A stretch of 59,846 nucleotides of DNA from a virus, in the IMG/VR virus record IMGVR_UViG_3300037502_002383, positions 1-59,846 of that record; one strand, 5' to 3'. Positions 1-59,846 of this stretch are shown here, piece after piece. Below the pieces are notes generated by a model. That model was given only the letters and a program-made list of their open reading frames with translations, ran no database searches and had not been told where the DNA came from. Positions within the stretch are counted from its first letter, which is position 1. Every line of letters begins with the position of its first letter. The translations under genes were made by a program, and so were the position numbers.

Positions 1-686
1 CTTCTGAAAGTTGCGCCAATTTTGTCTTCCTGTTTCGCCCACCACACCGCGCGCTCTGGCTTGTTGCTGATCAGGCTAAAGATCTGCGCCGGACCTTTGA
101 GGAAACAAAGATCGCAGTTGCCTAGATCCGTGACGCCGCCATGCTCTTGTAGCTGCAGATCGAATGGATTTGCTTGCCAAAAAGCGCGGACATCTGTCTT
201 CTTGACTCCGGCATCTACCAAAGGCAGTAGTAGGCCGCGGAGACGCAACTTTGCAATACGAAGTGACTCATCTGCGCGAACGCCAACCATCGTATCCTCG
301 GATTCAAGGCCCGTTGCCTTCGTGATGACTCTCCCCTTAAGCTCCTCTGAGCAGAACCTAGCCACAGGATTCGGAAGGTATTTTTTCTTCGTTGTCAGTG
401 CATCGAACGGCTCCCCGTTCCTGCTGGCCGTCTTGTAGTCCACCACTGCAAACCCGGTCTCGTCGTTGCGGTACTCAACCCAAGTGATCGGCACGTCCCA
501 GTTCTGCCCGCAGTCACGCACGAACCGTAGCGTTGCCTCGTCCTCCTTGCCGGTGTTCGCAAAGCACACCACAGCATCAGACGGCAGGCCGCCGTTGCTC
601 TGCAGCACGCGCCAGAGCATGTACGCCGATGTTCGGCCGCCGCTGAAGCTGATGCAGGTCGGGCTGTCAATCTTGAACGGATCCAT
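1..686 (-). CDS. PAPS reductase-family PP-loop enzyme (runs off left edge)
   Basis: Begins with ATG at 686 and stays open to base 1. The N-terminus MDPFKIDSPTCISF is followed by the PP-loop SGGRTSAYM (about residues 15-23), the ATP-pyrophosphatase signature of phosphoadenosine-phosphosulfate reductase and DndC-like proteins. A CDLCFLKG motif near the C-terminus is typical of phage members of this family and may bind metal or a cluster. The family activates or transfers sulfur using ATP; the substrate of phage versions is unsettled. If the window is circular the protein ends two codons past the edge (229 aa) and its TGA overlaps the ATG at 59846. It overlaps the upstream 69-aa gene by 20 bp, so the two are probably translated together. 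Confidence 0.85.
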   Translation of the reverse strand, partial: MDPFKIDSPTCISFSGGRTSAYMLWRVLQSNGGLPSDAVVCFANTGKEDEATLRFVRDCGQNWDVPITWVEYRNDETGFAVVDYKTASRNGEPFDALTTKKKYLPNPVARFCSEELKGRVITKATGLESEDTMVGVRADESLRIAKLRLRGLLLPLVDAGVKKTDVRAFWQANPFDLQLQEHGGVTDLGNCDLCFLKGPAQIFSLISNKPERAVWWAKQEDKIGATFR

Positions 687-876
687 GCCTCACCTTTCTG
701 TACGGGAGGCTCGGGCCCAGGCTTTCCAGCCAGCACAGCTGGCACCACACCCCCTCGTGGCCTGGGATGGTGCTCTTGATCACGTACTCCGTCTTCCCGT
801 GCTTGGGGCACGTGGCCTCGGTGCGCATCTGCACGCTCACCGTCTTCTCGCCGGGCCCATACTCTTCATGACTCAT
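667..876 (-). CDS. Small Cys/His-motif protein, 69 aa
   Basis: Unrecognised small phage protein. CPKHGK and CQLCWLE give a C-x2-H ... C-x2-C arrangement around residues 23-49, suggesting one zinc-binding site. Its end overlaps the start of the PP-loop enzyme by 20 bp and its start overlaps the upstream gene by 11 bp, so it belongs to the leftward early operon. Function unknown. Confidence 0.7.
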   Translation of the reverse strand: MSHEEYGPGEKTVSVQMRTEATCPKHGKTEYVIKSTIPGHEGVWCQLCWLESLGPSLPYRKVRHGSVQD

Positions 877-1135
877 GTTCGCTCCTTAGGATGCGTTGCT
901 CGGCCCAGCGGCGCCAGGACTTGAGCTCATTGTTCTCCTTGCGCAGGCGCTCCACCTCTCCACGCTGGTGGTTGATGATGCTCTGCGCCCTCTCAATCCA
1001 CTCTGCCACCTCTCGGGGCATGTTGTAGCTGGGCTCTGAAAGCCTCGGTGGGGCTTCAAGGGTCTTAGGTGCTACCTTGGCCTTCGCAGCGGGCTTTGCG
1101 GCCTCCTGGGCCTTTGTGGTGCGTTTTGTGGGCAC
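866..1135 (-). CDS. Hypothetical coiled-coil protein, 89 aa
   Basis: The first 30 residues are a Lys/Ala/Pro-rich basic tail (MPTKRTTKAQEAAKPAAKAK). Residues about 43-80 form a charged amphipathic helix (EWIERAQSIINHQRGEVERL) likely to be a coiled coil. A basic N-terminal tail followed by a coiled coil would suit a small nucleic-acid-binding or scaffold protein, but that is inference. It sits between two tightly overlapping genes of the leftward operon. Confidence 0.65.
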   Translation of the reverse strand: MPTKRTTKAQEAAKPAAKAKVAPKTLEAPPRLSEPSYNMPREVAEWIERAQSIINHQRGEVERLRKENNELKSWRRWAEQRILRSEHES

Positions 1136-1145
1136 TGTGGATCTC

Positions 1146-1265
1146 CTAGAAAGGTGCCAGCGGCGTGTTGGGGGGAGGCGTCTTGCGCGGCCTCACCCAA
1201 CCAGGGATCGGAGGGGCCACCGGGTAGTCCAGTGGCACCTTCGGGAAGGGCCAGTTGGGGGTCAT
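1146..1265 (-). CDS. Proline-rich micro-protein, 39 aa
   Basis: Starts with ATG at 1265 inside an ATGA overlap with the stop of the 67-aa gene (MTPNWPFPKV...). The product is very Pro-rich and ends in PPPNTPLAPF. A longer reading of the same frame up to 1391 is possible but has an Arg/Cys-rich composition typical of non-coding shadow, so the short start is preferred. The stop/start overlap is the main support. Function unknown. Confidence 0.45.
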   Translation of the reverse strand: MTPNWPFPKVPLDYPVAPPIPGWVRPRKTPPPNTPLAPF

Positions 1266-1465
1266 GCGAACGTGCCCTCGCGCATCACGTTGCAGCTCTG
1301 GCCGAACCAGTCGCCGTGCTTGACGGAGACAACACTGCCTTGCGGCACGTGCAGAGGTGCGTCCAAGGCACCGTCTGACATGTAGTGCCACATCAGGAGA
1401 TCCCCCCGGTACTGGTCCAAGGACTGGTAGTTGCCAGTGGTCTGGCCGATGTAGAAATCAGTCAT
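1262..1465 (-). CDS. Hypothetical phage protein, 67 aa
   Basis: Start chosen at ATG 1465 (MTDFYIGQTTGNYQ), which overlaps the end of the upstream 95-aa gene by 8 bp. The product is a small soluble protein with no motif I recognise (LLMWHYMSDGALDAPL, VPQGSVVSVKHGDWFG). Tight overlap on both sides places it in the leftward operon. Confidence 0.65.
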   Translation of the reverse strand: MTDFYIGQTTGNYQSLDQYRGDLLMWHYMSDGALDAPLHVPQGSVVSVKHGDWFGQSCNVMREGTFA

Positions 1466-1745
1466 CGTAGCCTCCGTAGGACATGGCACGGTCGAGCTCG
1501 CAGGAGTCCTTCAGGTCGCGATAGAACTCATCGATCTCAGCGTAGATGCGCGACTCGTCGCGAGGCGTCATCTTCTTCGTGAGCCACTCAGCGTGGTACC
1601 CCTTGCGGTCCAGGATGCTGAACGACACCGTGCCGTGGTAGTCGATGTCGCTCGCAGCGTGGTAGCTGTACGAGCCGACGATGTACTCATCAATGCACAC
1701 GATGCAGGGGATCCCTGCCACTGTGCTGGTGAACTGATCTGCCAT
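1458..1745 (-). CDS. Hypothetical phage protein, 95 aa
   Basis: Acidic soluble protein (MADQFTSTVAGIPCIVCIDE) with a Tyr-rich middle and an acidic C-terminal helix (ESRIYAEIDEFYRDLKDSC). An SD-like AGGAGAGAC precedes the ATG. It follows the methyltransferase gene after about 80 bp and overlaps the next gene. No family recognised. Confidence 0.65.
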   Translation of the reverse strand: MADQFTSTVAGIPCIVCIDEYIVGSYSYHAASDIDYHGTVSFSILDRKGYHAEWLTKKMTPRDESRIYAEIDEFYRDLKDSCELDRAMSYGGYDD

Positions 1746-1823
1746 CTGTCTCTCCTAAACCTGCCACCGCGGTGGTGCCTCTACTGTAATGGAAAGTTAA
1801 AGGGTGAGTCAAGACCCTTTGAA

Positions 1824-3300
1824 TCAGTCAGGCTTCATGGCATTTTGGATACGCCGACCGATCCACCGCACCACCGGCACTGCCCAAGAGTTGCCGAGGG
1901 CCTTGTAGCGCGGGCCGTCGGGGCACTCGCTGGCGGGTTTCTTGCGCCACGGGATGGCGGTGTAGTTGTCAGGGAACCCCTGCAGCCGCTCGCACTCCAC
2001 GGGCGTGAGGCGGCGGACTTGCATCGTGGTGGCAACGCCCTGAGTGCGCCCACCGCGCAGGCTGTAGGCGCATTCCTCGCTGATGTTGCTGCCGACAGGG
2101 CCGCCCGATGCGTGGCTGCGGTTTGTCTGGTCGCCATCGGCTGCGCCTGCGTGGCTTCCGATGGCCCACGCCACCGCCACCGTAGCCGCGCCGCCCTTTG
2201 ACCCGCAGCCCATCGCGTGCGTGCTGCCATCGCTGCTGCTGATCGGGTCTTGTGTGGGGTGGAAAGCAAACAAACTGCCATTGTCCGCGCTTGCGTTGCC
2301 ATTCCACTTCGTGCCGTAGGCCGCGGTCAGGCAGTCAGCGGTTTCGCGGAAGGCCACCGGCTGCATTACCGCCGTCGTCGTGCTGTTCTCCACGCCGCTC
2401 GGGATGCGAGCGCGCAGGCTGCTGGATAGGTCGGTGAGGCTCGCCACGCTGGCCGTGCCATCTGTGCCGTGGAGGGTGATGCCGACAGGCCCATCGAAGC
2501 CGCCCCCGATGGTAGGAATCAGCGTCTCCGATTCCGCATCCAGCCGCCGCTGCCCCCCCCGCGTTGAGGCACATGGAAATCAGTCGCTGTCCTTCGCTGT
2601 TTGTGCCACCGCGGTCAGCGCGATCCGTAAGGGCGTTGGCAACTCTTTGCCCCGCTTCTCTGCTCGGCGCAGTATCCCGGCGCACGCCGTCCCACTCAAA
2701 AAGAACCGCTGCGGGATCGAAGTCTGTTCGAGCACTTGCGACAACGAACACACGGCGGCGTCGTTGGGCCACTCCGAAATATTGGGCGTCGAGGACTCGC
2801 CACGCCACTGCTCTCTGGGGTCCAAGCACGCAACCAGCGTTCGTCCACTTGCCCCCTGGTGGGACGAGCGGATCATCCTCGCCGGCAAGCCCGGCAAGAA
2901 AGCAACCGAAAGCGTTGTCCTTGGTTGAGAGGACTCCGGGGACGTTCTCCCAGAAGATGATGGCAGGGTCGGCGCGGGATTCATCAATTGCATTGGCGAG
3001 CTCACAGAAGACAAGGGACAGATTGCCGCGAGCATCGTCAAGAGACTTGCGCAGACCGGCGACGGAGAAGGCTTGGCACGGAGTGCCGCCGCACAGAATG
3101 TCAGGGGCGTCGATCAGACCGGCGCGAATCTGATCAGCGAGTTGCGTCATGTCGCCGTGGTTCGGCACAGCTGGGTAGTGATGCGCCAGCACGGCGCTCG
3201 GAAACGGCTCGATCTCGGCAAAGCCCATCGCTTCCCAACCAAGCGGGCCCCACGCCACCGACGCGGCTTCAATGCCAGAACACACAGACAGGAACTTCAT
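1824..3300 (-). CDS. dcm: DNA cytosine-C5 methyltransferase, frameshifted at a G8 run
   Basis: Would methylate cytosine in DNA, plausibly to protect phage DNA from host restriction. From ATG 3300 the N-terminal part carries motif I (SVCSGIEAASVAWG), motif II/III (FAEIEP), the catalytic motif IV GGTPCQAFS (Cys75), motif VI ENVPG and motif VIII QRRRRVF. The frame then breaks at a run of eight G on the minus strand (2553-2560). The C-terminal half is in another frame and holds motif IX (RRLTPVECERLQGFPDNY) and motif X (ALGNSWAVPVVRWIG). The span is 1477 nt, one more than a multiple of three; removing one G gives 491 aa and a typical join (LNAGGQRRLDAESETLIPTI). It may be a sequencing indel, a true mutation or slippage. 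An upstream in-frame start at 3360 exists but is less likely. Confidence 0.9.
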
Positions 3301-3372
3301 GTACACCTCTTCGGTGAGGGCCCGGCAGGCGCTCACCGAAAAGGGCCCCGGGTGGGGCACCTCAACGGACGG

Positions 3373-3558
3373 TCAGTCCGTACCGCCGGCGTTCACCAGC
3401 TCGTCCTGTTGTTGCGCCTGTTGCGCAGCGCTGACCTGCGGCTCTACCTGCCGGCGGATCAGGTCGATGTGCGGCTGGGCCTGCTCGTAGGGGAACTTGC
3501 TCAGCGCCACGAGGCAGGCGTTGACCGTGTCCAGGGGGATGTTCAGGCTGACGTTCAT
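3373..3558 (-). CDS. Hypothetical phage protein, 61 aa
   Basis: Start chosen at MNVSLNIPLDTVN (ATG 3558), which overlaps the stop of the 77-aa gene in an ATGA arrangement. The sequence is a predicted helical hairpin (VNACLVALSKFPYEQAQPHI) with a Gln-rich C-terminus (SAAQQAQQQDEL). Similar short proteins occur in siphovirus and podovirus early operons, but no function is known to me. Confidence 0.65.
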   Translation of the reverse strand: MNVSLNIPLDTVNACLVALSKFPYEQAQPHIDLIRRQVEPQVSAAQQAQQQDELVNAGGTD

Positions 3559-3788
3559 TCGATCCTCCACACCCGCACGCCGCCGTCTGCCTTGCGCACG
3601 GTGAACCGGCGACCCAGCTGCTTGCCGGCGCTCGTAGCTCCGCGGCTCAGGTTCGCTGCGCGAGCCTTCAGGTCAGCGGCTGCAGCCTCAATGAAGAAGC
3701 TGTCGCCCACAACCATCTCGGCCCAGGGGTACTTGCTGTGCCGCATGCGCAGCGGGGGCACGGGGATGCCTTTGTCGATGGTGATCAT
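3555..3788 (-). CDS. Hypothetical early protein (MITIDKGIP type), 77 aa
   Basis: Starts MITIDKGIPVPPLRM and contains KYPWAEMVVGDSFF, then a basic C-terminal half (RRFTVRKADGGVRVWRIE). The pattern of an N-terminal MITIDKGIP, a YPF/W-x-EM-xVGDSF element and a C-terminal R-x-WR resembles a widespread small phage protein often encoded next to DUF2815 proteins, as here. The fold suggests a nucleic-acid-related role, but this is not established. It overlaps both neighbours by 4 bp. Confidence 0.7.
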   Translation of the reverse strand: MITIDKGIPVPPLRMRHSKYPWAEMVVGDSFFIEAAAADLKARAANLSRGATSAGKQLGRRFTVRKADGGVRVWRIE

Positions 3789-4315
3789 GCGAGGAACTCC
3801 TCTTGCACTGCGGTGAAGTCGTCTTCGGCGCGGCTGCGGCCCGACAAGGGCTCGCCGTCGGCCACCTTCTGGACGTTGCCAAGGCCCGCAGCGACGCCGC
3901 GGTTGCCGTTCTGGTTGTAGGCGTAGAAGTTAATGGACACGCGGCCGTAGCAGCCGCTGTACACCTCGTCGGCGCTCAGGATCGGCTGCACGCTGGCATC
4001 GACCACCTGGGGACGCTGCTTGCTGGTGGCGTTGACAAACCAGTGGCCCTTGTACTCAGGCGTGTCGCGCTCGGTGTCACCGTCGCGCAGCGGCACCTTC
4101 AGGCCCGGGGGCACCTTACCGCCCCAGGTAGGCTTCCCAGCCTCCTTGGCGGCCTCGATCGCCGCCTTGATCTTGTTGACCGTGGCGGTATCAGTTTTTG
4201 GCACCAAGACACACACGCTGTACTTGGGCTCTTGACCCTCGTTCTGCGCGCGTGGCTGGAACAGGTTGACGTAGGACAAACGGGCCTTGCCCGTGACGAT
4301 CTTCGTTGCGCTCAT
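3785..4315 (-). CDS. DUF2815-type single-stranded DNA-binding protein
   Basis: Start chosen at ATG 4315 (MSATKIVTGKARLSYVNLFQ) because AAGGAG lies just upstream; the longer frame to 4333 reads through that site. The 176-aa product has the family hallmarks: PKYSVCVLVPKTD near residue 35, KIKAAIEAAKEAGKPTWGGK, PLRDGDTERDTPEYKGHWF, and the C-terminal YSGCYGRVSINFYAYNQNGN followed by LGNVQKVADGEPLSGR. DUF2815 proteins are phage ssDNA-binding proteins (OB-fold, gp2.5-like) used in replication and recombination. The gene is paired with the DUF2800-type nuclease upstream, the usual phage arrangement. Confidence 0.9.
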   Translation of the reverse strand: MSATKIVTGKARLSYVNLFQPRAQNEGQEPKYSVCVLVPKTDTATVNKIKAAIEAAKEAGKPTWGGKVPPGLKVPLRDGDTERDTPEYKGHWFVNATSKQRPQVVDASVQPILSADEVYSGCYGRVSINFYAYNQNGNRGVAAGLGNVQKVADGEPLSGRSRAEDDFTAVQEEFLA

Positions 4316-4329
4316 CTGGAGCTCCTTTT

Positions 4330-5508
4330 TCACGAGAAGTCCGCCGCAGCTGATGCGACGGAGTTGAGAGCCGGCCTCTTGTCAGAGTCCGGCACGAGCG
4401 TCGGCTTGCCCGAAGGCTTGACGACGAGATCACCGATCAGCTCGGCGAATTGCTTTTTGCCCAGGCTTTTCTCCATCGCAGTGATGCCCAGGAGGCTGCG
4501 CTCGTAGATCACTTCCGCGGGGATCCCGGCGGCGATCAGCTTCGCGGCCACCTGGTCTTGGTCCGCGTACTTGCGGTTGGCCCTGCCCTCGACCAGCTTC
4601 CAGCCGGGCACGGTGTGGCCGGACTCGGCCTGCGACAGGGCGTAGGTCTTGACGTCCTGGAGCCAGGCGATGGCCTCGTCGGCGCGCGGTAGGATCGCGG
4701 CTATCTGGTCAACGGTGAGCAGTTCTGGAGGGGTGAACTCGCGCTTGGCCAGGGCCAGGTTGTGCTGCGCCCGAGCCGCGCAGGTGTAGCGCGCCTTGCA
4801 GAACCCTGACGTGCAGTGCTCGCCGGCCACGAACTCGCCAGCCCCGTCCCACGCCAGCGTGGCGCGCGGGCGCACGTAGTCGACGGCCCACCGGGTCAGC
4901 TCGTCGACGGTCAGCTCCTCGCTGCTGTAGTTCTGCAGCCGCGGCTGCAAGACGGTGGTCTTCACAGACCGCGCGTCGAACAGGTGACCCAGCTGGTGCA
5001 ACGCACCGAGTGCGTACAGGCGCATCTGGCTGTTGTCGATCGCGCTGACCGGCACACCCTTGCCGCCCTTCAAATCCAAAATATGAATGCACTGGTCGCC
5101 AACGACCACGAGGTCGCCGGTGCCGAACCCCTCGGGCACCCACGGGCTGAAGTCCAGGCGCTGCTCCAGCAGCACGATGCAGTCCGGCGTGTCCTTGCGC
5201 GCTTGCTCGATCACACCTTCAGCGAACGCCACCGCCTCGCGCACCGCCTCGTCCAGCTCGGCTGTCCAGAACCCGTCGGCCTGCAGTTGCCCGAGGCGGT
5301 CCTCGAACTCCTCCAGCGTGATGCGCTGCAGGCTGTTGAGCAGCAGCAACTCGAAGAGCTCGTGCATGAACGTGCCCTCAGCCGCGAAGGTTGAGCGCTC
5401 ATCGGGGAACTGCTCCTCCAGTGTGGCGCTCGGGGTGCACTGCAACCACTTCTTCGAGCCGCTGGCGCTGAGCTTGGCGTGCAGCTTGACGACGGCGGTG
5501 CTGCTCAT
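4330..5508 (-). CDS. DUF2800-type PD-(D/E)XK exonuclease (RecB/Cas4-like)
   Basis: Start at ATG 5508 (MSSTAVVKLHAKLSASGSKK), overlapping the upstream gene; 392 aa. It opens with the SASGSKKWLQCTPSATLEE element seen in RecB-like phage nucleases. The core reads GTGDLVVVGDQCIHILDLKGGKG, giving the Asp and D-x-K of the PD-(D/E)XK active site around residues 150-170. A Cys cluster (CTSGFCKARYTC) follows near residue 240, as in nucleases with an Fe-S or zinc site. Such proteins are thought to act with the adjacent ssDNA-binding protein in DNA end processing or recombination. The gene lies in the leftward early operon. Confidence 0.85.
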   Translation of the reverse strand: MSSTAVVKLHAKLSASGSKKWLQCTPSATLEEQFPDERSTFAAEGTFMHELFELLLLNSLQRITLEEFEDRLGQLQADGFWTAELDEAVREAVAFAEGVIEQARKDTPDCIVLLEQRLDFSPWVPEGFGTGDLVVVGDQCIHILDLKGGKGVPVSAIDNSQMRLYALGALHQLGHLFDARSVKTTVLQPRLQNYSSEELTVDELTRWAVDYVRPRATLAWDGAGEFVAGEHCTSGFCKARYTCAARAQHNLALAKREFTPPELLTVDQIAAILPRADEAIAWLQDVKTYALSQAESGHTVPGWKLVEGRANRKYADQDQVAAKLIAAGIPAEVIYERSLLGITAMEKSLGKKQFAELIGDLVVKPSGKPTLVPDSDKRPALNSVASAAADFS

Positions 5509-5726
5509 ACCGGCGCGCCTTCGATGTCTTGCTTGGGAACCTCGCGCATGAACCACTGCGCAGCGGCTTCGCTGATCTGCTGCGCGTGGGCGGCGATGTA
5601 CGAGGCCACGATCAGGGCCGCCGTCGGCGCGGGCAGATCGGCGCCTGGCTCATGGCCGTCGATGCGGCCCTCCATGTTCAACGTGCCTTCAGGCCCGTCG
5701 GTGATGGTCACGATGCAGGTAGTCAC
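5505..5726 (-). CDS. Hypothetical phage protein, 73 aa
   Basis: MTTCIVTITDGPEGTLNMEG, then a helix (PTAALIVASYIAAHAQQISE). Small mixed alpha/beta protein of unknown role, fitted between two genes with 4-bp overlaps. This type of protein is common immediately upstream of DUF2800 nucleases in phages; no biochemical role is known to me. Confidence 0.65.
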   Translation of the reverse strand: MTTCIVTITDGPEGTLNMEGRIDGHEPGADLPAPTAALIVASYIAAHAQQISEAAAQWFMREVPKQDIEGAPV

Positions 5727-6220
5727 AGGGCGCTCGCCTTCTCCAGCAGCTGCTGGTACTGGGCCGGAGGGATGTCGCTCAGCTTGGCGGCGCCGAGCTC
5801 GGCCATCAGGGCCTTGACTTCGGCGGCCTTGCCGGCGCGGCTGATCTCGGCGAGCTTGGCGCGCACGTCCTCAAGGCTGAGGGCGGGGGCGGCCGGCGCA
5901 GCTGGGGCAAGGATGGGCTCCGCAGGGGTCGGGGCCGGCTCGGGCTCGGGCTCGGGTGCCGGGGCAGGCTCGGGTGCAGGCTCGACGGGTGCCGGAGCGG
6001 CGGCGGTCTCCTCGTCCTTCACCTTCGGCGGGCGGCCGCGCTTCTTGGCCGGCTCCTCCGGGGTGACGGTGATGGTGCCGGTCTGGGCCAGCGCGCTGAT
6101 GGCCTCGGGGTTGAAGGCCATCGCCTCCTGGCTGCGGCGCAGGTCGGCCAGGCGCGCTACGGCGTCGGCCACCACCTGCAGTTCGGCGGCGTCAGCCACC
6201 GTCAGGGTGATCTCGATCAT
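5723..6220 (-). CDS. AT-hook and Pro/Ala/Glu-linker protein, 165 aa
   Basis: Three parts are visible. An N-terminal helical part (residues 1-50, VADAAELQVVADAVARLADL) is followed by a basic AT-hook-like KKRGRPPK (about 59-66). A long low-complexity linker rich in Pro, Ala and Glu (APEPEPEPAPTPAEP) leads to a helical C-terminal segment (LSLEDVRAKLAEISRAGKAA, residues about 115-160). The AT-hook suggests DNA contact. Its place next to the nuclease and ssDNA-binding genes suggests an accessory role in replication or recombination, which is inference. Confidence 0.65.
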   Translation of the reverse strand: MIEITLTVADAAELQVVADAVARLADLRRSQEAMAFNPEAISALAQTGTITVTPEEPAKKRGRPPKVKDEETAAAPAPVEPAPEPAPAPEPEPEPAPTPAEPILAPAAPAAPALSLEDVRAKLAEISRAGKAAEVKALMAELGAAKLSDIPPAQYQQLLEKASAL

Positions 6221-6356
6221 GTGTGGGTCTTTCAGATGGGTCGGTGAGGATGAGGAACCGGGTGAGCAGCTCCTGCATCAGCGGATTGGGTTGGGTGAAG
6301 AGCTCATCGGCCACGAGCCGGATGAGCTCCTCGTCGGTCAGCGCCCAGTGGGTCAC
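6192..6356 (-). CDS. Small hypothetical protein with GTG start, 54 aa
   Basis: Starts with GTG at 6356 in a GTGA overlap with the stop of the 77-aa gene, and reads MTHWALTDEELIRLVADELF before ending 29 bp inside the next gene. The helical DEELIRLVADE segment is the sort seen in small phage early proteins. Without it about 130 bp of this very compact operon would be empty, which supports it. Confidence 0.55.
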   Translation of the reverse strand: MTHWALTDEELIRLVADELFTQPNPLMQELLTRFLILTDPSERPTHDRDHPDGG

Positions 6357-6586
6357 CACCGGGCCTCGGGCGCGGTCTCGATGGACTCGCTGAGCACCCG
6401 CTTGGCCTCCTTGCGCCGTGCTTCGACGACGCGAGGATCGAGCATGCCGAACGGCCAGTTGGGGTCGACCTTGTAGAACAGCCGACGGATGTCGGTGCCC
6501 GCGGCCGGGATGTAGACGAAACCGGGATCGTCGAAGCGCACCGAGGGCTCGGTGCGGCGTGCTACTTGCACTTCCATGTATGCCAC
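6353..6586 (-). CDS. First gene of leftward early operon, hypothetical, 77 aa
   Basis: MAYMEVQVARRTEPSVRFDD with a PAAGTDIRRLFYKVDPNWPF core. An alternative start lies at the fourth residue (Met). It is the first gene after a 100-bp gap that carries operator-like inverted and direct repeats, so it probably begins the operon that runs left to base 1 and on from 59846. No family recognised. Confidence 0.6.
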   Translation of the reverse strand: MAYMEVQVARRTEPSVRFDDPGFVYIPAAGTDIRRLFYKVDPNWPFGMLDPRVVEARRKEAKRVLSESIETAPEARW

Positions 6587-6686
6587 CTCTCTTTTTGTGC
6601 AGCGCTACTTGCTGCTGGTGGCGAGTTTAGCTTGCGTCTGCGAACAAACGCAAGCGCTACTTACATGCGGGAAAACCCGGAGGGGA
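6587..6686 (-). promoter_or_regulatory. Putative early leftward promoter/operator
   Basis: Gap between the repressor stop and the next leftward gene. It contains a perfect 8-bp inverted repeat GCTTGCGT/ACGCAAGC (6630-6637 and 6648-6655) and a direct repeat agcgctactt (6601-6610 and 6653-6662). On the minus strand TTGCGT, an 18-bp spacer and TAAACT form a plausible promoter that overlaps the inverted repeat. This is what an operator-controlled early leftward promoter would look like; it is inferred from sequence only. Confidence 0.5.
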
Positions 6687-7217
6687 TCAGGTGCGCAGGA
6701 TCTCGACGACCTTGGCCAGGGCGTCGGTGGGTGAGGCCACCGCGTGCAGGTTGGCCGCAGCGGACCCGACCAGGATCAGGTGGGCCTTGCTGGGGTCGGC
6801 GTGCTGCGCCAGGCGCTGCAGCTTGTGCACGAGGTGCTCGGGGGTGGCGGCGAAGACGAACAGGTGCCCGTGCTGCTCCAGGTCGGGCAGGACGTCGGGC
6901 GGGGGAGCGGCTGGGGGCGGCGCCGCGGAAGGGGCAGAGAGCGCGCGGCCGGGGTCCCCGAACTCGCTGGTCAGGCGCCAGATGGCGTTGAGGTCGCTGG
7001 CGTCGTTGAGCAGCCACTCCAGCGGGGCCCGGGTGACCGAGGCGATCTTCACGACGTGCTCGGTGGTGGGCTTGGTCCGGTGCTCCGGCTCGGCCGCCTC
7101 CCACAGCGCAACGGCGCCTCGCGACACGCCGACCTTGTCGGCGAGGTCCTGTTGTGTCATGTCGGCGACGCGGCGCGCCTGCCGGAGTCGTTGCCACAGC
7201 TCAGTGATCGGTGCCAT
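6687..7217 (-). CDS. cI: CI-like phage repressor (HTH_3)
   Basis: Start chosen at ATG 7217 (MAPITELWQRLRQARRVADM), giving 176 aa; a longer frame to 7403 would run through the divergent promoter region. Residues about 10-65 are an XRE/HTH_3 domain: MTQQDLADKVGVSRGAVALWE is the helix-turn-helix. After an Ala/Pro linker (APSAAPPPAAPPP) the C-terminal part looks like a small oligomerisation domain. I see no LexA-type Ser/Lys autocleavage motif, so induction may differ from lambda. It is transcribed away from the cro-like gene. Confidence 0.8.
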   Translation of the reverse strand: MAPITELWQRLRQARRVADMTQQDLADKVGVSRGAVALWEAAEPEHRTKPTTEHVVKIASVTRAPLEWLLNDASDLNAIWRLTSEFGDPGRALSAPSAAPPPAAPPPDVLPDLEQHGHLFVFAATPEHLVHKLQRLAQHADPSKAHLILVGSAAANLHAVASPTDALAKVVEILRT

Positions 7218-7391
7218 GACAGGATAGTGCAAGTGTGGGTAGCTAATTGCAAGAGCATGCATGTCAGAAATGAGACAAGTGTGGGAGCTGACGGGAGTCT
7301 GACGTTCGGTTGCAGCGTTGTCCAGGACAAAGATCACCACCGGGTCGAAGGGTCTTGACCGCGATGAAAGCGCCGCTATCATCTGGCCCCC
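7218..7391. promoter_or_regulatory. Lysogeny switch intergenic region with operator repeats
   Basis: Divergent region between the repressor and the cro-like gene. The 10-mer caagtgtggg occurs twice (7230-7239 and 7276-7285), each followed by (t)agct, suggesting operator half-sites. Rightward, TTGACC (7355-7360), 16 bp and TATCAT (7377-7382) form a good promoter only 9 bp before the cro ATG. Leftward, ttgcaa (7247-7252), 17 bp and CACTAT (minus strand, 7228-7223) is a weaker candidate lying right before the repressor ATG. Both transcripts would then be leaderless or nearly so. Confidence 0.55.
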
Positions 7392-7619
7392 ATGGACTTG
7401 CAAAACATCATCCGCCGGTTAGGCGGACCAGCGGCGGTAGGCCGCGTGCTTGGCGTGCGCTCGCAGGCTGTCAGCCTGTGGGTGGCCAAGAACAGAGTAC
7501 CCATTGACCGTGTGCCGGCGCTGGTGGCGCTGGGCCGGGCGTTGGGCGTGGACCTGAAGCCGGAGGACCTGCGGCCGGACGTGCAGTGGGCTGCTCTGCG
7601 GTGCGAGGTGTGCGCATGA
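7392..7619 (+). CDS. Cro/YdaS-like DNA-binding protein
   Basis: 75 aa. MDLQNIIRRLGGPAAVGRVL then LGVRSQAVSLWVAKNRVPID is a compact helix-turn-helix of the Cro/YdaS antitoxin type: the protein begins directly with helix 1 and the recognition helix is SQAVSLWVAKN. It is first in the rightward early operon, divergent from the CI-like repressor, the classic place for Cro. No SD is visible before the ATG (ggcccccatg) and the -10 box ends at 7382, so translation is probably from a leaderless mRNA. Confidence 0.75.
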   Translation: MDLQNIIRRLGGPAAVGRVLGVRSQAVSLWVAKNRVPIDRVPALVALGRALGVDLKPEDLRPDVQWAALRCEVCA

Positions 7620-7867
7620 CCCGCGACGACATCATCCGCATGCGCGAACAGGCCGACGATTGGGCCGAGGAGCATCTGCAATGCATGGGCGAGTTTCACC
7701 CCGACTTCCTCACGGTCAGTGATGAACGCTTCGCCGCCCTTGTCGCCGCCAACGAGCGCGAGGCGTGTGCGAAGGTGTGTGAGCAGATTGACACCGCAGC
7801 GTTTGGCAGTGAAAGACCCAAGCCCAATGACTGCGCCGACGCCATCCGCGCAAGGGGGCAAGCATGA
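7616..7867 (+). CDS. Small early protein with EREACAKVC motif, 83 aa
   Basis: Start at ATG 7616 (MTRDDIIRMREQADDWAEEH) in an ATGA overlap with the cro-like gene. It has the NEREACAKVCEQID motif and ends DAIRARGQA, and is a paralogue of the leftward gene at 56998-57252, which shares MTRDDIIR, EREACAKVC and AIRARGQA. Proteins with this motif are abundant in phages of proteobacteria; their role is unknown. Its 3' end is part of a repeated junction sequence shared with genes downstream. Confidence 0.65.
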   Translation: MTRDDIIRMREQADDWAEEHLQCMGEFHPDFLTVSDERFAALVAANEREACAKVCEQIDTAAFGSERPKPNDCADAIRARGQA

Positions 7868-7894
7868 GCGCGCTGCGTGAAGCTGCTCAGCAGG
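7855..7894 (+). repeat. 40-bp direct repeat, copy 1
   Basis: The 40 bp from ggggcaagca onward, covering the stop of one gene and the first residues (MSALREAAQQ) of the next, recur exactly at 8741-8780. This suggests duplication or recombination of gene cassettes at the junction. Confidence 0.9.
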
Positions 7895-8145
7895 AGCCGG
7901 TGGCGTGGCAGTACAAGAAGGAGGGTGGCGGCATCTTTGTGTCAGACCAATGTCCCGCTGACGTTGAAGTGTGGAATGACATTGAGTGGAGCAAGCCCAT
8001 CTTCACTCACCCACCCCGCCGCGAGTGGCGCTCGTTGAGCGAGGAGGAGATTTACCCGCTGTACAACGAGCCGAGAAGCGATGCCGAGATGGTTGAGTTT
8101 GCCCGCGCCATCGAGGCCGCTTTAAGGAGCAAGAACCATGAGTGA
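7864..8145 (+). CDS. Small early protein of MSALREAAQQ group, 93 aa
   Basis: MSALREAAQQEPVAWQYKKE followed by a region with PVAWQY and WSKPIFTHPPRREWRSLSEEE, then a short helical tail. Proteins with an EPVAWQY...PLYTHP element and a W-R-x-LSEEEI tail are common accessory proteins of phages and prophages, of unknown function. The first residues are identical to those of the gene at 8750 because of the 40-bp repeat. Confidence 0.65.
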   Translation: MSALREAAQQEPVAWQYKKEGGGIFVSDQCPADVEVWNDIEWSKPIFTHPPRREWRSLSEEEIYPLYNEPRSDAEMVEFARAIEAALRSKNHE

Positions 8146-8356
8146 ACAATCTACCGCCCTGCGGCTGGCTGAACACCTTGACACGCCGCGCATCGGGCAG
8201 CACAAAGCCGCCGCCGAACTGCGCCGCCTGCATACTGTGAATCAGGAACTGTTGGATGCTTTGAAAGGCCTAAGCACTGCGCCAGATCTAAGCGCATACG
8301 GGATGGCTTTGCATAACGCCCGCGCCGCCATCGCCAAAGCGGAGGGGCAAGCATGA
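8138..8356 (+). CDS. Small early hypothetical protein, 72 aa
   Basis: MSEQSTALRLAEHLDTPRIG, an alpha-helical protein containing AAAELRRLHTVNQELLDALK and ending AIAKAEGQA. The LRRLHxVNQELLxALK element recurs in many small phage ORFs that are otherwise unrelated. It overlaps both neighbours. Confidence 0.65.
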   Translation: MSEQSTALRLAEHLDTPRIGQHKAAAELRRLHTVNQELLDALKGLSTAPDLSAYGMALHNARAAIAKAEGQA

Positions 8357-8520
8357 CCGAAGCCGTACACGTCGTGCCGCTCAATGACCTGCGTGAGCAC
8401 ATTGCCAGCGTGGACTGTTGGTGCAAACCAATCGAAGACGATGATTTTCCCGATGTCTGGGTGCATCACTCAATGGACGGGCGTGAGTCTTACGAAACAG
8501 GAGAAAGGTTGGCGTCATGA
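8353..8520 (+). CDS. Small early protein (NDLREH...DVWVHHSMDGRE), 55 aa
   Basis: Starts ATG 8353 in an ATGA overlap with the previous stop; its own TGA overlaps the next ATG at 8517. The product begins MTEAVHVVPLNDLREHIASV and contains CWCKPIEDDDFPDVWVHHSM, a pattern seen in many short phage proteins. Two Cys and several His suggest metal binding, but the function is unknown. The flanking 4-bp overlaps make it convincing despite its length. Confidence 0.7.
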   Translation: MTEAVHVVPLNDLREHIASVDCWCKPIEDDDFPDVWVHHSMDGRESYETGERLAS

Positions 8521-8753
8521 CGGAGAAACCAGAGTACGACGCAGCCGTGGAAGCTCTGCGCAAAGCCATGTGTGCCCTGCCGCGCTACTCGTTCCTACTG
8601 AATGGTGGCGGCGTATGCCGGGTTGAGGACAGTTCAGGTCGCTGGATCGAGTGGGACGAAGCACACAAGCTGTTTGATTCCGAGGTGGTGGACTGGTTGT
8701 TGGCAAAAGAGCAATCCCGCGCCGCCATCGCCAAATCGGCGGGGCAAGCATGA
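8517..8753 (+). CDS. Small early hypothetical protein, 78 aa
   Basis: MTEKPEYDAAVEALRKAMCA, then RYSFLLNGGGVCRVEDSSGR and WIEWDEAHKLFDSEVVDWLL, ending AIAKSAGQA. The C-terminal segment repeats that of the 8138-8356 gene. It looks like a small two-layer fold with a helix-rich C-terminus; no known function. Confidence 0.6.
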   Translation: MTEKPEYDAAVEALRKAMCALPRYSFLLNGGGVCRVEDSSGRWIEWDEAHKLFDSEVVDWLLAKEQSRAAIAKSAGQA

Positions 8754-8780
8754 GCGCGCTGCGTGAAGCTGCTCAGCAGG
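8741..8780 (+). repeat. 40-bp direct repeat, copy 2
   Basis: Exact second copy of 7855-7894, again spanning a stop/start junction. A shorter related junction (ggggcaagcatgac) occurs at 8345-8358. Confidence 0.9.
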
Positions 8781-8962
8781 CGCTGGACGCGCTCGATGAT
8801 GGACTGCCGTTCGCACACCTGGACAACGTCGTGGCGCCGGCGCTGAGGGCGGCGCTGGAGCGCCAGCTCACGATCGAGGAGATCGAAGACGTGTGGGTGC
8901 GGTGCGGCTACACGGGACGCGCTCCGCTTGGTTTCGCACGGGCGCTGGCCCGGATGCTATGA
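8750..8962 (+). CDS. Small early protein of MSALREAAQQ group, 70 aa
   Basis: MSALREAAQQALDALDDGLP followed by HLDNVVAPALRAALERQLTI and EEIEDVWVRCGYTGRAPLGF. The C-terminal IEEIEDVWVRCGY...FARAL element resembles short phage helical proteins. It shares its N-terminus with the gene at 7864 through the 40-bp repeat and overlaps the next start by 4 bp. Confidence 0.6.
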   Translation: MSALREAAQQALDALDDGLPFAHLDNVVAPALRAALERQLTIEEIEDVWVRCGYTGRAPLGFARALARML

Positions 8963-9153
8963 CCGAGCTGCGCCTGGAGCTCAGCCGGGAGGCGCTGGAG
9001 GCCATTGTGCGCGGGGAGGAGTTGGTGCTGGACATCGCGGATGAGAATTTGCGCGTGTTCCTGGCCTGCGATCAGGTGACCTTGGAGCACTTCGCATCCG
9101 CCGTGCAGCGGGCCATGCTGCACCTGCTGCCGGTGGGCGACAGCAAACATTGA
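8959..9153 (+). CDS. Small acidic hypothetical protein, 64 aa
   Basis: Start at ATG 8959 (MTELRLELSREALEAIVRGE), in the ATGA overlap. Residues about 20-45 (EELVLDIADENLRVFLACDQ) are acidic. The arrangement with ELVxDxxDxxLRVFLACD suggests a small globular phage protein; function unknown. Confidence 0.6.
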   Translation: MTELRLELSREALEAIVRGEELVLDIADENLRVFLACDQVTLEHFASAVQRAMLHLLPVGDSKH

Positions 9154-9203
9154 TCACCGTGCCGGCCGGTCTGCCGGTGACTTGACCTGAAAGAGGAGAG
9201 GCT

Positions 9204-9410
9204 GTGAGTTTGCAACGGCAAGAGTATTTCGAGGACCTGATCAACGACGCGATGGTCGTGCTGGAGCGGCGCTGGCCCGAGCACGACGTGGCCGATCAGC
9301 CGGAGGTGGTGGCGGCGCTGATCGTCTCAGACGCGCTCAACGGCATGCGCAAGAGCATGCTGGACCTGAGCGAGGCTGTGCGCTCCGTCGGGCGGACCCG
9401 GCTGGGGTGA
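9204..9410 (+). CDS. Small hypothetical protein upstream of primase, 68 aa
   Basis: GTG start at 9204 with a good SD (agaggag) 7 bp upstream. MSLQRQEYFEDLINDAMVVL is helical and acidic. The gene overlaps the primase/helicase gene in a GTGA arrangement and is probably translationally coupled to it. Function unknown. Confidence 0.6.
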   Translation: MSLQRQEYFEDLINDAMVVLERRWPEHDVADQPEVVAALIVSDALNGMRKSMLDLSEAVRSVGRTRLG

Positions 9411-11776
9411 CGGTGAGCAGGTTCGGCGTGCTGGGCCCGAAGTTGCACCGGGCCGGCTGGGACGTCATACCGATCCCCGACGGAGAGAAGAGGCCGGCGT
9501 TCAAGCGCTGGCAGCACGGCTTGAGTGCTGAGCAGGTGGACCACTACGCTGCGAACGGCTACGCCCGCGGCTCGGTGGGGCTGCTGGCGCGCGGGTTCCC
9601 CGCGGTGGACGTCGACGTGCTCGACGCCGAGTGCGCCCTGGCGGTGCAGGCGCTGGCGCTTGAGGTGCTGGGCGACGCGCCCGTGCGCGTGGGCAAGCCG
9701 CCGAAGCGGCTGCTGATGTACCGCTGCGACACGGCGTTCGCCAAGGTGAAGGTGAACCTGGCCGGCCCCGGCGAGGCCACTGGCATCGTCGAGGTGCTCA
9801 GCGATGGCCAGCAGTACCTGATCTACGGGCGCCACCCGGAGGGCCACGAGTACGAGTGGGTGCGCGGCGCCGGGCCCGGCGACGACTGCGACGTGTGGCA
9901 GCTTACGGCGATCGACCAAGCCGCGGTGAGCCGCCTCGTGCAGCGCCTGAGCGAGCCTGGCGCGCTGCCGCAGGGCTGGAGCGTGGTGGGCGGCCGGCAG
10001 GGCGGTGGAGCGGGCGGAGCGGGTGGCGGGGCTGCGGCAGAGAGCGGGGAGGGCGGTGACGCCTTCGCCCTGCTGAAGGCGCCGCTTGAGGGCTGGCCGC
10101 TGGAGCGGGTGGTGACGCAGGTCCTGCCCCACCTCGACCCGAACATGCTCAACGACCAGTGGGCTGTGGTGGGGATGGCGCTGCACCACCAGGGTCAGGG
10201 CAGTGAGGAGTGGCTGCAGGCATGGGATGAGTGGTCCCAGCCCGGCCACACCTGGGCGGAGGGCGAGTGCGCCTACCGCTGGGGCTCGTTCAAGGACGCG
10301 CTTGGCCGAGGCGCCGGCGGGGTCACGCTGGCCACCTTGCTGAAGTGGAGCAAGGAGGCCCGGGAGAAGGCCGAGCGCGAGGGCCGCCACGCGCTGCTGC
10401 AGGAGCTGCAGGCGCTGGTGGCCGGCGTGCAGGACGCGCAGGACCTGCCGGAGAAGATCGCCCCACGCATCGCCCAGCAGTCAGCGCTGAACGAACTGGA
10501 GCGCGAGCAGCTCGCGGTGGCGATCCGCCAGCGCACGCAGGAGCTCACCGGGGTGCGCCTGCAGATCAGCGCCGTGCGCAGCTGGCTGCGGCCCAAGACC
10601 AGCTCGGCGTTCGCCCATGTCAACGACGAGGGCCACCCCCTGTGCACGTTGGAGAACATGCGCCAACTGCTGAGCCAGCTGCACTGGCGCGTGCGCTACA
10701 ACGTGATCAAGAAGGCGATCGAGATCCTGATCCCCGGCCAGGGGTTCTCGCGCGACAACCGCGACAACGCCGCGATTGCCTGCGTGCTGTCTGAGTGCGA
10801 GAAGGCACGCATGCCGACGAAGCATGTGGCGCAGTACCTGATCAAGATCGCCGACGAGAACCAGTTCAACCCCGTGGCGGTTTGGGTCGAGTCCAAGCCG
10901 TGGGACGGGGTGTCGCGCCTGGAGGACTTCTACGCCACCGTGCGGTCAACTGAGGCCAGTGAGCGGCTGAAGAAGCGACTGCTGCGCAAGTGGCTGATCC
11001 AGTGCGTGGCCGCGGCGTTCAGCCCCGACGGCATCGCCACCCAGGGCATCCTGACCTTCGTCGGGCCGCAGAACATCGGCAAGACCACTTGGTTCCAGCG
11101 GCTGGCGCCGCCGGAGCTCGATGTGGTGCTGACCGGGCACACGCTGGACACCAAGAGCAAGGACAGCACGTTCATCGCGTTGACGTTTTGGCTGGTGGAG
11201 CTGGGCGAGGTGGACGCGACCATGCGAAAGAGCGACATCTCGGCGTTAAAGAGTTTCATCACGCAACCTCACGACAAGATCCGGCGTCCATACGCAGCGA
11301 CGGAAAGTAGCTTTGGACGCAGGACGGCGTTTGGCGCAACCGTGAACGACGAACAGTATTTGCACGACCCAACCGGCAACCGCAGGTTCTGGACGATTGA
11401 GGTGGAGAGCTTCGACCTGGACCGCACGATTGACATGCAGCAGCTGTGGGCTGAAGTGCTGGGCCTGTACCAGGCCGGGGAGCGGTGGTTCCTGGACCAC
11501 GCGGAGGTGACGGAGCTGAACGCGCACAACGACGACTTCACGGTCCAGGACCCGATCGAGGAGCGCATTGCGGGCGCCTTCGACTGGTCCACAGACGGCC
11601 CCTGGCGGTGGGTGACGGCCACAGAAGTGCTGATGATGTTGGGTGTTTCGGACCCATCGCGCTATCAGGCGATCAGCGCAGGCCGGGCGATCAAGCGGCT
11701 CAACAAAAATCAGCGAAAAAAGAGCAATGGCCGCGTGATTTTTGCGATCCCAGCCGCGGAGGCGTTTTTAGGGTAA
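9407..11776 (+). CDS. Primase-polymerase/VapE-type helicase
   Basis: 789 aa with GTG start. The N-terminal 200 residues look like a bifunctional DNA primase/polymerase domain (AGWDVIPIPDGEKRPAFKRW, FPAVDVDVLD). A PriCT-like segment follows (NDQWAVVGMALHHQGQGSEE, GECAYRWGSFK). The C-terminal half is a VapE (virulence-associated E)-type P-loop NTPase: Walker A GPQNIGKTTW at about residue 553, Walker B LVELGEVD at about 597, then KSDISALKSFIT and RRTAFGATVNDEQYLHDPTG ... FWTIEV. It should prime and unwind DNA for phage replication. It lies just before an AT-rich repeat region and the VRR-NUC and SNF2 genes. Confidence 0.85.
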   Translation: MTVSRFGVLGPKLHRAGWDVIPIPDGEKRPAFKRWQHGLSAEQVDHYAANGYARGSVGLLARGFPAVDVDVLDAECALAVQALALEVLGDAPVRVGKPPKRLLMYRCDTAFAKVKVNLAGPGEATGIVEVLSDGQQYLIYGRHPEGHEYEWVRGAGPGDDCDVWQLTAIDQAAVSRLVQRLSEPGALPQGWSVVGGRQGGGAGGAGGGAAAESGEGGDAFALLKAPLEGWPLERVVTQVLPHLDPNMLNDQWAVVGMALHHQGQGSEEWLQAWDEWSQPGHTWAEGECAYRWGSFKDALGRGAGGVTLATLLKWSKEAREKAEREGRHALLQELQALVAGVQDAQDLPEKIAPRIAQQSALNELEREQLAVAIRQRTQELTGVRLQISAVRSWLRPKTSSAFAHVNDEGHPLCTLENMRQLLSQLHWRVRYNVIKKAIEILIPGQGFSRDNRDNAAIACVLSECEKARMPTKHVAQYLIKIADENQFNPVAVWVESKPWDGVSRLEDFYATVRSTEASERLKKRLLRKWLIQCVAAAFSPDGIATQGILTFVGPQNIGKTTWFQRLAPPELDVVLTGHTLDTKSKDSTFIALTFWLVELGEVDATMRKSDISALKSFITQPHDKIRRPYAATESSFGRRTAFGATVNDEQYLHDPTGNRRFWTIEVESFDLDRTIDMQQLWAEVLGLYQAGERWFLDHAEVTELNAHNDDFTVQDPIEERIAGAFDWSTDGPWRWVTATEVLMMLGVSDPSRYQAISAGRAIKRLNKNQRKKSNGRVIFAIPAAEAFLG

Positions 11777-11986
11777 GAGGGCAAAGGTGAGGGGTCTATT
11801 GCCCTGACCCTTTACCCTGACCTAAGTCCTTGATCTTCAACAAAAAAACACTAAAGGGTAATAGAGGGTAATAGATCTCTAATACAACATTGGGGTAAGT
11901 ATATAGTAAGTAGTGCTTACTATATATGTTCCCTAGAGATATAGTCTTCTAAGTACATTCCCCTCCTATGCCCTTTACCCTGCCCC
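11777..11986. other. AT-rich repeat region, candidate replication origin
   Basis: 210 bp without a gene, clearly more AT-rich than its surroundings. The hexamer GGGTAA or its complement occurs six times: 11771 (at the stop codon), 11812, 11856, 11866, 11893 and 11975. A perfect hairpin lies at 11900-11926. Iteron-like repeats, AT-richness and a position next to the primase/helicase gene fit a replication origin; a regulatory leader for the VRR-NUC gene is the alternative. Confidence 0.4.
11900..11926. repeat. 11-bp inverted repeat hairpin
   Basis: Arms tatatagtaag (11900-11910) and cttactatata (11916-11926) are perfectly complementary with a 5-bp loop. No T-run follows, so it is not a typical terminator; it could be an extruding or binding site in the putative origin. 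Confidence 0.8.
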
Positions 11987-12256
11987 ATGCTTGAGCGAGA
12001 AGTTGAGCGTCATTTGGTTGAGCGGGTCCGTGCGGCCGGCGGTCTGGCTTTCAAATGGGTCAGCCCGGCTAACGCAGGAGTGCCTGACCGCGTGTGCTTC
12101 CTGCCCGGCGGGCGGGTGGTGTTCGTGGAGCTCAAGCGCCCGGGTGGGTCGCTGAGGCCGCTGCAGGAGCGGGTGATCGGGATGCTGCGGCGGCTGGGTG
12201 CTGAGGTCCACGTTGTGGACAGCAAGGAAGGTGTGGATGAGGTTCTCGCCGCGTGA
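11987..12256 (+). CDS. VRR-NUC domain nuclease
   Basis: 89 aa, the whole length being one VRR-NUC domain of the PD-(D/E)XK superfamily. MLEREVERHLVERVRAAGGL leads to the active-site region GVPDRVCFLPGGRVVFVELK, with the Asp of PDR and the E-x-K of VELK, and the helix RPLQERVIGMLRRLGAEVHV. Such stand-alone phage enzymes are predicted structure-specific nucleases (Holliday or flap). The gene overlaps the SNF2 helicase gene by 20 bp, the common phage pairing. Confidence 0.88.
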   Translation: MLEREVERHLVERVRAAGGLAFKWVSPANAGVPDRVCFLPGGRVVFVELKRPGGSLRPLQERVIGMLRRLGAEVHVVDSKEGVDEVLAA

Positions 12257-13586
12257 GGTGCAGCGCATCGCCATTGAGCGGGTGCTGAGCGCCAAGGAGC
12301 AGCTGATCGCGCTGCGCATGGGTGCGGGCAAGTCAGCGGTGGTGCTCACGGCGCTGCAGGAGCTGCTGCACGACCGGTTCGAGGTGGGGCGATGCCTGAT
12401 CGTGGCGCCCAAGCGGGTGGCCGAGCTCGTGTGGGCGCAGGAGGCCGGCAAGTGGGACCACACCCAGGGCTTGCGGGTTGAGCGCGTGCTGGGCACCCGG
12501 GAGCAGCGCGTGGCCGCGTTGGCCCGGCCAGCGGATGTGCACGTCATCAACGTCGAGAACTTCTGCTGGCTGGCGGAGCTCGTGGAGGAGAGCGGCGAGG
12601 CCTGGCCGTGGGACATGGTGGTGATCGATGAGAACCGCGGCGTCAAGGATCGGGCCAGCAAGACCTGGAAGGCCTTCAAGCGGGTGCGCGATCAGATCCA
12701 ACGGCTGTACCTGCTGACGGGCACACCGACCCCCAACGGTTTGCTGGAGCTGTGGCCGCAGGTGAGCCTGCTGGACCGTGGGCAGCGGCTGGGCCGAAGC
12801 CTGACGGCGTACCGGGACCGATGGTTTCAGCCGGACAAGCGCAACGGCATGGTGGTCTACACCTGGAAGCTGAGGCCGGGCGCAGAGCAGGAGATCCACG
12901 AGGCGGTGTCGGACGTGATGCTGAGCCTGGACAGCGACGCGCGGATGCCGGAGCGGATCGACAACATCGTGCCGGTGGCGTTCGACATGCGGCGCTACCG
13001 GGAGCTGGAGCGCACCTTGGTGAGCGGGGCCGTCACGGCGCCGTCAGCGGGCGTGCTGGCGGGCAAGCTGGCGCAGATGGCTAACGGGGCGGTGTACGAC
13101 GACGTGGGCGGCGTGGAGCACGTCCACGACGCGAAGTTGGAGGCGCTGCGCGAGATCGTCGAGCAGGGCGAGCCGGTGCTGTGCCTGACGACGTTCAGGC
13201 ATGACACAGCGAGAATCCGGCACGCCTTCCCACAGGCCCGGGAATTCGACGGCGAGCGGTCGCTGCGGGATTGGCAGGCGGGCAAGGTGCCGCTGCTGCT
13301 GATGCACCCGGCCAGCGGCGGCCACGGGGTCGACGGGCTGCAGCAGGGCGGGCGCGTGGCGGTGTGGTTCGGTCTGCCGTTCAGCCTGGACCTGTACGAG
13401 CAGGCCAACGCCCGGCTGCACCGGCCAGGCCAGAGCCGCGGGGTGGTGATCCACCACTTGGTGGCGCAGGGCACGATCGATGAGCGGGTGATGGCCGTCC
13501 TGGCGGCCAAGGGCGACGTGCAGCAGGCGCTGCTGGACGCGGTCAAGGGTTTGCAGCAAGGGCAGAACGTGGGGGTTACAGCATGA
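12237..13586 (+). CDS. SNF2-family DNA helicase
   Basis: Start chosen at ATG 12237 (MRFSPREVQRIAIERVLSAK), giving 449 aa. Walker A-like RMGAGKSAVVL lies at about residues 27-37, motif Ia LIVAPKRVAELVW follows, motif II is VVIDENRGVKDRASKTW, where DEN replaces DEAH as in short phage SNF2 proteins, and motif III is LYLLTGTPTPNG. The second RecA lobe ends in LYEQANARLHRPGQSRGV. These ATPases translocate on duplex DNA; in phages they accompany VRR-NUC and replication genes. It overlaps the next gene by 4 bp. Confidence 0.88.
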   Translation: MRFSPREVQRIAIERVLSAKEQLIALRMGAGKSAVVLTALQELLHDRFEVGRCLIVAPKRVAELVWAQEAGKWDHTQGLRVERVLGTREQRVAALARPADVHVINVENFCWLAELVEESGEAWPWDMVVIDENRGVKDRASKTWKAFKRVRDQIQRLYLLTGTPTPNGLLELWPQVSLLDRGQRLGRSLTAYRDRWFQPDKRNGMVVYTWKLRPGAEQEIHEAVSDVMLSLDSDARMPERIDNIVPVAFDMRRYRELERTLVSGAVTAPSAGVLAGKLAQMANGAVYDDVGGVEHVHDAKLEALREIVEQGEPVLCLTTFRHDTARIRHAFPQAREFDGERSLRDWQAGKVPLLLMHPASGGHGVDGLQQGGRVAVWFGLPFSLDLYEQANARLHRPGQSRGVVIHHLVAQGTIDERVMAVLAAKGDVQQALLDAVKGLQQGQNVGVTA

Positions 13587-14074
13587 GGCGAGAGCGGATC
13601 GACCAGGCGCAGGGCTCGCGCCACCTGGAGGAGGCACCGATCGAGGAGATCGGCGACGTGGACGTGTTGCGGGCCATGGGTATGGCCGCGCAGCGCCAGC
13701 CGCTGGGGGTGAGCCTGTGGAGGCTGCGCTACAGCCGCGCCAGAAGCGAGCTGGCCACGGTGCTGGAGGGCTTGACCGCGTGGGCGTGCCGTAACGGGAC
13801 GGACCCTGAGCTGGTGCCGCCCGTGCTGGCGCACTGGCTGCAGGACGTGTGCCGGGTCTGCGAGGGCCGGGGGTACGCGGTGGTGGACGGCACGCCGATG
13901 TTGTCAGACACCCCGTGCGGTGCGTGCGGGGGAAGCGGCAGGGCTCCGTTGCCGGTGGCCGGGGCGCAGGCTGCGGCGCTGCTGGAGCATATCGCCAGCC
14001 TGGAGCGGCTGGCGGCGGCGGACATCATGCGGCGCCTCAGCCTGCAGATGGCGGACCTGGACGGCCCGGGCTGA
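13583..14074 (+). CDS. Zn-finger protein, possible late antiterminator (Q-like)
   Basis: 163 aa ending the rightward early operon. It contains a DnaJ-type zinc centre: CRVCEGRGY (about residues 90-98) and CGACGGSGR (112-120), flanked by helices (QPLGVSLWRLRYSRARSELA; RLAAADIMRRLSLQMADLDG). Zn-finger proteins of this size at the end of early operons include lambdoid Q/antitermination proteins, and a promoter-terminator pair before the late genes would suit that role. This is position-based inference; the sequence proves only the zinc finger. Confidence 0.6.
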   Translation: MRRERIDQAQGSRHLEEAPIEEIGDVDVLRAMGMAAQRQPLGVSLWRLRYSRARSELATVLEGLTAWACRNGTDPELVPPVLAHWLQDVCRVCEGRGYAVVDGTPMLSDTPCGACGGSGRAPLPVAGAQAAALLEHIASLERLAAADIMRRLSLQMADLDGPG

Positions 14075-14088
14075 ATTGCAGGCTGGGG

Positions 14089-14517
14089 TCAGGCCCGATC
14101 GGGCAGGCGCTGGCCGCAGCAGGGGCAGCGGGCCTTGGTGTCGCGTGCGATGGCCGCGTAGACGGCGCTGGAGCTGATTCCCAGCCTCTCGGCGGCCTGG
14201 ATGGGCCCTACCCCTTGGCTGACCAGTTCCAGCGCCTTCTGCGTGCGGCTGAGGGGCTCGCCGGGGCGGGCCTGGGCGGCGGTAGCGCGTGCGGCGGCCT
14301 CCGGCGTGGGCCTGGGGCGCCTGTAGAGCGCCACAGCACCCGGCGGCAGGGGTACGGGCGTGCGGGGGAACGACAGGCAGCGCAGGGGCCCGTCGGGCTG
14401 CGCACGGGTCGCGACCAGTACTGTCCGGGGGGCGGATGCGACTGTGGCCTCGATGCCGGCGCGCACCTTGTCGGACCAGGGCAGCGCCAAGAAGTCGGCG
14501 AGGGGGGACGGGTTCAC
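14089..14517 (-). CDS. Helix-turn-helix protein with C-terminal zinc ribbon
   Basis: 142 aa. Residues about 89-128 form a resolvase-type HTH (TQKALELVSQGVGPIQAAER, LGISSSAVYAAI), followed by CPCCGQRLPDR, half of a zinc ribbon. The N-terminal half is Pro-rich with no clear domain. It should bind DNA; phage proteins of this style may be regulators or terminase-like accessories. It is last in a leftward block and converges with the rightward early operon with 14 bp between stops. Confidence 0.65.
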   Translation of the reverse strand: MNPSPLADFLALPWSDKVRAGIEATVASAPRTVLVATRAQPDGPLRCLSFPRTPVPLPPGAVALYRRPRPTPEAAARATAAQARPGEPLSRTQKALELVSQGVGPIQAAERLGISSSAVYAAIARDTKARCPCCGQRLPDRA

Positions 14518-14738
14518 GGCTGGACCTCCGCGACCGGGGGCCGGTTCTTGGCCGCCCAGCGGCGGTCAGCGGGCACGGCGGGGTAGATCCACAGGGGCCG
14601 GTCACCGGTCAGCACCTGCACCAGGACGTGCGAGACCTGGCCCTGGGCGTCCAGCACCACGCCGGCCGCGTAGGCCTCACCCCGGCGGATGAGGTCCACC
14701 GCCCGGGGGCGTTTTGCGGGGATGGCGGTGGCGGTCAT
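14514..14738 (-). CDS. Hypothetical protein, 74 aa
   Basis: MTATAIPAKRPRAVDLIRRG, a basic N-terminus followed by a beta-rich part (YAAGVVLDAQGQVSHVLVQV). Overlaps both neighbours by 4 bp. Unknown function. Confidence 0.55.
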   Translation of the reverse strand: MTATAIPAKRPRAVDLIRRGEAYAAGVVLDAQGQVSHVLVQVLTGDRPLWIYPAVPADRRWAAKNRPPVAEVQP

Positions 14739-14998
14739 GCTGCGGCTCCCGTTGCGCGTGCGATGGCGGCGCGTGCTTGGTTGAGGATCGCGCGGCCCTT
14801 GTCGCTGAACTGCAGCCGATCGGCCAGGGCGTGGCCCTTCACGTCCATGGCCATGAGGGTCTGCAGGGCGGCCAGCAGGTCAGGGGCTGCACTGAGCAAA
14901 CGATGATCAGCGGCGGCCGCCACCGGCCGGGGGCGGTGGGCTTGGCGGGGCTGGCGGGCCAGCGGGGCGCCGTGGTGCATGGGGTTTGAGCGGCTCAT
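14735..14998 (-). CDS. Hypothetical protein, 87 aa
   Basis: The first 35 residues are basic and His/Pro/Ala-rich (MSRSNPMHHGAPLARQPRQA). Residues about 36-85 contain HRLLSAAPDLLAALQTLMAM and KGRAILNQARAAIARATGAA, the common phage ALxxLL...ARAAIAKATG helical motif. Unknown function. Confidence 0.55.
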   Translation of the reverse strand: MSRSNPMHHGAPLARQPRQAHRPRPVAAAADHRLLSAAPDLLAALQTLMAMDVKGHALADRLQFSDKGRAILNQARAAIARATGAAA

Positions 14999-15012
14999 GA
15001 TGTCTCCAAGGG

Positions 15013-15102
15013 TCAGATGAAAGCGGCCACGAGCAGGGCCAGGGCTAAGCCGTAGGCCACGGCGAAGGCGGCATCACGCCAGGTGAGGGGTTGGCCGTGC
15101 AT
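15013..15102 (-). CDS. Single-pass membrane micro-protein, 29 aa
   Basis: MHGQPLTWRDAAFAVAYGLA continuing into a hydrophobic tail; one transmembrane segment fills most of the peptide. The ATG lies in the conserved junction GGAGGCC-TGAACC-ATG that also precedes two other genes of this block, which supplies stop, SD and start together. The size and SD support a real micro-protein; role unknown. Confidence 0.5.
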   Translation of the reverse strand: MHGQPLTWRDAAFAVAYGLALALLVAAFI

Positions 15103-15115
15103 GGTTCAGGCCTCC
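15100..15115 (-). repeat. 16-bp stop/SD/start junction repeat, copy 1
   Basis: On the minus strand GGAGGCCTGAACCATG combines an SD, the TGA of the upstream gene and the ATG of the next. Identical copies lie at 15602-15617 and 16231-16246. Confidence 0.85.
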
Positions 15116-15342
15116 CCGTTGGGTTCCCACTGCATGCCGCAGGCGAGGTCTGCGGGGTCAGGGTTCGGGTCACCGCAGGGCCCGGACTGCGCAAGGCAGA
15201 GCAGGGTGAACAGCGGATCGGCGGGGTGCGCGCCGTTGTCAGCGATCGTCTGGCGGTCGCGGTTGCCGCAGGCCGGGCAGACGTACGGGCGAGCCCATGA
15301 CGCGGTGTGGCCGATTGGGCGGGTGGTGCGAATGGTCAACAT
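15106..15342 (-). CDS. Zinc-ribbon hypothetical protein, 78 aa
   Basis: Start chosen at ATG 15342 (MLTIRTTRPIGHTASWARPY). VCPACGNRDRQTI gives C-x2-C, and two further Cys lie near the end (LLCLAQSGPCGDP, DLACGMQW). Probably a small zinc-binding protein. It ends ...GEA-stop inside the junction repeat. Unknown function. Confidence 0.6.
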   Translation of the reverse strand: MLTIRTTRPIGHTASWARPYVCPACGNRDRQTIADNGAHPADPLFTLLCLAQSGPCGDPNPDPADLACGMQWEPNGEA

Positions 15343-15346
15343 GGTG

Positions 15347-15604
15347 TCAGGCCTGCAGAGCAGCACGCACGCGGGCGGCCAGGTCGGCCAACTGGCACTC
15401 ATAGGCCTGGAAGACGACACCGTTGCTAATGCGCTTGGTGTGGTACTTGCGGCCGCCCACGGTGTTGGCTGCAGCGACCACGCGGGCGTATCGGGTGGAC
15501 AGGGGCAGCGTGTAGTCGCGAGCGGGTTCCAGGTCCAGGAAGTGGCAGGCGAAGCGGGGGTTGCCGTTCACGTCGTTGGCGAGGCGGATCCAGTCGATGG
15601 TCAT
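15347..15604 (-). CDS. Hypothetical protein, 85 aa
   Basis: MTIDWIRLANDVNGNPRFAC with HFLDLEP and TRYARVVAAANTVGGRKYHT, then GVVFQAYECQLADLAARVRA. A small soluble protein in the leftward block, starting in the junction repeat at 15602-15617. No function recognised. Confidence 0.6.
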   Translation of the reverse strand: MTIDWIRLANDVNGNPRFACHFLDLEPARDYTLPLSTRYARVVAAANTVGGRKYHTKRISNGVVFQAYECQLADLAARVRAALQA

Positions 15605-15617
15605 GGTTCAGGCCTCC
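15602..15617 (-). repeat. 16-bp junction repeat, copy 2
   Basis: Same sequence as 15100-15115, joining the end of the 133-aa gene to the start of the 85-aa gene. Confidence 0.85.
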
Positions 15618-16009
15618 ATTGCACGGTCATAGGCCTTGAGGTAGCCGAGCATGATGTCCGGCTGGCCGTCGTAGTCGAACGAGGGGTCGAGCTTGAAGTG
15701 CGGCACCACGTCCCCCCAGAACCGGGCGCGGTCACTGGCGCGCACGGGGGCGATGGCACGGGCCCGGCGGGCGGAGGAGGTCTCGACGTCGTCGCGAGAC
15801 CAGGTCTGCCAAGACCAAGTGAAGACGTCGGTGGGCTCGAAGGCGTTGCGGTAGCTGATCAGCTCCTCATCGCCAGACTCGGCGGCCACCCGGCTCAGGG
15901 CTTCCTGTTCCGAGGCGGCCAGCACGAGCTTCATTGCGACGGAGTGCGTGCGGGCGCCGGAGCGCCGGGGCTGGATGACGTTCACGCAGTGGAGGGTCGG
16001 GGTTGTCAT
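15608..16009 (-). CDS. Hypothetical protein, 133 aa
   Basis: MTTPTLHCVNVIQPRRSGAR with a middle helix (MKLVLAASEQEALSRVAAES) and a Trp-rich patch (DVFTWSWQTWSRDDVE). It ends AMEA-stop in the junction repeat. No family recognised; possibly an anti-host factor, but that would be guesswork. Confidence 0.55.
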   Translation of the reverse strand: MTTPTLHCVNVIQPRRSGARTHSVAMKLVLAASEQEALSRVAAESGDEELISYRNAFEPTDVFTWSWQTWSRDDVETSSARRARAIAPVRASDRARFWGDVVPHFKLDPSFDYDGQPDIMLGYLKAYDRAMEA

Positions 16010-16095
16010 GGTCAGGGTCCTTCATGCAGGCAACCGGCCTGCGACGGTGTGTCGACGACACTCCCAGGCCGCCCGTGGGCGGCTAGGGGCTGGCG

Positions 16096-16233
16096 TCAGC
16101 GGGCGCGGTTGAGGTGGGCCAGGGCAGCGGCGCGGGAGTCGAAGCGGCCACCGATCGGGGTCTGGTGGCGGCCGCGGACGATGAACCAGCCGCCGAGCAG
16201 GCGATTGAAGATGACGCGGGTGGATGTGGTCAT
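16096..16233 (-). CDS. Small basic protein, 45 aa
   Basis: Starts ATG 16233 in the third copy of the junction repeat. MTTSTRVIFNRLLGGWFIVR then GRHQTPIGGRFDSRAAALAH. The FNRLLGGWFIVRGRHQTPIG pattern recurs in small proteins of Burkholderiales phages, in my recollection. It fills an otherwise empty gap and has a strong SD (GGAGG). Confidence 0.6.
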   Translation of the reverse strand: MTTSTRVIFNRLLGGWFIVRGRHQTPIGGRFDSRAAALAHLNRAR

Positions 16234-16246
16234 GGTTCAGGCCTCC
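16231..16246 (-). repeat. 16-bp junction repeat, copy 3
   Basis: Third exact copy of the GGAGG-stop-ATG junction, between the 75-aa and 45-aa genes. Confidence 0.85.
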
Positions 16247-16464
16247 GTGGTGGCGCGGGCCACAACCAAGCGGGCGGTGCCGCCCAAGCGCAGGGTCAGC
16301 AGCAGCACGTCGGCGCCGTGGGTGGTGTTTCGCGCTACGTCAGCCCAGCCCAGCTCTTCCAGCTTGCGGGCCGCCTTTTCTTGCTGAGGGCCGAAGGCGG
16401 CGGCGCAGCCGTAGCGGATCAGGGTGTCCAACAGGTTGATCGCCGTGGTGTTCAGGTTGGTCAT
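16237..16464 (-). CDS. First gene of second leftward block, 75 aa
   Basis: Start chosen at ATG 16464 (MTNLNTTAINLLDTLIRYGC); the longer frame to 16572 enters the regulatory gap. AAAFGPQQEKAARKLEELGW then ADVARNTTHGADVLLLTLRL suggests a small wHTH-like or helical fold. The gene is first in the block transcribed from the gap at 16465. Unknown function. Confidence 0.55.
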   Translation of the reverse strand: MTNLNTTAINLLDTLIRYGCAAAFGPQQEKAARKLEELGWADVARNTTHGADVLLLTLRLGGTARLVVARATTEA

Positions 16465-17434
16465 GTCGTCTGTCCTTGTCTGTAGCGGCATCCGGCCGCT
16501 GCGGTGACGACAGTGTAAGCCGGGCTTACGGCTGTTGGAATGAAAAATTTTGACGACAGCGCGGCTAAACATTCAAACGAATTGAACGGTCGCTGTCGGC
16601 CGGGCTTATGACCGTGGGTTATGAAGACGCCAGCTCTTATGAGCGCAGCTCATGGGGCACGCGGCTTGCTTGGCAAGTGACAATTTTTGTCACATGTCGA
16701 CAGAATGCGTCGCTTTTCCAGCGCCGATGCGTCCCACTTGACAGCCGGCGAGCCTTGCCGGAAACTCTTCCGGCGCCTAAGTGCGTCCAAAAACCCCGCA
16801 GCCAGCGGGGTTTTTCACTTGTGCGCTGCCCCGGCCTGCGGGCCCGATCAGCGCATCACCAGCCCAGCACGTCACCAGCCTGGCAGCCTCCGCGCTGTAC
16901 CAGGTCGGCGGGCCTGGCTGTGCCTGAACTGTAGCCAGCAAGCGCCCGCTCCCTCGGTGGAGGGGTGCTGATTCGTGTCCTGATGCAGGCACCCGAACGG
17001 TGCTGCAGGGCTGGCAGGGCCTGGCGGCAGGGCACGGCGCAGGGCTGGCAGGGGGCTGGCGCGGCCAGGCAGCGCGGCCGGCGCAGGGCGGCAGGGCGGG
17101 GTGGAAAAGAAAACGGACCCCCCTCCCCCGGGGTGTTTTTCTGGGTGGCGATTCCGACCCCCCACACACCCCGCTTTTGAGTTGGGGCCCCCGGGGGTGT
17201 AGGTACCTACCCAATCCACGAGCCGGGCCGTTCAGCCAACACACTTCCTATCTGACTACGCAACTACCTACAAGTTGTATAGGAGGTGTGTAGGTAAACA
17301 CGTTCTTCACATAGAAACGTAACACTCGCTGCAGATATGCGTGTCAGCAGTCTGCGCAATAACGCAAGTACAGCATGCAAAACTACAGCGCCCCTACCCC
17401 GTCACGTAACCCCTCACGCAACGCAGGAGATCCC
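16465..17434. promoter_or_regulatory. 970-bp regulatory gap before the late genes
   Basis: No convincing gene. Features seen: a near-palindrome gtaagccgggcttac (16515-16529) and a related gccgggctta near 16598, close to the leftward gene start; TTGACA at 16738-16743 with a weak -10 (gaaact, 16761-16766); a strong bidirectional terminator (16789-16815); GC-rich direct repeats built on ggcagggc (about 17000-17100); a C/G palindrome with taggtaccta (about 17185-17215); and taggta/tacctac elements about 17265-17300. The gap probably holds the late promoter, and could hold a packaging site because the terminase genes follow. Confidence 0.5.
16789..16815. terminator. Rho-independent terminator
   Basis: ccccgc (16794-16799), loop agcca, gcgggg (16805-16810), flanked by five A and five T, so it can work in both directions. 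It lies about 20-45 bp after the putative late promoter start, which recalls a pR'-tR' attenuator. Confidence 0.85.
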
Positions 17435-17632
17435 ATGAAAGCAGTCTCTGGTCCTTTCGCACTCAACGGTGGCAAGCAAGTCGGCGGCAACGCCATGCAG
17501 GGCAAAGGTGACTTGCCGGCCAAGGTCAGCGTGCCGATGCCCGGCACCAACTCCACGCAGCCCGAATACAAGGGCGGCATGAAGAGCTCTGTCCCCGGAT
17601 TCGGCGGTGGAGTCATCCCGGGGAAGATCTGA
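17435..17632 (+). CDS. Gly/Pro-rich small protein, 65 aa
   Basis: Start chosen at ATG 17435 (MKAVSGPFALNGGKQVGGNA) with SD caggaga; the frame to 17375 is longer but lacks an SD. Low complexity, rich in Gly, Lys and Pro (PGFGGGVIPGKI), no domain. It begins the late operon and its stop overlaps the next ATG by one base. Unknown function. Confidence 0.6.
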   Translation: MKAVSGPFALNGGKQVGGNAMQGKGDLPAKVSVPMPGTNSTQPEYKGGMKSSVPGFGGGVIPGKI

Positions 17633-18081
17633 TGGCCAAGCAATTCGCCGACCTTGCAGGCGAAGTTCCCAAGCTGGCCACCGCCGCGGACATCTACCCT
17701 GAGATCCAGGGTCGGACGCGGCCGACCAAGCACGCGCAGGATGTGCGGTCCAAATCGCCGGGCAAGATCAACCTGAAGCACGTCGCAGAGGCGTGCGCAG
17801 ACGCTGGTCTGGATCCCGCGGCCGAGATCTTGCGCGTGCTCACGGAGCGCGTGCCGGTGCTCGACCGCTCAGGTCAGCCTGTGCTGGACCCCAACACCGG
17901 CGAGCCCATGACTGTGGACCGGGTGGACCCTGACACCAGGCTGCGCACGCTCAATGAGCTCTTGCAATATACCCAGCCAAAACTGAAGGCAGTGGAGGTG
18001 AAGGTCAATGGCAACCTCGAACTCAGCGGCGACCAGCTCGATCAGCGGCTGGCATCGCTCATCGCGAAGGCGGCCAAGTGA
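17632..18081 (+). CDS. terS: Probable terminase small subunit
   Basis: 149 aa, directly before the large terminase and overlapping its GTG. Contains INLKHVAEACADAGLDPAAE then ILRVLTERVPVLD, a middle section quoting VLDPNTGEPMTVDRVDPDTR, LRTLNELLQYTQPKLKAVEV, and a C-terminal ELSGDQLDQRLASLIAKAAK. The size, helical N-terminus, basic VEVKVNG beta segment and position fit a small terminase, which recognises phage DNA for packaging. Family membership is inferred from position more than motif. Confidence 0.6.
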   Translation: MAKQFADLAGEVPKLATAADIYPEIQGRTRPTKHAQDVRSKSPGKINLKHVAEACADAGLDPAAEILRVLTERVPVLDRSGQPVLDPNTGEPMTVDRVDPDTRLRTLNELLQYTQPKLKAVEVKVNGNLELSGDQLDQRLASLIAKAAK

Positions 18082-19541
18082 ATCTGGCTGGTCTGAATCT
18101 CGCCGCGCTGTCCGATGAGGAAAAGCGCGAGCTCTACGAGCTGCTCAAGCTCAAGGACACGCGGGAGAAGCGCAACCGCCTCGCGGCCTACGCTCCGTAC
18201 GCCAAACAGCGCGACTTCCATACAGCGTCTGCTAACTACCGTGAACGCTTGTTTATGGCAGCCAACCAGAGTGGCAAAACATGGGCTGGTGCATTCGAGA
18301 TGGCCATGCACCTGACCGGTCGCTACCCTGACTGGTGGACTGGCCGGCGCTTCAACTACGCGATTCGGGCCATGTGTGGATCCGAATCGGCCGAGTTGAC
18401 ACGCAAGGGTGTCCAGCGTCTGCTCATCGGGCCGCCCGAGCTCAGAGACGAGTGGGGCACAGGGGCGATTCCGCATGAGGCGCTGCGCGACACCAGCATG
18501 AAGCAGGGGGTGCCCGACGCCATCAGCTCGGCCGTGGTGCGGCATGTGTGCGGCGAAGACAGCGTGCTGCAGTTCAACTCCTACGACCAAGGGCGTGGCA
18601 AGTGGCAGGCCGACACTGTGGACCTGGTCTGGATGGACGAGGAACCGCCGCAGGCGATCTACAGCGAGGCCCTGACCAGAACCAACGCCACCAGTGGCAG
18701 CGTCTACGTGACGTTCACTCCGCTGCTGGGCATGAGCGACGTCGTCAAGCGGTACCTGCTGGACAGGCCCACCGGCACGACCGTCATCAACATGACGATC
18801 GACGACGTCGAGCACTACACCAAGGAGCAGCGCGAGGCGATCGTTGCGAGCTACCCCGAGCACGAGCGGGAAGCGCGCACCAAGGGCATCCCGATCCTGG
18901 GCTCGGGGCGGGTGTTCCCGATCGCCGAGAGCGCGATCTCGATCAATCCGTTCCCTATCCCCGCGCACTGGCCGCGGATCGTCGGGCTGGACTTCGGCAT
19001 CGACCACCCCACCGCGGCCGTGTGGCTGGCCTGGGACCGCGACGCCGACGCTCTGTACGTCACCGACTGCTACCGGGTCAAGGACTCCAGCATCGCGATC
19101 CACGCCGCCAGCATCAGGGCGCGCGGCGACTGGATCCCAGTCGCGTGGCCGCATGACGGCTTGCAGCGGGATAAGGGCTCGGGCGAGCAGCTGGCCGACC
19201 AGTACCGGGCGCAGGGGCTGAACATGCTGCGCAACCGCGCCACGTTCGAGGACGGCTCCAGCGGGGTGGAGGCGGGAATCGCCGAGATGCTGACGCGCAT
19301 GCAGACGATGCGTCTGCGGGTGTTCAGCCATCTCGCTGATTGGTTCGAGGAGTTCCGGCTGTACCACCGCAAGGACGGGCTGGTGGTCAAGGACGGCGAC
19401 GACCTGCTGTCGGCCACCCGCTACGCGATGATGGCCCGCCGGATGGCCAAGACCCAGGACGCCGCCAGCACCATGCTGCGCAGAAGCAATGTGTTCCCCG
19501 TCATCGACTACGGCGTCCTGGACGCTGAGGTCGGGTACTGA
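18078..19541 (+). CDS. terL: Terminase large subunit
   Basis: 487 aa, GTG start. ATPase: Walker A AANQSGKTWAG at about residues 61-70, Walker B VDLVWMDEE at 181-189, coupling motif YVTFTPLLGMSD. RNase H-fold nuclease: GLDFGIDHPTAAVW from residue 303, with catalytic Asp in GLDFG and later acidic residues (KDGDDLLSATRYAM). It packages DNA into the prohead and cuts it. The sequence resembles headful-type terminases of P22-like podoviruses, which would agree with a circularly permuted genome. Confidence 0.93.
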   Translation: MNLAGLNLAALSDEEKRELYELLKLKDTREKRNRLAAYAPYAKQRDFHTASANYRERLFMAANQSGKTWAGAFEMAMHLTGRYPDWWTGRRFNYAIRAMCGSESAELTRKGVQRLLIGPPELRDEWGTGAIPHEALRDTSMKQGVPDAISSAVVRHVCGEDSVLQFNSYDQGRGKWQADTVDLVWMDEEPPQAIYSEALTRTNATSGSVYVTFTPLLGMSDVVKRYLLDRPTGTTVINMTIDDVEHYTKEQREAIVASYPEHEREARTKGIPILGSGRVFPIAESAISINPFPIPAHWPRIVGLDFGIDHPTAAVWLAWDRDADALYVTDCYRVKDSSIAIHAASIRARGDWIPVAWPHDGLQRDKGSGEQLADQYRAQGLNMLRNRATFEDGSSGVEAGIAEMLTRMQTMRLRVFSHLADWFEEFRLYHRKDGLVVKDGDDLLSATRYAMMARRMAKTQDAASTMLRRSNVFPVIDYGVLDAEVGY

Positions 19542-19552
19542 AAGCAAGCACC

Positions 19553-21814
19553 ATGGACTTTCCCAAGGAAATTGACCCTCGCGAGATAGAGATCGAGGTT
19601 GTCGAGGAACCGGTCGAGGAGGTTGATCCCGAGGCGTTGCGCGCCGAGATGGAGGAGCGGCTGCAGATGTTCGGCCACAACCTGGCCAAGACGCGCGACG
19701 ACTGGATCCGTGACCGCTACAGCTACGGCGTGGACAAGCGTTGGCTGGAGGACCAGGACCAGTACGACAGCAAGGACTACGTCAACCGGATGGCCAGCCA
19801 GATGATGACCAGCGTCGAGCAGGGCTACCCTGTGACGACGCAGCACGCTCGGCCGCACCGCTCGACCGTCTACATCGGCATGACGCGGATGAAGACCAAC
19901 GCAGCAGAGGCCCGACTGGCTGACATCTTGCTGCCCACGGACGACAGGAACTGGGGCATCCAGCCCACGCCCAGCCCGATGGTCATGGGGATGATGGATG
20001 ACGAGCGTCCGGCCATTGCCAAGGACACCGGCCAGCCCATCATCGACCCGGCCACGGGGCAACAGCCCCGGGTCAAGGACGTCGCCAGGGCGACGATGGA
20101 CGTGGCCAGGACCAAGGCCAAGGCCATGCAGGTGGAGATCGAGGACCAGCTCGTGGAGTGCGACTACAACTCCGAGCTGCGCAAGATGATCCACGACTCC
20201 GCGGTGCTGGGCACCGGGGTGATCAAGGGCCCGGTGGTCACCAACCGCGTGCGCAAGGCCTGGATGCCGATCACCGACGCCATGGGCCAGACGGTGCAGC
20301 AGGTGGAGATCGTTGAGGAGCTCAGCCCGGCGAGCTTCCGCGTGGACCCGCGCAACGTGTTCCCCGACCCCGGCTGCGGCGAGAGCGTGCACAACGGCAA
20401 GGGCGTGTTCGAGCGGCAGAAGCTCACCGCCAAGCAGGTGCGCGAGCTGGCTCGGCAGCCGGGCTACATGCGCGAGCAGCTGCGCAAGGTGCTCGAAGAG
20501 GGGCCCAAGCGGTCGGCCACGTTCCAGGAGCTGCAGGACGAGGAGCGGCGTGACATCGCGCGCGACACCTACGAGCTGTGGGAGTACTGGGGCGAGGTCG
20601 AGTACGAGGACATCGAGGCCGCTGGCGTAGACGCCGGCGAGAAGGACGTGCTGCGCACGGTCTCAGCCTGCGTGGTGATGATCAACAGCACCGTGGTCAA
20701 GGCGTTCCTGAACCCGCTGGAGGGCGGCGACATCCCCTACGACCTCTACGTCTGGGAGAAGGTCAGCGGCTCGTGCTGGGGCTACGGCATCCCGTACCTC
20801 ATGCGCAGCCAGCAGAAGGTGCTGAATGCGGCCTGGCGCCAGATGATGGACAACGCCGGCGTCTCCAGCGGCCCGCAGATCGTGATGAAGCCGGGCGTGA
20901 TCCAGCCGGCCGACAAGCGCTGGGAGTTGAGCTCGCGCAAGATCTGGTTCGCCACCGACGACATGGACGACGTGCGCAAGGCGTTCGCCACGTTCGAGTT
21001 CGACTCGCATCAGGCCGAGCTGTCGGGGATTATCAAGATGGCCACCGAGCTCGCCGATCAGGAGACCGGCGTGCCGATGATCATGCAAGGCGAGAAGGGC
21101 GCTGCACCGGACACCGTGGGTGGCATGCAAATGCTGATGAACAGCGCCAACGTCGTGCTGCGTCGCCTGGTCAAACAGTTCGACGACATGGTCACCAAGC
21201 CGCACATCCGTCGGTACTACGACTACAACATGTTGTACAACGAGGATGAGGCCATCAAGGGCGACTTCAGCGTGGACGCGCGGGGCACCAGCGCGCTGCT
21301 GGTGCGCGACATCCAGAACCAGGCGTTCTTGAACCTGCTGGCCGCGGGTGCCAACCCGATCTACGGCAAGTACCTCGACACCAAGCGGCTGTTCGAGAAG
21401 GCGCTGCAGGCGCAGCACATCGATCCGGCCGAGGTGTTCAAGCCCGAGGAAGAGATCGGTCGCATCAACGAGATGGAGCGCAAGGCCTCCGAACAGCCGC
21501 CGCCTCCGGATCCACGCATTCAGGCCGCGCAGATCCGCGCGCAGAGCGACATGCAGAAGACGCAGGCCCAGAACCAGGGCGACCTGCAGGAGCTGCAGAC
21601 GCGCCTGGCGATCAAGCAAGCCGACGTGCAGGCTCGCCAGGAGCAGATGATGCTCACGCGCGAGATCGAGATGCTGCGCATGGCCAACCAGCAGAACATG
21701 TCGCTGGAACAGATCAAGGCCAAACTCGCCGATACTGCGATCCGCGAACGCGGCAAGAAGGAGCTGTTCGCGGCCGAACAGCGTCTGAAGCTCGTGGCTG
21801 GATCCGGCGTCTGA
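19553..21814 (+). CDS. Portal protein
   Basis: 753 aa, with an acidic N-terminus (REIEIEVVEEPVEEVDPEAL). Portal-like features: IHDSAVLGTGVIKGPVV, FRVDPRNVFPDPGC, YELWEYWGEVEYEDI, YDLYVWEKVSGSCWGYGIPY and QQKVLNAAWRQMMDNAGVSS. The C-terminal 130 residues are a long coiled coil rich in Gln (AQIRAQSDMQKTQAQNQGDL), like the barrel of P22-type portals. It forms the dodecameric ring at the capsid vertex that binds the terminase. It follows terL by 11 bp. Confidence 0.88.
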   Translation: MDFPKEIDPREIEIEVVEEPVEEVDPEALRAEMEERLQMFGHNLAKTRDDWIRDRYSYGVDKRWLEDQDQYDSKDYVNRMASQMMTSVEQGYPVTTQHARPHRSTVYIGMTRMKTNAAEARLADILLPTDDRNWGIQPTPSPMVMGMMDDERPAIAKDTGQPIIDPATGQQPRVKDVARATMDVARTKAKAMQVEIEDQLVECDYNSELRKMIHDSAVLGTGVIKGPVVTNRVRKAWMPITDAMGQTVQQVEIVEELSPASFRVDPRNVFPDPGCGESVHNGKGVFERQKLTAKQVRELARQPGYMREQLRKVLEEGPKRSATFQELQDEERRDIARDTYELWEYWGEVEYEDIEAAGVDAGEKDVLRTVSACVVMINSTVVKAFLNPLEGGDIPYDLYVWEKVSGSCWGYGIPYLMRSQQKVLNAAWRQMMDNAGVSSGPQIVMKPGVIQPADKRWELSSRKIWFATDDMDDVRKAFATFEFDSHQAELSGIIKMATELADQETGVPMIMQGEKGAAPDTVGGMQMLMNSANVVLRRLVKQFDDMVTKPHIRRYYDYNMLYNEDEAIKGDFSVDARGTSALLVRDIQNQAFLNLLAAGANPIYGKYLDTKRLFEKALQAQHIDPAEVFKPEEEIGRINEMERKASEQPPPPDPRIQAAQIRAQSDMQKTQAQNQGDLQELQTRLAIKQADVQARQEQMMLTREIEMLRMANQQNMSLEQIKAKLADTAIRERGKKELFAAEQRLKLVAGSGV

Positions 21815-21824
21815 AAGGAATCAC

Positions 21825-23678
21825 ATGGACTTCGACACCCTGCTGGCCAAGTTCAACGCCGGCACCGCAACGCCAGCAGAAGTTGAGGAGCTGCAGCGTT
21901 GGCAGAACCGCAACAACTACCAAGGCGGGGGTGACAGCCCTCTGATGTCCGCTTTCAGCTCGGGCATACAAGCCGCCATCCAGCGCGAGCAGCAGGGCAG
22001 GCAAGCTCTTGGGGCTGACATCGACCTGGTTCAGTACGGCTGGGACGGGTACAAAAGCCGCACAGGGTTGGGCTTTGGGGAGCCCAGTCCGGACCAGATG
22101 CGCGCTGGGGTTCGCGACTTCTTGGGCAAGTTGCAGACCGCCCAGCTATACGCAGGTGAAGGTACTCGCAACGACAACTTGGTCCAGATGTATGACCAGT
22201 ACGTTGATGCGCTTAACAAGGGTGACGGCAAGACTGCTGCGCTTCTAAACAGCCGTGCAAAGCTGTCCGGCGCGATGTTTAGCACCTTGGTACAAGACGC
22301 TGATCGGGACGCCGCAGACAACTGGGCAAGAACGCTTTACGACAAAGACGGCAAATACGTCGCAAAGCCTAATGACTTTGGGTCTAGTGCTCTTGGTTTT
22401 AGTCTCGGCGATGCGTTCTACAACGGCGGCGGTGGTTGGAGCGTCGCAAAGAGCTACGCCGACCGGTTCGGACTGTCTGCTGCCGACGTGGCCTACGCGC
22501 TGGGCGTTGACGAGCAGACGGCAGATCGCAATATGTACGGCACTCGTCGGTCCAACGACGCGGTGCTTCTTGCTGCTCCAGAGCCCACGCCTGCACCACC
22601 GCCTCCAGCAGCCCCCGAGCCTAGCCGGGAGGACATGATCAACCTGCTGAGCGGCGCAAGCCCTGCCACTGCGCCTCCCGCAGCGCCAAGGGTCATTGTT
22701 GACCCCGAGCCTCCGGCAAACACAGGCAACAACTCAGGGCTCATCAACGACGCCATCCTGCCCAAAGGCGACGCCGGCTCGCTTGTTGGCACTGCTGACT
22801 TCACCGCCGCGACCAGCGACCCGGATCTGACGTTGCCCAAAGGCACAGATGCGAAAGTCACGGGTGAAGGCGGCTTTACCGACGCCACCAACGTCCAGAA
22901 CTTGCCGCTGCCTGACGGCAAAGATGCGGTTCTCGGAGACCCGCCAGTAGTCACCGACGGCAAGGTCACCGGCAACAAGCCTCTGTGGCCTTCGGACTAC
23001 GCCTCGCTGACGGATGAGCAAAAAGCCACGACATATGCGTCGCTGCGCCGCGCTGGGTTCACCGACGCCGACATCCGCACGGCCGCCGGAGCGGTGCCTG
23101 AGGCGCAGTGGCAGGGCTTGCGCCGCTCAGCAGGTTACGACCTGGCCCCCGGCGGCGGGGTGACGCCAGGTTCCAGCAACACGGTCACGCTGCCCACCGG
23201 CACAGACGCCAAGGCCACCGGCACTCCCGGGTTCACGCAAACAACCATTCAGCCTGAGAACCAAGCGCTGACGTCACCTCCGCCCGACCAAGCCACGGTT
23301 GACGCGCAGGTCATCGTCTACGGCCCAGACGGCACGGCGTACAGCAGCCCTGCAGCAGCTCGCGCGGCCGGTGTCACGAACTTCACGCTGACACCTCCGG
23401 CCAACGCGGTGGCCCCCACGCCACGGTTCTCGCCACGCATCACCGCTGGTCAGACGACGCGGGTCAGCAACAACAATTGGGGCGGCCTGCTGGCGTCAGC
23501 CAACGACCCCATGGCCGCCGGCCTGGCGTCGTTTGTGAACACGCCCAACCGCCCCGGCCTGATCAACTCTGCGGGCAACTCGTTCAACGCCAACCCCTTC
23601 GCCACCCCCACCACTCCGCAAGTCCAGCTGCCTCCGGGGGTCGTCGCCCCATGGTTGCGCACACCGGGCGGCGGCTAA
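21825..23678 (+). CDS. Large structural-region protein with LPxGTDA repeats
   Basis: 617 aa, unrecognised. N-terminal 230 residues look globular (MDFDTLLAKFNAGTATPAEV, ADRFGLSAADVAYALGV). After a Pro/Ala linker comes an irregular repeat based on LPKGTDAKVTGEGGFTDAT: variants at ILPKGDAGSLVGTADFTAAT, LPLPDGKDAVLGD and LPTGTDAKATGTPGFTQTT. The end is Asn/Pro/Thr-rich. It lies between portal and scaffold, so it is likely a virion or assembly protein. DNA in the middle (22000-22500) looks less GC-rich than its flanks. Confidence 0.65.
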   Translation: MDFDTLLAKFNAGTATPAEVEELQRWQNRNNYQGGGDSPLMSAFSSGIQAAIQREQQGRQALGADIDLVQYGWDGYKSRTGLGFGEPSPDQMRAGVRDFLGKLQTAQLYAGEGTRNDNLVQMYDQYVDALNKGDGKTAALLNSRAKLSGAMFSTLVQDADRDAADNWARTLYDKDGKYVAKPNDFGSSALGFSLGDAFYNGGGGWSVAKSYADRFGLSAADVAYALGVDEQTADRNMYGTRRSNDAVLLAAPEPTPAPPPPAAPEPSREDMINLLSGASPATAPPAAPRVIVDPEPPANTGNNSGLINDAILPKGDAGSLVGTADFTAATSDPDLTLPKGTDAKVTGEGGFTDATNVQNLPLPDGKDAVLGDPPVVTDGKVTGNKPLWPSDYASLTDEQKATTYASLRRAGFTDADIRTAAGAVPEAQWQGLRRSAGYDLAPGGGVTPGSSNTVTLPTGTDAKATGTPGFTQTTIQPENQALTSPPPDQATVDAQVIVYGPDGTAYSSPAAARAAGVTNFTLTPPANAVAPTPRFSPRITAGQTTRVSNNNWGGLLASANDPMAAGLASFVNTPNRPGLINSAGNSFNANPFATPTTPQVQLPPGVVAPWLRTPGGG

Positions 23679-23693
23679 ACTTAGGAGACTGTC

Positions 23694-24062
23694 ATGACAA
23701 CCATCGCGCTCACCAGCACTGACCGCAACAAGGTCAACGGTGCAATTCTCTACACCTGGGAGGCGTTGGGTAACGCCGACGACGGGGCGCCTATCGCGCT
23801 GCCGTTTGCTGCGGACATCACGGTCCAAGCGATCGGCACGTTTGGCGGCGCAACCGTTCGACTGCAGGCCAGCAACGACGGCACCAACTGGCACAACATG
23901 ACGCAGAAGGGCGGCACAACGGCGCTCGGGTTCACGGCCAATGGCCTGCACTCGGTCAACGAGAACCCAGCCTACATCCGCCCACACACCACGGGCGGCA
24001 CAGGAACCGACGTGGACGTCATCGTTGCGATCCACGCGCGTTACGCCAAGGTAGCCTACTGA
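23694..24062 (+). CDS. Probable beta-sandwich virion protein, 122 aa
   Basis: MTTIALTSTDRNKVNGAILY followed by ADITVQAIGTFGGATVRLQA and SNDGTNWHNMTQKGG, ending in ADVDVI-like strands. The pattern of VQAxGTFGGATVxLQxSNDGTNW recurs in small phage structural proteins with a jelly-roll or Ig-like fold. The role may be capsid decoration. SD (taggag) 8 bp upstream. Confidence 0.65.
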   Translation: MTTIALTSTDRNKVNGAILYTWEALGNADDGAPIALPFAADITVQAIGTFGGATVRLQASNDGTNWHNMTQKGGTTALGFTANGLHSVNENPAYIRPHTTGGTGTDVDVIVAIHARYAKVAY

Positions 24063-24075
24063 GTAGAGAAAGACC

Positions 24076-24354
24076 GTGAACGTGGCCATGACTGACACTG
24101 ACTTCCAACGGCTTGAAGCCAAAGTGGACAAGCTGACCGACGCCATCCAGCGGCTGATCCTCATCGAAGAAAGACAGTCCAGTCAGGGCGAACGGATCGG
24201 CAAGTGCGAGGCTTCACTTGCTGTGCACGACACGATGATCCACAAGACTGATCGCAAGGTTGACCAGTGGGTCAACCGAGGCATCGGGGTGTGGGTTGCA
24301 GCCACCATGCTTTTCGCCGTGGTGCAGTTCGGCGCCAAGGTCATGGGGAAGTGA
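24076..24354 (+). CDS. Coiled-coil protein with C-terminal transmembrane helix
   Basis: 92 aa from GTG 24076; ATG 24088 is an alternative start (MTDTDFQRLEAKVDKLTDAI). Residues about 10-65 are a heptad coiled coil, then a membrane segment (GVWVAATMLFAVVQFGAKVM). The layout of coiled coil plus one C-terminal TM is typical of small phage membrane proteins near lysis or structural genes; it could be a holin-like or anchoring protein. Confidence 0.65.
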   Translation: MNVAMTDTDFQRLEAKVDKLTDAIQRLILIEERQSSQGERIGKCEASLAVHDTMIHKTDRKVDQWVNRGIGVWVAATMLFAVVQFGAKVMGK

Positions 24355-24356
24355 CG

Positions 24357-24722
24357 ATGAGCAAAGCCGGTGAACTGGTAGCGATGGTCTTTGTAGGCCG
24401 CGACATGGCGCATCGCGCCCACTTGCGCACCCGCAGCTACGCGGAGCACATGGCACTCGGCGGCTTCTACGAGGGCATCATCGCGCTGGTGGATGGCTTT
24501 GCTGAAGGCTACCAAGGGCGCTTCAACGAGCTGCTGGACATCCCGCTGGCCGACAACGACTTCGAGGGCGAGATCGCTGACGTGCTGGAGCAGCAGATGG
24601 CGTGGATCGAGGACAACCGCGAGGGCATTGCGCCCCGTGACGAGACCGCGCTGCACAACGCGCTGGACGAGATAGTGAGCCTCTATCAATCGACGCTGTA
24701 CAAACTGCGTTTCCTATCGTAG
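24357..24722 (+). CDS. Hypothetical helical protein (DUF5856-like), 121 aa
   Basis: Start at ATG 24357 (MSKAGELVAMVFVGRDMAHR), just after the preceding stop. All-helical, with HRAHLRTRSYAEHMALGGFY, EGIIALVDGFAEGYQGRF and IEDNREGIAPRDETALHNAL. His and Glu are spaced as in a ferritin-like four-helix bundle; the pattern resembles DUF5856 phage proteins. Function unknown. Confidence 0.65.
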   Translation: MSKAGELVAMVFVGRDMAHRAHLRTRSYAEHMALGGFYEGIIALVDGFAEGYQGRFNELLDIPLADNDFEGEIADVLEQQMAWIEDNREGIAPRDETALHNALDEIVSLYQSTLYKLRFLS

Positions 24723-24746
24723 ACTTTTTCGCGGCAAAGTGCGTCC

Positions 24747-24950
24747 ATGATCGACTACCAATCCGCCACTTGGCATTTGCTGCGTAAGTGGGCAGAAGAT
24801 CAGTTGAAGCGAGCGCGCGAAAAGAACGACTCGGTGGCGATGGACGCCGCTGAGACCGCTGCGACCCGAGGCGAGATCCGGGTACTCAAGAGATTCCTCG
24901 ACCTGCCCAACGCGGCAGCTCGTGGCGTGACCGTGCTGCCGGACGAATAG
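24747..24950 (+). CDS. Hypothetical helical protein, 67 aa
   Basis: MIDYQSATWHLLRKWAEDQL then KRAREKNDSVAMDAAETAAT and RGEIRVLKRFLDLPNAAARG. A helical hairpin found in many phages just before the scaffold gene. A terminator follows at 24973. Confidence 0.65.
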   Translation: MIDYQSATWHLLRKWAEDQLKRAREKNDSVAMDAAETAATRGEIRVLKRFLDLPNAAARGVTVLPDE

Positions 24951-24972
24951 TCCCGCTGCACGATGGCAAGCG

Positions 24973-25001
24973 AGCCACCTTCGGGTGGCTTTTGTTTTTT
25001 C
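24973..25001 (+). terminator. Rho-independent terminator
   Basis: agccacc, loop ttcg, ggtggct (24973-24990) followed by tttgtttttt. It separates the portal-side genes from the scaffold and capsid genes, so capsid genes may have their own promoter or need antitermination. Confidence 0.85.
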
Positions 25002-25014
25002 TGGAGGGCATGAA

Positions 25015-25929
25015 GTGGATGAACAGCTGACACAGGAGCAGATGCAAGAGCTCTGGAACGAGGAGGCTACCAAGCTCGACGCCGGCGACCAGCCCGCGTT
25101 AGAGACTCAAGCCGCAGCGCCGCCGGCCGAAGAGGTCGCGCCGCTGGAAGACGTTCAACAGACTCAGGCAGCAGCCCCGCAACAGCCGGAAGATCCACTG
25201 GCGAGCCTGCCAGAGGCGTTCCGCGCGAAGCTCGCGCAGATCGACGCCCTGGCGCAAGCCAATGCCCAGTTGCAGCACAAGGTCAACTCGGCCGAGGGTC
25301 GTGTTGCCGCGATGCAGCGAGAGTTCCAGCAGGCCAGAGTGGCGCAACAGACCGTTGCCCCACAGCAAGCGCCGACGCAGGGACAGATGGCTGCCGCGGC
25401 CAAGAACCCGGAGAAGTGGGAGGCGCTCAAGAGCGATTTCCCTGAGTGGGCCGGCGCGATGGAAGAGTACGTCGCCGCCAAATTGGGCGCTGTGCAGATC
25501 CCGCAGCAGCAAGGGCTGACACCTGAACAGGTGGCCGGCTACGTGCAGCAGCAGGTGGCGCAGACCAAGGCGGAGATGGCTCGTGCTTTGGAAGAAGCTC
25601 GCATCGAGGGCAAGTACGAGAACTGGCGCGAGATGGTCAACACGACCGAATTCGCGCAGTGGTTTGCCGTGCAGTCGCCCGACGTGCGCAACCTGGCCAA
25701 CAGCCAGGCTGCCAAGGACGCAATTCGCATGTTGGACATGTACCACACCGCGAAGACGCGATCAGCTTCTGACGTCCGGCAAGAGCGGGGTGCTCGACTG
25801 GCTGCTGCAGCAACAACCCGCCCGGGGCAGACACCGCCACCCAAGACGATGGGTGACATGTCGCCTGCGGAACTTTGGAACTACGAGGCCGCGCAACGCG
25901 AGAAGACTCGCGCAGCACGCGGCTACTGA
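25015..25929 (+). CDS. Probable capsid scaffolding protein
   Basis: Start chosen at GTG 25015 (MDEQLTQEQMQELWNEEATK), with ggaggg upstream; the frame to 24985 overlaps the terminator. 304 aa, strongly acidic and Gln/Ala-rich, mostly helical, with a coiled coil (DALAQANAQLQHKVNSAEGR) and a basic C-terminus (MSPAELWNYEAAQREKTRAA). Composition and position directly before the coat protein fit a scaffold that guides prohead assembly. Confidence 0.75.
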   Translation: MDEQLTQEQMQELWNEEATKLDAGDQPALETQAAAPPAEEVAPLEDVQQTQAAAPQQPEDPLASLPEAFRAKLAQIDALAQANAQLQHKVNSAEGRVAAMQREFQQARVAQQTVAPQQAPTQGQMAAAAKNPEKWEALKSDFPEWAGAMEEYVAAKLGAVQIPQQQGLTPEQVAGYVQQQVAQTKAEMARALEEARIEGKYENWREMVNTTEFAQWFAVQSPDVRNLANSQAAKDAIRMLDMYHTAKTRSASDVRQERGARLAAAATTRPGQTPPPKTMGDMSPAELWNYEAAQREKTRAARGY

Positions 25930-25931
25930 CC

Positions 25932-26456
25932 GTGAAAACTGCTGAGGAGATTCGAGAGGCCAGCCGCGAGGCTGTCCGCCGGTACAAAGCAAAAAATCGT
26001 GAATTGCTCAACGAGAAAGCCCGCGCTTATCGCGCAGCCAACTTGGAGAAGGTTCGCGAAATCACGCGCAGGTCTATGAAAAAAGCCTACGCGGAGAACC
26101 CGGAAAAATACAAGCAGAGAAGCCAAGAGTGGCGCAGCAAGACCTACGCTGAGCGAAAGGAAATGTTCGCGGAGTGGGGGGCTAAGCGGCGTGCGCGAGA
26201 GGCGTTCCCTGTTTGGGCTGATCGATTCATCGTAAAGGAGATGTACGACTTGGCGCGCAGAAGAACGCAATGCACGGGAATCAAGTGGGAAGTCGACCAC
26301 ATTGTTCCTTTGCAGAGCGATCTCGTATGTGGGCTTCACGTCGAACACAACCTTCGGGTTGTTCCTGCATCGGTGAATAGAGACAAGGGAAATTTGCGTT
26401 GGCCGGATCACTCGAATCCCGCAATGGCAATCACTCTGAACCACAACTTTCTGTAA
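25932..26456 (+). CDS. HNH endonuclease inserted between scaffold and coat genes
   Basis: 174 aa from GTG 25932. The N-terminal 90 residues are a very basic helical DNA-binding region (REAVRRYKAKNRELLNEKAR, MKKAYAENPEKYKQRSQEWR). The C-terminal domain is HNH: WEVDHIVPLQ, then GLHVEHNLRVVP and ASVNRDKGN, with the conserved D-H, N and N residues. CTGIKWEVDH lacks a full zinc Cys set. It is probably a free-standing homing endonuclease. Its DNA is more A-rich than the flanking virion genes, a sign of separate origin. Confidence 0.85.
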   Translation: MKTAEEIREASREAVRRYKAKNRELLNEKARAYRAANLEKVREITRRSMKKAYAENPEKYKQRSQEWRSKTYAERKEMFAEWGAKRRAREAFPVWADRFIVKEMYDLARRRTQCTGIKWEVDHIVPLQSDLVCGLHVEHNLRVVPASVNRDKGNLRWPDHSNPAMAITLNHNFL

Positions 26457-26468
26457 AGGAACTGAACC

Positions 26469-27527
26469 ATGTCTATCATGAACTACGGCACCGTTGCGTC
26501 GCGAAACCTTATCCGCGCGGCGCAAGGCATGCTGGAGCACGCACAGCCCATCACTGTTCTGGGTGACTTCGGCACCCAGCGCGAGATGCCCCAGAACTCG
26601 ACCGACACCCTGGTCTTCCGTCGTACGCTGCCCTTCGGCGCTTCGACCACCGGCACGACGATCGAGAACAGCCAGCGTTACGTTGGCACGCCTGACGTGA
26701 CCGCGTCGAACTTCGTGCTGGCTGAAGGCGTCACGCCCAACGCCAACACGATCTCGTTCCAGGACGTAAGCGTGCAGCTGCAGCAGTACGGCATTCTGTT
26801 CAAGTACAGCTCCAAGGTTGAGCAGCTGTACGAGGACGACATCCCCGGCGAGATGGTCAAGCTGACCGGCGAGACCCTGGCCGAGGTGATGGAGCTCGTG
26901 CGCTACGGCGTGCTGAAGGCCGGCTCCACGGTGATCTACGCCAACGGCTCCAGCCGCTCGGCCGTGAACACCGCGATCAGCCTGAACGCCCTGCGCAAGG
27001 CCGCTCGCACGCTGGAGTCCAACCGCGCTCGCCGCGTGACCAGCCGTCTGGCTCCTGGCGTGAACTTCGGCACCCGTGCCGTGCAGCCCGCGTTCATCGT
27101 GTTCTGCCACACCGACGCTGTGAGCGACGTGCGTAACCTGCCCGGCTTCACCCGGGTGGAAGAGTACGGCTCGTTCAAGCCCATCCACGACCGTGAGGTT
27201 GGGGCCTGCGAGGACTTCCGCTTCATCAGCTCGCCGCTGCTCAAGAGCTTTGCCGCTTCGGGCTCCGGCACGCTCAACGGCATGCTGTCCGTCGGCGCCG
27301 CCAACGTGGACGTGTACCCGTTCATCATCATCGGTGAGGACTGCTGGGGCCAGGTTGCGCTCAAGGGCATGTCGGCCATCAAGCCGGTGGTGCTGAAGGC
27401 CAGCCAGACCAACCACGCCAACCCGCTGGGCCAGTTCGGCTACGTGGGTGCTTCGACCTGGTTCGCCACGGTGCGTCTGAACGACGCCTTCATGGCCCGG
27501 ATCGAAGCCGGTGTGACCGCCCTGTGA
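26469..27527 (+). CDS. Major capsid protein, N4-gp56 family
   Basis: 352 aa, SD aaagga. Family features: MEHAQPITVL-type start, LGDFGTQREMPQNSTDTLVF, LAEGVTPNANTISFQDVSVQ, LQQYGILFKYSSKVEQLYED, VKLTGETLAEVMELVRYGVL, STVIYANGSS, HTDAVSDVRNLPGFTRVEEY and DPLGQFGYVGAST-like end (NPLGQFGYVGASTWFATVRL). This is the HK97-fold coat protein of N4-gp56 type, which forms the capsid shell with the scaffold upstream. Confidence 0.92.
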   Translation: MSIMNYGTVASRNLIRAAQGMLEHAQPITVLGDFGTQREMPQNSTDTLVFRRTLPFGASTTGTTIENSQRYVGTPDVTASNFVLAEGVTPNANTISFQDVSVQLQQYGILFKYSSKVEQLYEDDIPGEMVKLTGETLAEVMELVRYGVLKAGSTVIYANGSSRSAVNTAISLNALRKAARTLESNRARRVTSRLAPGVNFGTRAVQPAFIVFCHTDAVSDVRNLPGFTRVEEYGSFKPIHDREVGACEDFRFISSPLLKSFAASGSGTLNGMLSVGAANVDVYPFIIIGEDCWGQVALKGMSAIKPVVLKASQTNHANPLGQFGYVGASTWFATVRLNDAFMARIEAGVTAL

Positions 27528-27572
27528 TGACACGCTGGGGCCTTCGGGCCCCGGCATGAAAGGACCCACACC

Positions 27573-27776
27573 ATGAGCGAAAGCATTAACGCCCGCGTCA
27601 ACCGCTTGGCCGACGGCATCGACCGGCAGGAGCTGCAGCCCCTGCTCGCGTCGATCCTGACCGACCTTGCCGCCCTCACGACGTCGCTGAATCAGCTGAT
27701 CACCGACTACAACGCCAACGCCAACATCGTGACCGACACGACGGCAACCGCGGTGACTCTTAACACCCAAGCGTAA
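27573..27776 (+). CDS. Small virion-region protein, 67 aa
   Basis: MSESINARVNRLADGIDRQE then LQPLLASILTDLAALTTSLN, an N-terminal helical hairpin with a Thr-rich tail (VTDTTATAVTLNTQA). SD gaaagga. It lies between coat and decoration-like protein. Likely a small structural or decoration-related protein; unproven. Confidence 0.65.
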   Translation: MSESINARVNRLADGIDRQELQPLLASILTDLAALTTSLNQLITDYNANANIVTDTTATAVTLNTQA

Positions 27777-27789
27777 AGGAACCTGAACC

Positions 27790-28230
27790 ATGTCTTACAA
27801 CATCGAGCAAATCAACAGCGGCTCTGTGTCGCTGACCGCCGCCGGCTTGGCCGAGGGCACCAACGCCAACACCTACAAGACCGTCAACACGCTGACCTAC
27901 ACGGTCAACGGCGTGTTCAAGTCCAAGGGTGCGACCGACAACATCGCCATGACCTCCACGGCTGGCACCGTGCCCCCGTCCAGCGCCGCCCTGTACGGCG
28001 TGTGGATCGACGGCTCTGGCAACTTCAGCAACACCCGTGGCCCGGTGGTCGAGACCGGCGCTCCTTGCCCGGTGCCCAGCGCTCCTGCTGGTGACGTCGC
28101 TTTGGTCGGCCTGATCAAGGTCACGACCAACAGCTCGACCACCTTCACCCCGGGCTCCACCGACCTGGGCGCAGCGGGCGTCACCGACGTCTACCTCGAC
28201 TGCATGGTCATGCCGGGCAGCGCGCAGTAA
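27790..28230 (+). CDS. Probable capsid decoration/structural protein, 146 aa
   Basis: MSYNIEQINSGSVSLTAAGL followed by a beta-rich, Thr/Ser/Gly-rich sequence (TYTVNGVFKSKGATDNIAMT, DVALVGLIKVTTNSSTTFTP). No Trp-rich or enzyme motif. Its start region (aaaggaacctgaaccatg) nearly matches that of the coat gene (aaaggaactgaaccatg). Position before a terminator and a beta-rich composition suggest a decoration protein. Confidence 0.65.
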   Translation: MSYNIEQINSGSVSLTAAGLAEGTNANTYKTVNTLTYTVNGVFKSKGATDNIAMTSTAGTVPPSSAALYGVWIDGSGNFSNTRGPVVETGAPCPVPSAPAGDVALVGLIKVTTNSSTTFTPGSTDLGAAGVTDVYLDCMVMPGSAQ

Positions 28231-28265
28231 CCATTGCCATCTCCCTGATCCTCCTCTGGGAGTTT

Positions 28266-28296
28266 GAGAGGCGCCTTCGGGCGCCTCTCTTTTTGG
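28266..28296 (+). terminator. Rho-independent terminator after capsid genes
   Basis: gagaggcgcc, loop ttcg, ggcgcctctc (28266-28289) followed by tttttgg. A strong hairpin with a UUCG tetraloop ends the capsid transcript. Confidence 0.9.
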
Positions 28297-28331
28297 CAGT
28301 TTTGTTTCCCCAACCACACGGAGAGTTTGAG

Positions 28332-28757
28332 ATGGCAAACAAGAAGGACCCCATGCAGGGCATTGAGATCGCTGACGACACGCCTGTTGTCGAGACCGTG
28401 GCGGAGTCCAAGGACTTCCGGCAGCTGGCCGCCGATGAGGCATTCATGAACGAGATGGTCACGGTGATGGTGCACAGCACCACCGACGAGAACCAGGCTC
28501 CTCATGTGATCGTCAACTGCAACGGGATGAACCAGCCGATCATCCGCGGCTATCCGACCAAGGTGCGGCGCAAGTACGTCGAGATCCTGGCTCGGATGAA
28601 GGAGACCAAGTACAGCCAGCGCACGCCGAACCCGGCCGCGCCGGATCAGTCTGAGCTGGTGCCGCGTCACGGCTTGGCATACCCCTTTGACCTGGTCGAG
28701 GACGTCAACCCGCGCGGCCGCGCGTGGCTGCAGAACGTCTTGGCTGAGCCCGCCTGA
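28332..28757 (+). CDS. Conserved hypothetical protein, 141 aa
   Basis: Start at ATG 28332 (MANKKDPMQGIEIADDTPVV); the longer frame begins inside the terminator. Residues about 35-90 (FMNEMVTVMVHSTTDENQAP, VIVNCNGMNQPIIRGYPTKV, RRKYVEILARMKE) recall a module common to N4-gp56-type phages. Unknown function; head-completion or internal protein possible. Confidence 0.65.
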   Translation: MANKKDPMQGIEIADDTPVVETVAESKDFRQLAADEAFMNEMVTVMVHSTTDENQAPHVIVNCNGMNQPIIRGYPTKVRRKYVEILARMKETKYSQRTPNPAAPDQSELVPRHGLAYPFDLVEDVNPRGRAWLQNVLAEPA

Positions 28758-28759
28758 GC

Positions 28760-29452
28760 ATGGATTACCTCGCCCTTGTCAACCGCGCTCGGGTGGAGTG
28801 CGGCGTTTCTGGTGCCAGCACTCCGCTGACCACGCTGAGCGGTGTCACGGGCGAGTCTTTGCGCATCAAGCAATGGGTCAGCAGCGCCTGGGTTGATGTT
28901 CAGAACGAGCACGAGGACTGGCAGTGGATGCGCACTGCCGTGCAGTTCAACACGGTCACCCAGCAGCAAACCTACACGCCGACGCAGGCCGGCGTCGGGT
29001 CTACTTTCAGCAACTGGAAGCGTGACAGCTTCCGCTGCTCGTCGGTCGGTCAGAGCTACCGAGACGAGCAGCTGCTGAACTACATGGACTACACCACCTT
29101 CCGCAACCTGTACATCTACGGGAACATGCGGACGACCTACGCTCGCCCCGTGGTGGTGTCCATTACCCCCGGCGTAGACAAGAGCTTGGCATTCGGCTCA
29201 ATCCCGGATCAACCCTACGTCATCACCGGGGAGTACTACGTCGCACCCACAGAGTTCTCAACGGACACCGACAGCCCCAATTTGCCCTCACGATTCCACA
29301 TGATGATCGTGTACAGGGCGATGATGTACTACGGTGGCTACGAAGCGGCACCCGAGGTGTACTCGCGCGGTGAATCGGAGTTCAAGCGATTGATGAACCG
29401 GTTGGAGATCGATCAAATCACCACGCCGGTCAGCGGCCCGCCGCTTGCATGA
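28760..29452 (+). CDS. Probable head-tail adaptor protein
   Basis: 230 aa. MDYLALVNRARVECGVSGAS, VSSAWVDVQNEHEDWQWMRT, FSNWKRDSFRCSSVGQSYRD and LPSRFHMMIVYRAMMYYGGY EAAPE. Helical ends and a beta middle match SU10/T7-type tail adaptor proteins that sit below the portal. The gene lies between the capsid genes and the large tail protein, as expected. Confidence 0.7.
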   Translation: MDYLALVNRARVECGVSGASTPLTTLSGVTGESLRIKQWVSSAWVDVQNEHEDWQWMRTAVQFNTVTQQQTYTPTQAGVGSTFSNWKRDSFRCSSVGQSYRDEQLLNYMDYTTFRNLYIYGNMRTTYARPVVVSITPGVDKSLAFGSIPDQPYVITGEYYVAPTEFSTDTDSPNLPSRFHMMIVYRAMMYYGGYEAAPEVYSRGESEFKRLMNRLEIDQITTPVSGPPLA

Positions 29453-29460
29453 GGTGACCA

Positions 29461-31506
29461 GTGGTAGCTCCGAAGATGCCACCGGTCTCATATGACCTGG
29501 TCCAGCTGCGCGGTGGTCTTGATCTAGTCACCCCGACGCTGTCTTTGCCCCCGGGCGTAGCCCGCAGCTCGGCAAACTTTGAGTGCTCTATCACCGGCGG
29601 GTACACCCGCATCCCCGGATACGAGCGCTTTGACGGACACGACAAGCCCTCCGACGCTACGTACACCATCATCACCTGCACGATCACCGGGTCGGTGGCG
29701 GTAGGCAACACCATCAACGGCCAGACGTCAGGCGCGACCGGCAAGGTCATAGCCATCAGCGGTTCCAACGTCGTCATCACCCGCGAGACCGGCACCTTCA
29801 CGGTAGGCGAGAACGCTCGTGTCGGGATCACCGTGTTCGGCGTTGTGACCAACAACAGCGGTGTGTCTGCTGACGGCTTCACAGATGCCACGTATCGCGG
29901 CCTTGCCGCGGATGAATACCGCACGAGCATCGCGGCTGTGCCCGGCGCTGGCAGCATCCTTGGGGTCTTCTACTTCCAAGGCCTGGTCTACGCATTCCGC
30001 AACAACGTAGGCTCCTCAGCAGCCAACCTCTACAAGTCCAGCGCGGCCGGATGGGTGCAGGTCACTTTTGGCAAGGAACTGGCGTTCAACACCGGCACTG
30101 CAGAGATCTTTGACGGCAACACTGTCACCGGTGCTTCCAGCGGGGCTACAGGAGTTGTTGCCAGGGTTGTGCTGGAGTCTGGCACTTGGGCGTCGGGAGA
30201 CGCCGCTGGCCGATTGATTTTGTCCAGCAGCACGGGCACGTTCACGGCGGCAGAAAACCTGACCGTCAGCGCAGCCGTCAAGGCCAAGGCGGGCGGGGCG
30301 GCCACGCAGATAACGCTGTCGCCAGGTGGCAGGTTCGAGACGGTGCAAGGCAACTTCGGGGGCGCCAACAACAACCGCGTCTACGGCTGCGACGGCGTCA
30401 ACCGGGCGTTCGAGTTCGACGGCACGACGTTTGTGCCGATCGCGACAGGCATGGCGTCTGACGCGCCCAACCGGGTCGCGTTTCACAAGCAGCACCTGTT
30501 CCTCGGGTTTGGCTCATCCTTGCAATTCAGCTCGCTTGGCGACCCCTATCAGTGGAGCCCAATCTTGGGCGCTGGTGAGTTGGCCATGAGCGAGGCAATC
30601 ACCAATCTGATCCCACTGCCGGGTGACCAGACCAGCGGCGCGCTGGCGGTCTACTCTCGCAACACCACGTCGATCCTCTACGGCACGGACTCCACGACGT
30701 TTCAGCTGTCGACCTACAACACCGGCACGGGCGCACTGCCGTACACGGCGCAGAACCTGGATCAGTCCTATGCACTGGACGACCGCGGCATCATGGGCCT
30801 GCAGTCGTCGTTGAACTTCGGCAACTTCGTCACCTCTGCGCTGACGATGCAGATCCGGCCATTCATTGCGTCCCGGTTGAACTTGGCTTCGTGCAGCGCC
30901 GTCAACCGTGAGAAAGGGCAGTACCGGCTCTTCTTTTCAGACGGCAACGGCGTCTACGTCACCATGCTCAACGGCAAGCAGCTGGGCAGCATGCCGGTTC
31001 AATTTCCCAACGCGGCGTTGGTGTCGTGCGAGGGCGAGAACAGCGACGGCACCTCAGCTGTGTTTTTCGGGTCCAGCAACGGGTTTGTCTACCAGCTCGA
31101 CCGCGGCACCAGCTTCGACGGTCAAGCCATTTCTGCCAACTGCAACCTGGTGTTCAACAGCATCGGGTCGCCTCGCATTTTGAAGCGGTATCGCAAGGCA
31201 AGCCTTGAGATCAGCGGGGACAGCTACAGCGAGATCCAGTTTGGGTACAGCTTGGCGTACCAATCTACAGCTCTCGCGCAGCCGGTTGATTCGACGTACG
31301 AGAACAACCTGCGTCCCTCTGACTGGGACTCGTTCTTCTGGGACAACTTTGTGTGGGACGGCGCGGGCCTTGCGCCCACGGAAGTGCTAATGGAAGGCAC
31401 GGCAGAGAACGTGTCTATCCGGCTGTCCTCGGTGTCCGCCATTCTGGAAGAGTTCACCATCAACAGCATCATCGTCCACTACACGCCACGCAGGGGACTG
31501 AGGTAG
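29461..31506 (+). CDS. Large tail protein (nozzle/hub-like)
   Basis: 681 aa from GTG 29461. The start VQLRGGLDLVTPTLSLPPGV, then YTRIPGYERFDGHDKPSD, is typical of podovirus tail nozzle/hub proteins. Two copies of a beta module with SGATG are visible: INGQTSGATGKVIAISGSN and VTGASSGATGVVARVVLES. The rest is beta-propeller-like (FDGTTFVPIATGMASDAPNR, FGSSLQFSSLGDPYQWSP). The C-terminal part has NNLRPSDWDSFFWDNFVWDG. Likely a structural part of the tail tube through which DNA passes. Confidence 0.75.
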   Translation: MVAPKMPPVSYDLVQLRGGLDLVTPTLSLPPGVARSSANFECSITGGYTRIPGYERFDGHDKPSDATYTIITCTITGSVAVGNTINGQTSGATGKVIAISGSNVVITRETGTFTVGENARVGITVFGVVTNNSGVSADGFTDATYRGLAADEYRTSIAAVPGAGSILGVFYFQGLVYAFRNNVGSSAANLYKSSAAGWVQVTFGKELAFNTGTAEIFDGNTVTGASSGATGVVARVVLESGTWASGDAAGRLILSSSTGTFTAAENLTVSAAVKAKAGGAATQITLSPGGRFETVQGNFGGANNNRVYGCDGVNRAFEFDGTTFVPIATGMASDAPNRVAFHKQHLFLGFGSSLQFSSLGDPYQWSPILGAGELAMSEAITNLIPLPGDQTSGALAVYSRNTTSILYGTDSTTFQLSTYNTGTGALPYTAQNLDQSYALDDRGIMGLQSSLNFGNFVTSALTMQIRPFIASRLNLASCSAVNREKGQYRLFFSDGNGVYVTMLNGKQLGSMPVQFPNAALVSCEGENSDGTSAVFFGSSNGFVYQLDRGTSFDGQAISANCNLVFNSIGSPRILKRYRKASLEISGDSYSEIQFGYSLAYQSTALAQPVDSTYENNLRPSDWDSFFWDNFVWDGAGLAPTEVLMEGTAENVSIRLSSVSAILEEFTINSIIVHYTPRRGLR

Positions 31507-31510
31507 CAGC

Positions 31511-33937
31511 ATGCCAAATCCGTACTACGACCACACCACGTTCCCGGCTCCCAACTCTGCGGGTTCTTCCGCGGCCATGCGGACCGAGCTCGATTTGATC
31601 GAGCAGGGTTTCGACAAGCTGCCGACCTTGTCTGGCAACGCCAACAAGCTCATCGCGGTCAACGGTGCTGAGACCGCGTTGGAGCCGGTGTCGGGCAGTG
31701 TGGTCCTGCCGGGCGACCTGACGGTTGATGGCAATGTCACGCTGGGCAACGCCGGCACGGACACGCTGACGATCGCCGCGTCTGCGGTGACGTGGTCAAA
31801 CAACCCGACGCACTCGGGCAACCACACGTTCAGCGGCGGAGTGACGCTCAGCGGTGGCACGGCCGACCAAGTGCTGTTCCTCAACGGCAGCAAGCTGGTC
31901 ACGTCCAACTCCGGCTTGGCCTACGACGGCACTTATCTGACGGGCACGTTCAAGGATACGACGTTCACGCTGAAAGACGAGACTGACGCAACCAAGGTTG
32001 CGGTGTTTGAGCTGTCGGGGATCACGACGGGTACTACCAGAACCTACACGCTGCCCAACGTGTCGGCTTCGCTGGCAACGCTTGGCAACATCAGCCAGAC
32101 GTTCACGGGTGCGGTGTCGATCACGGGCACCAGCTTTGGAACTGGTAGCACCACCACGTCCATTACTTTGGGCGCGGCGACTGGCAACTCTACGACTCAG
32201 ATCGCCAGTGGCGCGTCTACCAACGGCACCACCAAGACGCTCAACATCGGCATCAACGGCCTGAGCGGCTCGACGACGGCAATCACGATCGGCTCAAGCA
32301 CTTCTGGTGCTACCAACAACATCACCATCAACGGCAATCCTACGTTCAGTGCAGGCACCGCCAACGGCGTGACCTACCTCAACGGCAGCAAGGTGCTGAC
32401 GAGCGGGAGTGCGCTGACGTTTGATGGGACGAATTTGGGTGTTGGTGGAACGCCACTTAGTGCCGCTGGATATTCGTTCTTGCGCGTTAATGGTTCAACT
32501 GGTGGCGCTGTTGAAGTCACATCGAATGGAACGCGGGTTCTGCAAATTCAAGCGGACAGCGCATCAAGCACAACAATTCAAACTATTGCTAACGGCAGCA
32601 ACCCGCCGCTGATCTTCGGCGTCAACAGCACCGAACAAATGCGCCTCACCAGCACCGGGCTGGGGATTGGGACGAGTTCGCCAACCAACAGATTGTCGGT
32701 AGTCGCAGCCAATGCAAAACAAAACATCACTTCAAGCACAGGCACAAATGAAGTAGTGTTGTTCTTGCAAAACACTGGAGGCGATCTTTATATAGGTCGT
32801 GAAAATTCAGCGGGTACGTATTTTTCAGCGCCAGCCTATTCAGCAAATTTATTTTCTGGTGGCGCTTACCCAATGCTGTTTTGGACAAACAGCACCGAAC
32901 GCATGCGCCTCGACTCCTCCGGCAACCTCGGCTTGGGGGTGACGCCGAGTGCTTGGGGCGGGTACACAGCACTTCAAGTTAAGGACACCGTTATTGGCGG
33001 GGTGTTGGGCAACAACGGACTGTTTGGTTCCAATACCTATTACAACGGCTCTGCATTTACATACATTGCTTCTGATACCGCAACGCTTTACAGGCAACTG
33101 ACGGGCTCCCATTCTTGGTTCACCGCCCCTTCCGGCACCGCAGGCAACGCGATCAGCTTCACGCAGGCAATGACCTTAACGAGCGGGGGTGATTTGCTGG
33201 TGGGGACGACGAGCCCTGCTGTAAGCGGCATTGATATTGTTAAGTCCGGCGGCACGTCAACTTATGTACGAACGTCTGATGGCACATATTCAATGCTTTC
33301 GGGCGTAGCTCCTGCGCTTGGCGGCGGGCTGGTTGGCACCACATCAAATCACCCGGTCTTGTTTTACACCAACAACACCGAACGCGCCCGCATCACGAGC
33401 GGGGGTAACTTCCTCATCAACAACACATTTGCCACAGCCTCAAAACTTATTGTTGCAGGCGATGGAACTTCAAGTGCAGCTTATGCCGGGCTCTTTGCGG
33501 ACAGTGCAGGGGCTAATCTGTTTGCGCTGCGAAATGATGGTTACATAGACACGGGGACTCGCGCTCTTTCTCCGTACAACAACACCACGGGGTCGGCAGC
33601 AAATATGTTTGTCGATTCGGCGGGTGGTCTGTTTCGCTCAACGTCATCGCTACGTTACAAGACCGATGTTCAAGATGCCACGCATGGTTTGGCCGAAGTC
33701 ATGCAGCTTCGCCCTGTCACTTACAAAGGCAAGAACGACGGCGACAAGGTGTTTGGTGGCTTGATTGCCGAAGAAGTGCATGCCGTTGGCCTGACTGAAT
33801 TTGTGGCGTACAACGATGCAGATGAGCCCGACGCGCTGCACTACGGAAACATGGTCGCGCTGCTGGCCAAAGCAATCCAAGAACAGCAAGCCCTCATCAC
33901 CGACCTCCGCGCCCGTGTTGCGGCGCTTGAAGCCTAA
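31511..33937 (+). CDS. Tail fibre with C-terminal S74 chaperone domain
   Basis: 808 aa. The body is beta-rich with short repeats (TVDGNVTLGNAGTDTLTIAA, SGGVTLSGGTADQVLFLNGS, NSTERMRLDSSGNLGLGVTP, NTERARITSGGNFLINNT). The last ~96 residues are an intramolecular chaperone/peptidase S74 domain: SSLRYKTDVQDATHGLAEVM from about S713 with K717, and FGGLIAEEVHAVGL. These trimerise the fibre and cleave themselves off. DNA from about 32430 to 33650 is markedly richer in A/T than either side, suggesting a swapped receptor-binding segment. Confidence 0.88.
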   Translation: MPNPYYDHTTFPAPNSAGSSAAMRTELDLIEQGFDKLPTLSGNANKLIAVNGAETALEPVSGSVVLPGDLTVDGNVTLGNAGTDTLTIAASAVTWSNNPTHSGNHTFSGGVTLSGGTADQVLFLNGSKLVTSNSGLAYDGTYLTGTFKDTTFTLKDETDATKVAVFELSGITTGTTRTYTLPNVSASLATLGNISQTFTGAVSITGTSFGTGSTTTSITLGAATGNSTTQIASGASTNGTTKTLNIGINGLSGSTTAITIGSSTSGATNNITINGNPTFSAGTANGVTYLNGSKVLTSGSALTFDGTNLGVGGTPLSAAGYSFLRVNGSTGGAVEVTSNGTRVLQIQADSASSTTIQTIANGSNPPLIFGVNSTEQMRLTSTGLGIGTSSPTNRLSVVAANAKQNITSSTGTNEVVLFLQNTGGDLYIGRENSAGTYFSAPAYSANLFSGGAYPMLFWTNSTERMRLDSSGNLGLGVTPSAWGGYTALQVKDTVIGGVLGNNGLFGSNTYYNGSAFTYIASDTATLYRQLTGSHSWFTAPSGTAGNAISFTQAMTLTSGGDLLVGTTSPAVSGIDIVKSGGTSTYVRTSDGTYSMLSGVAPALGGGLVGTTSNHPVLFYTNNTERARITSGGNFLINNTFATASKLIVAGDGTSSAAYAGLFADSAGANLFALRNDGYIDTGTRALSPYNNTTGSAANMFVDSAGGLFRSTSSLRYKTDVQDATHGLAEVMQLRPVTYKGKNDGDKVFGGLIAEEVHAVGLTEFVAYNDADEPDALHYGNMVALLAKAIQEQQALITDLRARVAALEA

Positions 33938-33954
33938 CCCCTGAAAGGACAACC

Positions 33955-34263
33955 ATGAACTGGACCATCTCTTCCCTCGACAGCACCCTGCCTGACGGCT
34001 GCGTGACCATTGCCCACTGGCGTGTATCAAAGACCGACGGCGCAGCCTCTGGCAGCGTCTACGGCACGATCAGCCTGCCCCACAAGGATCACACCGATCC
34101 GACGTTCATTCCCTACCAAGACCTGACTGAGGCGCAAGTCATTCAGTGGGTGCAGGACGCAATGGGCGCCGAGACCGTGGCGGCTCATGAAGCAGCCGTT
34201 CAGGCGCAAATCGATGCGCAACTCAACCCGGTGTCGGCTTCTGGGGTGCCCTGGGCGGCTTGA
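33955..34263 (+). CDS. Small tail-fibre-associated protein, 102 aa
   Basis: MNWTISSLDSTLPDGCVTIA then HWRVSKTDGAASGSVYGTIS and DHTDPTFIPYQDLTEAQVIQ WVQ. N-terminal beta strands plus a C-terminal helix, of a type often found right after phage tail fibres. Likely a fibre-associated or assembly protein. SD aaagga. Confidence 0.6.
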   Translation: MNWTISSLDSTLPDGCVTIAHWRVSKTDGAASGSVYGTISLPHKDHTDPTFIPYQDLTEAQVIQWVQDAMGAETVAAHEAAVQAQIDAQLNPVSASGVPWAA

Positions 34264-34272
34264 GGTGCCGGT

Positions 34273-34740
34273 ATGTTGGAAGCTCTGTTCTCGTTTCTCG
34301 GCGGCTCTGTCTTTCGGATGATCTGGGGCGAGGTTTCGGCTTGGTACAACAAGCGGCAAGACCACGCTTTTGAGATTGAGCGTCTGCGGCTGCAGGCCGA
34401 CCTGGACGCAGCTCAACACCAGCGCACCCAAGAGATGCTGCGCCTGCAAAACGAGCTGGGCATCAAGACCGTTGCGGCGCAGGCAGAGGCCGACGTAGCC
34501 ACGGCCGAAGCCGACGCTTTCGTCAAAGCCATGGAGAACGCTTTCAAGCCTTCGGGCTGGGCCTTCGTGGACATCTGGAACGGTGTCATCCGCCCGTCGG
34601 CTGCAACCATTGCGCTGACGCTGTGGGTGCTCAAGCTCAACAGCCAGAACTGGGTCATGCAGGAGTGGGACATCACGCTGGCTGGGACGGTGCTGGGTTT
34701 TTTCTTTGCGGACCGCAGCCTTGGCAAGCGTGGAAGGTAA
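34273..34740 (+). CDS. Putative holin with central coiled coil
   Basis: 155 aa. A short N-terminal hydrophobic segment (EALFSFLGGSVFRMIWGEVS), a charged coiled coil (HAFEIERLRLQADLDAAQHQ ... RTQEMLRLQNELG), an Ala-rich stretch (AEADVATAEADAFV), then two hydrophobic segments (AATIALTLWVLKL, TLAGTVLGFFFAD). It overlaps the endolysin gene, so it is the best holin candidate. Confidence 0.7.
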   Translation: MLEALFSFLGGSVFRMIWGEVSAWYNKRQDHAFEIERLRLQADLDAAQHQRTQEMLRLQNELGIKTVAAQAEADVATAEADAFVKAMENAFKPSGWAFVDIWNGVIRPSAATIALTLWVLKLNSQNWVMQEWDITLAGTVLGFFFADRSLGKRGR

Positions 34741-35182
34741 GGCTGTTGCGGTTGCACGGGACCTGTGTCTCGTGTTCGAGGGCATGTACCTCAAGCCGTA
34801 CCTGTGCCCGGCCAACGTGCCGACCATCGGCGTCGGTTCGACTTTCTACGAGGACGGTACGCGCGTATCGCTGGCTGATCCTGCGATCACTCGCGCGAGA
34901 GCGATGGCGCTACTGGAGTGGGAGTTGAACCACTGTCTGCCCAAGGTCAAGCGGCTGTGCCCAGGCCTGGCGGACTGGGGCGAGCAAGCCGCCGGCGCCA
35001 TCCTCGACTTCGCTTTCAATTGCGGTGTCGGCGCGCTGCAAAGCAGCACGCTGCGCAAGCGCATCAACGCCGACGACGAGGCTGGCGCCAAGGTTGAGCT
35101 TATGCGCTGGACCCGAGGCGGTGGCCGCGTGCTGCCCGGGCTCGTAAAAAGACGCGCGGCAGAGGTGGCGCTGCTGCCATGA
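34730..35182 (+). CDS. Phage endolysin, GH24 lysozyme
   Basis: Start uncertain: GTG 34730 gives 150 aa; a TTG at 34706 gives 158. The catalytic set is E-x8-C-x5-T: FEGMYLKPYLCPANVPTIGV (E17, C26, T32 counted from GTG 34730), where Cys replaces Asp20 of T4 lysozyme as in several phage lysozymes. LLEWELNHCLPKVKRLCP and AAGAILDFAFNCGVGALQSS complete the fold, ending RWTRGGGRVLPGLVKRRAAE. Cleaves peptidoglycan. No signal anchor is evident. No Rz/Rz1 spanin was recognised nearby. Confidence 0.9.
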   Translation: MEGKAVAVARDLCLVFEGMYLKPYLCPANVPTIGVGSTFYEDGTRVSLADPAITRARAMALLEWELNHCLPKVKRLCPGLADWGEQAAGAILDFAFNCGVGALQSSTLRKRINADDEAGAKVELMRWTRGGGRVLPGLVKRRAAEVALLP

Positions 35183-35221
35183 ACCGATCTAGAATTTCCG
35201 GGGGCAAACCGCCTCGCTCAA

Positions 35222-35251
35222 AGGGCCGCACACCAGCGGCCCTTTTGCTTT
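35222..35251 (+). terminator. Rho-independent terminator after lysis genes
   Basis: agggccgc, loop acacca, gcggccct (35222-35243) then tttgctttt. It separates tail/lysis genes from the ejection-type genes. Confidence 0.85.
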
Positions 35252-35261
35252 TGGAGTAGCC

Positions 35262-37367
35262 ATGGCTACGGCAAACAACCCCTTTGACCTGAACAACGTG
35301 ACCGGCGCCAACATGGCGCAGGCCGCCGCTGGTGCGACAACTGCAGCCACCGCCACTGGCTACAACCCGTTCACCGCGGGCGCGACCGGCTACGACTCCG
35401 CGTCAGCGGGATCGACGGGGTACAACGCCTCGACGATGACCGCGGGGGGCTATGACGCCGCTTCCGCTGGCGCCTCGGGCTACAACGCCGCGCAAGGCAC
35501 TTCGGCCAACTACAACGCCACCGACGCGCAGTCCGCGGGCTACGACGCCGCCAGCCGCACGTCTCAGGGCTATAACGCCGCCACGGCGGGCGCTTCTGGC
35601 TACAACGCATCCAGCGCGGGGTCCCAGGGCTACAACGCCATGAACGCAGGCGCGTCCGGCTACAACGCGGCTAATCGCACGGCGCAGGGCTACAACGCTA
35701 CCGACGCGAACTCAACCGGCTACAGCGCCAATGACATCAACGCCACCAACTGGGATGTGAACAACAACCAGACGGTGCAGGGGCAACTGCAAGGCATTCT
35801 TGCGGCTAACTCTCCGCTGCTGCGCATGGCGCAGGCCAACGCGCTGGCGCAGATGAACCGTCGCGGGTTGATGAACTCCAGCATGGCGATCGGCGCTGCG
35901 CAGGGCGCGCTGTACGGCGCTGCGATGCCCATCGCACAAGCGGACGCGAGCCTGTACGCCAACCAAGGTCAGTACAACGCAACCGCGGCCAACAACGCTG
36001 CGGCGGCCAACGCCACAGCGCGCAACCGGGCGGCAGAGTTTGGGGCAAGCGCCAGCAACACCGCTTCGCTCACCAATGCGGGCGCGCGCAACCGGGCTGC
36101 GGAATTTGGGGCAAGCGCCAGCAACACCGCCTCTTCCGAGAATATGGGGGCCACCAACAGGGCGCTGGAATTCACGGCGGGAGCAGGCAACACTGCGGCA
36201 CTTGCCAACGCAGCGGCAGGCAACCGGGCGCTGGAGTTCACCTCGGGCGCGGCAAACACCGCGGCTTTGGCCAACTCAGCGGCAGCCAACGAAGCAGCTC
36301 GCTTTGGCGCCGGTGCCTCCAACACCGCCGCCTTGGCTAACGCGGCTGCGGGCAACCGTGCCGCCGAGTTCACCTCGGGCGCGGCCAACACCGCCGCGTC
36401 GGAGAACATGGGCGCGCAAAACCGCGCACTGGAGTTCACCGCCGGCAACAGGCAGACCACCAACCTGGCCAACGCTTCGGCGGCAAACGAGGCGGCGCGG
36501 TTCAACGCCGGCAACCTGCAGGACATGACGCTGGCCAACACTGCGGCCAGTAACCGTGCGCTGGAGTTTGGGGCGTCGGCGGGCAACACCGCGGCGCTGG
36601 CCAACGCTGGAGCTCAAAACGAGGCGGCCGCGTTCGGTGCCAACGCCACCAACCAAGCCGCCGCGTCGAATCAAGCGGCGTCCAACCGGGCGGCTGAGTT
36701 CGGCGCTGGCGCGGCCAACACGGCTTCGCTCTCCAACGCGGCAGCCGACAACCGCGCCCTGGAGTTCAGCGCCGGCGCGACCAACACGGCTGAGCTGACC
36801 AACGCAGCAGCGGCCAACGAGGCTGCACAGTTCGGGGCCTCCGCGACCAATCAGATGTCTCGCGACTACGCGGGCACGGTCAACGCGATGGTCAGCAAGA
36901 TGCTCGACCAGTCGATGTCTTACGCACTGGCCAACGCTGACAACCAGACCAAGGTCGAGCTGCAGAACATTGACGCCTCCACGCGCAAGGACCTGGCCGC
37001 CACTGAGGCCACGTTCAAGACCGCGATGCAGGCGTCGGCCAGCGCCAACGACATCTTCCAGCAGGTCACAAAGAACATCTCGGACATCATGATGAATCCA
37101 GACCTCAGCGCCGATCCGGCGGATGGGGCTAATGGGATAAGCCCGAAGCAAGCGGCGGTCAACGCGCAGAAGGCCTACCTCAGCGCGTCCATGAGCGTGC
37201 TGGAGACGACGTCCGGCATCAAGGGTTTGAAGGACCTGCTGAACTTCGACACCGACGTCAACATTCCCGGCAGCGGGGGCGGCGATGGTGATACCGGCGG
37301 TGGCGATACCGGCGGCGGTGGTGATACCGGCGGTGGCAGCAACTGGGTTGAAAGCTCTGGGCCGTAA
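35262..37367 (+). CDS. Doubly repetitive virion protein (10-aa and 22-aa repeats)
   Basis: 701 aa, very rich in Ala, Asn and Gly. Residues 33-162 are 13 tandem 10-residue units of the form GYNAxxAGAx with no indels. After a unique helical section (GILAANSPLLRMAQANALAQ) residues 244-529 are 13 tandem 22-residue units, each two 11-residue halves (NTAALANAAAG then NRALEFTSGAA), again with no indels, suggesting a long hendecad helix. The C-terminal part is normal helical sequence (MVSKMLDQSMSYALANADNQ) with a Gly/Asp tail (GGGDTGGGGDTGGG). Its place before other internal-type proteins suggests an ejection or tail-length protein. I know no function. Confidence 0.8.
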   Translation: MATANNPFDLNNVTGANMAQAAAGATTAATATGYNPFTAGATGYDSASAGSTGYNASTMTAGGYDAASAGASGYNAAQGTSANYNATDAQSAGYDAASRTSQGYNAATAGASGYNASSAGSQGYNAMNAGASGYNAANRTAQGYNATDANSTGYSANDINATNWDVNNNQTVQGQLQGILAANSPLLRMAQANALAQMNRRGLMNSSMAIGAAQGALYGAAMPIAQADASLYANQGQYNATAANNAAAANATARNRAAEFGASASNTASLTNAGARNRAAEFGASASNTASSENMGATNRALEFTAGAGNTAALANAAAGNRALEFTSGAANTAALANSAAANEAARFGAGASNTAALANAAAGNRAAEFTSGAANTAASENMGAQNRALEFTAGNRQTTNLANASAANEAARFNAGNLQDMTLANTAASNRALEFGASAGNTAALANAGAQNEAAAFGANATNQAAASNQAASNRAAEFGAGAANTASLSNAAADNRALEFSAGATNTAELTNAAAANEAAQFGASATNQMSRDYAGTVNAMVSKMLDQSMSYALANADNQTKVELQNIDASTRKDLAATEATFKTAMQASASANDIFQQVTKNISDIMMNPDLSADPADGANGISPKQAAVNAQKAYLSASMSVLETTSGIKGLKDLLNFDTDVNIPGSGGGDGDTGGGDTGGGGDTGGGSNWVESSGP
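35358..35747 (+). repeat. 13 x 30-bp tandem repeat (10-aa units)
   Basis: In-frame 30-bp units each beginning Gly/Asn-Tyr (or Trp after the last). Codon choice varies between units, so the protein period is selected, not the DNA. Confidence 0.85.
35991..36848 (+). repeat. 13 x 66-bp tandem repeat (22-aa units)
   Basis: In-frame 66-bp units with exact period. Adjacent units share long DNA stretches (e.g. gcaagcgccagcaacaccgc near 36045 and 36111), indicating recent duplication or conversion for some. Confidence 0.85.
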
Positions 37368-37759
37368 TGACCCGAGAGCAGTTGCTTGAGCCGATCGTTG
37401 CATCGATCCGGCGCGGGCTACCTGTGTCCCGGTTCGAGGTGTTGCGCTATCTGAACGACTGGGCCGTGACGCCGCTGATGCAAGACGATCGCCACGTCGG
37501 CACCCTGGTCAGCAAGGGCACCGAGGTTCATGTGGCCTTGATGCCAGGTTGGCGGCCGGCGGGGAGCGCACGTCGCCTCATCCGCTCGTTGCTGCAGCCG
37601 CTGTTTGAGCGGCATGAGTTTCTGACCACGCGCGTGCGACACGGGCGCGTGAGCGAGAAGCGATTCGTGGAGCGACTGGGGTTCTCGCCGACGTGGCGTG
37701 ACGGGGACCACCAGTACTTCATCTTGGGGCAGCTGCCCTTTGAAAGGAAAGACGCATGA
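37367..37759 (+). CDS. GNAT-like small virion-region protein, 130 aa
   Basis: MTREQLLEPIVASIRRGLPV, DDRHVGTLVSKGTEVHVALM, GSARRLIRSLLQPLFERHEF and KRFVERLGFSPTWRDGDHQY FIL. The pattern of a beta strand, a basic GSARRLIRSLL turn and a C-terminal E-R-L-GF-xxT resembles an acetyl-CoA GNAT fold. Such small proteins are found among phage internal or assembly genes. An actual acetyltransferase activity is unproven. Overlaps the previous stop by one base. Confidence 0.6.
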   Translation: MTREQLLEPIVASIRRGLPVSRFEVLRYLNDWAVTPLMQDDRHVGTLVSKGTEVHVALMPGWRPAGSARRLIRSLLQPLFERHEFLTTRVRHGRVSEKRFVERLGFSPTWRDGDHQYFILGQLPFERKDA

Positions 37760-38871
37760 AGCACTACCTCTCGCGCGCACAGACGCGGGCGGCGTGGGCC
37801 GTAGAGATGCCTGCGGGCGACCCCACCGGTGGGGCCGCCTACGGCGAGCGCAGAGACCCGGTGAGCGCGATCGTGTCCATCGCCACGATGGTTGGCACCG
37901 GCGGGGCGGTGATGGCTGGCACGGCCACACTCATGCAGGGCTTGGCGTTTGCCGGGGCGGCTATCGGTCTTGTCGGCAACGTGACCGGCAACAAGACGCT
38001 GAGCAAGATCGGCATGGTGACCGGCCTTGCCGGTGGTGTCGGCATGCTCGCAGAAGGCGTGCTCGGCACGACGATCGGCGGCACGATGGGTGAGACGTTT
38101 GGCTACGGTGCCGGTGCGGCGCCCGTGGCCAACGCGGGCCCAAGTTTTGCCGCCGACAGCCTGTCGCAGACCGCCAACCCAGCCGCGGCGGTGCAACCCC
38201 CAGTGGTTGACGGCGTGATGCAGGGCGGCGCGCAGACGATGCCGGTTGACCCGGGTTCGGCGGCGCTTACCCGCCCGCTGGACGCCGCTGGTCCGGCTGC
38301 GCAGAACCTCAACGCCGGGCCGGGTGCAGGGGCGCCTAGCCTGAACGCTGGCCCAGGGGCTCCGGCTCCGGGCGCAACCGCACCGCTGGCCAGCACGCCC
38401 GTCGGCGCGGACCCGTTCACCGCCACCACACCCACAGGGCTTCGTGCGCTGCCCGGCGACACGGGGGCCATGTCGCCAGGCTTCCTCGACTCGCTCAAGG
38501 CGGGCAACTACATGGACGCGGCCAAAGCGGCTGGCACCAACCTGATGGACCTGAGCAAGTCCAACCCTGGCGCGGCCATGATGCTGGGCAATGCGGCGTC
38601 TGGTGTGGCCAACTGGCTGAGCGGCAAGACCGACGCAGAGATCGCCGCGCTTGAAGCGCAGACCGGCTACAACAACGCCGCAGCGTTGAGAATCCAAGAA
38701 GTGATTGCGCAAGAGAAGCGCCGGCGCGCCAACCTGAATCAGAGCTGGGCTGGTGTGAACACGCAGATCCGCGCCAACCCGAACGCGCAGGTCACCATGC
38801 CGTGGGCGCAGCAGGCCGCCCCGGCTCCCGCACCCGGCCTGATCGCAGGCGCACGCCCACCTGGCGGTTGA
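37756..38871 (+). CDS. Glycine-zipper putative ejection protein, 371 aa
   Basis: Residues about 35-115 are hydrophobic with repeated small residues (IVSIATMVGTGGAVMAGTAT, GLAFAGAAIGLVGNVTGNKT, GMVTGLAGGVGMLAEGVLGT), a glycine-zipper membrane-inserting pattern. A Pro/Ala-rich linker (LNAGPGAGAPSLNAGPGAPA) follows, then a helical C-terminus (AQTGYNNAAALRIQEVIAQE). This resembles phage internal proteins that insert into the host membrane on DNA entry. Function inferred from composition and location. Confidence 0.65.
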   Translation: MKHYLSRAQTRAAWAVEMPAGDPTGGAAYGERRDPVSAIVSIATMVGTGGAVMAGTATLMQGLAFAGAAIGLVGNVTGNKTLSKIGMVTGLAGGVGMLAEGVLGTTIGGTMGETFGYGAGAAPVANAGPSFAADSLSQTANPAAAVQPPVVDGVMQGGAQTMPVDPGSAALTRPLDAAGPAAQNLNAGPGAGAPSLNAGPGAPAPGATAPLASTPVGADPFTATTPTGLRALPGDTGAMSPGFLDSLKAGNYMDAAKAAGTNLMDLSKSNPGAAMMLGNAASGVANWLSGKTDAEIAALEAQTGYNNAAALRIQEVIAQEKRRRANLNQSWAGVNTQIRANPNAQVTMPWAQQAAPAPAPGLIAGARPPGG

Positions 38872-38881
38872 GGAGAAACAC

Positions 38882-39382
38882 ATGGCCACCGGACTCATTC
38901 AAGACGAGATGGCGCGCCCGGAGGGTGAAGAGCTCACCACCGAGGCCGTCACGCAGAACATCCAGATGCCGCCTGAGCTGCAGCGCGCCTACGACCGCGT
39001 GGTCGTGGCGGGCATGAAGATCATGTTCGGCAAGGACTCGCACAAGCTGATGCTCAAGGAGCTGCAGCGCGAAGGCCCTCTTGCGCAGAAGCTTGGGCAA
39101 GGCATCGCCGGCCTGGTGCTGCTGCTTTACAAGGAGTCCAACGGCACGATGCCGCCGGCGGTGATGATCCCTGCCGGGGTGTACTTGACCATGCAGGCGG
39201 TGGACTTCATGCGCCAGGCCGATTTGGAGAAGGTCACGAACCAGGACATCGGCGATGCCATGGAAATCATGGTCAGCACGATCATGGAGAAGTTCGGCGT
39301 TGCGCCGGAGAAGCTCCAGTCGGTGCTGAGCCAGTTCGACAACCAGAACGTGGATGCTGCCGCGCAGCAGATGGGGGTCTGA
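38882..39382 (+). CDS. Hypothetical helical protein, 166 aa
   Basis: MATGLIQDEMARPEGEELTT, ELQRAYDRVVVAGMKIMFGK, LGQGIAGLVLLLYKESNGTM, VYLTMQAVDFMRQADLEKVT, and MEIMVSTIMEKFGVAPEKLQ. Helical with two mildly hydrophobic segments. It lies among presumed internal virion genes. Unknown function. Confidence 0.65.
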   Translation: MATGLIQDEMARPEGEELTTEAVTQNIQMPPELQRAYDRVVVAGMKIMFGKDSHKLMLKELQREGPLAQKLGQGIAGLVLLLYKESNGTMPPAVMIPAGVYLTMQAVDFMRQADLEKVTNQDIGDAMEIMVSTIMEKFGVAPEKLQSVLSQFDNQNVDAAAQQMGV

Positions 39383-39383
39383 C

Positions 39384-40190
39384 ATGGGGCTGAGCGGACT
39401 CATCGCCGGCGCGCTGGGCGGCGCGGCCAAAGGCTACACCGAAAACGCCGAGGCAGAGAACAAGAAGCGCATCCAGCTGGACCTGCAAAAGGAGCTGATG
39501 GCGCTGGAGGAGGAGAAGGCTCTGCGCGTGGACGAGGTCCGGCGCAACCGCGACTTCGCCGACAAGAAGCGCGATATCCAGGAACTCGACCCGTTGCGCA
39601 TCCAGTCGAAGGTTGGCGAGACCACGGCTGTCGGTGGCGCCACCACGGACGTCATGGTCGGCCGCGAGGACGCGCTGCGCCCCGGCAAGGCGGCCACTGC
39701 CAGAGCCGAGGCCGATGCCCGTGCCGATGCTGAGCGCGCCGCTCTGGGTGCTTACGCCGGCGATCCCAACGCCCGCGCTGGCACTCGTGCCAAGGCCGCT
39801 GACAGCGAGACGTCTTCGCAGCGGGCAGCCGCCGCGGCGTCTGTTGCCAACGCCAACCTGACCAACCTGTCGATCAAAGAGCGGCAGGCGGTCACCGATC
39901 TGCAGCGAGAGTACGAGAACCCGAACACGAGCGACGCTCGTCGTGCGGAGATCATGCGCTCGCTCACCGTGCGCGGCGTCGTCAAACCTGGCGAGTTCGA
40001 CACGGAGAAGGTCACGACCGAGAGAACGGGCGACGACGGCAGCACGGTCAAGACCGAGCGCACGCAACGGCGCACGGGTGCTTCGGCTCCAGCGGCTCAG
40101 TACAAAGAGGGTGACACCGTGACGCTGAAGAACGGCGGCAAGGGCGTGGTCATCAACGTCGACGGCAAGCTGATGGTCAAACCGCTCTGA
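39384..40190 (+). CDS. Coiled-coil virion-region protein, 268 aa
   Basis: Start at ATG 39384 (MGLSGLIAGALGGAAKGYTE) with a small hydrophobic N-terminus, followed by a long charged coiled coil (KRIQLDLQKELMALEEEKAL, DEVRRNRDFADKKRDIQELD), an Ala/Asp-rich middle and a C-terminal KOW-like DTVTLKNGGKGVVINVDGKL. Likely an internal or scaffold-like protein of the ejection complex. Confidence 0.6.
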   Translation: MGLSGLIAGALGGAAKGYTENAEAENKKRIQLDLQKELMALEEEKALRVDEVRRNRDFADKKRDIQELDPLRIQSKVGETTAVGGATTDVMVGREDALRPGKAATARAEADARADAERAALGAYAGDPNARAGTRAKAADSETSSQRAAAAASVANANLTNLSIKERQAVTDLQREYENPNTSDARRAEIMRSLTVRGVVKPGEFDTEKVTTERTGDDGSTVKTERTQRRTGASAPAAQYKEGDTVTLKNGGKGVVINVDGKLMVKPL

Positions 40191-40200
40191 GGATCCCCTG

Positions 40201-43200
40201 ATGGCCACGTACCTGCCGCTGTCCGAGATCGCTCCGCCCGAGGGCCTGCTCCCGCTGGATCAAGCAGTGGGGCTGTGGACGCCCGAGAAACAGAAGCCTG
40301 AAGGCGCGTTTGCTCGCGCCGGGCGGGTGTTGCAAGATCCTGACGGTGGGGTGCTGCCGGCGGTTGGTTCTCTGATTGCTTCGGCTTTGCCAGAGGGCGG
40401 CGACAAACGCACCGCTGGAGGCTTTGCTGCGGACACTGCGGTGGACGTGACCCGGGGTGTCGTCAGCCTCGGCCAAGGGGTGGTCGGCCTCGGCAACCTC
40501 ATCACGTTCGGCGGCCTGGGCAAGGTGCTGGAGACGGTCGGCTACAGCGGTGACCAGACGCAGCAATTCCTGTCGGGGCTGTACACCGCTGACCGCCAGA
40601 TCGCGCAGCGCAACGTGCAGGAAGCCGAAGGTTTCGTTGACACGCTCAAGGCGCTGGCGGTCAACCCCAGCGAGTTGTTCGGCACCATCGTCCAGGCGGT
40701 GCCCCAGACCGTGGGCGCCGGCGCGGCTGGTGGAGCCATCGTGCGCCAACTGCTGCCGCAAGCCGGCAAGGCTGCTGCCGCAGCCGGATTGGTCGGCGAC
40801 GACGCCACCAAGTTCATCAGCAACTTCGTCGCCAAGCGGGCCGCCGTCGCAGCCGGTGCGACCGAAGGCGCCCTGACCGCGGGCGGCATCGCGGAGTCCG
40901 GGCGCGAGGCCGGCCAGGATTACACGACCTACGCTCCGGCCGCACTGGCTGGCGGAGCATTGACTGCGGCTATTGGCGCGGGCAGCGCAAGCGTGGCACG
41001 CCGCATCGGCTTGGGCGACGTGGAAGCCGACATCGCGATGCGCGGTGCCGGCGTTGCACCGTCTGGCGTGAAGGGTGGCCTGATCAGCCGCACGGCCAAG
41101 GGCGCGCTGCAAGAGGGCGTGTTGGAAGAGGCGCCGCAATCGTTCCAAGAAGAGCTCTTCACCCAGGCTGCCACCGGTCGACCGTTCAACCTGGAGGAGG
41201 CCGGCAGTGCTGCGGCCACCGGCTTGGCGGCCGGCGCGGGCATGGGCGGCTTCAACGCCGCGCTCTCGCGCTCGCGTCCGCCCGAGCAGCCCGCACCCGC
41301 CCCCGCACCGCCGTCCGCACTGCAGGACCTGGCCGACGCCAACACCGAGCTCACCGCTGCGGCGGACGCATACCTGCAGGAGCTGCGCCAGGCGCCGACC
41401 GTTGACCAGGCCATTGAGGCGTTCGGCAAGGCTGCGCAGGTGCCGGTGGCTCCGGCTGAGCTGACCATGGACGAGCGGCTGGCCGCCGCTGAGGCCCCGG
41501 GCCTGCTCGGCCGTCAGCTCGACATCCAGCGCCAGCTCGATCAAGCCGCCGGCTTGGACGTCGCGCCGACCGCTGAGCGTCCTACAGCCCCGGCGCTCGC
41601 GCCCCTGCCGCAGCCCGCGGCTCAGCGCAACATGGAGCTGATGGGCCAAGCTGCGCAGGCCGGCACGGAGTTCGAGCGCCAGCAGGCGCTTGAGCAGGCC
41701 AAGGTCTCGCTGCCCACTCCGGCACCGGGCCCGGCCGCGCGCTACGCCGACCTCACACCGATGGACGCGCGCCAGGCGCAGCAGCGGCTGACCGTGCTGC
41801 AGGAGCAGACCGGCACCCCGCTGAGCTTGGAGATCGTCCCGCACCCGGCGCAGAAGGAGCGCTTTGCGATCGGCCGGCGCGAGCTGCCGGTCAGCGCCGC
41901 CGACCTGGAGATGCCGGACCTGCGCGCCCCTGTGGCGCCTGCGCAAGCCCAGGCGCAGATCGAGTCTGCAGCCCTGGCCGGCAAGGAGGTGCAGCGCCGC
42001 GCAGAGGACGCGCCGCGCCAGCAGATGATCAGCCGGGCGATGGCCAACATCGAAGCCCGCGGCGGAGTGGCCTCGCCCTACGAGGCGGAGCTGCTGCGCT
42101 CGGCCAACCTGGGCCAGCCGTACAACAGCATTGATCCGAACCTTGGCCGCCCGGCTTCTCAGGACCAGCTGCTGACCGCAGCCACCGGCATCTCGGTTGG
42201 CTCCGAGGCGGGCCTGGGCTACGGCGCCCGGTCCTCGACCACCGTGCCCCCGGCTCCTGCGCCGTTCGCGTACACCCCTGACGCACAGGGCCGCAAGCGC
42301 GCCGAGCCGGCGGAGCAAGCTGCGCCGGAGGTCGACATCGTCGGCACGTTCGTGCAGCAGATGCGCGAGACCAACACGCCCGCAGCCCGGGCGTTCGTGC
42401 AAGACTTCGAGGCCGGGCGGATCTCGCCGGCTGAGGTGCAAAGCGCGCTGGACATCCAGCGTGGTCTGCCGCCCAGCTCGCAAGAGCGCATCGAGGGTGC
42501 GGCCGCAGCAGCGCCGGCGCCCGCCACGCCGACCGGCGTGCAGGTGGAGACGTCCAGCGCCAGAGTCGAGAACCCCGCACTGCGCGAGGCAGTGGAGCTG
42601 TACGGCAACCGCCCGCTCACGCAGCAAGACCTGACGGTGGAGGGCGCCACAGCGCGCATCGCTCGCGCCGGCCAGCAGGCTCCGGCACCGCAGGTCACGG
42701 CAAGCGGCATTGAGATCGCCCAGAGCGAAGACCTGACGCCGCGCGGGGCGTTCCGCGGGCGCAACGAGGCGATCCGTGCCGGCAATAACCTGCCGAGGCC
42801 GACGATGGTCGGCGGCCGCCGTGCCGCGTCGCTCACGGACGCTGATCTGCAGCAGACGGCCAACGACATGGGCCTGCCGGCCATCACTCGCCGCGGCGCT
42901 CAGATCGAGCTGCTGGCGCGCCAACAGACCGAGCGGGCAGCTGCCCCCGCCCAGCCGGCGGCTGACGATGTCAGTGCGCGTCTGCAGGCCGCTGCGGCTC
43001 AAGCCACCAAGCCGCTGGACCAGCCTGCGCCGGGGCGCATCATCACCTCTGGGGTGAAGATGTCCACCGCTCGGGCGGCGGTGCCGGGTAGCACGCTGAC
43101 CGTCAACGACCAGGGCACCGACCACCAGCTTCGCGTAGTGGACAGCTCCACGCTCGGCGAGCCGGGCAAGATGATCCAGCAGGTGGCTCGGATCTTCGGC

Positions 43201-46200
43201 AAGAAGGTGGTCGTGTTCGAGTCCGACACCGCGCAGGTGGACGGCTTCGTGCAGGACAACGACGACTCCACGATCTACCTGAGCGCGAAGTCCAGCATCT
43301 CGCCGCTGGCGGTGTTCGGCCACGAGCTCACGCACCTGATCAAGCGCGACAGCCCCGAGGCCTACAGCGCGTTGGAGGCGGTGGTCAGGGCCAACCTGAA
43401 GCCTGAGGGCATGGCCGGGTTCGAGCAAGACTACGGCCAGGGCGCGAACCTGGAGGAGCTCGCCAGCGATCTGGTGGGCAACCGGTTCCAGGAGGCCGAC
43501 TTCTGGAACGGCGTGTTCGAGGACATCGCTGCCAAGAACCCCGAGCAGTCGCGCGGCATCATCACCCGGCTGGCCGCGTCGGTGAACAAGGCGGTCAACG
43601 CCTTCATCCGCGTGGTGCGCGGCCAGACGTTCAACGCTGACCAGTACGTCAAGGACCTGACCGCGGTGAAGGCCGCGGTGCGCACCGCAGTAAGCCAGTA
43701 CGCGCAGCAGCGCCGCGAGCCGGCCATGCGGCTGGACGCCGAGCTCATGCGTCAGGAGAGCCAGGTCGACTTGACCGCGGGCTCTCGCATGCCCGCGAGC
43801 GCAAGTGTGGCTGGCGAAACGGCAGAGCCGATGGGCATCACGGCAAGCGCGACTCGCGCAGCGCCGGACAGCGCCGCTGCTGAGAACCGGATGGCGATTG
43901 TCGTCGGCGCCAAGCCGGGCGAGTTCAACTGGAACTTCACCCGCTCGGACCTGACGCCGCCCCCGTTCACCGCGCCAACTCAGTACGGACCACGCTTGGA
44001 GAAGATCGGCGAAGGCGTCTACGAGATCCTGCGCTCCAACGGGTTCAAGAAACTGGCTGAGGAAGCGTTCGGGATCAAGGGGCTGCGGGTGGCCCCGCTG
44101 CACGGGTCTTGGTTGAACAAGCCGGAGCCCAGCTTTGCGCTGTACGCAGAAGGGCTGACGTTCGAGCAGGCCGACGATCTGTCGAAGATGCTGGGCTTTG
44201 CCTTCGCGCAAGACGCGACGGTTGTCTTCCAGCCTACTTCTCAAGAGTCGCCTGGAGAGATACCTGCGGTCTACATCGGCGGCAAGAAGAAACTCACCGA
44301 TGAGCAGATGAAAGCAGTGCTATCATCTGCTCAGGCAGAGGGTATTGACTACAGCTCGACTGCCGACGGCAAAGCGGTTCGTTTCCTGCACTTTGGAGAT
44401 GATGCCGGCTTAGCTGAGCTGATGCAGAAGACGGCTCGCATTGCGAGTAATGCCGGTCTTGGCGCACCGAGGGTGGTCTACGTAAGGAGCCAGTTGAATG
44501 AAGCGGACAGCTATACCAAGGGAACGGGTGGAAGCGCTGGCCAAGCAGTATGGCTTGGAAGTGGCGAAGCCGGACGACCCGGTCTATTCCGAAGGACCGT
44601 CGATCATGTTCTCGTCCCGTACGCAAAAGTCGTCGGAGGCGAAGGTTATCGATTTGCCGTATCGCGATTTGCCCAGCGATTCGGACTCTCAGCAGAACAG
44701 CAAGGACTGATTCGCCAGGCGCTGCTGCCCAAGAGCGGCGCCGACAAGGCAACCATTGACGTTGCCTCGGGCAAGGTCAAGCTCGACATTAAGCCCACCG
44801 GGGCCCGAAACAAGATCTCGGTTTCCGACATTCTCTGGGCGCTCCAGAACCGCTCCGCGCAAGCCGGCCTCATTGAGCCGGGCGACTACAGCGACCAAGC
44901 CCGCAAGCTGATTGCTGAAGCAATTGCGGAAGAAGTTCTTCACAACATCAATGACACGTCAACCGGCAAGTCCGCCATCGGCTGGTACGACCGTGCGCTG
45001 AAGGCTGCCAAAGAGAAGTACGCGGCAATCTTCCCTGAGCTCAAGACTGATCGCAATCGCGAGCTCGTGTTTGATGCGGTGCTTGGCATCACCAGCCAGG
45101 GCAACGACGTCTTCAGCAACTCGTTGTTTGCGGGCCGCGTCTACGAGATGACCACTCGTCAGAACATGACCCTGGGGCAAGCCGTTGCCGCGCTCAAGGG
45201 CACGTTCGGCGGCGAGACCGTGGCAATCGAGAACAACATCCTCAAGCTGGAGGAGTTGATCAACCGCAACGGCTACGACGCCATGCGCAAGTTCTTCAAT
45301 AAGAAAGACACGGTCTCCAACATCAACGCTAAGCTGCGAGCAGATTCGACCCTGTTCTACAAGAACAAACCCCTCTCGGTTGACGGCGCCGCAGATCAGC
45401 GGGTCACCGGTTGGATGGTGTTTGGGCCAAAGATCGGCTCGTTCATCAACAACCTGCACGGCGACTACAGCACCCTGACCGCAGACCTGTGGTTCAGCCG
45501 CACCTGGAACCGGATTCTCGGATTCTCGTTTGTGCATGCTCCGGCTCGCGAGGCCGAGCAGTACCAGACGTTCGTGTCTGCTCTGCTTGCCGAGTACGGA
45601 TTTGCCAAAGACAGAGAAGGCCCGATCCAACCCAAGCGAATCAGCAAGACCGGCGAAGCGGAAATGCCGGAGTTCGGAACGGACGCAGCTGATCTGACAG
45701 ACGCAGAGGTTGAGCAGATCGTTGCCGACCCCGACGCCGCGCTGAACTACGCAACGGAGCTCGAAGCGATCTACCGCAAGGGTGGCTACAAGGCCAAGAC
45801 GGATCTGCGCCGCGCTGCCAAGAACTGGATCGAGAACCGCACAGACCCCGTTGCGTTGCCGCGTACCGACTGGGAGCGAGACTTCCAGCAGCGCACTGTT
45901 GAGACAGCTCAGAAAATCATCAAGCGCCGAACTGGCCAAGAAATCACCATCGCCGACATACAAGCCGCGCTTTGGTACTACGAGAAGGACAACTTGTTCA
46001 AGCTGCTGGGTGGCACGAACAAGAAGAGCGAGGCTGCGGACTACGCAGGGGCGGCCGATGAAACTCTGAGGGCGTACCAAGCTGGGGACCTCTTCTACGC
46101 CAAGACTGACGACCGGTACGTGTTCGGCAGCAAGGGCAGCTACCGGGTGCAGGCATCGCGCTCAAGAGAACGCGCCGCAACCGACATTCCGCTGGCAGAA

Positions 46201-46347
46201 TTGCGCGGCCGCAAGGTCGCCATGCAGGTTCGCGTCGAGTCCACCGGCGAGACCGGCACGCTGACCATGGACGCCGGCGATTCGCTCACCGACATCAACG
46301 AGCGAGAGACCGCCATGCAACGCCTGCTGGAGTGCGTGCGCAAATGA
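40201..46347 (+). CDS. Giant polyvalent-type virion protein with zincin domain
   Basis: 2048 aa as one open frame. Residues about 60-330 are Gly/Ala-rich with hydrophobic segments (ETVGYSGDQTQQFL..., VPQTVGAGAAGGAIVRQLLP). A long Ala/Pro/Gln linker region holds short helical motifs. A metallopeptidase domain carries FGHELTHLI (HExxH, residues 1041-1045) and LEELASDLVG (Glu1085/1086), a gluzincin-like set. The C-terminal 540 residues are globular (KSAIGWYDRALKAAKEKYAA, TSQGNDVFSNSLFAGRVYEM). Such polyvalent proteins enter the host with phage DNA and act on it. Codon use between 44498 and 44710 does not fit this frame; see the nested gene. Confidence 0.8.
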   Translation: MATYLPLSEIAPPEGLLPLDQAVGLWTPEKQKPEGAFARAGRVLQDPDGGVLPAVGSLIASALPEGGDKRTAGGFAADTAVDVTRGVVSLGQGVVGLGNLITFGGLGKVLETVGYSGDQTQQFLSGLYTADRQIAQRNVQEAEGFVDTLKALAVNPSELFGTIVQAVPQTVGAGAAGGAIVRQLLPQAGKAAAAAGLVGDDATKFISNFVAKRAAVAAGATEGALTAGGIAESGREAGQDYTTYAPAALAGGALTAAIGAGSASVARRIGLGDVEADIAMRGAGVAPSGVKGGLISRTAKGALQEGVLEEAPQSFQEELFTQAATGRPFNLEEAGSAAATGLAAGAGMGGFNAALSRSRPPEQPAPAPAPPSALQDLADANTELTAAADAYLQELRQAPTVDQAIEAFGKAAQVPVAPAELTMDERLAAAEAPGLLGRQLDIQRQLDQAAGLDVAPTAERPTAPALAPLPQPAAQRNMELMGQAAQAGTEFERQQALEQAKVSLPTPAPGPAARYADLTPMDARQAQQRLTVLQEQTGTPLSLEIVPHPAQKERFAIGRRELPVSAADLEMPDLRAPVAPAQAQAQIESAALAGKEVQRRAEDAPRQQMISRAMANIEARGGVASPYEAELLRSANLGQPYNSIDPNLGRPASQDQLLTAATGISVGSEAGLGYGARSSTTVPPAPAPFAYTPDAQGRKRAEPAEQAAPEVDIVGTFVQQMRETNTPAARAFVQDFEAGRISPAEVQSALDIQRGLPPSSQERIEGAAAAAPAPATPTGVQVETSSARVENPALREAVELYGNRPLTQQDLTVEGATARIARAGQQAPAPQVTASGIEIAQSEDLTPRGAFRGRNEAIRAGNNLPRPTMVGGRRAASLTDADLQQTANDMGLPAITRRGAQIELLARQQTERAAAPAQPAADDVSARLQAAAAQATKPLDQPAPGRIITSGVKMSTARAAVPGSTLTVNDQGTDHQLRVVDSSTLGEPGKMIQQVARIFGKKVVVFESDTAQVDGFVQDNDDSTIYLSAKSSISPLAVFGHELTHLIKRDSPEAYSALEAVVRANLKPEGMAGFEQDYGQGANLEELASDLVGNRFQEADFWNGVFEDIAAKNPEQSRGIITRLAASVNKAVNAFIRVVRGQTFNADQYVKDLTAVKAAVRTAVSQYAQQRREPAMRLDAELMRQESQVDLTAGSRMPASASVAGETAEPMGITASATRAAPDSAAAENRMAIVVGAKPGEFNWNFTRSDLTPPPFTAPTQYGPRLEKIGEGVYEILRSNGFKKLAEEAFGIKGLRVAPLHGSWLNKPEPSFALYAEGLTFEQADDLSKMLGFAFAQDATVVFQPTSQESPGEIPAVYIGGKKKLTDEQMKAVLSSAQAEGIDYSSTADGKAVRFLHFGDDAGLAELMQKTARIASNAGLGAPRVVYVRSQLNEADSYTKGTGGSAGQAVWLGSGEAGRPGLFRRTVDHVLVPYAKVVGGEGYRFAVSRFAQRFGLSAEQQGLIRQALLPKSGADKATIDVASGKVKLDIKPTGARNKISVSDILWALQNRSAQAGLIEPGDYSDQARKLIAEAIAEEVLHNINDTSTGKSAIGWYDRALKAAKEKYAAIFPELKTDRNRELVFDAVLGITSQGNDVFSNSLFAGRVYEMTTRQNMTLGQAVAALKGTFGGETVAIENNILKLEELINRNGYDAMRKFFNKKDTVSNINAKLRADSTLFYKNKPLSVDGAADQRVTGWMVFGPKIGSFINNLHGDYSTLTADLWFSRTWNRILGFSFVHAPAREAEQYQTFVSALLAEYGFAKDREGPIQPKRISKTGEAEMPEFGTDAADLTDAEVEQIVADPDAALNYATELEAIYRKGGYKAKTDLRRAAKNWIENRTDPVALPRTDWERDFQQRTVETAQKIIKRRTGQEITIADIQAALWYYEKDNLFKLLGGTNKKSEAADYAGAADETLRAYQAGDLFYAKTDDRYVFGSKGSYRVQASRSRERAATDIPLAELRGRKVAMQVRVESTGETGTLTMDAGDSLTDINERETAMQRLLECVRK
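44498..44710 (+). CDS. Nested 70-aa gene within the giant ORF (+1 frame)
   Basis: Starts ATG 44498 with a strong SD (aaggag, 44484-44489) 8 bp upstream. MKRTAIPRERVEALAKQYGL and EVAKPDDPVYSEGPSIMFSS look like ordinary protein, with a basic helix and then a polar tail. Third codon positions in this frame are mostly G or C, as in the rest of the phage, whereas the giant frame in the same stretch has many A/T thirds. It may be a real overlapping gene, or part of the large protein displaced by two compensating indels. The C-terminal SDSDSQQNSKD is low complexity. Confidence 0.5.
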   Translation: MKRTAIPRERVEALAKQYGLEVAKPDDPVYSEGPSIMFSSRTQKSSEAKVIDLPYRDLPSDSDSQQNSKD

Positions 46348-46712
46348 AGACCGTCAAGGACCTCACCGAGCTCAAGCAACTCGCGCTCAGCCGAGGCGCG
46401 ACCGTTGAGGTCGGCGCGTCGCGCTACAACACCACCGGCGAGCGCGTGAAAGCGTTCCCCAAGCCCACTCCAGCGCCGGCGCCTGTCACGCCAGAGCCGG
46501 TCAAGGCGGAGCCCGCGCCAGCGCCAGCGCCGATGCCCGCGCCGCAGATCACCGTGGACCTGCAGCCTGTGGCGCAGGCGCAAGAACGCATGGCACAAAT
46601 GTTCGCCCAAGCGATCTCGTCGATGCCAAAATCCGCGCGCGAGTGGATGTTCACGGTGGAGCGAGACGCCAACGGTCTGCTCTCCTCCATCCGGGCCACT
46701 GCGAAGGACTGA
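46344..46712 (+). CDS. Small Pro/Ala-linker protein, 122 aa
   Basis: Start at ATG 46344 in an ATGA overlap (MKTVKDLTELKQLALSRGAT). N-terminal 35-residue helix-strand unit, then a Pro/Ala/Val linker (PTPAPAPVTPEPVKAEPAPA), then a helical C-terminal part (VAQAQERMAQMFAQAISSMP) and a strand (WMFTVERDANGLLSSIRATA). The end resembles small phage virion-associated proteins. Unknown. Confidence 0.6.
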   Translation: MKTVKDLTELKQLALSRGATVEVGASRYNTTGERVKAFPKPTPAPAPVTPEPVKAEPAPAPAPMPAPQITVDLQPVAQAQERMAQMFAQAISSMPKSAREWMFTVERDANGLLSSIRATAKD

Positions 46713-46715
46713 CCC

Positions 46716-48287
46716 GTGGCCGCAGCCTCCTACACCACCGACCTGGTCGACTGGATTCTTGACTCCGACACCACGGCGTGGACGGAGCTGACCAACGCCA
46801 CCAGCGGTGGCGCACCGGACGAGGTGGACACCGAGTCGGCGCTGCAAGGCACGAATTCGTGCTCGCAGATCACCAACACCACCGCGCTGTGTTCGCTAAT
46901 TCGCATTTTGGCGACACCGATCACATTGTCTGCGGGGCAGGTGTTTCTGATGTGGCACGGTCACGGCGTAGCAACGGCGTTGCAGTCGTATGCCAACGGC
47001 GGACTACGCACAGTGGTGTCGGGCAACGCAGTCGGCAACTGGAAAGCATGGAGCGTGGGCGGCAACGACGTAGCCCCGTTCCCGTATGCCAAGTGGGTCA
47101 ACAGCCCCATTGACCCCACCGTCACCGCTGACTACACCAACGGCACGCCGCCCACCGGTGCGACCAACATCTACGGCGTCGGGTCCATGTGCATCCTCAC
47201 GCAGCCGGTGGCTCGGGGCCAGCCGCACATCGTGGACATCATTCGCTACGGTCGGGCTGAGGCCCGCATCAACGGCGGAGACCTTGCCAATGGCTACGCC
47301 ACCTTTGGCGATTTTGCGGCACAGAACGACACCTCAGCCAACCGCTGGGGGTTAATTCAGTCTGTCACGGGCGGCTATCAGTGGAAGGGCCTGATGGTGT
47401 TAGGCCACGCCAGCGCGGTGGACTTCCGCGACTCCAACACCGCACTTTTTGTGCAGGACTGCCGCAAGGTCACGGCCACCTTCAACAAGATCGAGGTGCG
47501 CCAAGCCGGTAGTAGGGTGGACTGGACCAACATCTCGATCACTAACTCGTCACCAACCACCAACGTCTCGCCCGGTGACTTTGAGGCCATCGACGACGCG
47601 GACATCAACTTCACGGGATGCACGTTTACCGACATGGGGACGTGGATTTTTAAGCCCAACAGCACCATCAACGACGTCACCTTTCGCCGCTGTGGCCGCG
47701 TCACGCTGGGCGGAGCGACGATGAGCGACTGCGTCATTACTCGCAGCACGGCCACCACGGCGCTGCTGGCGGGGTCGTCGGTCAGCACGCTGTCCAACAC
47801 CAGCTTCACGTCAGCCGGCACCGGCCACGCCATCGAGATCACGGGCGGCACGACCCACACGCTCAACGGTCTGACCTTCAGCGGCTACGCCGCCAGCAAC
47901 GGCAGCACCGGCAACGAGGCGGTCTACGTCAACATCGCCAGCGGCAACGTCACGATCAACTCGGACAGCGCCATCAGCGTGCGCACCGCAGGCGCCACGG
48001 TCACCGTGGTGGCGGGCCAGAAAACCCTGACCGTCACGGGCATCGTCAGCGGCTCTGACGTGGTCATCCTGACTGCCGGCACTGACACCGTGCTGGCCAT
48101 CAACGACGGCGCCACCAACCCCGTCACCAGCTTCGCCTACAGCTACACCTACAGCGCCGGCGTCAACGTGGACGTGGCCGTCTACAAGGCCGGGTACGTG
48201 CCCTACATCGTGCGCAACTACCTGCTGGAGAACGGCAACGCCTCGCTGCCGGTGGCGCAGGTGGTCGACAGGAACTACACACCATGA
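46716..48287 (+). CDS. Beta-helix-like tail/receptor protein, 523 aa
   Basis: GTG start. After the N-terminal part (WTELTNATSGGAPDEVDTES) the protein has runs of short strands with Asn/Thr/Gly turns (INFTGCTFTDMGTWIFKPNS, VTFRRCGRVTLGGATMSDCV, SNTSFTSAGTGHAIEITGGT, HTLNGLTFSGYAASNGSTGN), a right-handed beta-helix pattern as in tail spikes and capsule-binding proteins. It begins a second group of tail genes. Confidence 0.65.
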   Translation: MAAASYTTDLVDWILDSDTTAWTELTNATSGGAPDEVDTESALQGTNSCSQITNTTALCSLIRILATPITLSAGQVFLMWHGHGVATALQSYANGGLRTVVSGNAVGNWKAWSVGGNDVAPFPYAKWVNSPIDPTVTADYTNGTPPTGATNIYGVGSMCILTQPVARGQPHIVDIIRYGRAEARINGGDLANGYATFGDFAAQNDTSANRWGLIQSVTGGYQWKGLMVLGHASAVDFRDSNTALFVQDCRKVTATFNKIEVRQAGSRVDWTNISITNSSPTTNVSPGDFEAIDDADINFTGCTFTDMGTWIFKPNSTINDVTFRRCGRVTLGGATMSDCVITRSTATTALLAGSSVSTLSNTSFTSAGTGHAIEITGGTTHTLNGLTFSGYAASNGSTGNEAVYVNIASGNVTINSDSAISVRTAGATVTVVAGQKTLTVTGIVSGSDVVILTAGTDTVLAINDGATNPVTSFAYSYTYSAGVNVDVAVYKAGYVPYIVRNYLLENGNASLPVAQVVDRNYTP

Positions 48288-48448
48288 AGACCATCGTGGA
48301 CTCAACGGACAAGAAGCACCTGGGCGAGCGCGTCGACGAGACCGCCGAGGTCATCACCTTCGCCAACGGCGAGACCATGAACGTCGAGAAGCGGCTGCAC
48401 GACAACACCGTGCTGGCCAACAGCAACTACGTCATCTACCTGGAGTAA
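48284..48448 (+). CDS. Small virion-region protein, 54 aa
   Basis: ATG 48284 overlaps the previous stop. MKTIVDSTDKKHLGERVDET then AEVITFANGETMNVEKRLHD, ending NYVIYLE. Beta-rich and short; in many phages a similar protein sits between two tail proteins. Unknown function. Confidence 0.6.
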   Translation: MKTIVDSTDKKHLGERVDETAEVITFANGETMNVEKRLHDNTVLANSNYVIYLE

Positions 48449-48451
48449 GCC

Positions 48452-49846
48452 ATGCCCAAGATCATCGACGGCGACGACCTGAACGTCGGCACCGAAATCA
48501 CCATCAACACCACCGCCAAGACCTTCACGCTCGTGGCGGCCGGTAACCTGGTGGCCAAGGACGGCGTCACGCTGCAGGCGCTGTACTCCAAGTTCATCAA
48601 GCTGTGGGAGACGGACACTTACAACAAGTTTCCGTTCCCCATGTACGCGATTGACGCGAAGTCTGGCCAGTTCCAGTTCGGCACGGACGGTGGCAGCTTC
48701 TCCGGCTGGAAGCCTTCGGGTGACGTGACGCGCCAGATGTTGCGCGACGGCGGCTGGTCGGAGTACACCTCCGGTGGCGTCCTGGCCCGCCAGTACGTCG
48801 GCATCGTGTCTCTGGGTGAGGTGAGCACAGGCGCACAGCTTTACTACCAGCGTGCAGCCGCAGACGGCCCGACTAATTTCACCTTCACCGATGAGGTGAA
48901 CGAAGGCATCCAGGTCTACGGCGACATCGCCGCCGACGCCACGACAACCACCTTCGACAAACGCGCCTTCTTCAAGGCCTACGCCCGCGAGGAGCAGAAG
49001 ACCTACTCCAGCTCCACCCTGGCCGACACTGGCCAGACCGCGACGGGCGCCTACACCGTCAACGTGCTGCTGTCCAACGCCGACGACCTCAACACCCTTG
49101 TGGCTGACAGCGGCATCGGCGTGGCGCCGTACACCGGCATCAACGTCAGCTACTACTCGGTGGCGCAGTCCATCGACATCAACGCGGTCACCGACAACTA
49201 CCCGTTCTCGATCATCGTCGAGGGCAACAACGCCACGCTGCAGGAGATCTACACCAAGGTGCAGTACCTGCTGCGCCAGGGCACCGACATCAACAGCGCG
49301 GCGACCAACAGCGCGGGCACCAAGATCGGCAAGATCCAGAACGACTTAATGTACTTCGTCGGCCCGGACCTGTTCTGCCGTCAGGGCGTGTTCATCCAGA
49401 ACATCGACCCCAACTTCCTGAACAACGTCTACTTCATCGACGACAACGCCGTCGCGCGCCAGTACAACTACGCAGCCGCTGGTCAGCTGCAGTTCAACAG
49501 CTTCCTCACCAGCGGCAGCACGGGCTACTACCGCATGTACATCACCGACTCGGTGACCGGCACGGATGACTACGGCACCGCCACCGCCATCACGGTGAAC
49601 GACAAGGATGGCAACCCCATCGCGGGCACCATCGACGCGGCCACCAAGGGCTTCACCTTCGCCTACGACACCAACACCCAGGGCGGCCGCTCAGTGTTCA
49701 CCAGCCCCGGCGGTGACGTGCCCGTCACGGTGGTGGCCGGCAACAAGGGCGTGGCCAAGCCGGTGGTTGCCACAGGTACGATCAGCCGGTCCAAGGGTAT
49801 CGTGATCGGCCTGGTGGCTGAACAAGACCGCGCCTACGTGGCCTGA
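48452..49846 (+). CDS. Virion structural protein, 464 aa
   Basis: MPKIIDGDDLNVGTEITINT, LQALYSKFIKLWETDTYNKF, PFPMYAIDAKSGQFQFGTDG, SFSGWKPSGDVTRQMLRDGG, and FCRQGVFIQNIDPNFLNNVY. Long, beta-rich, acidic, no enzyme motif. The pattern suggests a tail or baseplate-type structural protein of a group conserved in several phages; no family named with confidence. Confidence 0.65.
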   Translation: MPKIIDGDDLNVGTEITINTTAKTFTLVAAGNLVAKDGVTLQALYSKFIKLWETDTYNKFPFPMYAIDAKSGQFQFGTDGGSFSGWKPSGDVTRQMLRDGGWSEYTSGGVLARQYVGIVSLGEVSTGAQLYYQRAAADGPTNFTFTDEVNEGIQVYGDIAADATTTTFDKRAFFKAYAREEQKTYSSSTLADTGQTATGAYTVNVLLSNADDLNTLVADSGIGVAPYTGINVSYYSVAQSIDINAVTDNYPFSIIVEGNNATLQEIYTKVQYLLRQGTDINSAATNSAGTKIGKIQNDLMYFVGPDLFCRQGVFIQNIDPNFLNNVYFIDDNAVARQYNYAAAGQLQFNSFLTSGSTGYYRMYITDSVTGTDDYGTATAITVNDKDGNPIAGTIDAATKGFTFAYDTNTQGGRSVFTSPGGDVPVTVVAGNKGVAKPVVATGTISRSKGIVIGLVAEQDRAYVA

Positions 49847-49858
49847 TAGGAGCAGAGC

Positions 49859-51223
49859 ATGAGCATGAACAGCTTCATCCGAGTGCCGCCGGATTCCACC
49901 GGCAAGCGCCTCTACGCGCACCAGCACACCATCGACGCGACGGAGATGCACGTTCAGGCCATGCACCTGAGCGACCCGGACTCGCCGCAGTACATCCAGC
50001 GCATCGACGAGCAGGGCGCTGCCTCGGTGCGCTTCAGCGAGGGCCAGCCGCTGATGGCGGGCTTCGGATCGCTCAAGGTCTCCAACCAGCGGGCGCTCGG
50101 GGTGTACGAGTCCACGCTGGTGGAGAACCCGGACTTCACCGACGAGATCACCGGCACCGCCGCCGCCACCTACAACTCGGCGTCATCGAGCATCGTGTTG
50201 TCCACCGACAGCACCAACGGCTCGCGCATCTTCCGCACCAGCGACCGGCACCACTACTACATGCCGGGCACCTCCAACCTGGCCATGATGACCGTGGCGT
50301 GCGGCGACAGTGGCAAAGCCAACAACCGCCGCTGCTGGGGCCTGTTCACCGAGAACGACGGCCTGTTCTTCGCGCTGGATGGCACGACAGTCAAGGTGGT
50401 GGTGCGCTCCTCGGTCACCGGCTCGGTGGTGGACACGGCCATCACCCAGGCCAACTGGAACGGCGACAAGCTCGACGGCACTGGCCTGTCGGGCGTCACG
50501 CTGGACATCACCAAGATCAACGTCTGGTGGATCGATTACCAGTGGTTGGGCGGCGGCCGCGTGCGTTTCGGCATCTACGGCCCGGACGGCCAGCGCATCA
50601 CCGTCCACAAGGTGCAAAACGCCAACACGCAGGCGCTGCCCTTCATGCGCACCGGCACGCTGCCCGTGCGGTTTGAGAACGACAACATCGGCGCCACGGC
50701 ATCCGGCAGCGAGCTGCGCTTCGTCTGCGCGGCCGTCTACGCCGAAGGCAACTTCGACGACTACATCTTCAATCGCTTCTCTACCGGCATCCTCACCAAG
50801 AACGTCTCGGCCGCGCAGACCTTGCTGCTGGCCCTGCGCCAGGTGGCCATGATCGACGGCAAGCACAACTGCATCCAGACCTTCCCGGAAACGCTGAACG
50901 TCTACACCACAAAGCCCATCGGCATCACTCTGTTCCAGGACGTGGATTACAGCGGCGGCACCTGGGCGGCCTCGTCCTACCAAGCGCGGCTGGAGCGCAG
51001 CACGGACGGCACGTTCACCTATGCCCAGAGCAAGCCGATGAAGACCTTTTTCTTCAATGCCGGCTGCACCACGGTGGACCTCTCGGCCTTCTTCGAGGTC
51101 AACGACCGGGGCATCATGGTGGCGGCTGACGGTACGCAGCAGGTCTGGGCCTTCCTGTGCTCGCCGCTCACAGCCGAGGCCGCTGATGTCTCCATCAATC
51201 TGAGCTACAAGGAACTCGGGTGA
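49859..51223 (+). CDS. Virion structural protein, 454 aa
   Basis: MSMNSFIRVPPDSTGKRLYA, HVQAMHLSDPDSPQYIQRID, FTENDGLFFALDGTTVKVVV, WWIDYQWLGGGRVRFGIYGP, and LLLALRQVAMIDGKHNCIQT. The central part resembles a lectin/concanavalin-like jelly roll in a viral structural protein (the WLGGGRVRFGIYGPDG element recurs in phage virion proteins). Likely part of a receptor-binding complex; not proven. Confidence 0.65.
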   Translation: MSMNSFIRVPPDSTGKRLYAHQHTIDATEMHVQAMHLSDPDSPQYIQRIDEQGAASVRFSEGQPLMAGFGSLKVSNQRALGVYESTLVENPDFTDEITGTAAATYNSASSSIVLSTDSTNGSRIFRTSDRHHYYMPGTSNLAMMTVACGDSGKANNRRCWGLFTENDGLFFALDGTTVKVVVRSSVTGSVVDTAITQANWNGDKLDGTGLSGVTLDITKINVWWIDYQWLGGGRVRFGIYGPDGQRITVHKVQNANTQALPFMRTGTLPVRFENDNIGATASGSELRFVCAAVYAEGNFDDYIFNRFSTGILTKNVSAAQTLLLALRQVAMIDGKHNCIQTFPETLNVYTTKPIGITLFQDVDYSGGTWAASSYQARLERSTDGTFTYAQSKPMKTFFFNAGCTTVDLSAFFEVNDRGIMVAADGTQQVWAFLCSPLTAEAADVSINLSYKELG

Positions 51224-51906
51224 TCGTCTGGGCCGCCCACGGCGCTGAATGGGCGCTGGCCGAGAAGGTCAGCTTCAACGGCGTCACCAAGCGCATCACG
51301 GTCAACGCCGGGGTGACGGCGCTGGACATCCGCGAGGACGTCTACAGCGCCTGGGTGCGGTGGGTGGAGCGCGAGGACAACGCCCGGTTCCGCCTGGCCA
51401 TGCGGGTCTCAGGCTTCGATCCCATCCCGGGCGGCTTCACGGGCGCGACCTACTTCATGACCAACGGCTGGAAGCTGGAGTACGACCCGAACGTGGTGGC
51501 CATCGCCGGCGTGCTGTACTCCGACGACTACGCCACGCCGTACTGGTCAGCCACTGACCAGCCCATCTTCCCGGCCACGGTGTCCTCGCTGGTCAACAGC
51601 GCGGTGGTCACCCAGAACGTGGTCACCGGCACGGCGCTCACCCAAGCCCAGACAGCGGACGCCGTGTGGCAGGCCGCCGCGCGCACGCTCACCGCCAGTC
51701 TGGACCCGACCAAGGAGCAGATCGCCGCTCAGGTGCGCATCGCTCTGGCGGACGAGCTCACGCGCATCCTTGAGATCGCTGCGCTGCACGGCTTGGTGCT
51801 TGGCAGCCCGCTCACGGTCACGACGACCGAGCGCACGGCTGGGTCGATTGCGCAGTCGATCACCAGTGAGGCGGGCGGCGGCACGACCGTCACCCGGACT
51901 GCGTGA
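51220..51906 (+). CDS. Virion-region protein, 228 aa
   Basis: Starts GTG/ATC in the overlap (MIVWAAHGAEWALAEKVSFN). The N-terminal half (ISVNAGVTALDIREDVYSAW, RFRLAMRVSGFDPIPGGFTG, YFMTNGWKLEYDPNVVAIAG) resembles a phage tail protein group; the C-terminal part is helical (LTQAQTADAVWQAAARTLTA). Typically found with the 454-aa type. Unknown exact role. Confidence 0.6.
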   Translation: MIVWAAHGAEWALAEKVSFNGVTKRITVNAGVTALDIREDVYSAWVRWVEREDNARFRLAMRVSGFDPIPGGFTGATYFMTNGWKLEYDPNVVAIAGVLYSDDYATPYWSATDQPIFPATVSSLVNSAVVTQNVVTGTALTQAQTADAVWQAAARTLTASLDPTKEQIAAQVRIALADELTRILEIAALHGLVLGSPLTVTTTERTAGSIAQSITSEAGGGTTVTRTA

Positions 51907-52208
51907 TCGACACCCGCGCCGTTGCCCTTCAGGGCATCGGCTTTGGCCCGCTGGCCGTTGCCACGCTGGGCTATCTGGTCGAGGCCGAGCAGCCTTCGGC
52001 AATACCTCCTGACCTGGCGTGGATCAACGCCAACGCCCGCGCCTACGGCAAGCGGCGCACAGCCGGGTATGGGCGGGAATACGGGGATGCCGAAGAGATG
52101 CGGCGCAGCATTGCGCTGTTGCGGCAGATCGAGGAAGAAGATGAAATCGTGCTGGCGCTGGTGATGTCCGCCGTGCCGCTGCTAGGAGCTGACCAATGGC
52201 GACAATGA
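51903..52208 (+). CDS. Hypothetical protein, 101 aa
   Basis: GTG start overlapping the previous stop. MIDTRAVALQGIGFGPLAVA then LGYLVEAEQPSAIPPDLAWI, RAYGKRRTAGYGREYGDAEE, and a C-terminal hydrophobic helix (IVLALVMSAVPLL). It overlaps the next gene by 13 bp. Unknown. Confidence 0.55.
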   Translation: MIDTRAVALQGIGFGPLAVATLGYLVEAEQPSAIPPDLAWINANARAYGKRRTAGYGREYGDAEEMRRSIALLRQIEEEDEIVLALVMSAVPLLGADQWRQ

Positions 52209-55200
52209 AGATGACCGGGTGCATGAAGATCGTCTCGCGCATGAGCGAGGCCGATCAGGACGCGCTGCTGTCGCGCTTGGATGCGTACCAAGCCGACGGC
52301 GTCCCGGCCGAGCGTGCGCAGCTGATGGCCGCGCAGGACATGCTGGCCGAGATCCAGGGCGAGCGCGACCAGCTCTTCAACCTGCTGCGCGAGCAACACC
52401 CCGACCTGTTCTCGGTCGCTGAGGAGCCTCAGCCCGTCGCCGAAGAACCCCAGCCTGCCACCGCCGAGAACCCCGACATCACCGCCAGCCGGCGCCGCAC
52501 CATCTTCGGCAGCCCTGCGCCGCTGGCCAACTGGACGATGCCTGCGGAGACCAAGTTCGACGACTGGATCTACAAGCTGCAGGACAAGCAGGTGGACATG
52601 AAGCGGGTGATCGAGGCGATCAGCCGCAACGGCGGACTGTCCGACCAGTGGAACGCCTACCTGCAAGAGGAGCTCTACCACGGGCGCAGCGCCAAGGCGA
52701 CCAAGGACTTCGGCCTGAAGGAAGTCCGGCCGCTGATGGAGGAGCTGGAGAAGTCAAAGGTCGGCCTCGCTGACTTCGAGGAGTACCTGCACAACCGCCA
52801 CGCCGAGGAGCGCAACACCCAGATCGCCAAGGTCAACCCGGCCATGCCCGACGGCGGCTCGGGTATCGACACCGCGGATGCGCGAGCCTATCTCGCAGCA
52901 CTGGACCCGGCCAAGCGCCGCACCTACGAGGCGCTCGCCCGTCGCGTGGACGCGATCTCCCAGGGCACGCGCGAGCTGCTGGTGCGCTCGGGCCTGGAGA
53001 CGCAGGACACGATCAACCAGTGGGAGGGCGCCTACAAGAACTACGTCCCGCTGATGCGCGAGGACCTGGACTACGGGCTGTCCTCGGGCATGGGCACCGG
53101 CAGCGGGTTCAGCGTCAGAGGCCCGGCCAGCCGTCGGGCCACCGGCTCCGACCGGCCCGTGGTGGACATCCTGGCCAACCTGCTCATGCAGCGCGAGCGG
53201 GCGATCGTGCGCGCTGAGAAGACCCGGGTCGGCACCGCGCTGTACGGCCTGGCGCTGCAGAACCCGAACGCGGACTTCTGGCTGCCGGTGGACCCCAAGG
53301 CGATCAAGGACGTGCCCGGCACCATGGCCAAGCTGCAGGCGATGGGGCTGGATCCGATGGACGTGCGCAACATCATGGAGGAGCCGCTGCAGCAGGTGGT
53401 CGATCCGCGCACCGGGCTGGTCACTTACCGCGTCAACGCCAACCTGCGCAACGCCGACAACGTGATGGCCGTGCGGGTCAACGGCGAAGACAAGTTCCTC
53501 TTCTTCAACACCCGCAACGAGCGCGCTGCGCGCATGGCCGCGTCGCTGAAGAACCTGGATGCCACCAGCCTCGAAGGGCTGCTCAACGTGTCGGGCAAGA
53601 TCAGCCGCTACTTCGCCGCGATCAACACCCAGTACAACCCAGTGTTCGGCGCGATCAACCTGCTGCGTGACGTGCAGGGCGCCGCTGTGAACCTCAGCAG
53701 CACCCCGCTCGCAGGCGAGCAAGCGGCTGTGCTCAAGGGCGTGGGCGGCGCCACCCTCGGAATCTATCGCTCCCTGCGCGCCGATAGATCCGGTCAATCG
53801 GGACCACCCGGCAGCTGGTCTGCGCTGTGGGAGGAGTTCCAGCGCGAGGGTGGGCAGACGGGTTTCCGCGACATGTTCCGCACGAGCGAGGACCGGACCC
53901 AGGCGCTGCAGGCCATGCTCGACCCAGCCTCTTGGACCGAGACGAAGTGGGGCAAGATCCTCACCGCTGGGGGCACGCTGAAGGTGCCGCTGGAGGCGGC
54001 GCGCAAGGGCGCTGCCGAGCCGGTCTTCAACTGGCTCTCCGACTACAACGAGACGTTGGAAAACGCGGTGCGCCTGAGCGCCTACAAGGCCGCCAAGGCC
54101 AAGGGCATGACCGCCCAGCAGGCCGCCTCGCTGGCCAAGAACCTGACGGTGAACTTCAACCGCAAGGGCGAGATCGGCACCCAAATGGGCGCGCTCTACG
54201 CCTTCTTCAACGCCAGCGTGCAGGGCACCGCCAGGCTGGCCGAGACGCTCAAGGGCCCGGCCGGCAAGAAGATCCTGGCTGGCGGCCTGCTGCTGGGCAC
54301 CGTCCAGGCGCTGGCCTTGGCCGCCGCGGGCTTCGACGAGGATGAGCCACCAGACTTCATCAAGGAGCGCAACTTGGTGATCCCCACTGGGGACGGCAAG
54401 TACCTCACCTTCCCGATGCCGCTGGGTCTGAACGTCATCCCCAACACCAGTCGGGTGCTGACCGAGTGGGCGCTGTCCGGCGGCAAGGATCCCGGCAAGC
54501 GGTTCGGGCAGATCGTCGGCGCGTTCGCCGACATGTTCAACCCGATCGGCAACGCCGGGCTGTCGGTGCAGACCATCGCCCCGACCTTCGCTGACCCGCT
54601 GGTGGCGCTGGCCGAGAACCGGGACTGGAGCGGCAAGCCGATCGCCAAGGAGGACCGCTCGGGCACCGACCCGACTCCCGGCTACACGCGAGCCAAGGAG
54701 ACGGCGAGCTGGGTGAGCAAGCAGCTGGCTTACTATCTGAACCTGGCCAGCGGCGGCACCAAGTACAAGCCCGGTGGCCTGTCACCCACGCCCGACCAGA
54801 TCGACTACCTGATCGGCCAGGTGACGGGCGGTGTCGGCCGCGAGGTCCTGAAGGTCACGCAGCTCGCCGAAAGCAAGGTGACCGGCGAGGAGCTGCCGAC
54901 CTACAAGGTGCCGATCGCGGGCCGGTTCTACGGCGACACCAAGGAGCAGGCGGCCACCGCCGACCGGTTCTACCGCAACGTGACGACCATCAACGAGCAT
55001 GAGAACGAGATCGAGGGGCGCAAGAAAAACCGCGAGGGTGGGATCCCCGAGTACATCAGGGAGAACCCGGAGGCTCGCCTCGTCACCTTGGCCAACCGCA
55101 TCGAGCGCGACGTGGCCGAGCTGCGCCGCAAAAAGCGTGAGATGCTAGAGAAGGACCGCCCCAAGGAGTCGATCAAGATGATTGAGCTGCAGATCACCCG

Positions 55201-55246
55201 AAAGATGGAGCAGCTCAACGCCCGGGTCGAAGCCCTTCAGGACTGA
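52196..55246 (+). CDS. Large LPD38-like virion protein, 1016 aa
   Basis: An N-terminal helical region (MSEADQDALLSRLDAYQADG) is followed by a long helical body. The segment YFAAINTQYNPVFGAINLLR then DVQGAAVNL, and later YNETLENAVRLSAYKAAKAK plus LTVNFNRKGEIGTQMGALYA FFNASVQG, match the large polyvalent protein-associated domain 38 (LPD38) seen at the ends of phage giant proteins. Hydrophobic KILAGGLLLGTVQALALAAA follows. The C-terminus is a coiled coil (LANRIERDVAELRRKKREML). Likely ejected into the host with DNA. Here it is a separate gene instead of fused to the giant protein. Confidence 0.75.
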   Translation: MATMKMTGCMKIVSRMSEADQDALLSRLDAYQADGVPAERAQLMAAQDMLAEIQGERDQLFNLLREQHPDLFSVAEEPQPVAEEPQPATAENPDITASRRRTIFGSPAPLANWTMPAETKFDDWIYKLQDKQVDMKRVIEAISRNGGLSDQWNAYLQEELYHGRSAKATKDFGLKEVRPLMEELEKSKVGLADFEEYLHNRHAEERNTQIAKVNPAMPDGGSGIDTADARAYLAALDPAKRRTYEALARRVDAISQGTRELLVRSGLETQDTINQWEGAYKNYVPLMREDLDYGLSSGMGTGSGFSVRGPASRRATGSDRPVVDILANLLMQRERAIVRAEKTRVGTALYGLALQNPNADFWLPVDPKAIKDVPGTMAKLQAMGLDPMDVRNIMEEPLQQVVDPRTGLVTYRVNANLRNADNVMAVRVNGEDKFLFFNTRNERAARMAASLKNLDATSLEGLLNVSGKISRYFAAINTQYNPVFGAINLLRDVQGAAVNLSSTPLAGEQAAVLKGVGGATLGIYRSLRADRSGQSGPPGSWSALWEEFQREGGQTGFRDMFRTSEDRTQALQAMLDPASWTETKWGKILTAGGTLKVPLEAARKGAAEPVFNWLSDYNETLENAVRLSAYKAAKAKGMTAQQAASLAKNLTVNFNRKGEIGTQMGALYAFFNASVQGTARLAETLKGPAGKKILAGGLLLGTVQALALAAAGFDEDEPPDFIKERNLVIPTGDGKYLTFPMPLGLNVIPNTSRVLTEWALSGGKDPGKRFGQIVGAFADMFNPIGNAGLSVQTIAPTFADPLVALAENRDWSGKPIAKEDRSGTDPTPGYTRAKETASWVSKQLAYYLNLASGGTKYKPGGLSPTPDQIDYLIGQVTGGVGREVLKVTQLAESKVTGEELPTYKVPIAGRFYGDTKEQAATADRFYRNVTTINEHENEIEGRKKNREGGIPEYIRENPEARLVTLANRIERDVAELRRKKREMLEKDRPKESIKMIELQITRKMEQLNARVEALQD

Positions 55247-55458
55247 CCCGGGGTTGACTGCAATGTTGGCTACACCCAACAACATGCACTTGCTAACTAC
55301 TGCTAACACTTGCAACCCTAAGTCGTTGATTCTTCTAGGATTCGTATGTTATCCGTGCTATCTTTGGTGCCCAGAAGAAGAGCCGTGTGATCTAGTGCCA
55401 TTGCGGGTCTTCAGGGTGTTGGCTACAGTTGTGGCTACACCAACACCAAAGGCACGAG
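55247..55458. other. AT-rich gap before integrase, candidate attP
   Basis: 212 bp, no gene. It carries several ttggctaca elements (about 55267 and 55420), an inverted repeat ggtgttgg/ccaacacc (55415-55422 and 55440-55447) with tggctaca inside, and is AT-richer than its flanks. Short repeats beside a tyrosine integrase suggest arm-type binding sites and a possible attP, or an operator for the integrase. Confidence 0.4.
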
Positions 55459-56472
55459 ATGGCAACTCTCCAGAAACGCGGCGACGCTTGGCGCGCCGTC
55501 ATTCGCCGAGTCGGGTTCAAGCCGATCAGCAAGAGCTTCCCCACCAAGGGCCTGGCCCAGGCCTGGGCGCGCAGTGTCGAGAAGGACATGGACGCTCGGG
55601 TCTACCGCGACCCCAGCGGCGCGGCCAAGACCTCGGTGCGCGAGCTCTTCGAGCAGTTCCGCGATGAGGTATGCCCCGAGCGCCGGGGTGGCAAGTGGGA
55701 GGTCACGCGCATCGAGCGGCTGCTGCGCACCGCGCACTTCGTTGACCAGCGGCTGGACCGCATCACGCCCGAGGACATCCGTGACTGGCGCAACGAGCGG
55801 CTGAAAGAAGTCAGCGCGCCGTCAGTCAACCGCGAACTGAACCTGATCAGCGGCGTGTTCTCGCACGCGATCAAGGAGTGGGGTGTTGCTCTGCGCGAGA
55901 ACCCGGTGCACTTGGTCAAGCGCCCGGCCGGCGCGGATCGGGCTCGAACCCGGCGCTTCGGCGAGCGGGAGATCGCAGCGATCCTGGAGGCCAGCGGCTA
56001 CCAGGAGGGCGTGCAGCCTACGGTGGGTCGAGAGTATGTCGGCCACGCGGTGCTGCTGGCGATCGAGACAGCCATGCGGCTGGGCGAGATCTGCGCACTG
56101 CGCGTGGGCGACGTGGACTTCGAGGCGTGCAGCGCCACGCTGCACATGACCAAGAACGGCGACGCGCGCTCGGTGCCGCTGAGCACCAAGGCGCGGGCGT
56201 TGCTGCGCACCCTGGTGACTGGGCGTGACGCCGACGAGCAGGTCGTGCCGCTCACGGCCGAGTCGCTGGGGCTGTACTTCCGCGAGGCGCGCGACGCCGC
56301 GGGTCTGCATGACCTGCACTTCCACGACACCCGGCACGAGGCCGCCACGCGGCTGAGCAAGAAGCTGGCGAACGTGCTGGAGCTGTCGGCCGTCACCGGC
56401 CACCGCTCGCTGCAGTCGCTCAAGCGGTACTACCAGCCGCGCGCGGCGGAGCTCGCGGCCAAGCTCGGCTGA
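55459..56472 (+). CDS. int: Tyrosine integrase
   Basis: Start chosen at ATG 55459 (MATLQKRGDAWRAVIRRVGF), 337 aa. N-terminal arm-binding domain, core-binding SAM-like domain (ERLLRTAHFVDQRLDRITPE), then a catalytic domain with R207 (AMRLGEICALRVGD), K232 (MTKNGD), H289-x2-R292 (HDTRHEAATR), H315 (TGHRSL) and the nucleophile Y324 (SLKRYYQP). It integrates and excises the phage genome. Its 3' end overlaps the convergent leftward gene by 43 bp. Presence with the CI-like repressor marks the phage as temperate. Confidence 0.93.
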   Translation: MATLQKRGDAWRAVIRRVGFKPISKSFPTKGLAQAWARSVEKDMDARVYRDPSGAAKTSVRELFEQFRDEVCPERRGGKWEVTRIERLLRTAHFVDQRLDRITPEDIRDWRNERLKEVSAPSVNRELNLISGVFSHAIKEWGVALRENPVHLVKRPAGADRARTRRFGEREIAAILEASGYQEGVQPTVGREYVGHAVLLAIETAMRLGEICALRVGDVDFEACSATLHMTKNGDARSVPLSTKARALLRTLVTGRDADEQVVPLTAESLGLYFREARDAAGLHDLHFHDTRHEAATRLSKKLANVLELSAVTGHRSLQSLKRYYQPRAAELAAKLG

Positions 56473-56804
56473 GCCAGGGCCCACACGCTGTTGGGCACAG
56501 CCGGCGGTGGCTTCATGCGGGAGCGGTACTTGCGCCCCCGCTCAGAGGCGCTGACCGGCTTGGGCTTGCGGGCGTCGGGCTTGTTGCCCAGCGCGTAGAC
56601 CGGGCGCGGGTAACGCCGCCCGAAGCCCTCCATTGTCCAGCTCTGGATGTGGATCTGCTTGGTCACCACGGTCAGGCGCATGGCGGTCAGGAAGCTGGAC
56701 ACCTGACGGTAGTGGACGTCGGGGAAGAACTGCGCCACCTCCCTCATGGTGAGCGGCCCGCAGATGTGGAGCACGTCGCGGATGTTGGCGAAGCTGGGTT
56801 TCAC
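56430..56804 (-). CDS. wHTH-like hypothetical protein, 124 aa
   Basis: GTG start at 56804 in a GTGA overlap (MKPSFANIRDVLHICGPLTM); a longer frame exists but is Arg/Pro shadow. ANIRDVLHICGPLTMREVAQ then FFPDVHYRQVSSFLTAMRLT looks like a winged helix. A basic tail (RKPKPVSASERGRKYRSRMK) follows. Possibly a DNA-binding regulator. It is last in the leftward operon and converges on int. Confidence 0.65.
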   Translation of the reverse strand: MKPSFANIRDVLHICGPLTMREVAQFFPDVHYRQVSSFLTAMRLTVVTKQIHIQSWTMEGFGRRYPRPVYALGNKPDARKPKPVSASERGRKYRSRMKPPPAVPNSVWALAQPSLAASSAARGW

Positions 56805-57001
56805 TTCATCCACTCCGGTTTCTTGGGCAGCGGTGCCCAGCCGATGTAGCCCGGCTTGCCGGGGCTGTACTGCCCGTACACAGCCACGCCTCCGGTGGTC
56901 AACAACTGCACCTTGGCCGACAGCGGGCACGTCTCAAGCGGCCGCCAGTAGTAGGCCTGGTCCACCGCTGCGGCCTTGTCGCTGGTGATCTTGACGGTTA
57001 T
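56801..57001 (-). CDS. Small early protein with apparent ATA start, 66 aa
   Basis: The sequence (TVKITSDKAAAVDQAYYWRP then LETCPLSAKVQLLTTGGVAV) matches a small protein type known in phages, where the start is normally ATG in an ATGA overlap. Here the stop of the upstream gene is TAA and the start position reads ATA. Translation may begin at ATA, at GTG 57046 or at GTG 56965 (54 aa). The CPLSAKVQLL...GVAVYGQY element is distinctive. Function unknown. Confidence 0.6.
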   Translation of the reverse strand: MTVKITSDKAAAVDQAYYWRPLETCPLSAKVQLLTTGGVAVYGQYSPGKPGYIGWAPLPKKPEWMK

Positions 57002-57252
57002 GCTTGGCCCCTTGCGCGGATAGCAGCGGCGCAGTCGGTCACCCACGCGATGTACCCGGTTGGCCCCTCGCCTTCTTCGTCCATTTTTTTCGCTGTGGCG
57101 TCACACACCTTCGCACACGCCTCGCGCTCGGCAGCGGCGACGGCCTGAAGAAAGGGCAGCACCTCTTCAAGAAGCTCCTCGTTTACTGACAAGCCCTCGG
57201 ACTCGGGGCCAAGCACCTCGCGCATGACGCGGATGATGTCGTCGCGGGTCAC
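56998..57252 (-). CDS. Small early protein with EREACAKVC motif, 84 aa
   Basis: MTRDDIIRVMREVLGPESEG then LLEEVLPFLQAVAAAEREAC AKVCDATAKK, ending AAAIRARGQA. Paralogue of the rightward gene at 7616, sharing both ends and the EREACAKVC motif, although the middles differ. Unknown role. Confidence 0.65.
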   Translation of the reverse strand: MTRDDIIRVMREVLGPESEGLSVNEELLEEVLPFLQAVAAAEREACAKVCDATAKKMDEEGEGPTGYIAWVTDCAAAIRARGQA

Positions 57253-57434
57253 GCCTCACCCCTCGCCTTCTGCGTGCACTCAGCGCAGCGCCACAGGCGC
57301 AGCCTGGTGAACAGCGAGCCGCCTCGGATCTCCTTGGGCTGGTCGCAGGCCGAGCACCTCTTGCGGAAGGCCATGCCGGGGCCGGAGCCGCGTGTGCTCA
57401 TGCTGACGTCCTTGACGTTGCTGTAGTTCTTCAT
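57249..57434 (-). CDS. Zinc-finger micro-protein, 61 aa
   Basis: Start at ATG 57434 (MKNYSNVKDVSMSTRGSGPG), overlapping the upstream stop. KRCSACDQPKEIRGG and WRCAECTQKA form two C-x2-C pairs, a typical small zinc ribbon. The basic, Cys4 layout suits nucleic-acid or protein binding. The longer frame upstream to 57635 is shadow. Confidence 0.65.
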   Translation of the reverse strand: MKNYSNVKDVSMSTRGSGPGMAFRKRCSACDQPKEIRGGSLFTRLRLWRCAECTQKARGEA

Positions 57435-57724
57435 GGGAGTAGTTGCAGGCCGGGCGATGAGGTGCGGCCGGTCTTCTCGTCGTACAGCGTGCCGGTCACC
57501 CGGTCGGCGAGGTAGCTCTTGTCCCGCAGCTTCAGTCGGGTGAAGACCTTCCTCTTCGACTCCCGGTACACGCGCACGTCGCGTTCGATGGGCACCGCCT
57601 GGCGAAGCCGCTCCATGTCGAGGTCCATCACGCACATATCCGGGGTGATGCGGATGATCACCTCGTTCATGGCGCGGAACTCGCCCACGCGAGCGGGCAG
57701 GAAAGGCGGCAGGGACTTGCTCAT
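57431..57724 (-). CDS. Hypothetical protein, 97 aa
   Basis: MSKSLPPFLPARVGEFRAMN, then ITPDMCVMDLDMERLRQAVP, DVRVYRESKRKVFTRLKLRD and DRVTGTLYDEKTG. A second possible start is MNEVIIRITP. Basic C-terminal half. Unknown function; overlaps both neighbours. Confidence 0.6.
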   Translation of the reverse strand: MSKSLPPFLPARVGEFRAMNEVIIRITPDMCVMDLDMERLRQAVPIERDVRVYRESKRKVFTRLKLRDKSYLADRVTGTLYDEKTGRTSSPGLQLLP

Positions 57725-58029
57725 GCGGCCTCCTTGCGGAAGATCCCGTCCTCGCCCAGCGTGCCCTTGCGGTCCTTGATCTCAGTGTAGGCCGACTCCA
57801 GGCAGCTCACCAGATCGACGTCGGCCAGCGCGGCGCCGACGATGAGCGTGACCAGCACGTCGCCGTAGGCGTCCACCATCTCTGCGCGGTCGCCCTTGTG
57901 GATGGCGCCGATCAGCTCGGTCACCTCTTCCAAGGTCTTGATGGCCTGGGCCATCGGCGTGGAGCGGGGCACGATCTTGCGATCCTCCGCCCAGCGGATC
58001 ACTTCCAACTCCAACTCTCTGTAGCTCAT
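57721..58029 (-). CDS. MazG-like nucleotide pyrophosphohydrolase
   Basis: Start at ATG 58029 (MSYRELELEVIRWAEDRKIV), 102 aa. The all-alpha NTP pyrophosphohydrolase motif is present: KTLEEVTELIGAIHKGD followed by EMVDAYGDVLVTLIVGAAL, giving the E-x2-E...E-x2-D metal-binding set (EEVTE, DAYGD). MazG-type enzymes hydrolyse nucleoside triphosphates or alarmones; phage versions may adjust nucleotide pools. The longer frame to 58209 is shadow. Confidence 0.85.
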   Translation of the reverse strand: MSYRELELEVIRWAEDRKIVPRSTPMAQAIKTLEEVTELIGAIHKGDRAEMVDAYGDVLVTLIVGAALADVDLVSCLESAYTEIKDRKGTLGEDGIFRKEAA

Positions 58030-58262
58030 CGCGAGTCCTCCTTCATCTCGATCAGTGGCACCACTTCCCAGTCGCCCCGCGCAGCCATGGCCGCGACGTG
58101 CTCGTACTCGTCGGTCACCCGCCAGCGCGATCCCGGCAACTTGTCGGGGTGGATGCGAAAGCGCCAGGCCACCGGCTGCGGCAGCAGCCCGAGAGCAGCG
58201 CACTCGCATTCACCGTCACCGCCGTAGGGTGCCCAGCAAGTACCGCAGACTGTCCTGCTCAT
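58026..58262 (-). CDS. Cys-rich hypothetical protein, 78 aa
   Basis: MSRTVCGTCWAPYGGDGECE has C-x2-C and C-x-C, suggesting zinc binding. The C-terminal part (WRFRIHPDKLPGSRWRVTDE, WEVVPLIEM) looks like a small strand-rich unit. Overlaps the MazG and 215-aa genes by 4 bp. Unknown function. Confidence 0.65.
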   Translation of the reverse strand: MSRTVCGTCWAPYGGDGECECAALGLLPQPVAWRFRIHPDKLPGSRWRVTDEYEHVAAMAARGDWEVVPLIEMKEDSR

Positions 58263-58906
58263 CCCTCACCCCTCTCGTCGTAGGTCACCGTCGAGGTGTC
58301 GCCCAGCCTCCACTTCGCGGTGTTCTCCACGCGGTAGGTCCGGGTGCACACCTTGAAGTCGGGCATGCGCAGCTCGCTGTGCGTGATCGCCGGGTCGAAG
58401 AACCTGCAGCGATTGTTGGGCTGCAACGCGAACTGGCCATTGTCCAAGCGCAACAGGTTGAAGCTCTTGTGCTCCTCCGGTGTCTCGCTGAACCCGAAGT
58501 CGGGGATGCGCGGGTCGGGGTTGCAGCTGTCGATCGTCAGCATGTACTCGCCCTGGTGCAGGCACTTGTCCTTGCCGAAGAACTCGGCGCGCAGGCCTTT
58601 CAAGAACGGCTTGTCGACCACCTCGATGTGGTAGCTCATGCAGTCCCAGATCTGCAGGACGTCGAGCGGGAGGTCACTGCCAAACCTGCCAAACCTGCGC
58701 CAGTAGAACGCTGAGATCGGCAGCTTGTCGTACAACGCACCGTACTGCGGCAGGTAGGTCTCAAACCGGAAGGCCTGGCCCCGGATCGACTTGACGCTGA
58801 CCCACACGCCTTCGATGAGCGGCGCGTCTTTGTCGCAATCGAAGTCGTACAAGTACTCGGGACGCACCAACACCTTCTCAGGCGGCAGAGGACAGACGAA
58901 GCTCAT
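58259..58906 (-). CDS. Conserved hypothetical early protein, 215 aa
   Basis: MSFVCPLPPEKVLVRPEYLY then VSVKSIRGQAFRFETYLPQY, GALYDKLPISAFYWRRFGRF, LDVLQIWDCMSYHIEVVDKP, GEYMLTIDSCNPDPRIPDFG and NLLRLDNGQFALQPNNRCRF. A globular beta-rich protein of the phage early region with conserved DxxPxxxF; no biochemical function known to me. It overlaps both neighbours. Confidence 0.7.
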   Translation of the reverse strand: MSFVCPLPPEKVLVRPEYLYDFDCDKDAPLIEGVWVSVKSIRGQAFRFETYLPQYGALYDKLPISAFYWRRFGRFGSDLPLDVLQIWDCMSYHIEVVDKPFLKGLRAEFFGKDKCLHQGEYMLTIDSCNPDPRIPDFGFSETPEEHKSFNLLRLDNGQFALQPNNRCRFFDPAITHSELRMPDFKVCTRTYRVENTAKWRLGDTSTVTYDERGEG

Positions 58907-59199
58907 GCTTGCCTCCCGATCTCAGCCGCAGCCCTGACGATGGCGCGTCGGGTGGCGGCGTAGGGGTCGTTTCCAAAGACTTCAACGGCTCCGCGTCCGC
59001 AGTTTGCACCGACTTTTTCACCGTCGAAATTGACACCCATCTTCAACTTCACCGCCAGCCGCAGCGCATCGCCGTCGTCGGTGAGGGGGTTCCAAGGAGT
59101 CCAGCCCATTTCAGCGCGGATTCGTGGCGTGTCATGAATCCATCCGAATTCAATCCCCGCCGCCTTCGCAGCATCCTCAAGCAGTTCGCGGTCAGTCAT
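58903..59199 (-). CDS. Hypothetical protein (DRELLEDAAKAAG type), 98 aa
   Basis: Start at ATG 59199 (MTDRELLEDAAKAAGIEFGW). TPWNPLTDDGDALRLAVKLK and YAATRRAIVRAAAEIGRQA are hallmarks of a small protein widespread in phages and prophages, unknown function. The longer frame is shadow. Overlaps the next gene. Confidence 0.75.
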   Translation of the reverse strand: MTDRELLEDAAKAAGIEFGWIHDTPRIRAEMGWTPWNPLTDDGDALRLAVKLKMGVNFDGEKVGANCGRGAVEVFGNDPYAATRRAIVRAAAEIGRQA

Positions 59200-59315
59200 A
59201 GGACATTCCACCCCAACAGAAACAGCTTCCAGTAGGCCTTGAGGACGAACCCCACGACCGCGATCAGTGCCGCCACGCCGAAGCCGAACGCAGCGACCGA
59301 CAAGATTCTCTCCAT
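59196..59315 (-). CDS. Small membrane protein, 39 aa
   Basis: ATG 59315, overlapping the upstream TGA by one base. MERILSVAAFGFGVAALIAV then VGFVLKAYWKLFLLGWNVL: one or two transmembrane segments. The upstream frame is shadow. Role unknown, perhaps superinfection exclusion. Confidence 0.55.
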   Translation of the reverse strand: MERILSVAAFGFGVAALIAVVGFVLKAYWKLFLLGWNVL

Positions 59316-59467
59316 CACTTGGTCTTCTCCTTCTTGACTGGCGGGTGCACCACCTCGCGGGTGGTGAACCGATGCAGGTTGGCGCACTCGTAGCGCCGCC
59401 GGGTGTAGCCCGCGAGCTTGCGCGTCTCCAGCACCTCGGTCCAAGTTCCACAGGTCGGGCACTTCAT
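59315..59467 (-). CDS. Zinc-ribbon protein (NrdR-like N-terminus), 50 aa
   Basis: ATG 59467. MKCPTCGTWTEVLETRKLAG with TRRRYECANLHRFTTREVVH: a KCPxCG...TRRRYECxxxHRFTT pattern like the zinc ribbon of NrdR-type regulators, reduced to a 50-aa stand-alone protein. Its last Cys pair is C-x3-H instead of C-x2-C. Phages carry many such; likely DNA-binding. Confidence 0.7.
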   Translation of the reverse strand: MKCPTCGTWTEVLETRKLAGYTRRRYECANLHRFTTREVVHPPVKKEKTK

Positions 59468-59625
59468 GGCAGCCAGAGCGCAATGACAACGGCCGCGAGG
59501 AACGCGACGACGGTCAGCGTGACCGCCACTAGGAATCCGCTGAGCACCTTGTCAGCGCACTCCTCCTGGCAGCCCTCGGTGCAGGGCTCACGGCCCTGCT
59601 GGCACGACGTCCCGCGGCACCTCAT
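59464..59625 (-). CDS. Cys-rich membrane protein, 53 aa
   Basis: Start at ATG 59625 (MRCRGTSCQQGREPCTEGCQ); Cys at regular spacing before one transmembrane helix (VLSGFLVAVTLTVVAFLAAV). The N-terminal Cys motif and the TM suggest a small membrane-anchored metal-binding or disulfide-linked protein. Unknown. Confidence 0.55.
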   Translation of the reverse strand: MRCRGTSCQQGREPCTEGCQEECADKVLSGFLVAVTLTVVAFLAAVVIALWLP

Positions 59626-59846
59626 TTGCGCCCCCGCAGAACTGGCCTGCGCACGGCCGGCCGGCGCAGGCTCTCCAGCCACTCCTGCACATCGGCTTCC
59701 AACCACATCACCGCCTTGGTGCCGGGCACCACGAGGCGAGGTGGCAATGTCTCGGGACGCCGGGACACGTCGGACTTCAGCGTAGCCACGCTGCGCCCGA
59801 GCAGCGCGGCCAGGTCGCTCACGGTCAGGGTCTTGAGGGTTGTCAT
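59622..59846 (-). CDS. AlpA/excisionase-like helix-turn-helix protein
   Basis: 74 aa starting exactly at the last base of the window. MTTLKTLTVSDLAALLGRSV with SVATLKSDVSRRPETLPPRL is a MerR/AlpA-type winged HTH, PGTKAVMWLEADVQEWLESL being the wing and second helix. Proteins like this are excisionases or transcription regulators in phages. Its ATG overlaps the TGA of the PP-loop enzyme if the ends are joined. Confidence 0.75.
   Translation of the reverse strand: MTTLKTLTVSDLAALLGRSVATLKSDVSRRPETLPPRLVVPGTKAVMWLEADVQEWLESLRRPAVRRPVLRGRK

Follow-up and report, generated by a model that had tools for sequence, protein, structure and literature searches.

The DNA pilot protein H of bacteriophage phiX174 contains long hendecad helices, which form a 170-Å tube lined mainly by asparagine, glutamine, and arginine residues (PMC7354561). 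In the podophages T7 and DEV, the helical proteins gp14, gp15, and gp16 (T7) and gp72 and gp73 (DEV) form tunnels and are encoded in multi-protein cassettes beside a giant protein (PMC8954989, PMC10925440). A precedent of a different kind comes from protein design, in which repeat proteins read repeat peptides by superhelical matching, with side chains chosen for each unit (PMC10115654).

The window analyzed here is the whole stretch of 59,846 bases of a virus record from IMG/VR. The open reading frame at positions 35262..37367 of its plus strand encodes p701, a protein of 701 residues in which analysis of the repeats reveals two matched arrays. It is likely that p701 carries, within one natural protein, a repetitive peptide together with a repetitive helical reader for it, the two being linked unit by unit through an antiparallel residue code, and that it provides a delivery rod adjustable in 3.3-nm steps by the paired gain or loss of units. 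The principle of matched arrays appears to be new: a limited check of the literature gave no natural precedent for two different arrays within one chain that have equal counts and unit types in reverse order, and no natural protein is known to us in which two arrays agree both in number and in type.

Repeat arrays and domains of p701

The first array (residues 33–162, positions 35358..35747, plus strand) consists of 13 consecutive GYNA-type decapeptides with the consensus G-Y-N/D-A-x-x-(A/R/M)-x-x-x, and the second (residues 244–529, 35991..36848, plus strand) of 13 consecutive 22-residue units that are predicted to be helical. The original prediction that the arrays have exact periods of 10 and 22 residues and contain 13 units each without a single indel was reproduced in full, including the coordinates. 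The autocorrelation of the decapeptide array reaches 0.46–0.53 at lags of 10, 20, 30, and 40 residues, with a maximum of 0.29 in shuffled sequences, and that of the 22-residue array is 0.52 at a lag of 22 and 0.32 at a lag of 11, with a shuffle maximum of 0.24. The DNA sequences of the repeat units are on average only 57–60% identical within the arrays. Therefore, the arrays are old and maintained, rather than products of recent slippage. The decapeptides carry Gly1, Tyr2, and Ala4. In the 22-residue units, N1, N7, N12, A14, and F17 are nearly invariant throughout the family, with N1, N7, and N12 present in 93–98% of the units. The arrays are separated by a central domain (residues 171–229, 35772..35948, plus strand) with the motifs TVQGQ...RGLxNSSMAxGA...PIAxxDA, which anchors the register of both, and are followed by a conserved helical C-terminal domain (residues 530–660, 36849..37241, plus strand).

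Relatives of p701

Searches of phages and viral contigs by tblastn with full-length p701 gave no match; the failure of direct searches was possibly caused by low-complexity filtering. The capsid gene, which has 290 relatives in IMG/VR, provided the way to relatives of the protein, and homologues of p701 differing greatly in size were present in 16 of the 23 capsid-related records that were examined. Additional homologues were obtained by scanning with an alignment of p701 and with the cassette protein p166, and a pattern scan aimed at held-out homologues added no further member of the family. The distance from TVxGQ to PIAxxDA is always 52 residues in close relatives, in which a C-terminal stretch of 63 residues between two anchors is also fixed.

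Profile searches of Pfam, PHROGs, and the PDB with p701 returned nothing usable: no Pfam match exceeded the cut-off and the family has no PHROG match of its own. It is nearly absent from annotated phages and PHROGs. Array 1 shares its ten-residue period with the decapeptide repeat region PF25296; however, the match (E = 1.7e-8, 34.6 bits) is below the curated cut-off of 45. A Foldseek search with a short homologue gave one clear relative without a function, one weak relative, and otherwise short generic matches. IcmE/DotG was rejected as a relative of p701, because the weak match in the PDB (E = 0.069) covers only an N-terminal portion of the profile that is rich in repeats.

Contigs from MAGs of Prosthecobacter (L247) and Propionibacterium (L246) also carry relatives of p701, and are probably mis-binned phage contigs or prophages. 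A divergent relative (L172:3833-5923) contains many aromatic units approximately 10.5 residues apart together with a long helix-like array, and its counts are only roughly matched. Five records (L126, L127, L128, L129, and L130) encode an alternative version of the protein that has long charged arrays and no decapeptides, and the strongest periods of these arrays are mostly multiples of 11 (22, 33, 55, 77, 88, and 154 residues). The decapeptide strap is thus not essential to every version of the protein.

Equal copy number of the two arrays

Comparison of repeat numbers in relatives, which had been suggested as a check of the original prediction, shows that the two arrays vary one for one. In 28 unique homologues from IMG/VR, the two counts increase jointly, ranging from 3 to 17 units (raw r = 0.995); many of these homologues share ancestry, and the independent weight comes from p701, L213, and the expansions in L219, L227, and L135. 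Phylogenetic contrasts based on a tree of the fixed domains give r = 0.990 and a slope of 0.988 (permutation p ~5e-5). The distances between the conserved anchors in relatives follow d1 = 65+10k and d2 = 104+22k, with (d1,d2) values of (65,104), (85,148), (105,192), (115,214), (125,236), (165,324) in p701, and (205,412), which correspond to 3, 5, 7, 8, 9, 13, and 17 units per array. Sister proteins change both arrays jointly, as in L227 (7,7) versus L219 (8,8) and L152 (4,4) versus L135 (8,7). The exceptions amount to one unit in L135 (8 versus 7) and in L139 (4 versus 5), the latter being incomplete at its 3' end, and several divergent members are off by approximately half a unit to one unit.

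Antiparallel matching of unit types

Decapeptides were assigned to types according to their position 7 (Arg, Met, or other) and 22-residue units according to the presence of Glu (xENx), Gln (xNQ), or neither. Decapeptide i corresponds to 22-residue unit n+1-i, and in p701 the string of types, ooMoooRoooRoo, is the same in the decapeptides and in the reversed 22-residue units. The Met-type decapeptide 3 (GYNASTMTAG, 35418..35447) is paired with the Gln-type unit 11 (NQAAASNQAAS..., 36651..36716), the Arg-type decapeptide 7 (35538..35567) with the Glu-type unit 7 (NTAASENMGAQ..., 36387..36452), and the Arg-type decapeptide 11 (35658..35687) with the Glu-type unit 3 (NTASSENMGAT..., 36123..36188), all on the plus strand. 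The two strings are likewise identical in L213, which has 17 units (oooRMRMRMRMRMRMRo), in L219 (ooMMRRRo), and in L227, L220, and L221, and those of L135 differ by one extra R.

In antiparallel pairing with a shift of 0, which was evaluated for 11 proteins with L139 and L135 excluded, Arg is matched to Glu in 20 of 20 cases and Met to Gln in 11 of 12 (the proteins contain 14 Gln units); the type rules were first spotted by eye, partly on the sequences tested, and a class-free scan agrees with them. None of 100,000 within-protein permutations reached the observed matching. Parallel pairing and shifted registers were rejected since they score lower, the next best for Arg–Glu being parallel with a shift of −2 (15/20). 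Regarding the two excluded proteins, Arg stays with Glu in L139 if counting of the register starts at the central domain, and one R unit is out of register in L135. The class-free scan of mutual information over all 10 × 22 = 220 pairs of positions identified d7-h8 (z = 12) and d7-h5 and d7-h6 (z = 11), and the four highest pairs, which also include d7-h4, have z values of 9–12, compared with a null maximum of 6.0. A weaker signal of d1 with h17/h18 (z ~5.5–5.9) is near the null maximum; points chosen after the scan give a slope within the unit close to −2, the value that an antiparallel strand with the same pitch would produce. The pairing of the two arrays, antiparallel and in register, can be considered very likely. 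The view of the original prediction that the arrays are two independent systems has to be abandoned, because copy numbers and unit types together form one matched system.

It might be argued that the matched counts reflect a mutation process, co-duplication or gene conversion, rather than structure, since whole units are gained or lost in both arrays, and L213 was apparently expanded by two-unit blocks. However, a constant and unique domain of approximately 80 residues separates the arrays, and one tandem duplication therefore cannot enlarge both of them. Furthermore, the matching runs in reverse order and connects two types of units that have no common sequence, which makes a mutational origin extremely improbable.

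Predicted structure of the proposed composite rod

The AlphaFold2 model of the p701 monomer contains helices formed by residues 209–400 and 418–520, and in that of a 335-residue homologue (L215:1578-2582), the shortest complete one with equal counts, a helix of residues 108–291 continues into the C-terminal domain. Together with the spacing d2, which equals 5 mod 11 in 13 of 13 relatives, the predicted helix bears out the assignment of array 2 as a hendecad helix. By contrast, array 1 of p701 is modeled as a coil with pLDDT of ~35, and the decapeptides of the homologue form a low-confidence coil; the expectation that structure prediction of the monomer would yield regular folds thus holds for array 2 and fails for array 1. 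The coupling of 10 to 22 residues nevertheless favors the earlier suggestion that array 1 is extended rather than globular. The rise per residue is 1.5 Å in a helix and 3.3 Å in an extended chain, and therefore 22 helical residues and 10 extended residues each span approximately 33 Å, in agreement with a strand placed in register along a helix. The computed lengths of the rods range from 10 to 56 nm across the family.

In the proposed arrangement, the 22-residue units would form a straight hendecad α-helix with a length of 33 Å per unit, the central RGLxNSSMA domain would turn the chain back, and the N-terminal decapeptides would return along the helix as an extended antiparallel strand, in register, with one decapeptide per 22-residue unit. 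Position 7 of the decapeptide would be placed against positions 4–8 of the 22-residue unit and set the unit type, so that Arg would pair with Glu6, Met with Gln8, and Ala with Leu5 or other neutral units. Contacts of the asparagines with the backbone of the strand and packing of Tyr against Phe are guesses. The pairing may be intramolecular or may join the subunits of a helical barrel. If the contact is true, p701 reveals a simple code by which an extended peptide is placed on one helix, and supplies ready-made a modular rod whose length can be selected. It would also allow a clear test of the way in which podophages that infect uncultured bacteria cross the cell envelope. A structural contact would then be readable from the copy number and type of repeats where structure prediction yields only coil.

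The coil predicted for array 1 is also compatible with arrays that do not touch and are each fitted to a third partner, for example the packaged DNA or a different ejected protein, in which case their lengths would track each other indirectly. This would account for the equal lengths but not for antiparallel matching of types at the level of residues, and the lengths of the neighboring cassette proteins do not follow the repeat count. Such an indirect relationship is very unlikely.

Genome context and probable role of the cassette

Genes encoding terminase, portal, N4-type capsid, S74 fiber, and lysozyme are located upstream of p701, which is situated beyond the S74 fiber and lysis genes. A terminator-like hairpin is present between the lysozyme gene and p701 (35220..35245, plus strand), as had been noted; however, the one match found compares with 3.7 expected in shuffled sequences, and the hairpin by itself thus lacks statistical support. 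The capsid and portal match those of podovirus/N4-type phages, and a long tail that could be measured is therefore probably absent. Because of this kinship, and because the arrays vary between 3 and 17 units among relatives found largely through capsids that are 92–99% identical, identification of p701 as a tail tape-measure protein was rejected. Of the needle- or conduit-like ejection role and tail-length role originally envisaged, the latter, with its fixed ruler, is unsupported, whereas ejection is plausible and a conduit may be inferred.

The paired arrays could instead build an external rod, such as an appendage, fiber stalk, or tail needle. Lengths of 10–56 nm and the position of the gene beyond the fiber and lysis genes are compatible with this, and fast changes in length among close phages would suit a surface structure. 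However, profile searches detected no receptor-binding or chaperone domain at either end of p701, and the gene is co-inherited not with the fiber module but with the genes of a hydrophobic protein and of the giant protein of polyvalent type. A location outside the particle is accordingly improbable.

The gene order p701-p130-p371-p166-p278-p2048 is conserved in relatives, and all of these genes are on the plus strand. The small protein p130 (37367..37759) stands where two other cassettes have a GNAT acetyltransferase, p371 (37756..38871) is conserved and has a glycine-rich hydrophobic N-terminal third, p166 (38882..39382) is well conserved, and p278 (39354..40190) is followed by the giant protein p2048 (40201..46347). 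The assignment of p130 itself as a GNAT protein was rejected, because p130 itself gave no match in Pfam and only in vB_Pun_Y3 and record G001 does the syntenic gene encode a GNAT protein; the comparison of p130 with T7 gp13 was not significant. The HELTH motif of p2048 is zincin-like, and the middle part of the protein is rich in alanine, proline, and glutamine. A homologue of p2048 with 3169 residues (L121:8075-17581) contains the polyvalent protein domain LPD38 and DUF7178, and polyvalent proteins are thought to enter the host with the injected DNA (PMC5512222). Elsewhere in the window, a protein of 1016 residues (52196-55246) matches C-terminal parts of giant phage proteins (phrog_14770 and phrog_616) and also DarB-like antirestriction. 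The cassette of the cultured Pseudoalteromonas phage vB_Pun_Y3 is arranged similarly, includes a GNAT acetyltransferase, and has a giant protein that is DdrB-like; its first gene encodes a simpler p701 homologue recognizable by the central domain.

Comparison with record G001 (L127) shows that the cassette has been exchanged as a block covering positions 35182..41266, which spans p701 through p278 and extends into the N-terminal part of p2048. Identity between the DNA of the two records is 89% as far as the lysozyme gene extends and reaches 91–96% again inside p2048; the DNA between these flanks, including the first ~355 codons of p2048, has no nucleotide match. In place of this DNA, G001 encodes a p701 relative of 887 residues, which lacks decapeptides and has a different 11-periodic array, followed by a GNAT protein. 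The exchange of the block between close phages suggests that its products are physical partners.

It is reasonably probable that p701 is a structural podophage protein, the arrays of which form one composite rod that is probably located inside the capsid and ejected. Acting as an internal, ejected component of the virion would be the most likely role, because p701 is the first gene of a syntenic cassette that includes the giant polyvalent-type protein and is swapped as a block between closely related phages. A conduit-type function after ejection is slightly favored: upon infection, the rods, the co-inherited hydrophobic protein, and the giant protein would probably form or brace a conduit that would pass the DNA and the giant protein. 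Alternatively, p701 could be an internal scaffold or core protein that helps to package the giant protein and has no role in a channel, given that it is linked to the giant protein and exchanged along with its N-terminus. However, gp14–gp16 of T7 and gp72/gp73 of DEV are internal before ejection and form channels afterwards (PMC8954989, PMC10925440). The two roles are thus not exclusive, and a function as scaffold or core alone is unlikely.

Comparison with known systems

The p701 cassette resembles those of T7 and DEV in combining several proteins, including helical ones, with a giant protein; however, the corresponding papers do not describe matched tandem arrays, as in p701, for the ejection proteins of these phages (PMC8954989, PMC10925440). 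Similarity between the profile of the p701 family (A5) and T7 gp14 was not detected by hhalign (probability 0.2%), nor was it between p371 and T7 gp14 (probability 0.1%) or N4 gp52. The central RGLxNSSMA domain is homologous to proteins of vB_Pun_Y3 and MW202426 (hhalign probability 97%), in which the gene order of the cassette is the same (vB_Pun_Y3) or similar (MW202426). Unlike p701, these two proteins lack the decapeptide array and regular 22-residue units, and their function is unannotated.

The 22-residue units of p701 share with phiX174 H the hendecad repeat, and the predicted helix carries amide or guanidinium residues at fixed positions, with asparagines at positions 1, 7, and 12, which does not imply that they face a lumen. 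PhiX174 is an unrelated single-stranded DNA phage, the helix of p701 is known as a prediction for the monomer, and protein H as described has neither a paired second array nor a matched copy number. As in designed readers and armadillo repeats, the sequences place reader repeats in one-to-one register with the units of an extended peptide. Those readers are designed or bind separate ligands, whereas p701 carries both arrays in one natural chain, and its reader is apparently a single continuous helix. Protein H of phiX174 provides the closest functional picture for the helix of p701, and the designed superhelical-matching binders the closest one for the pairing of its arrays.
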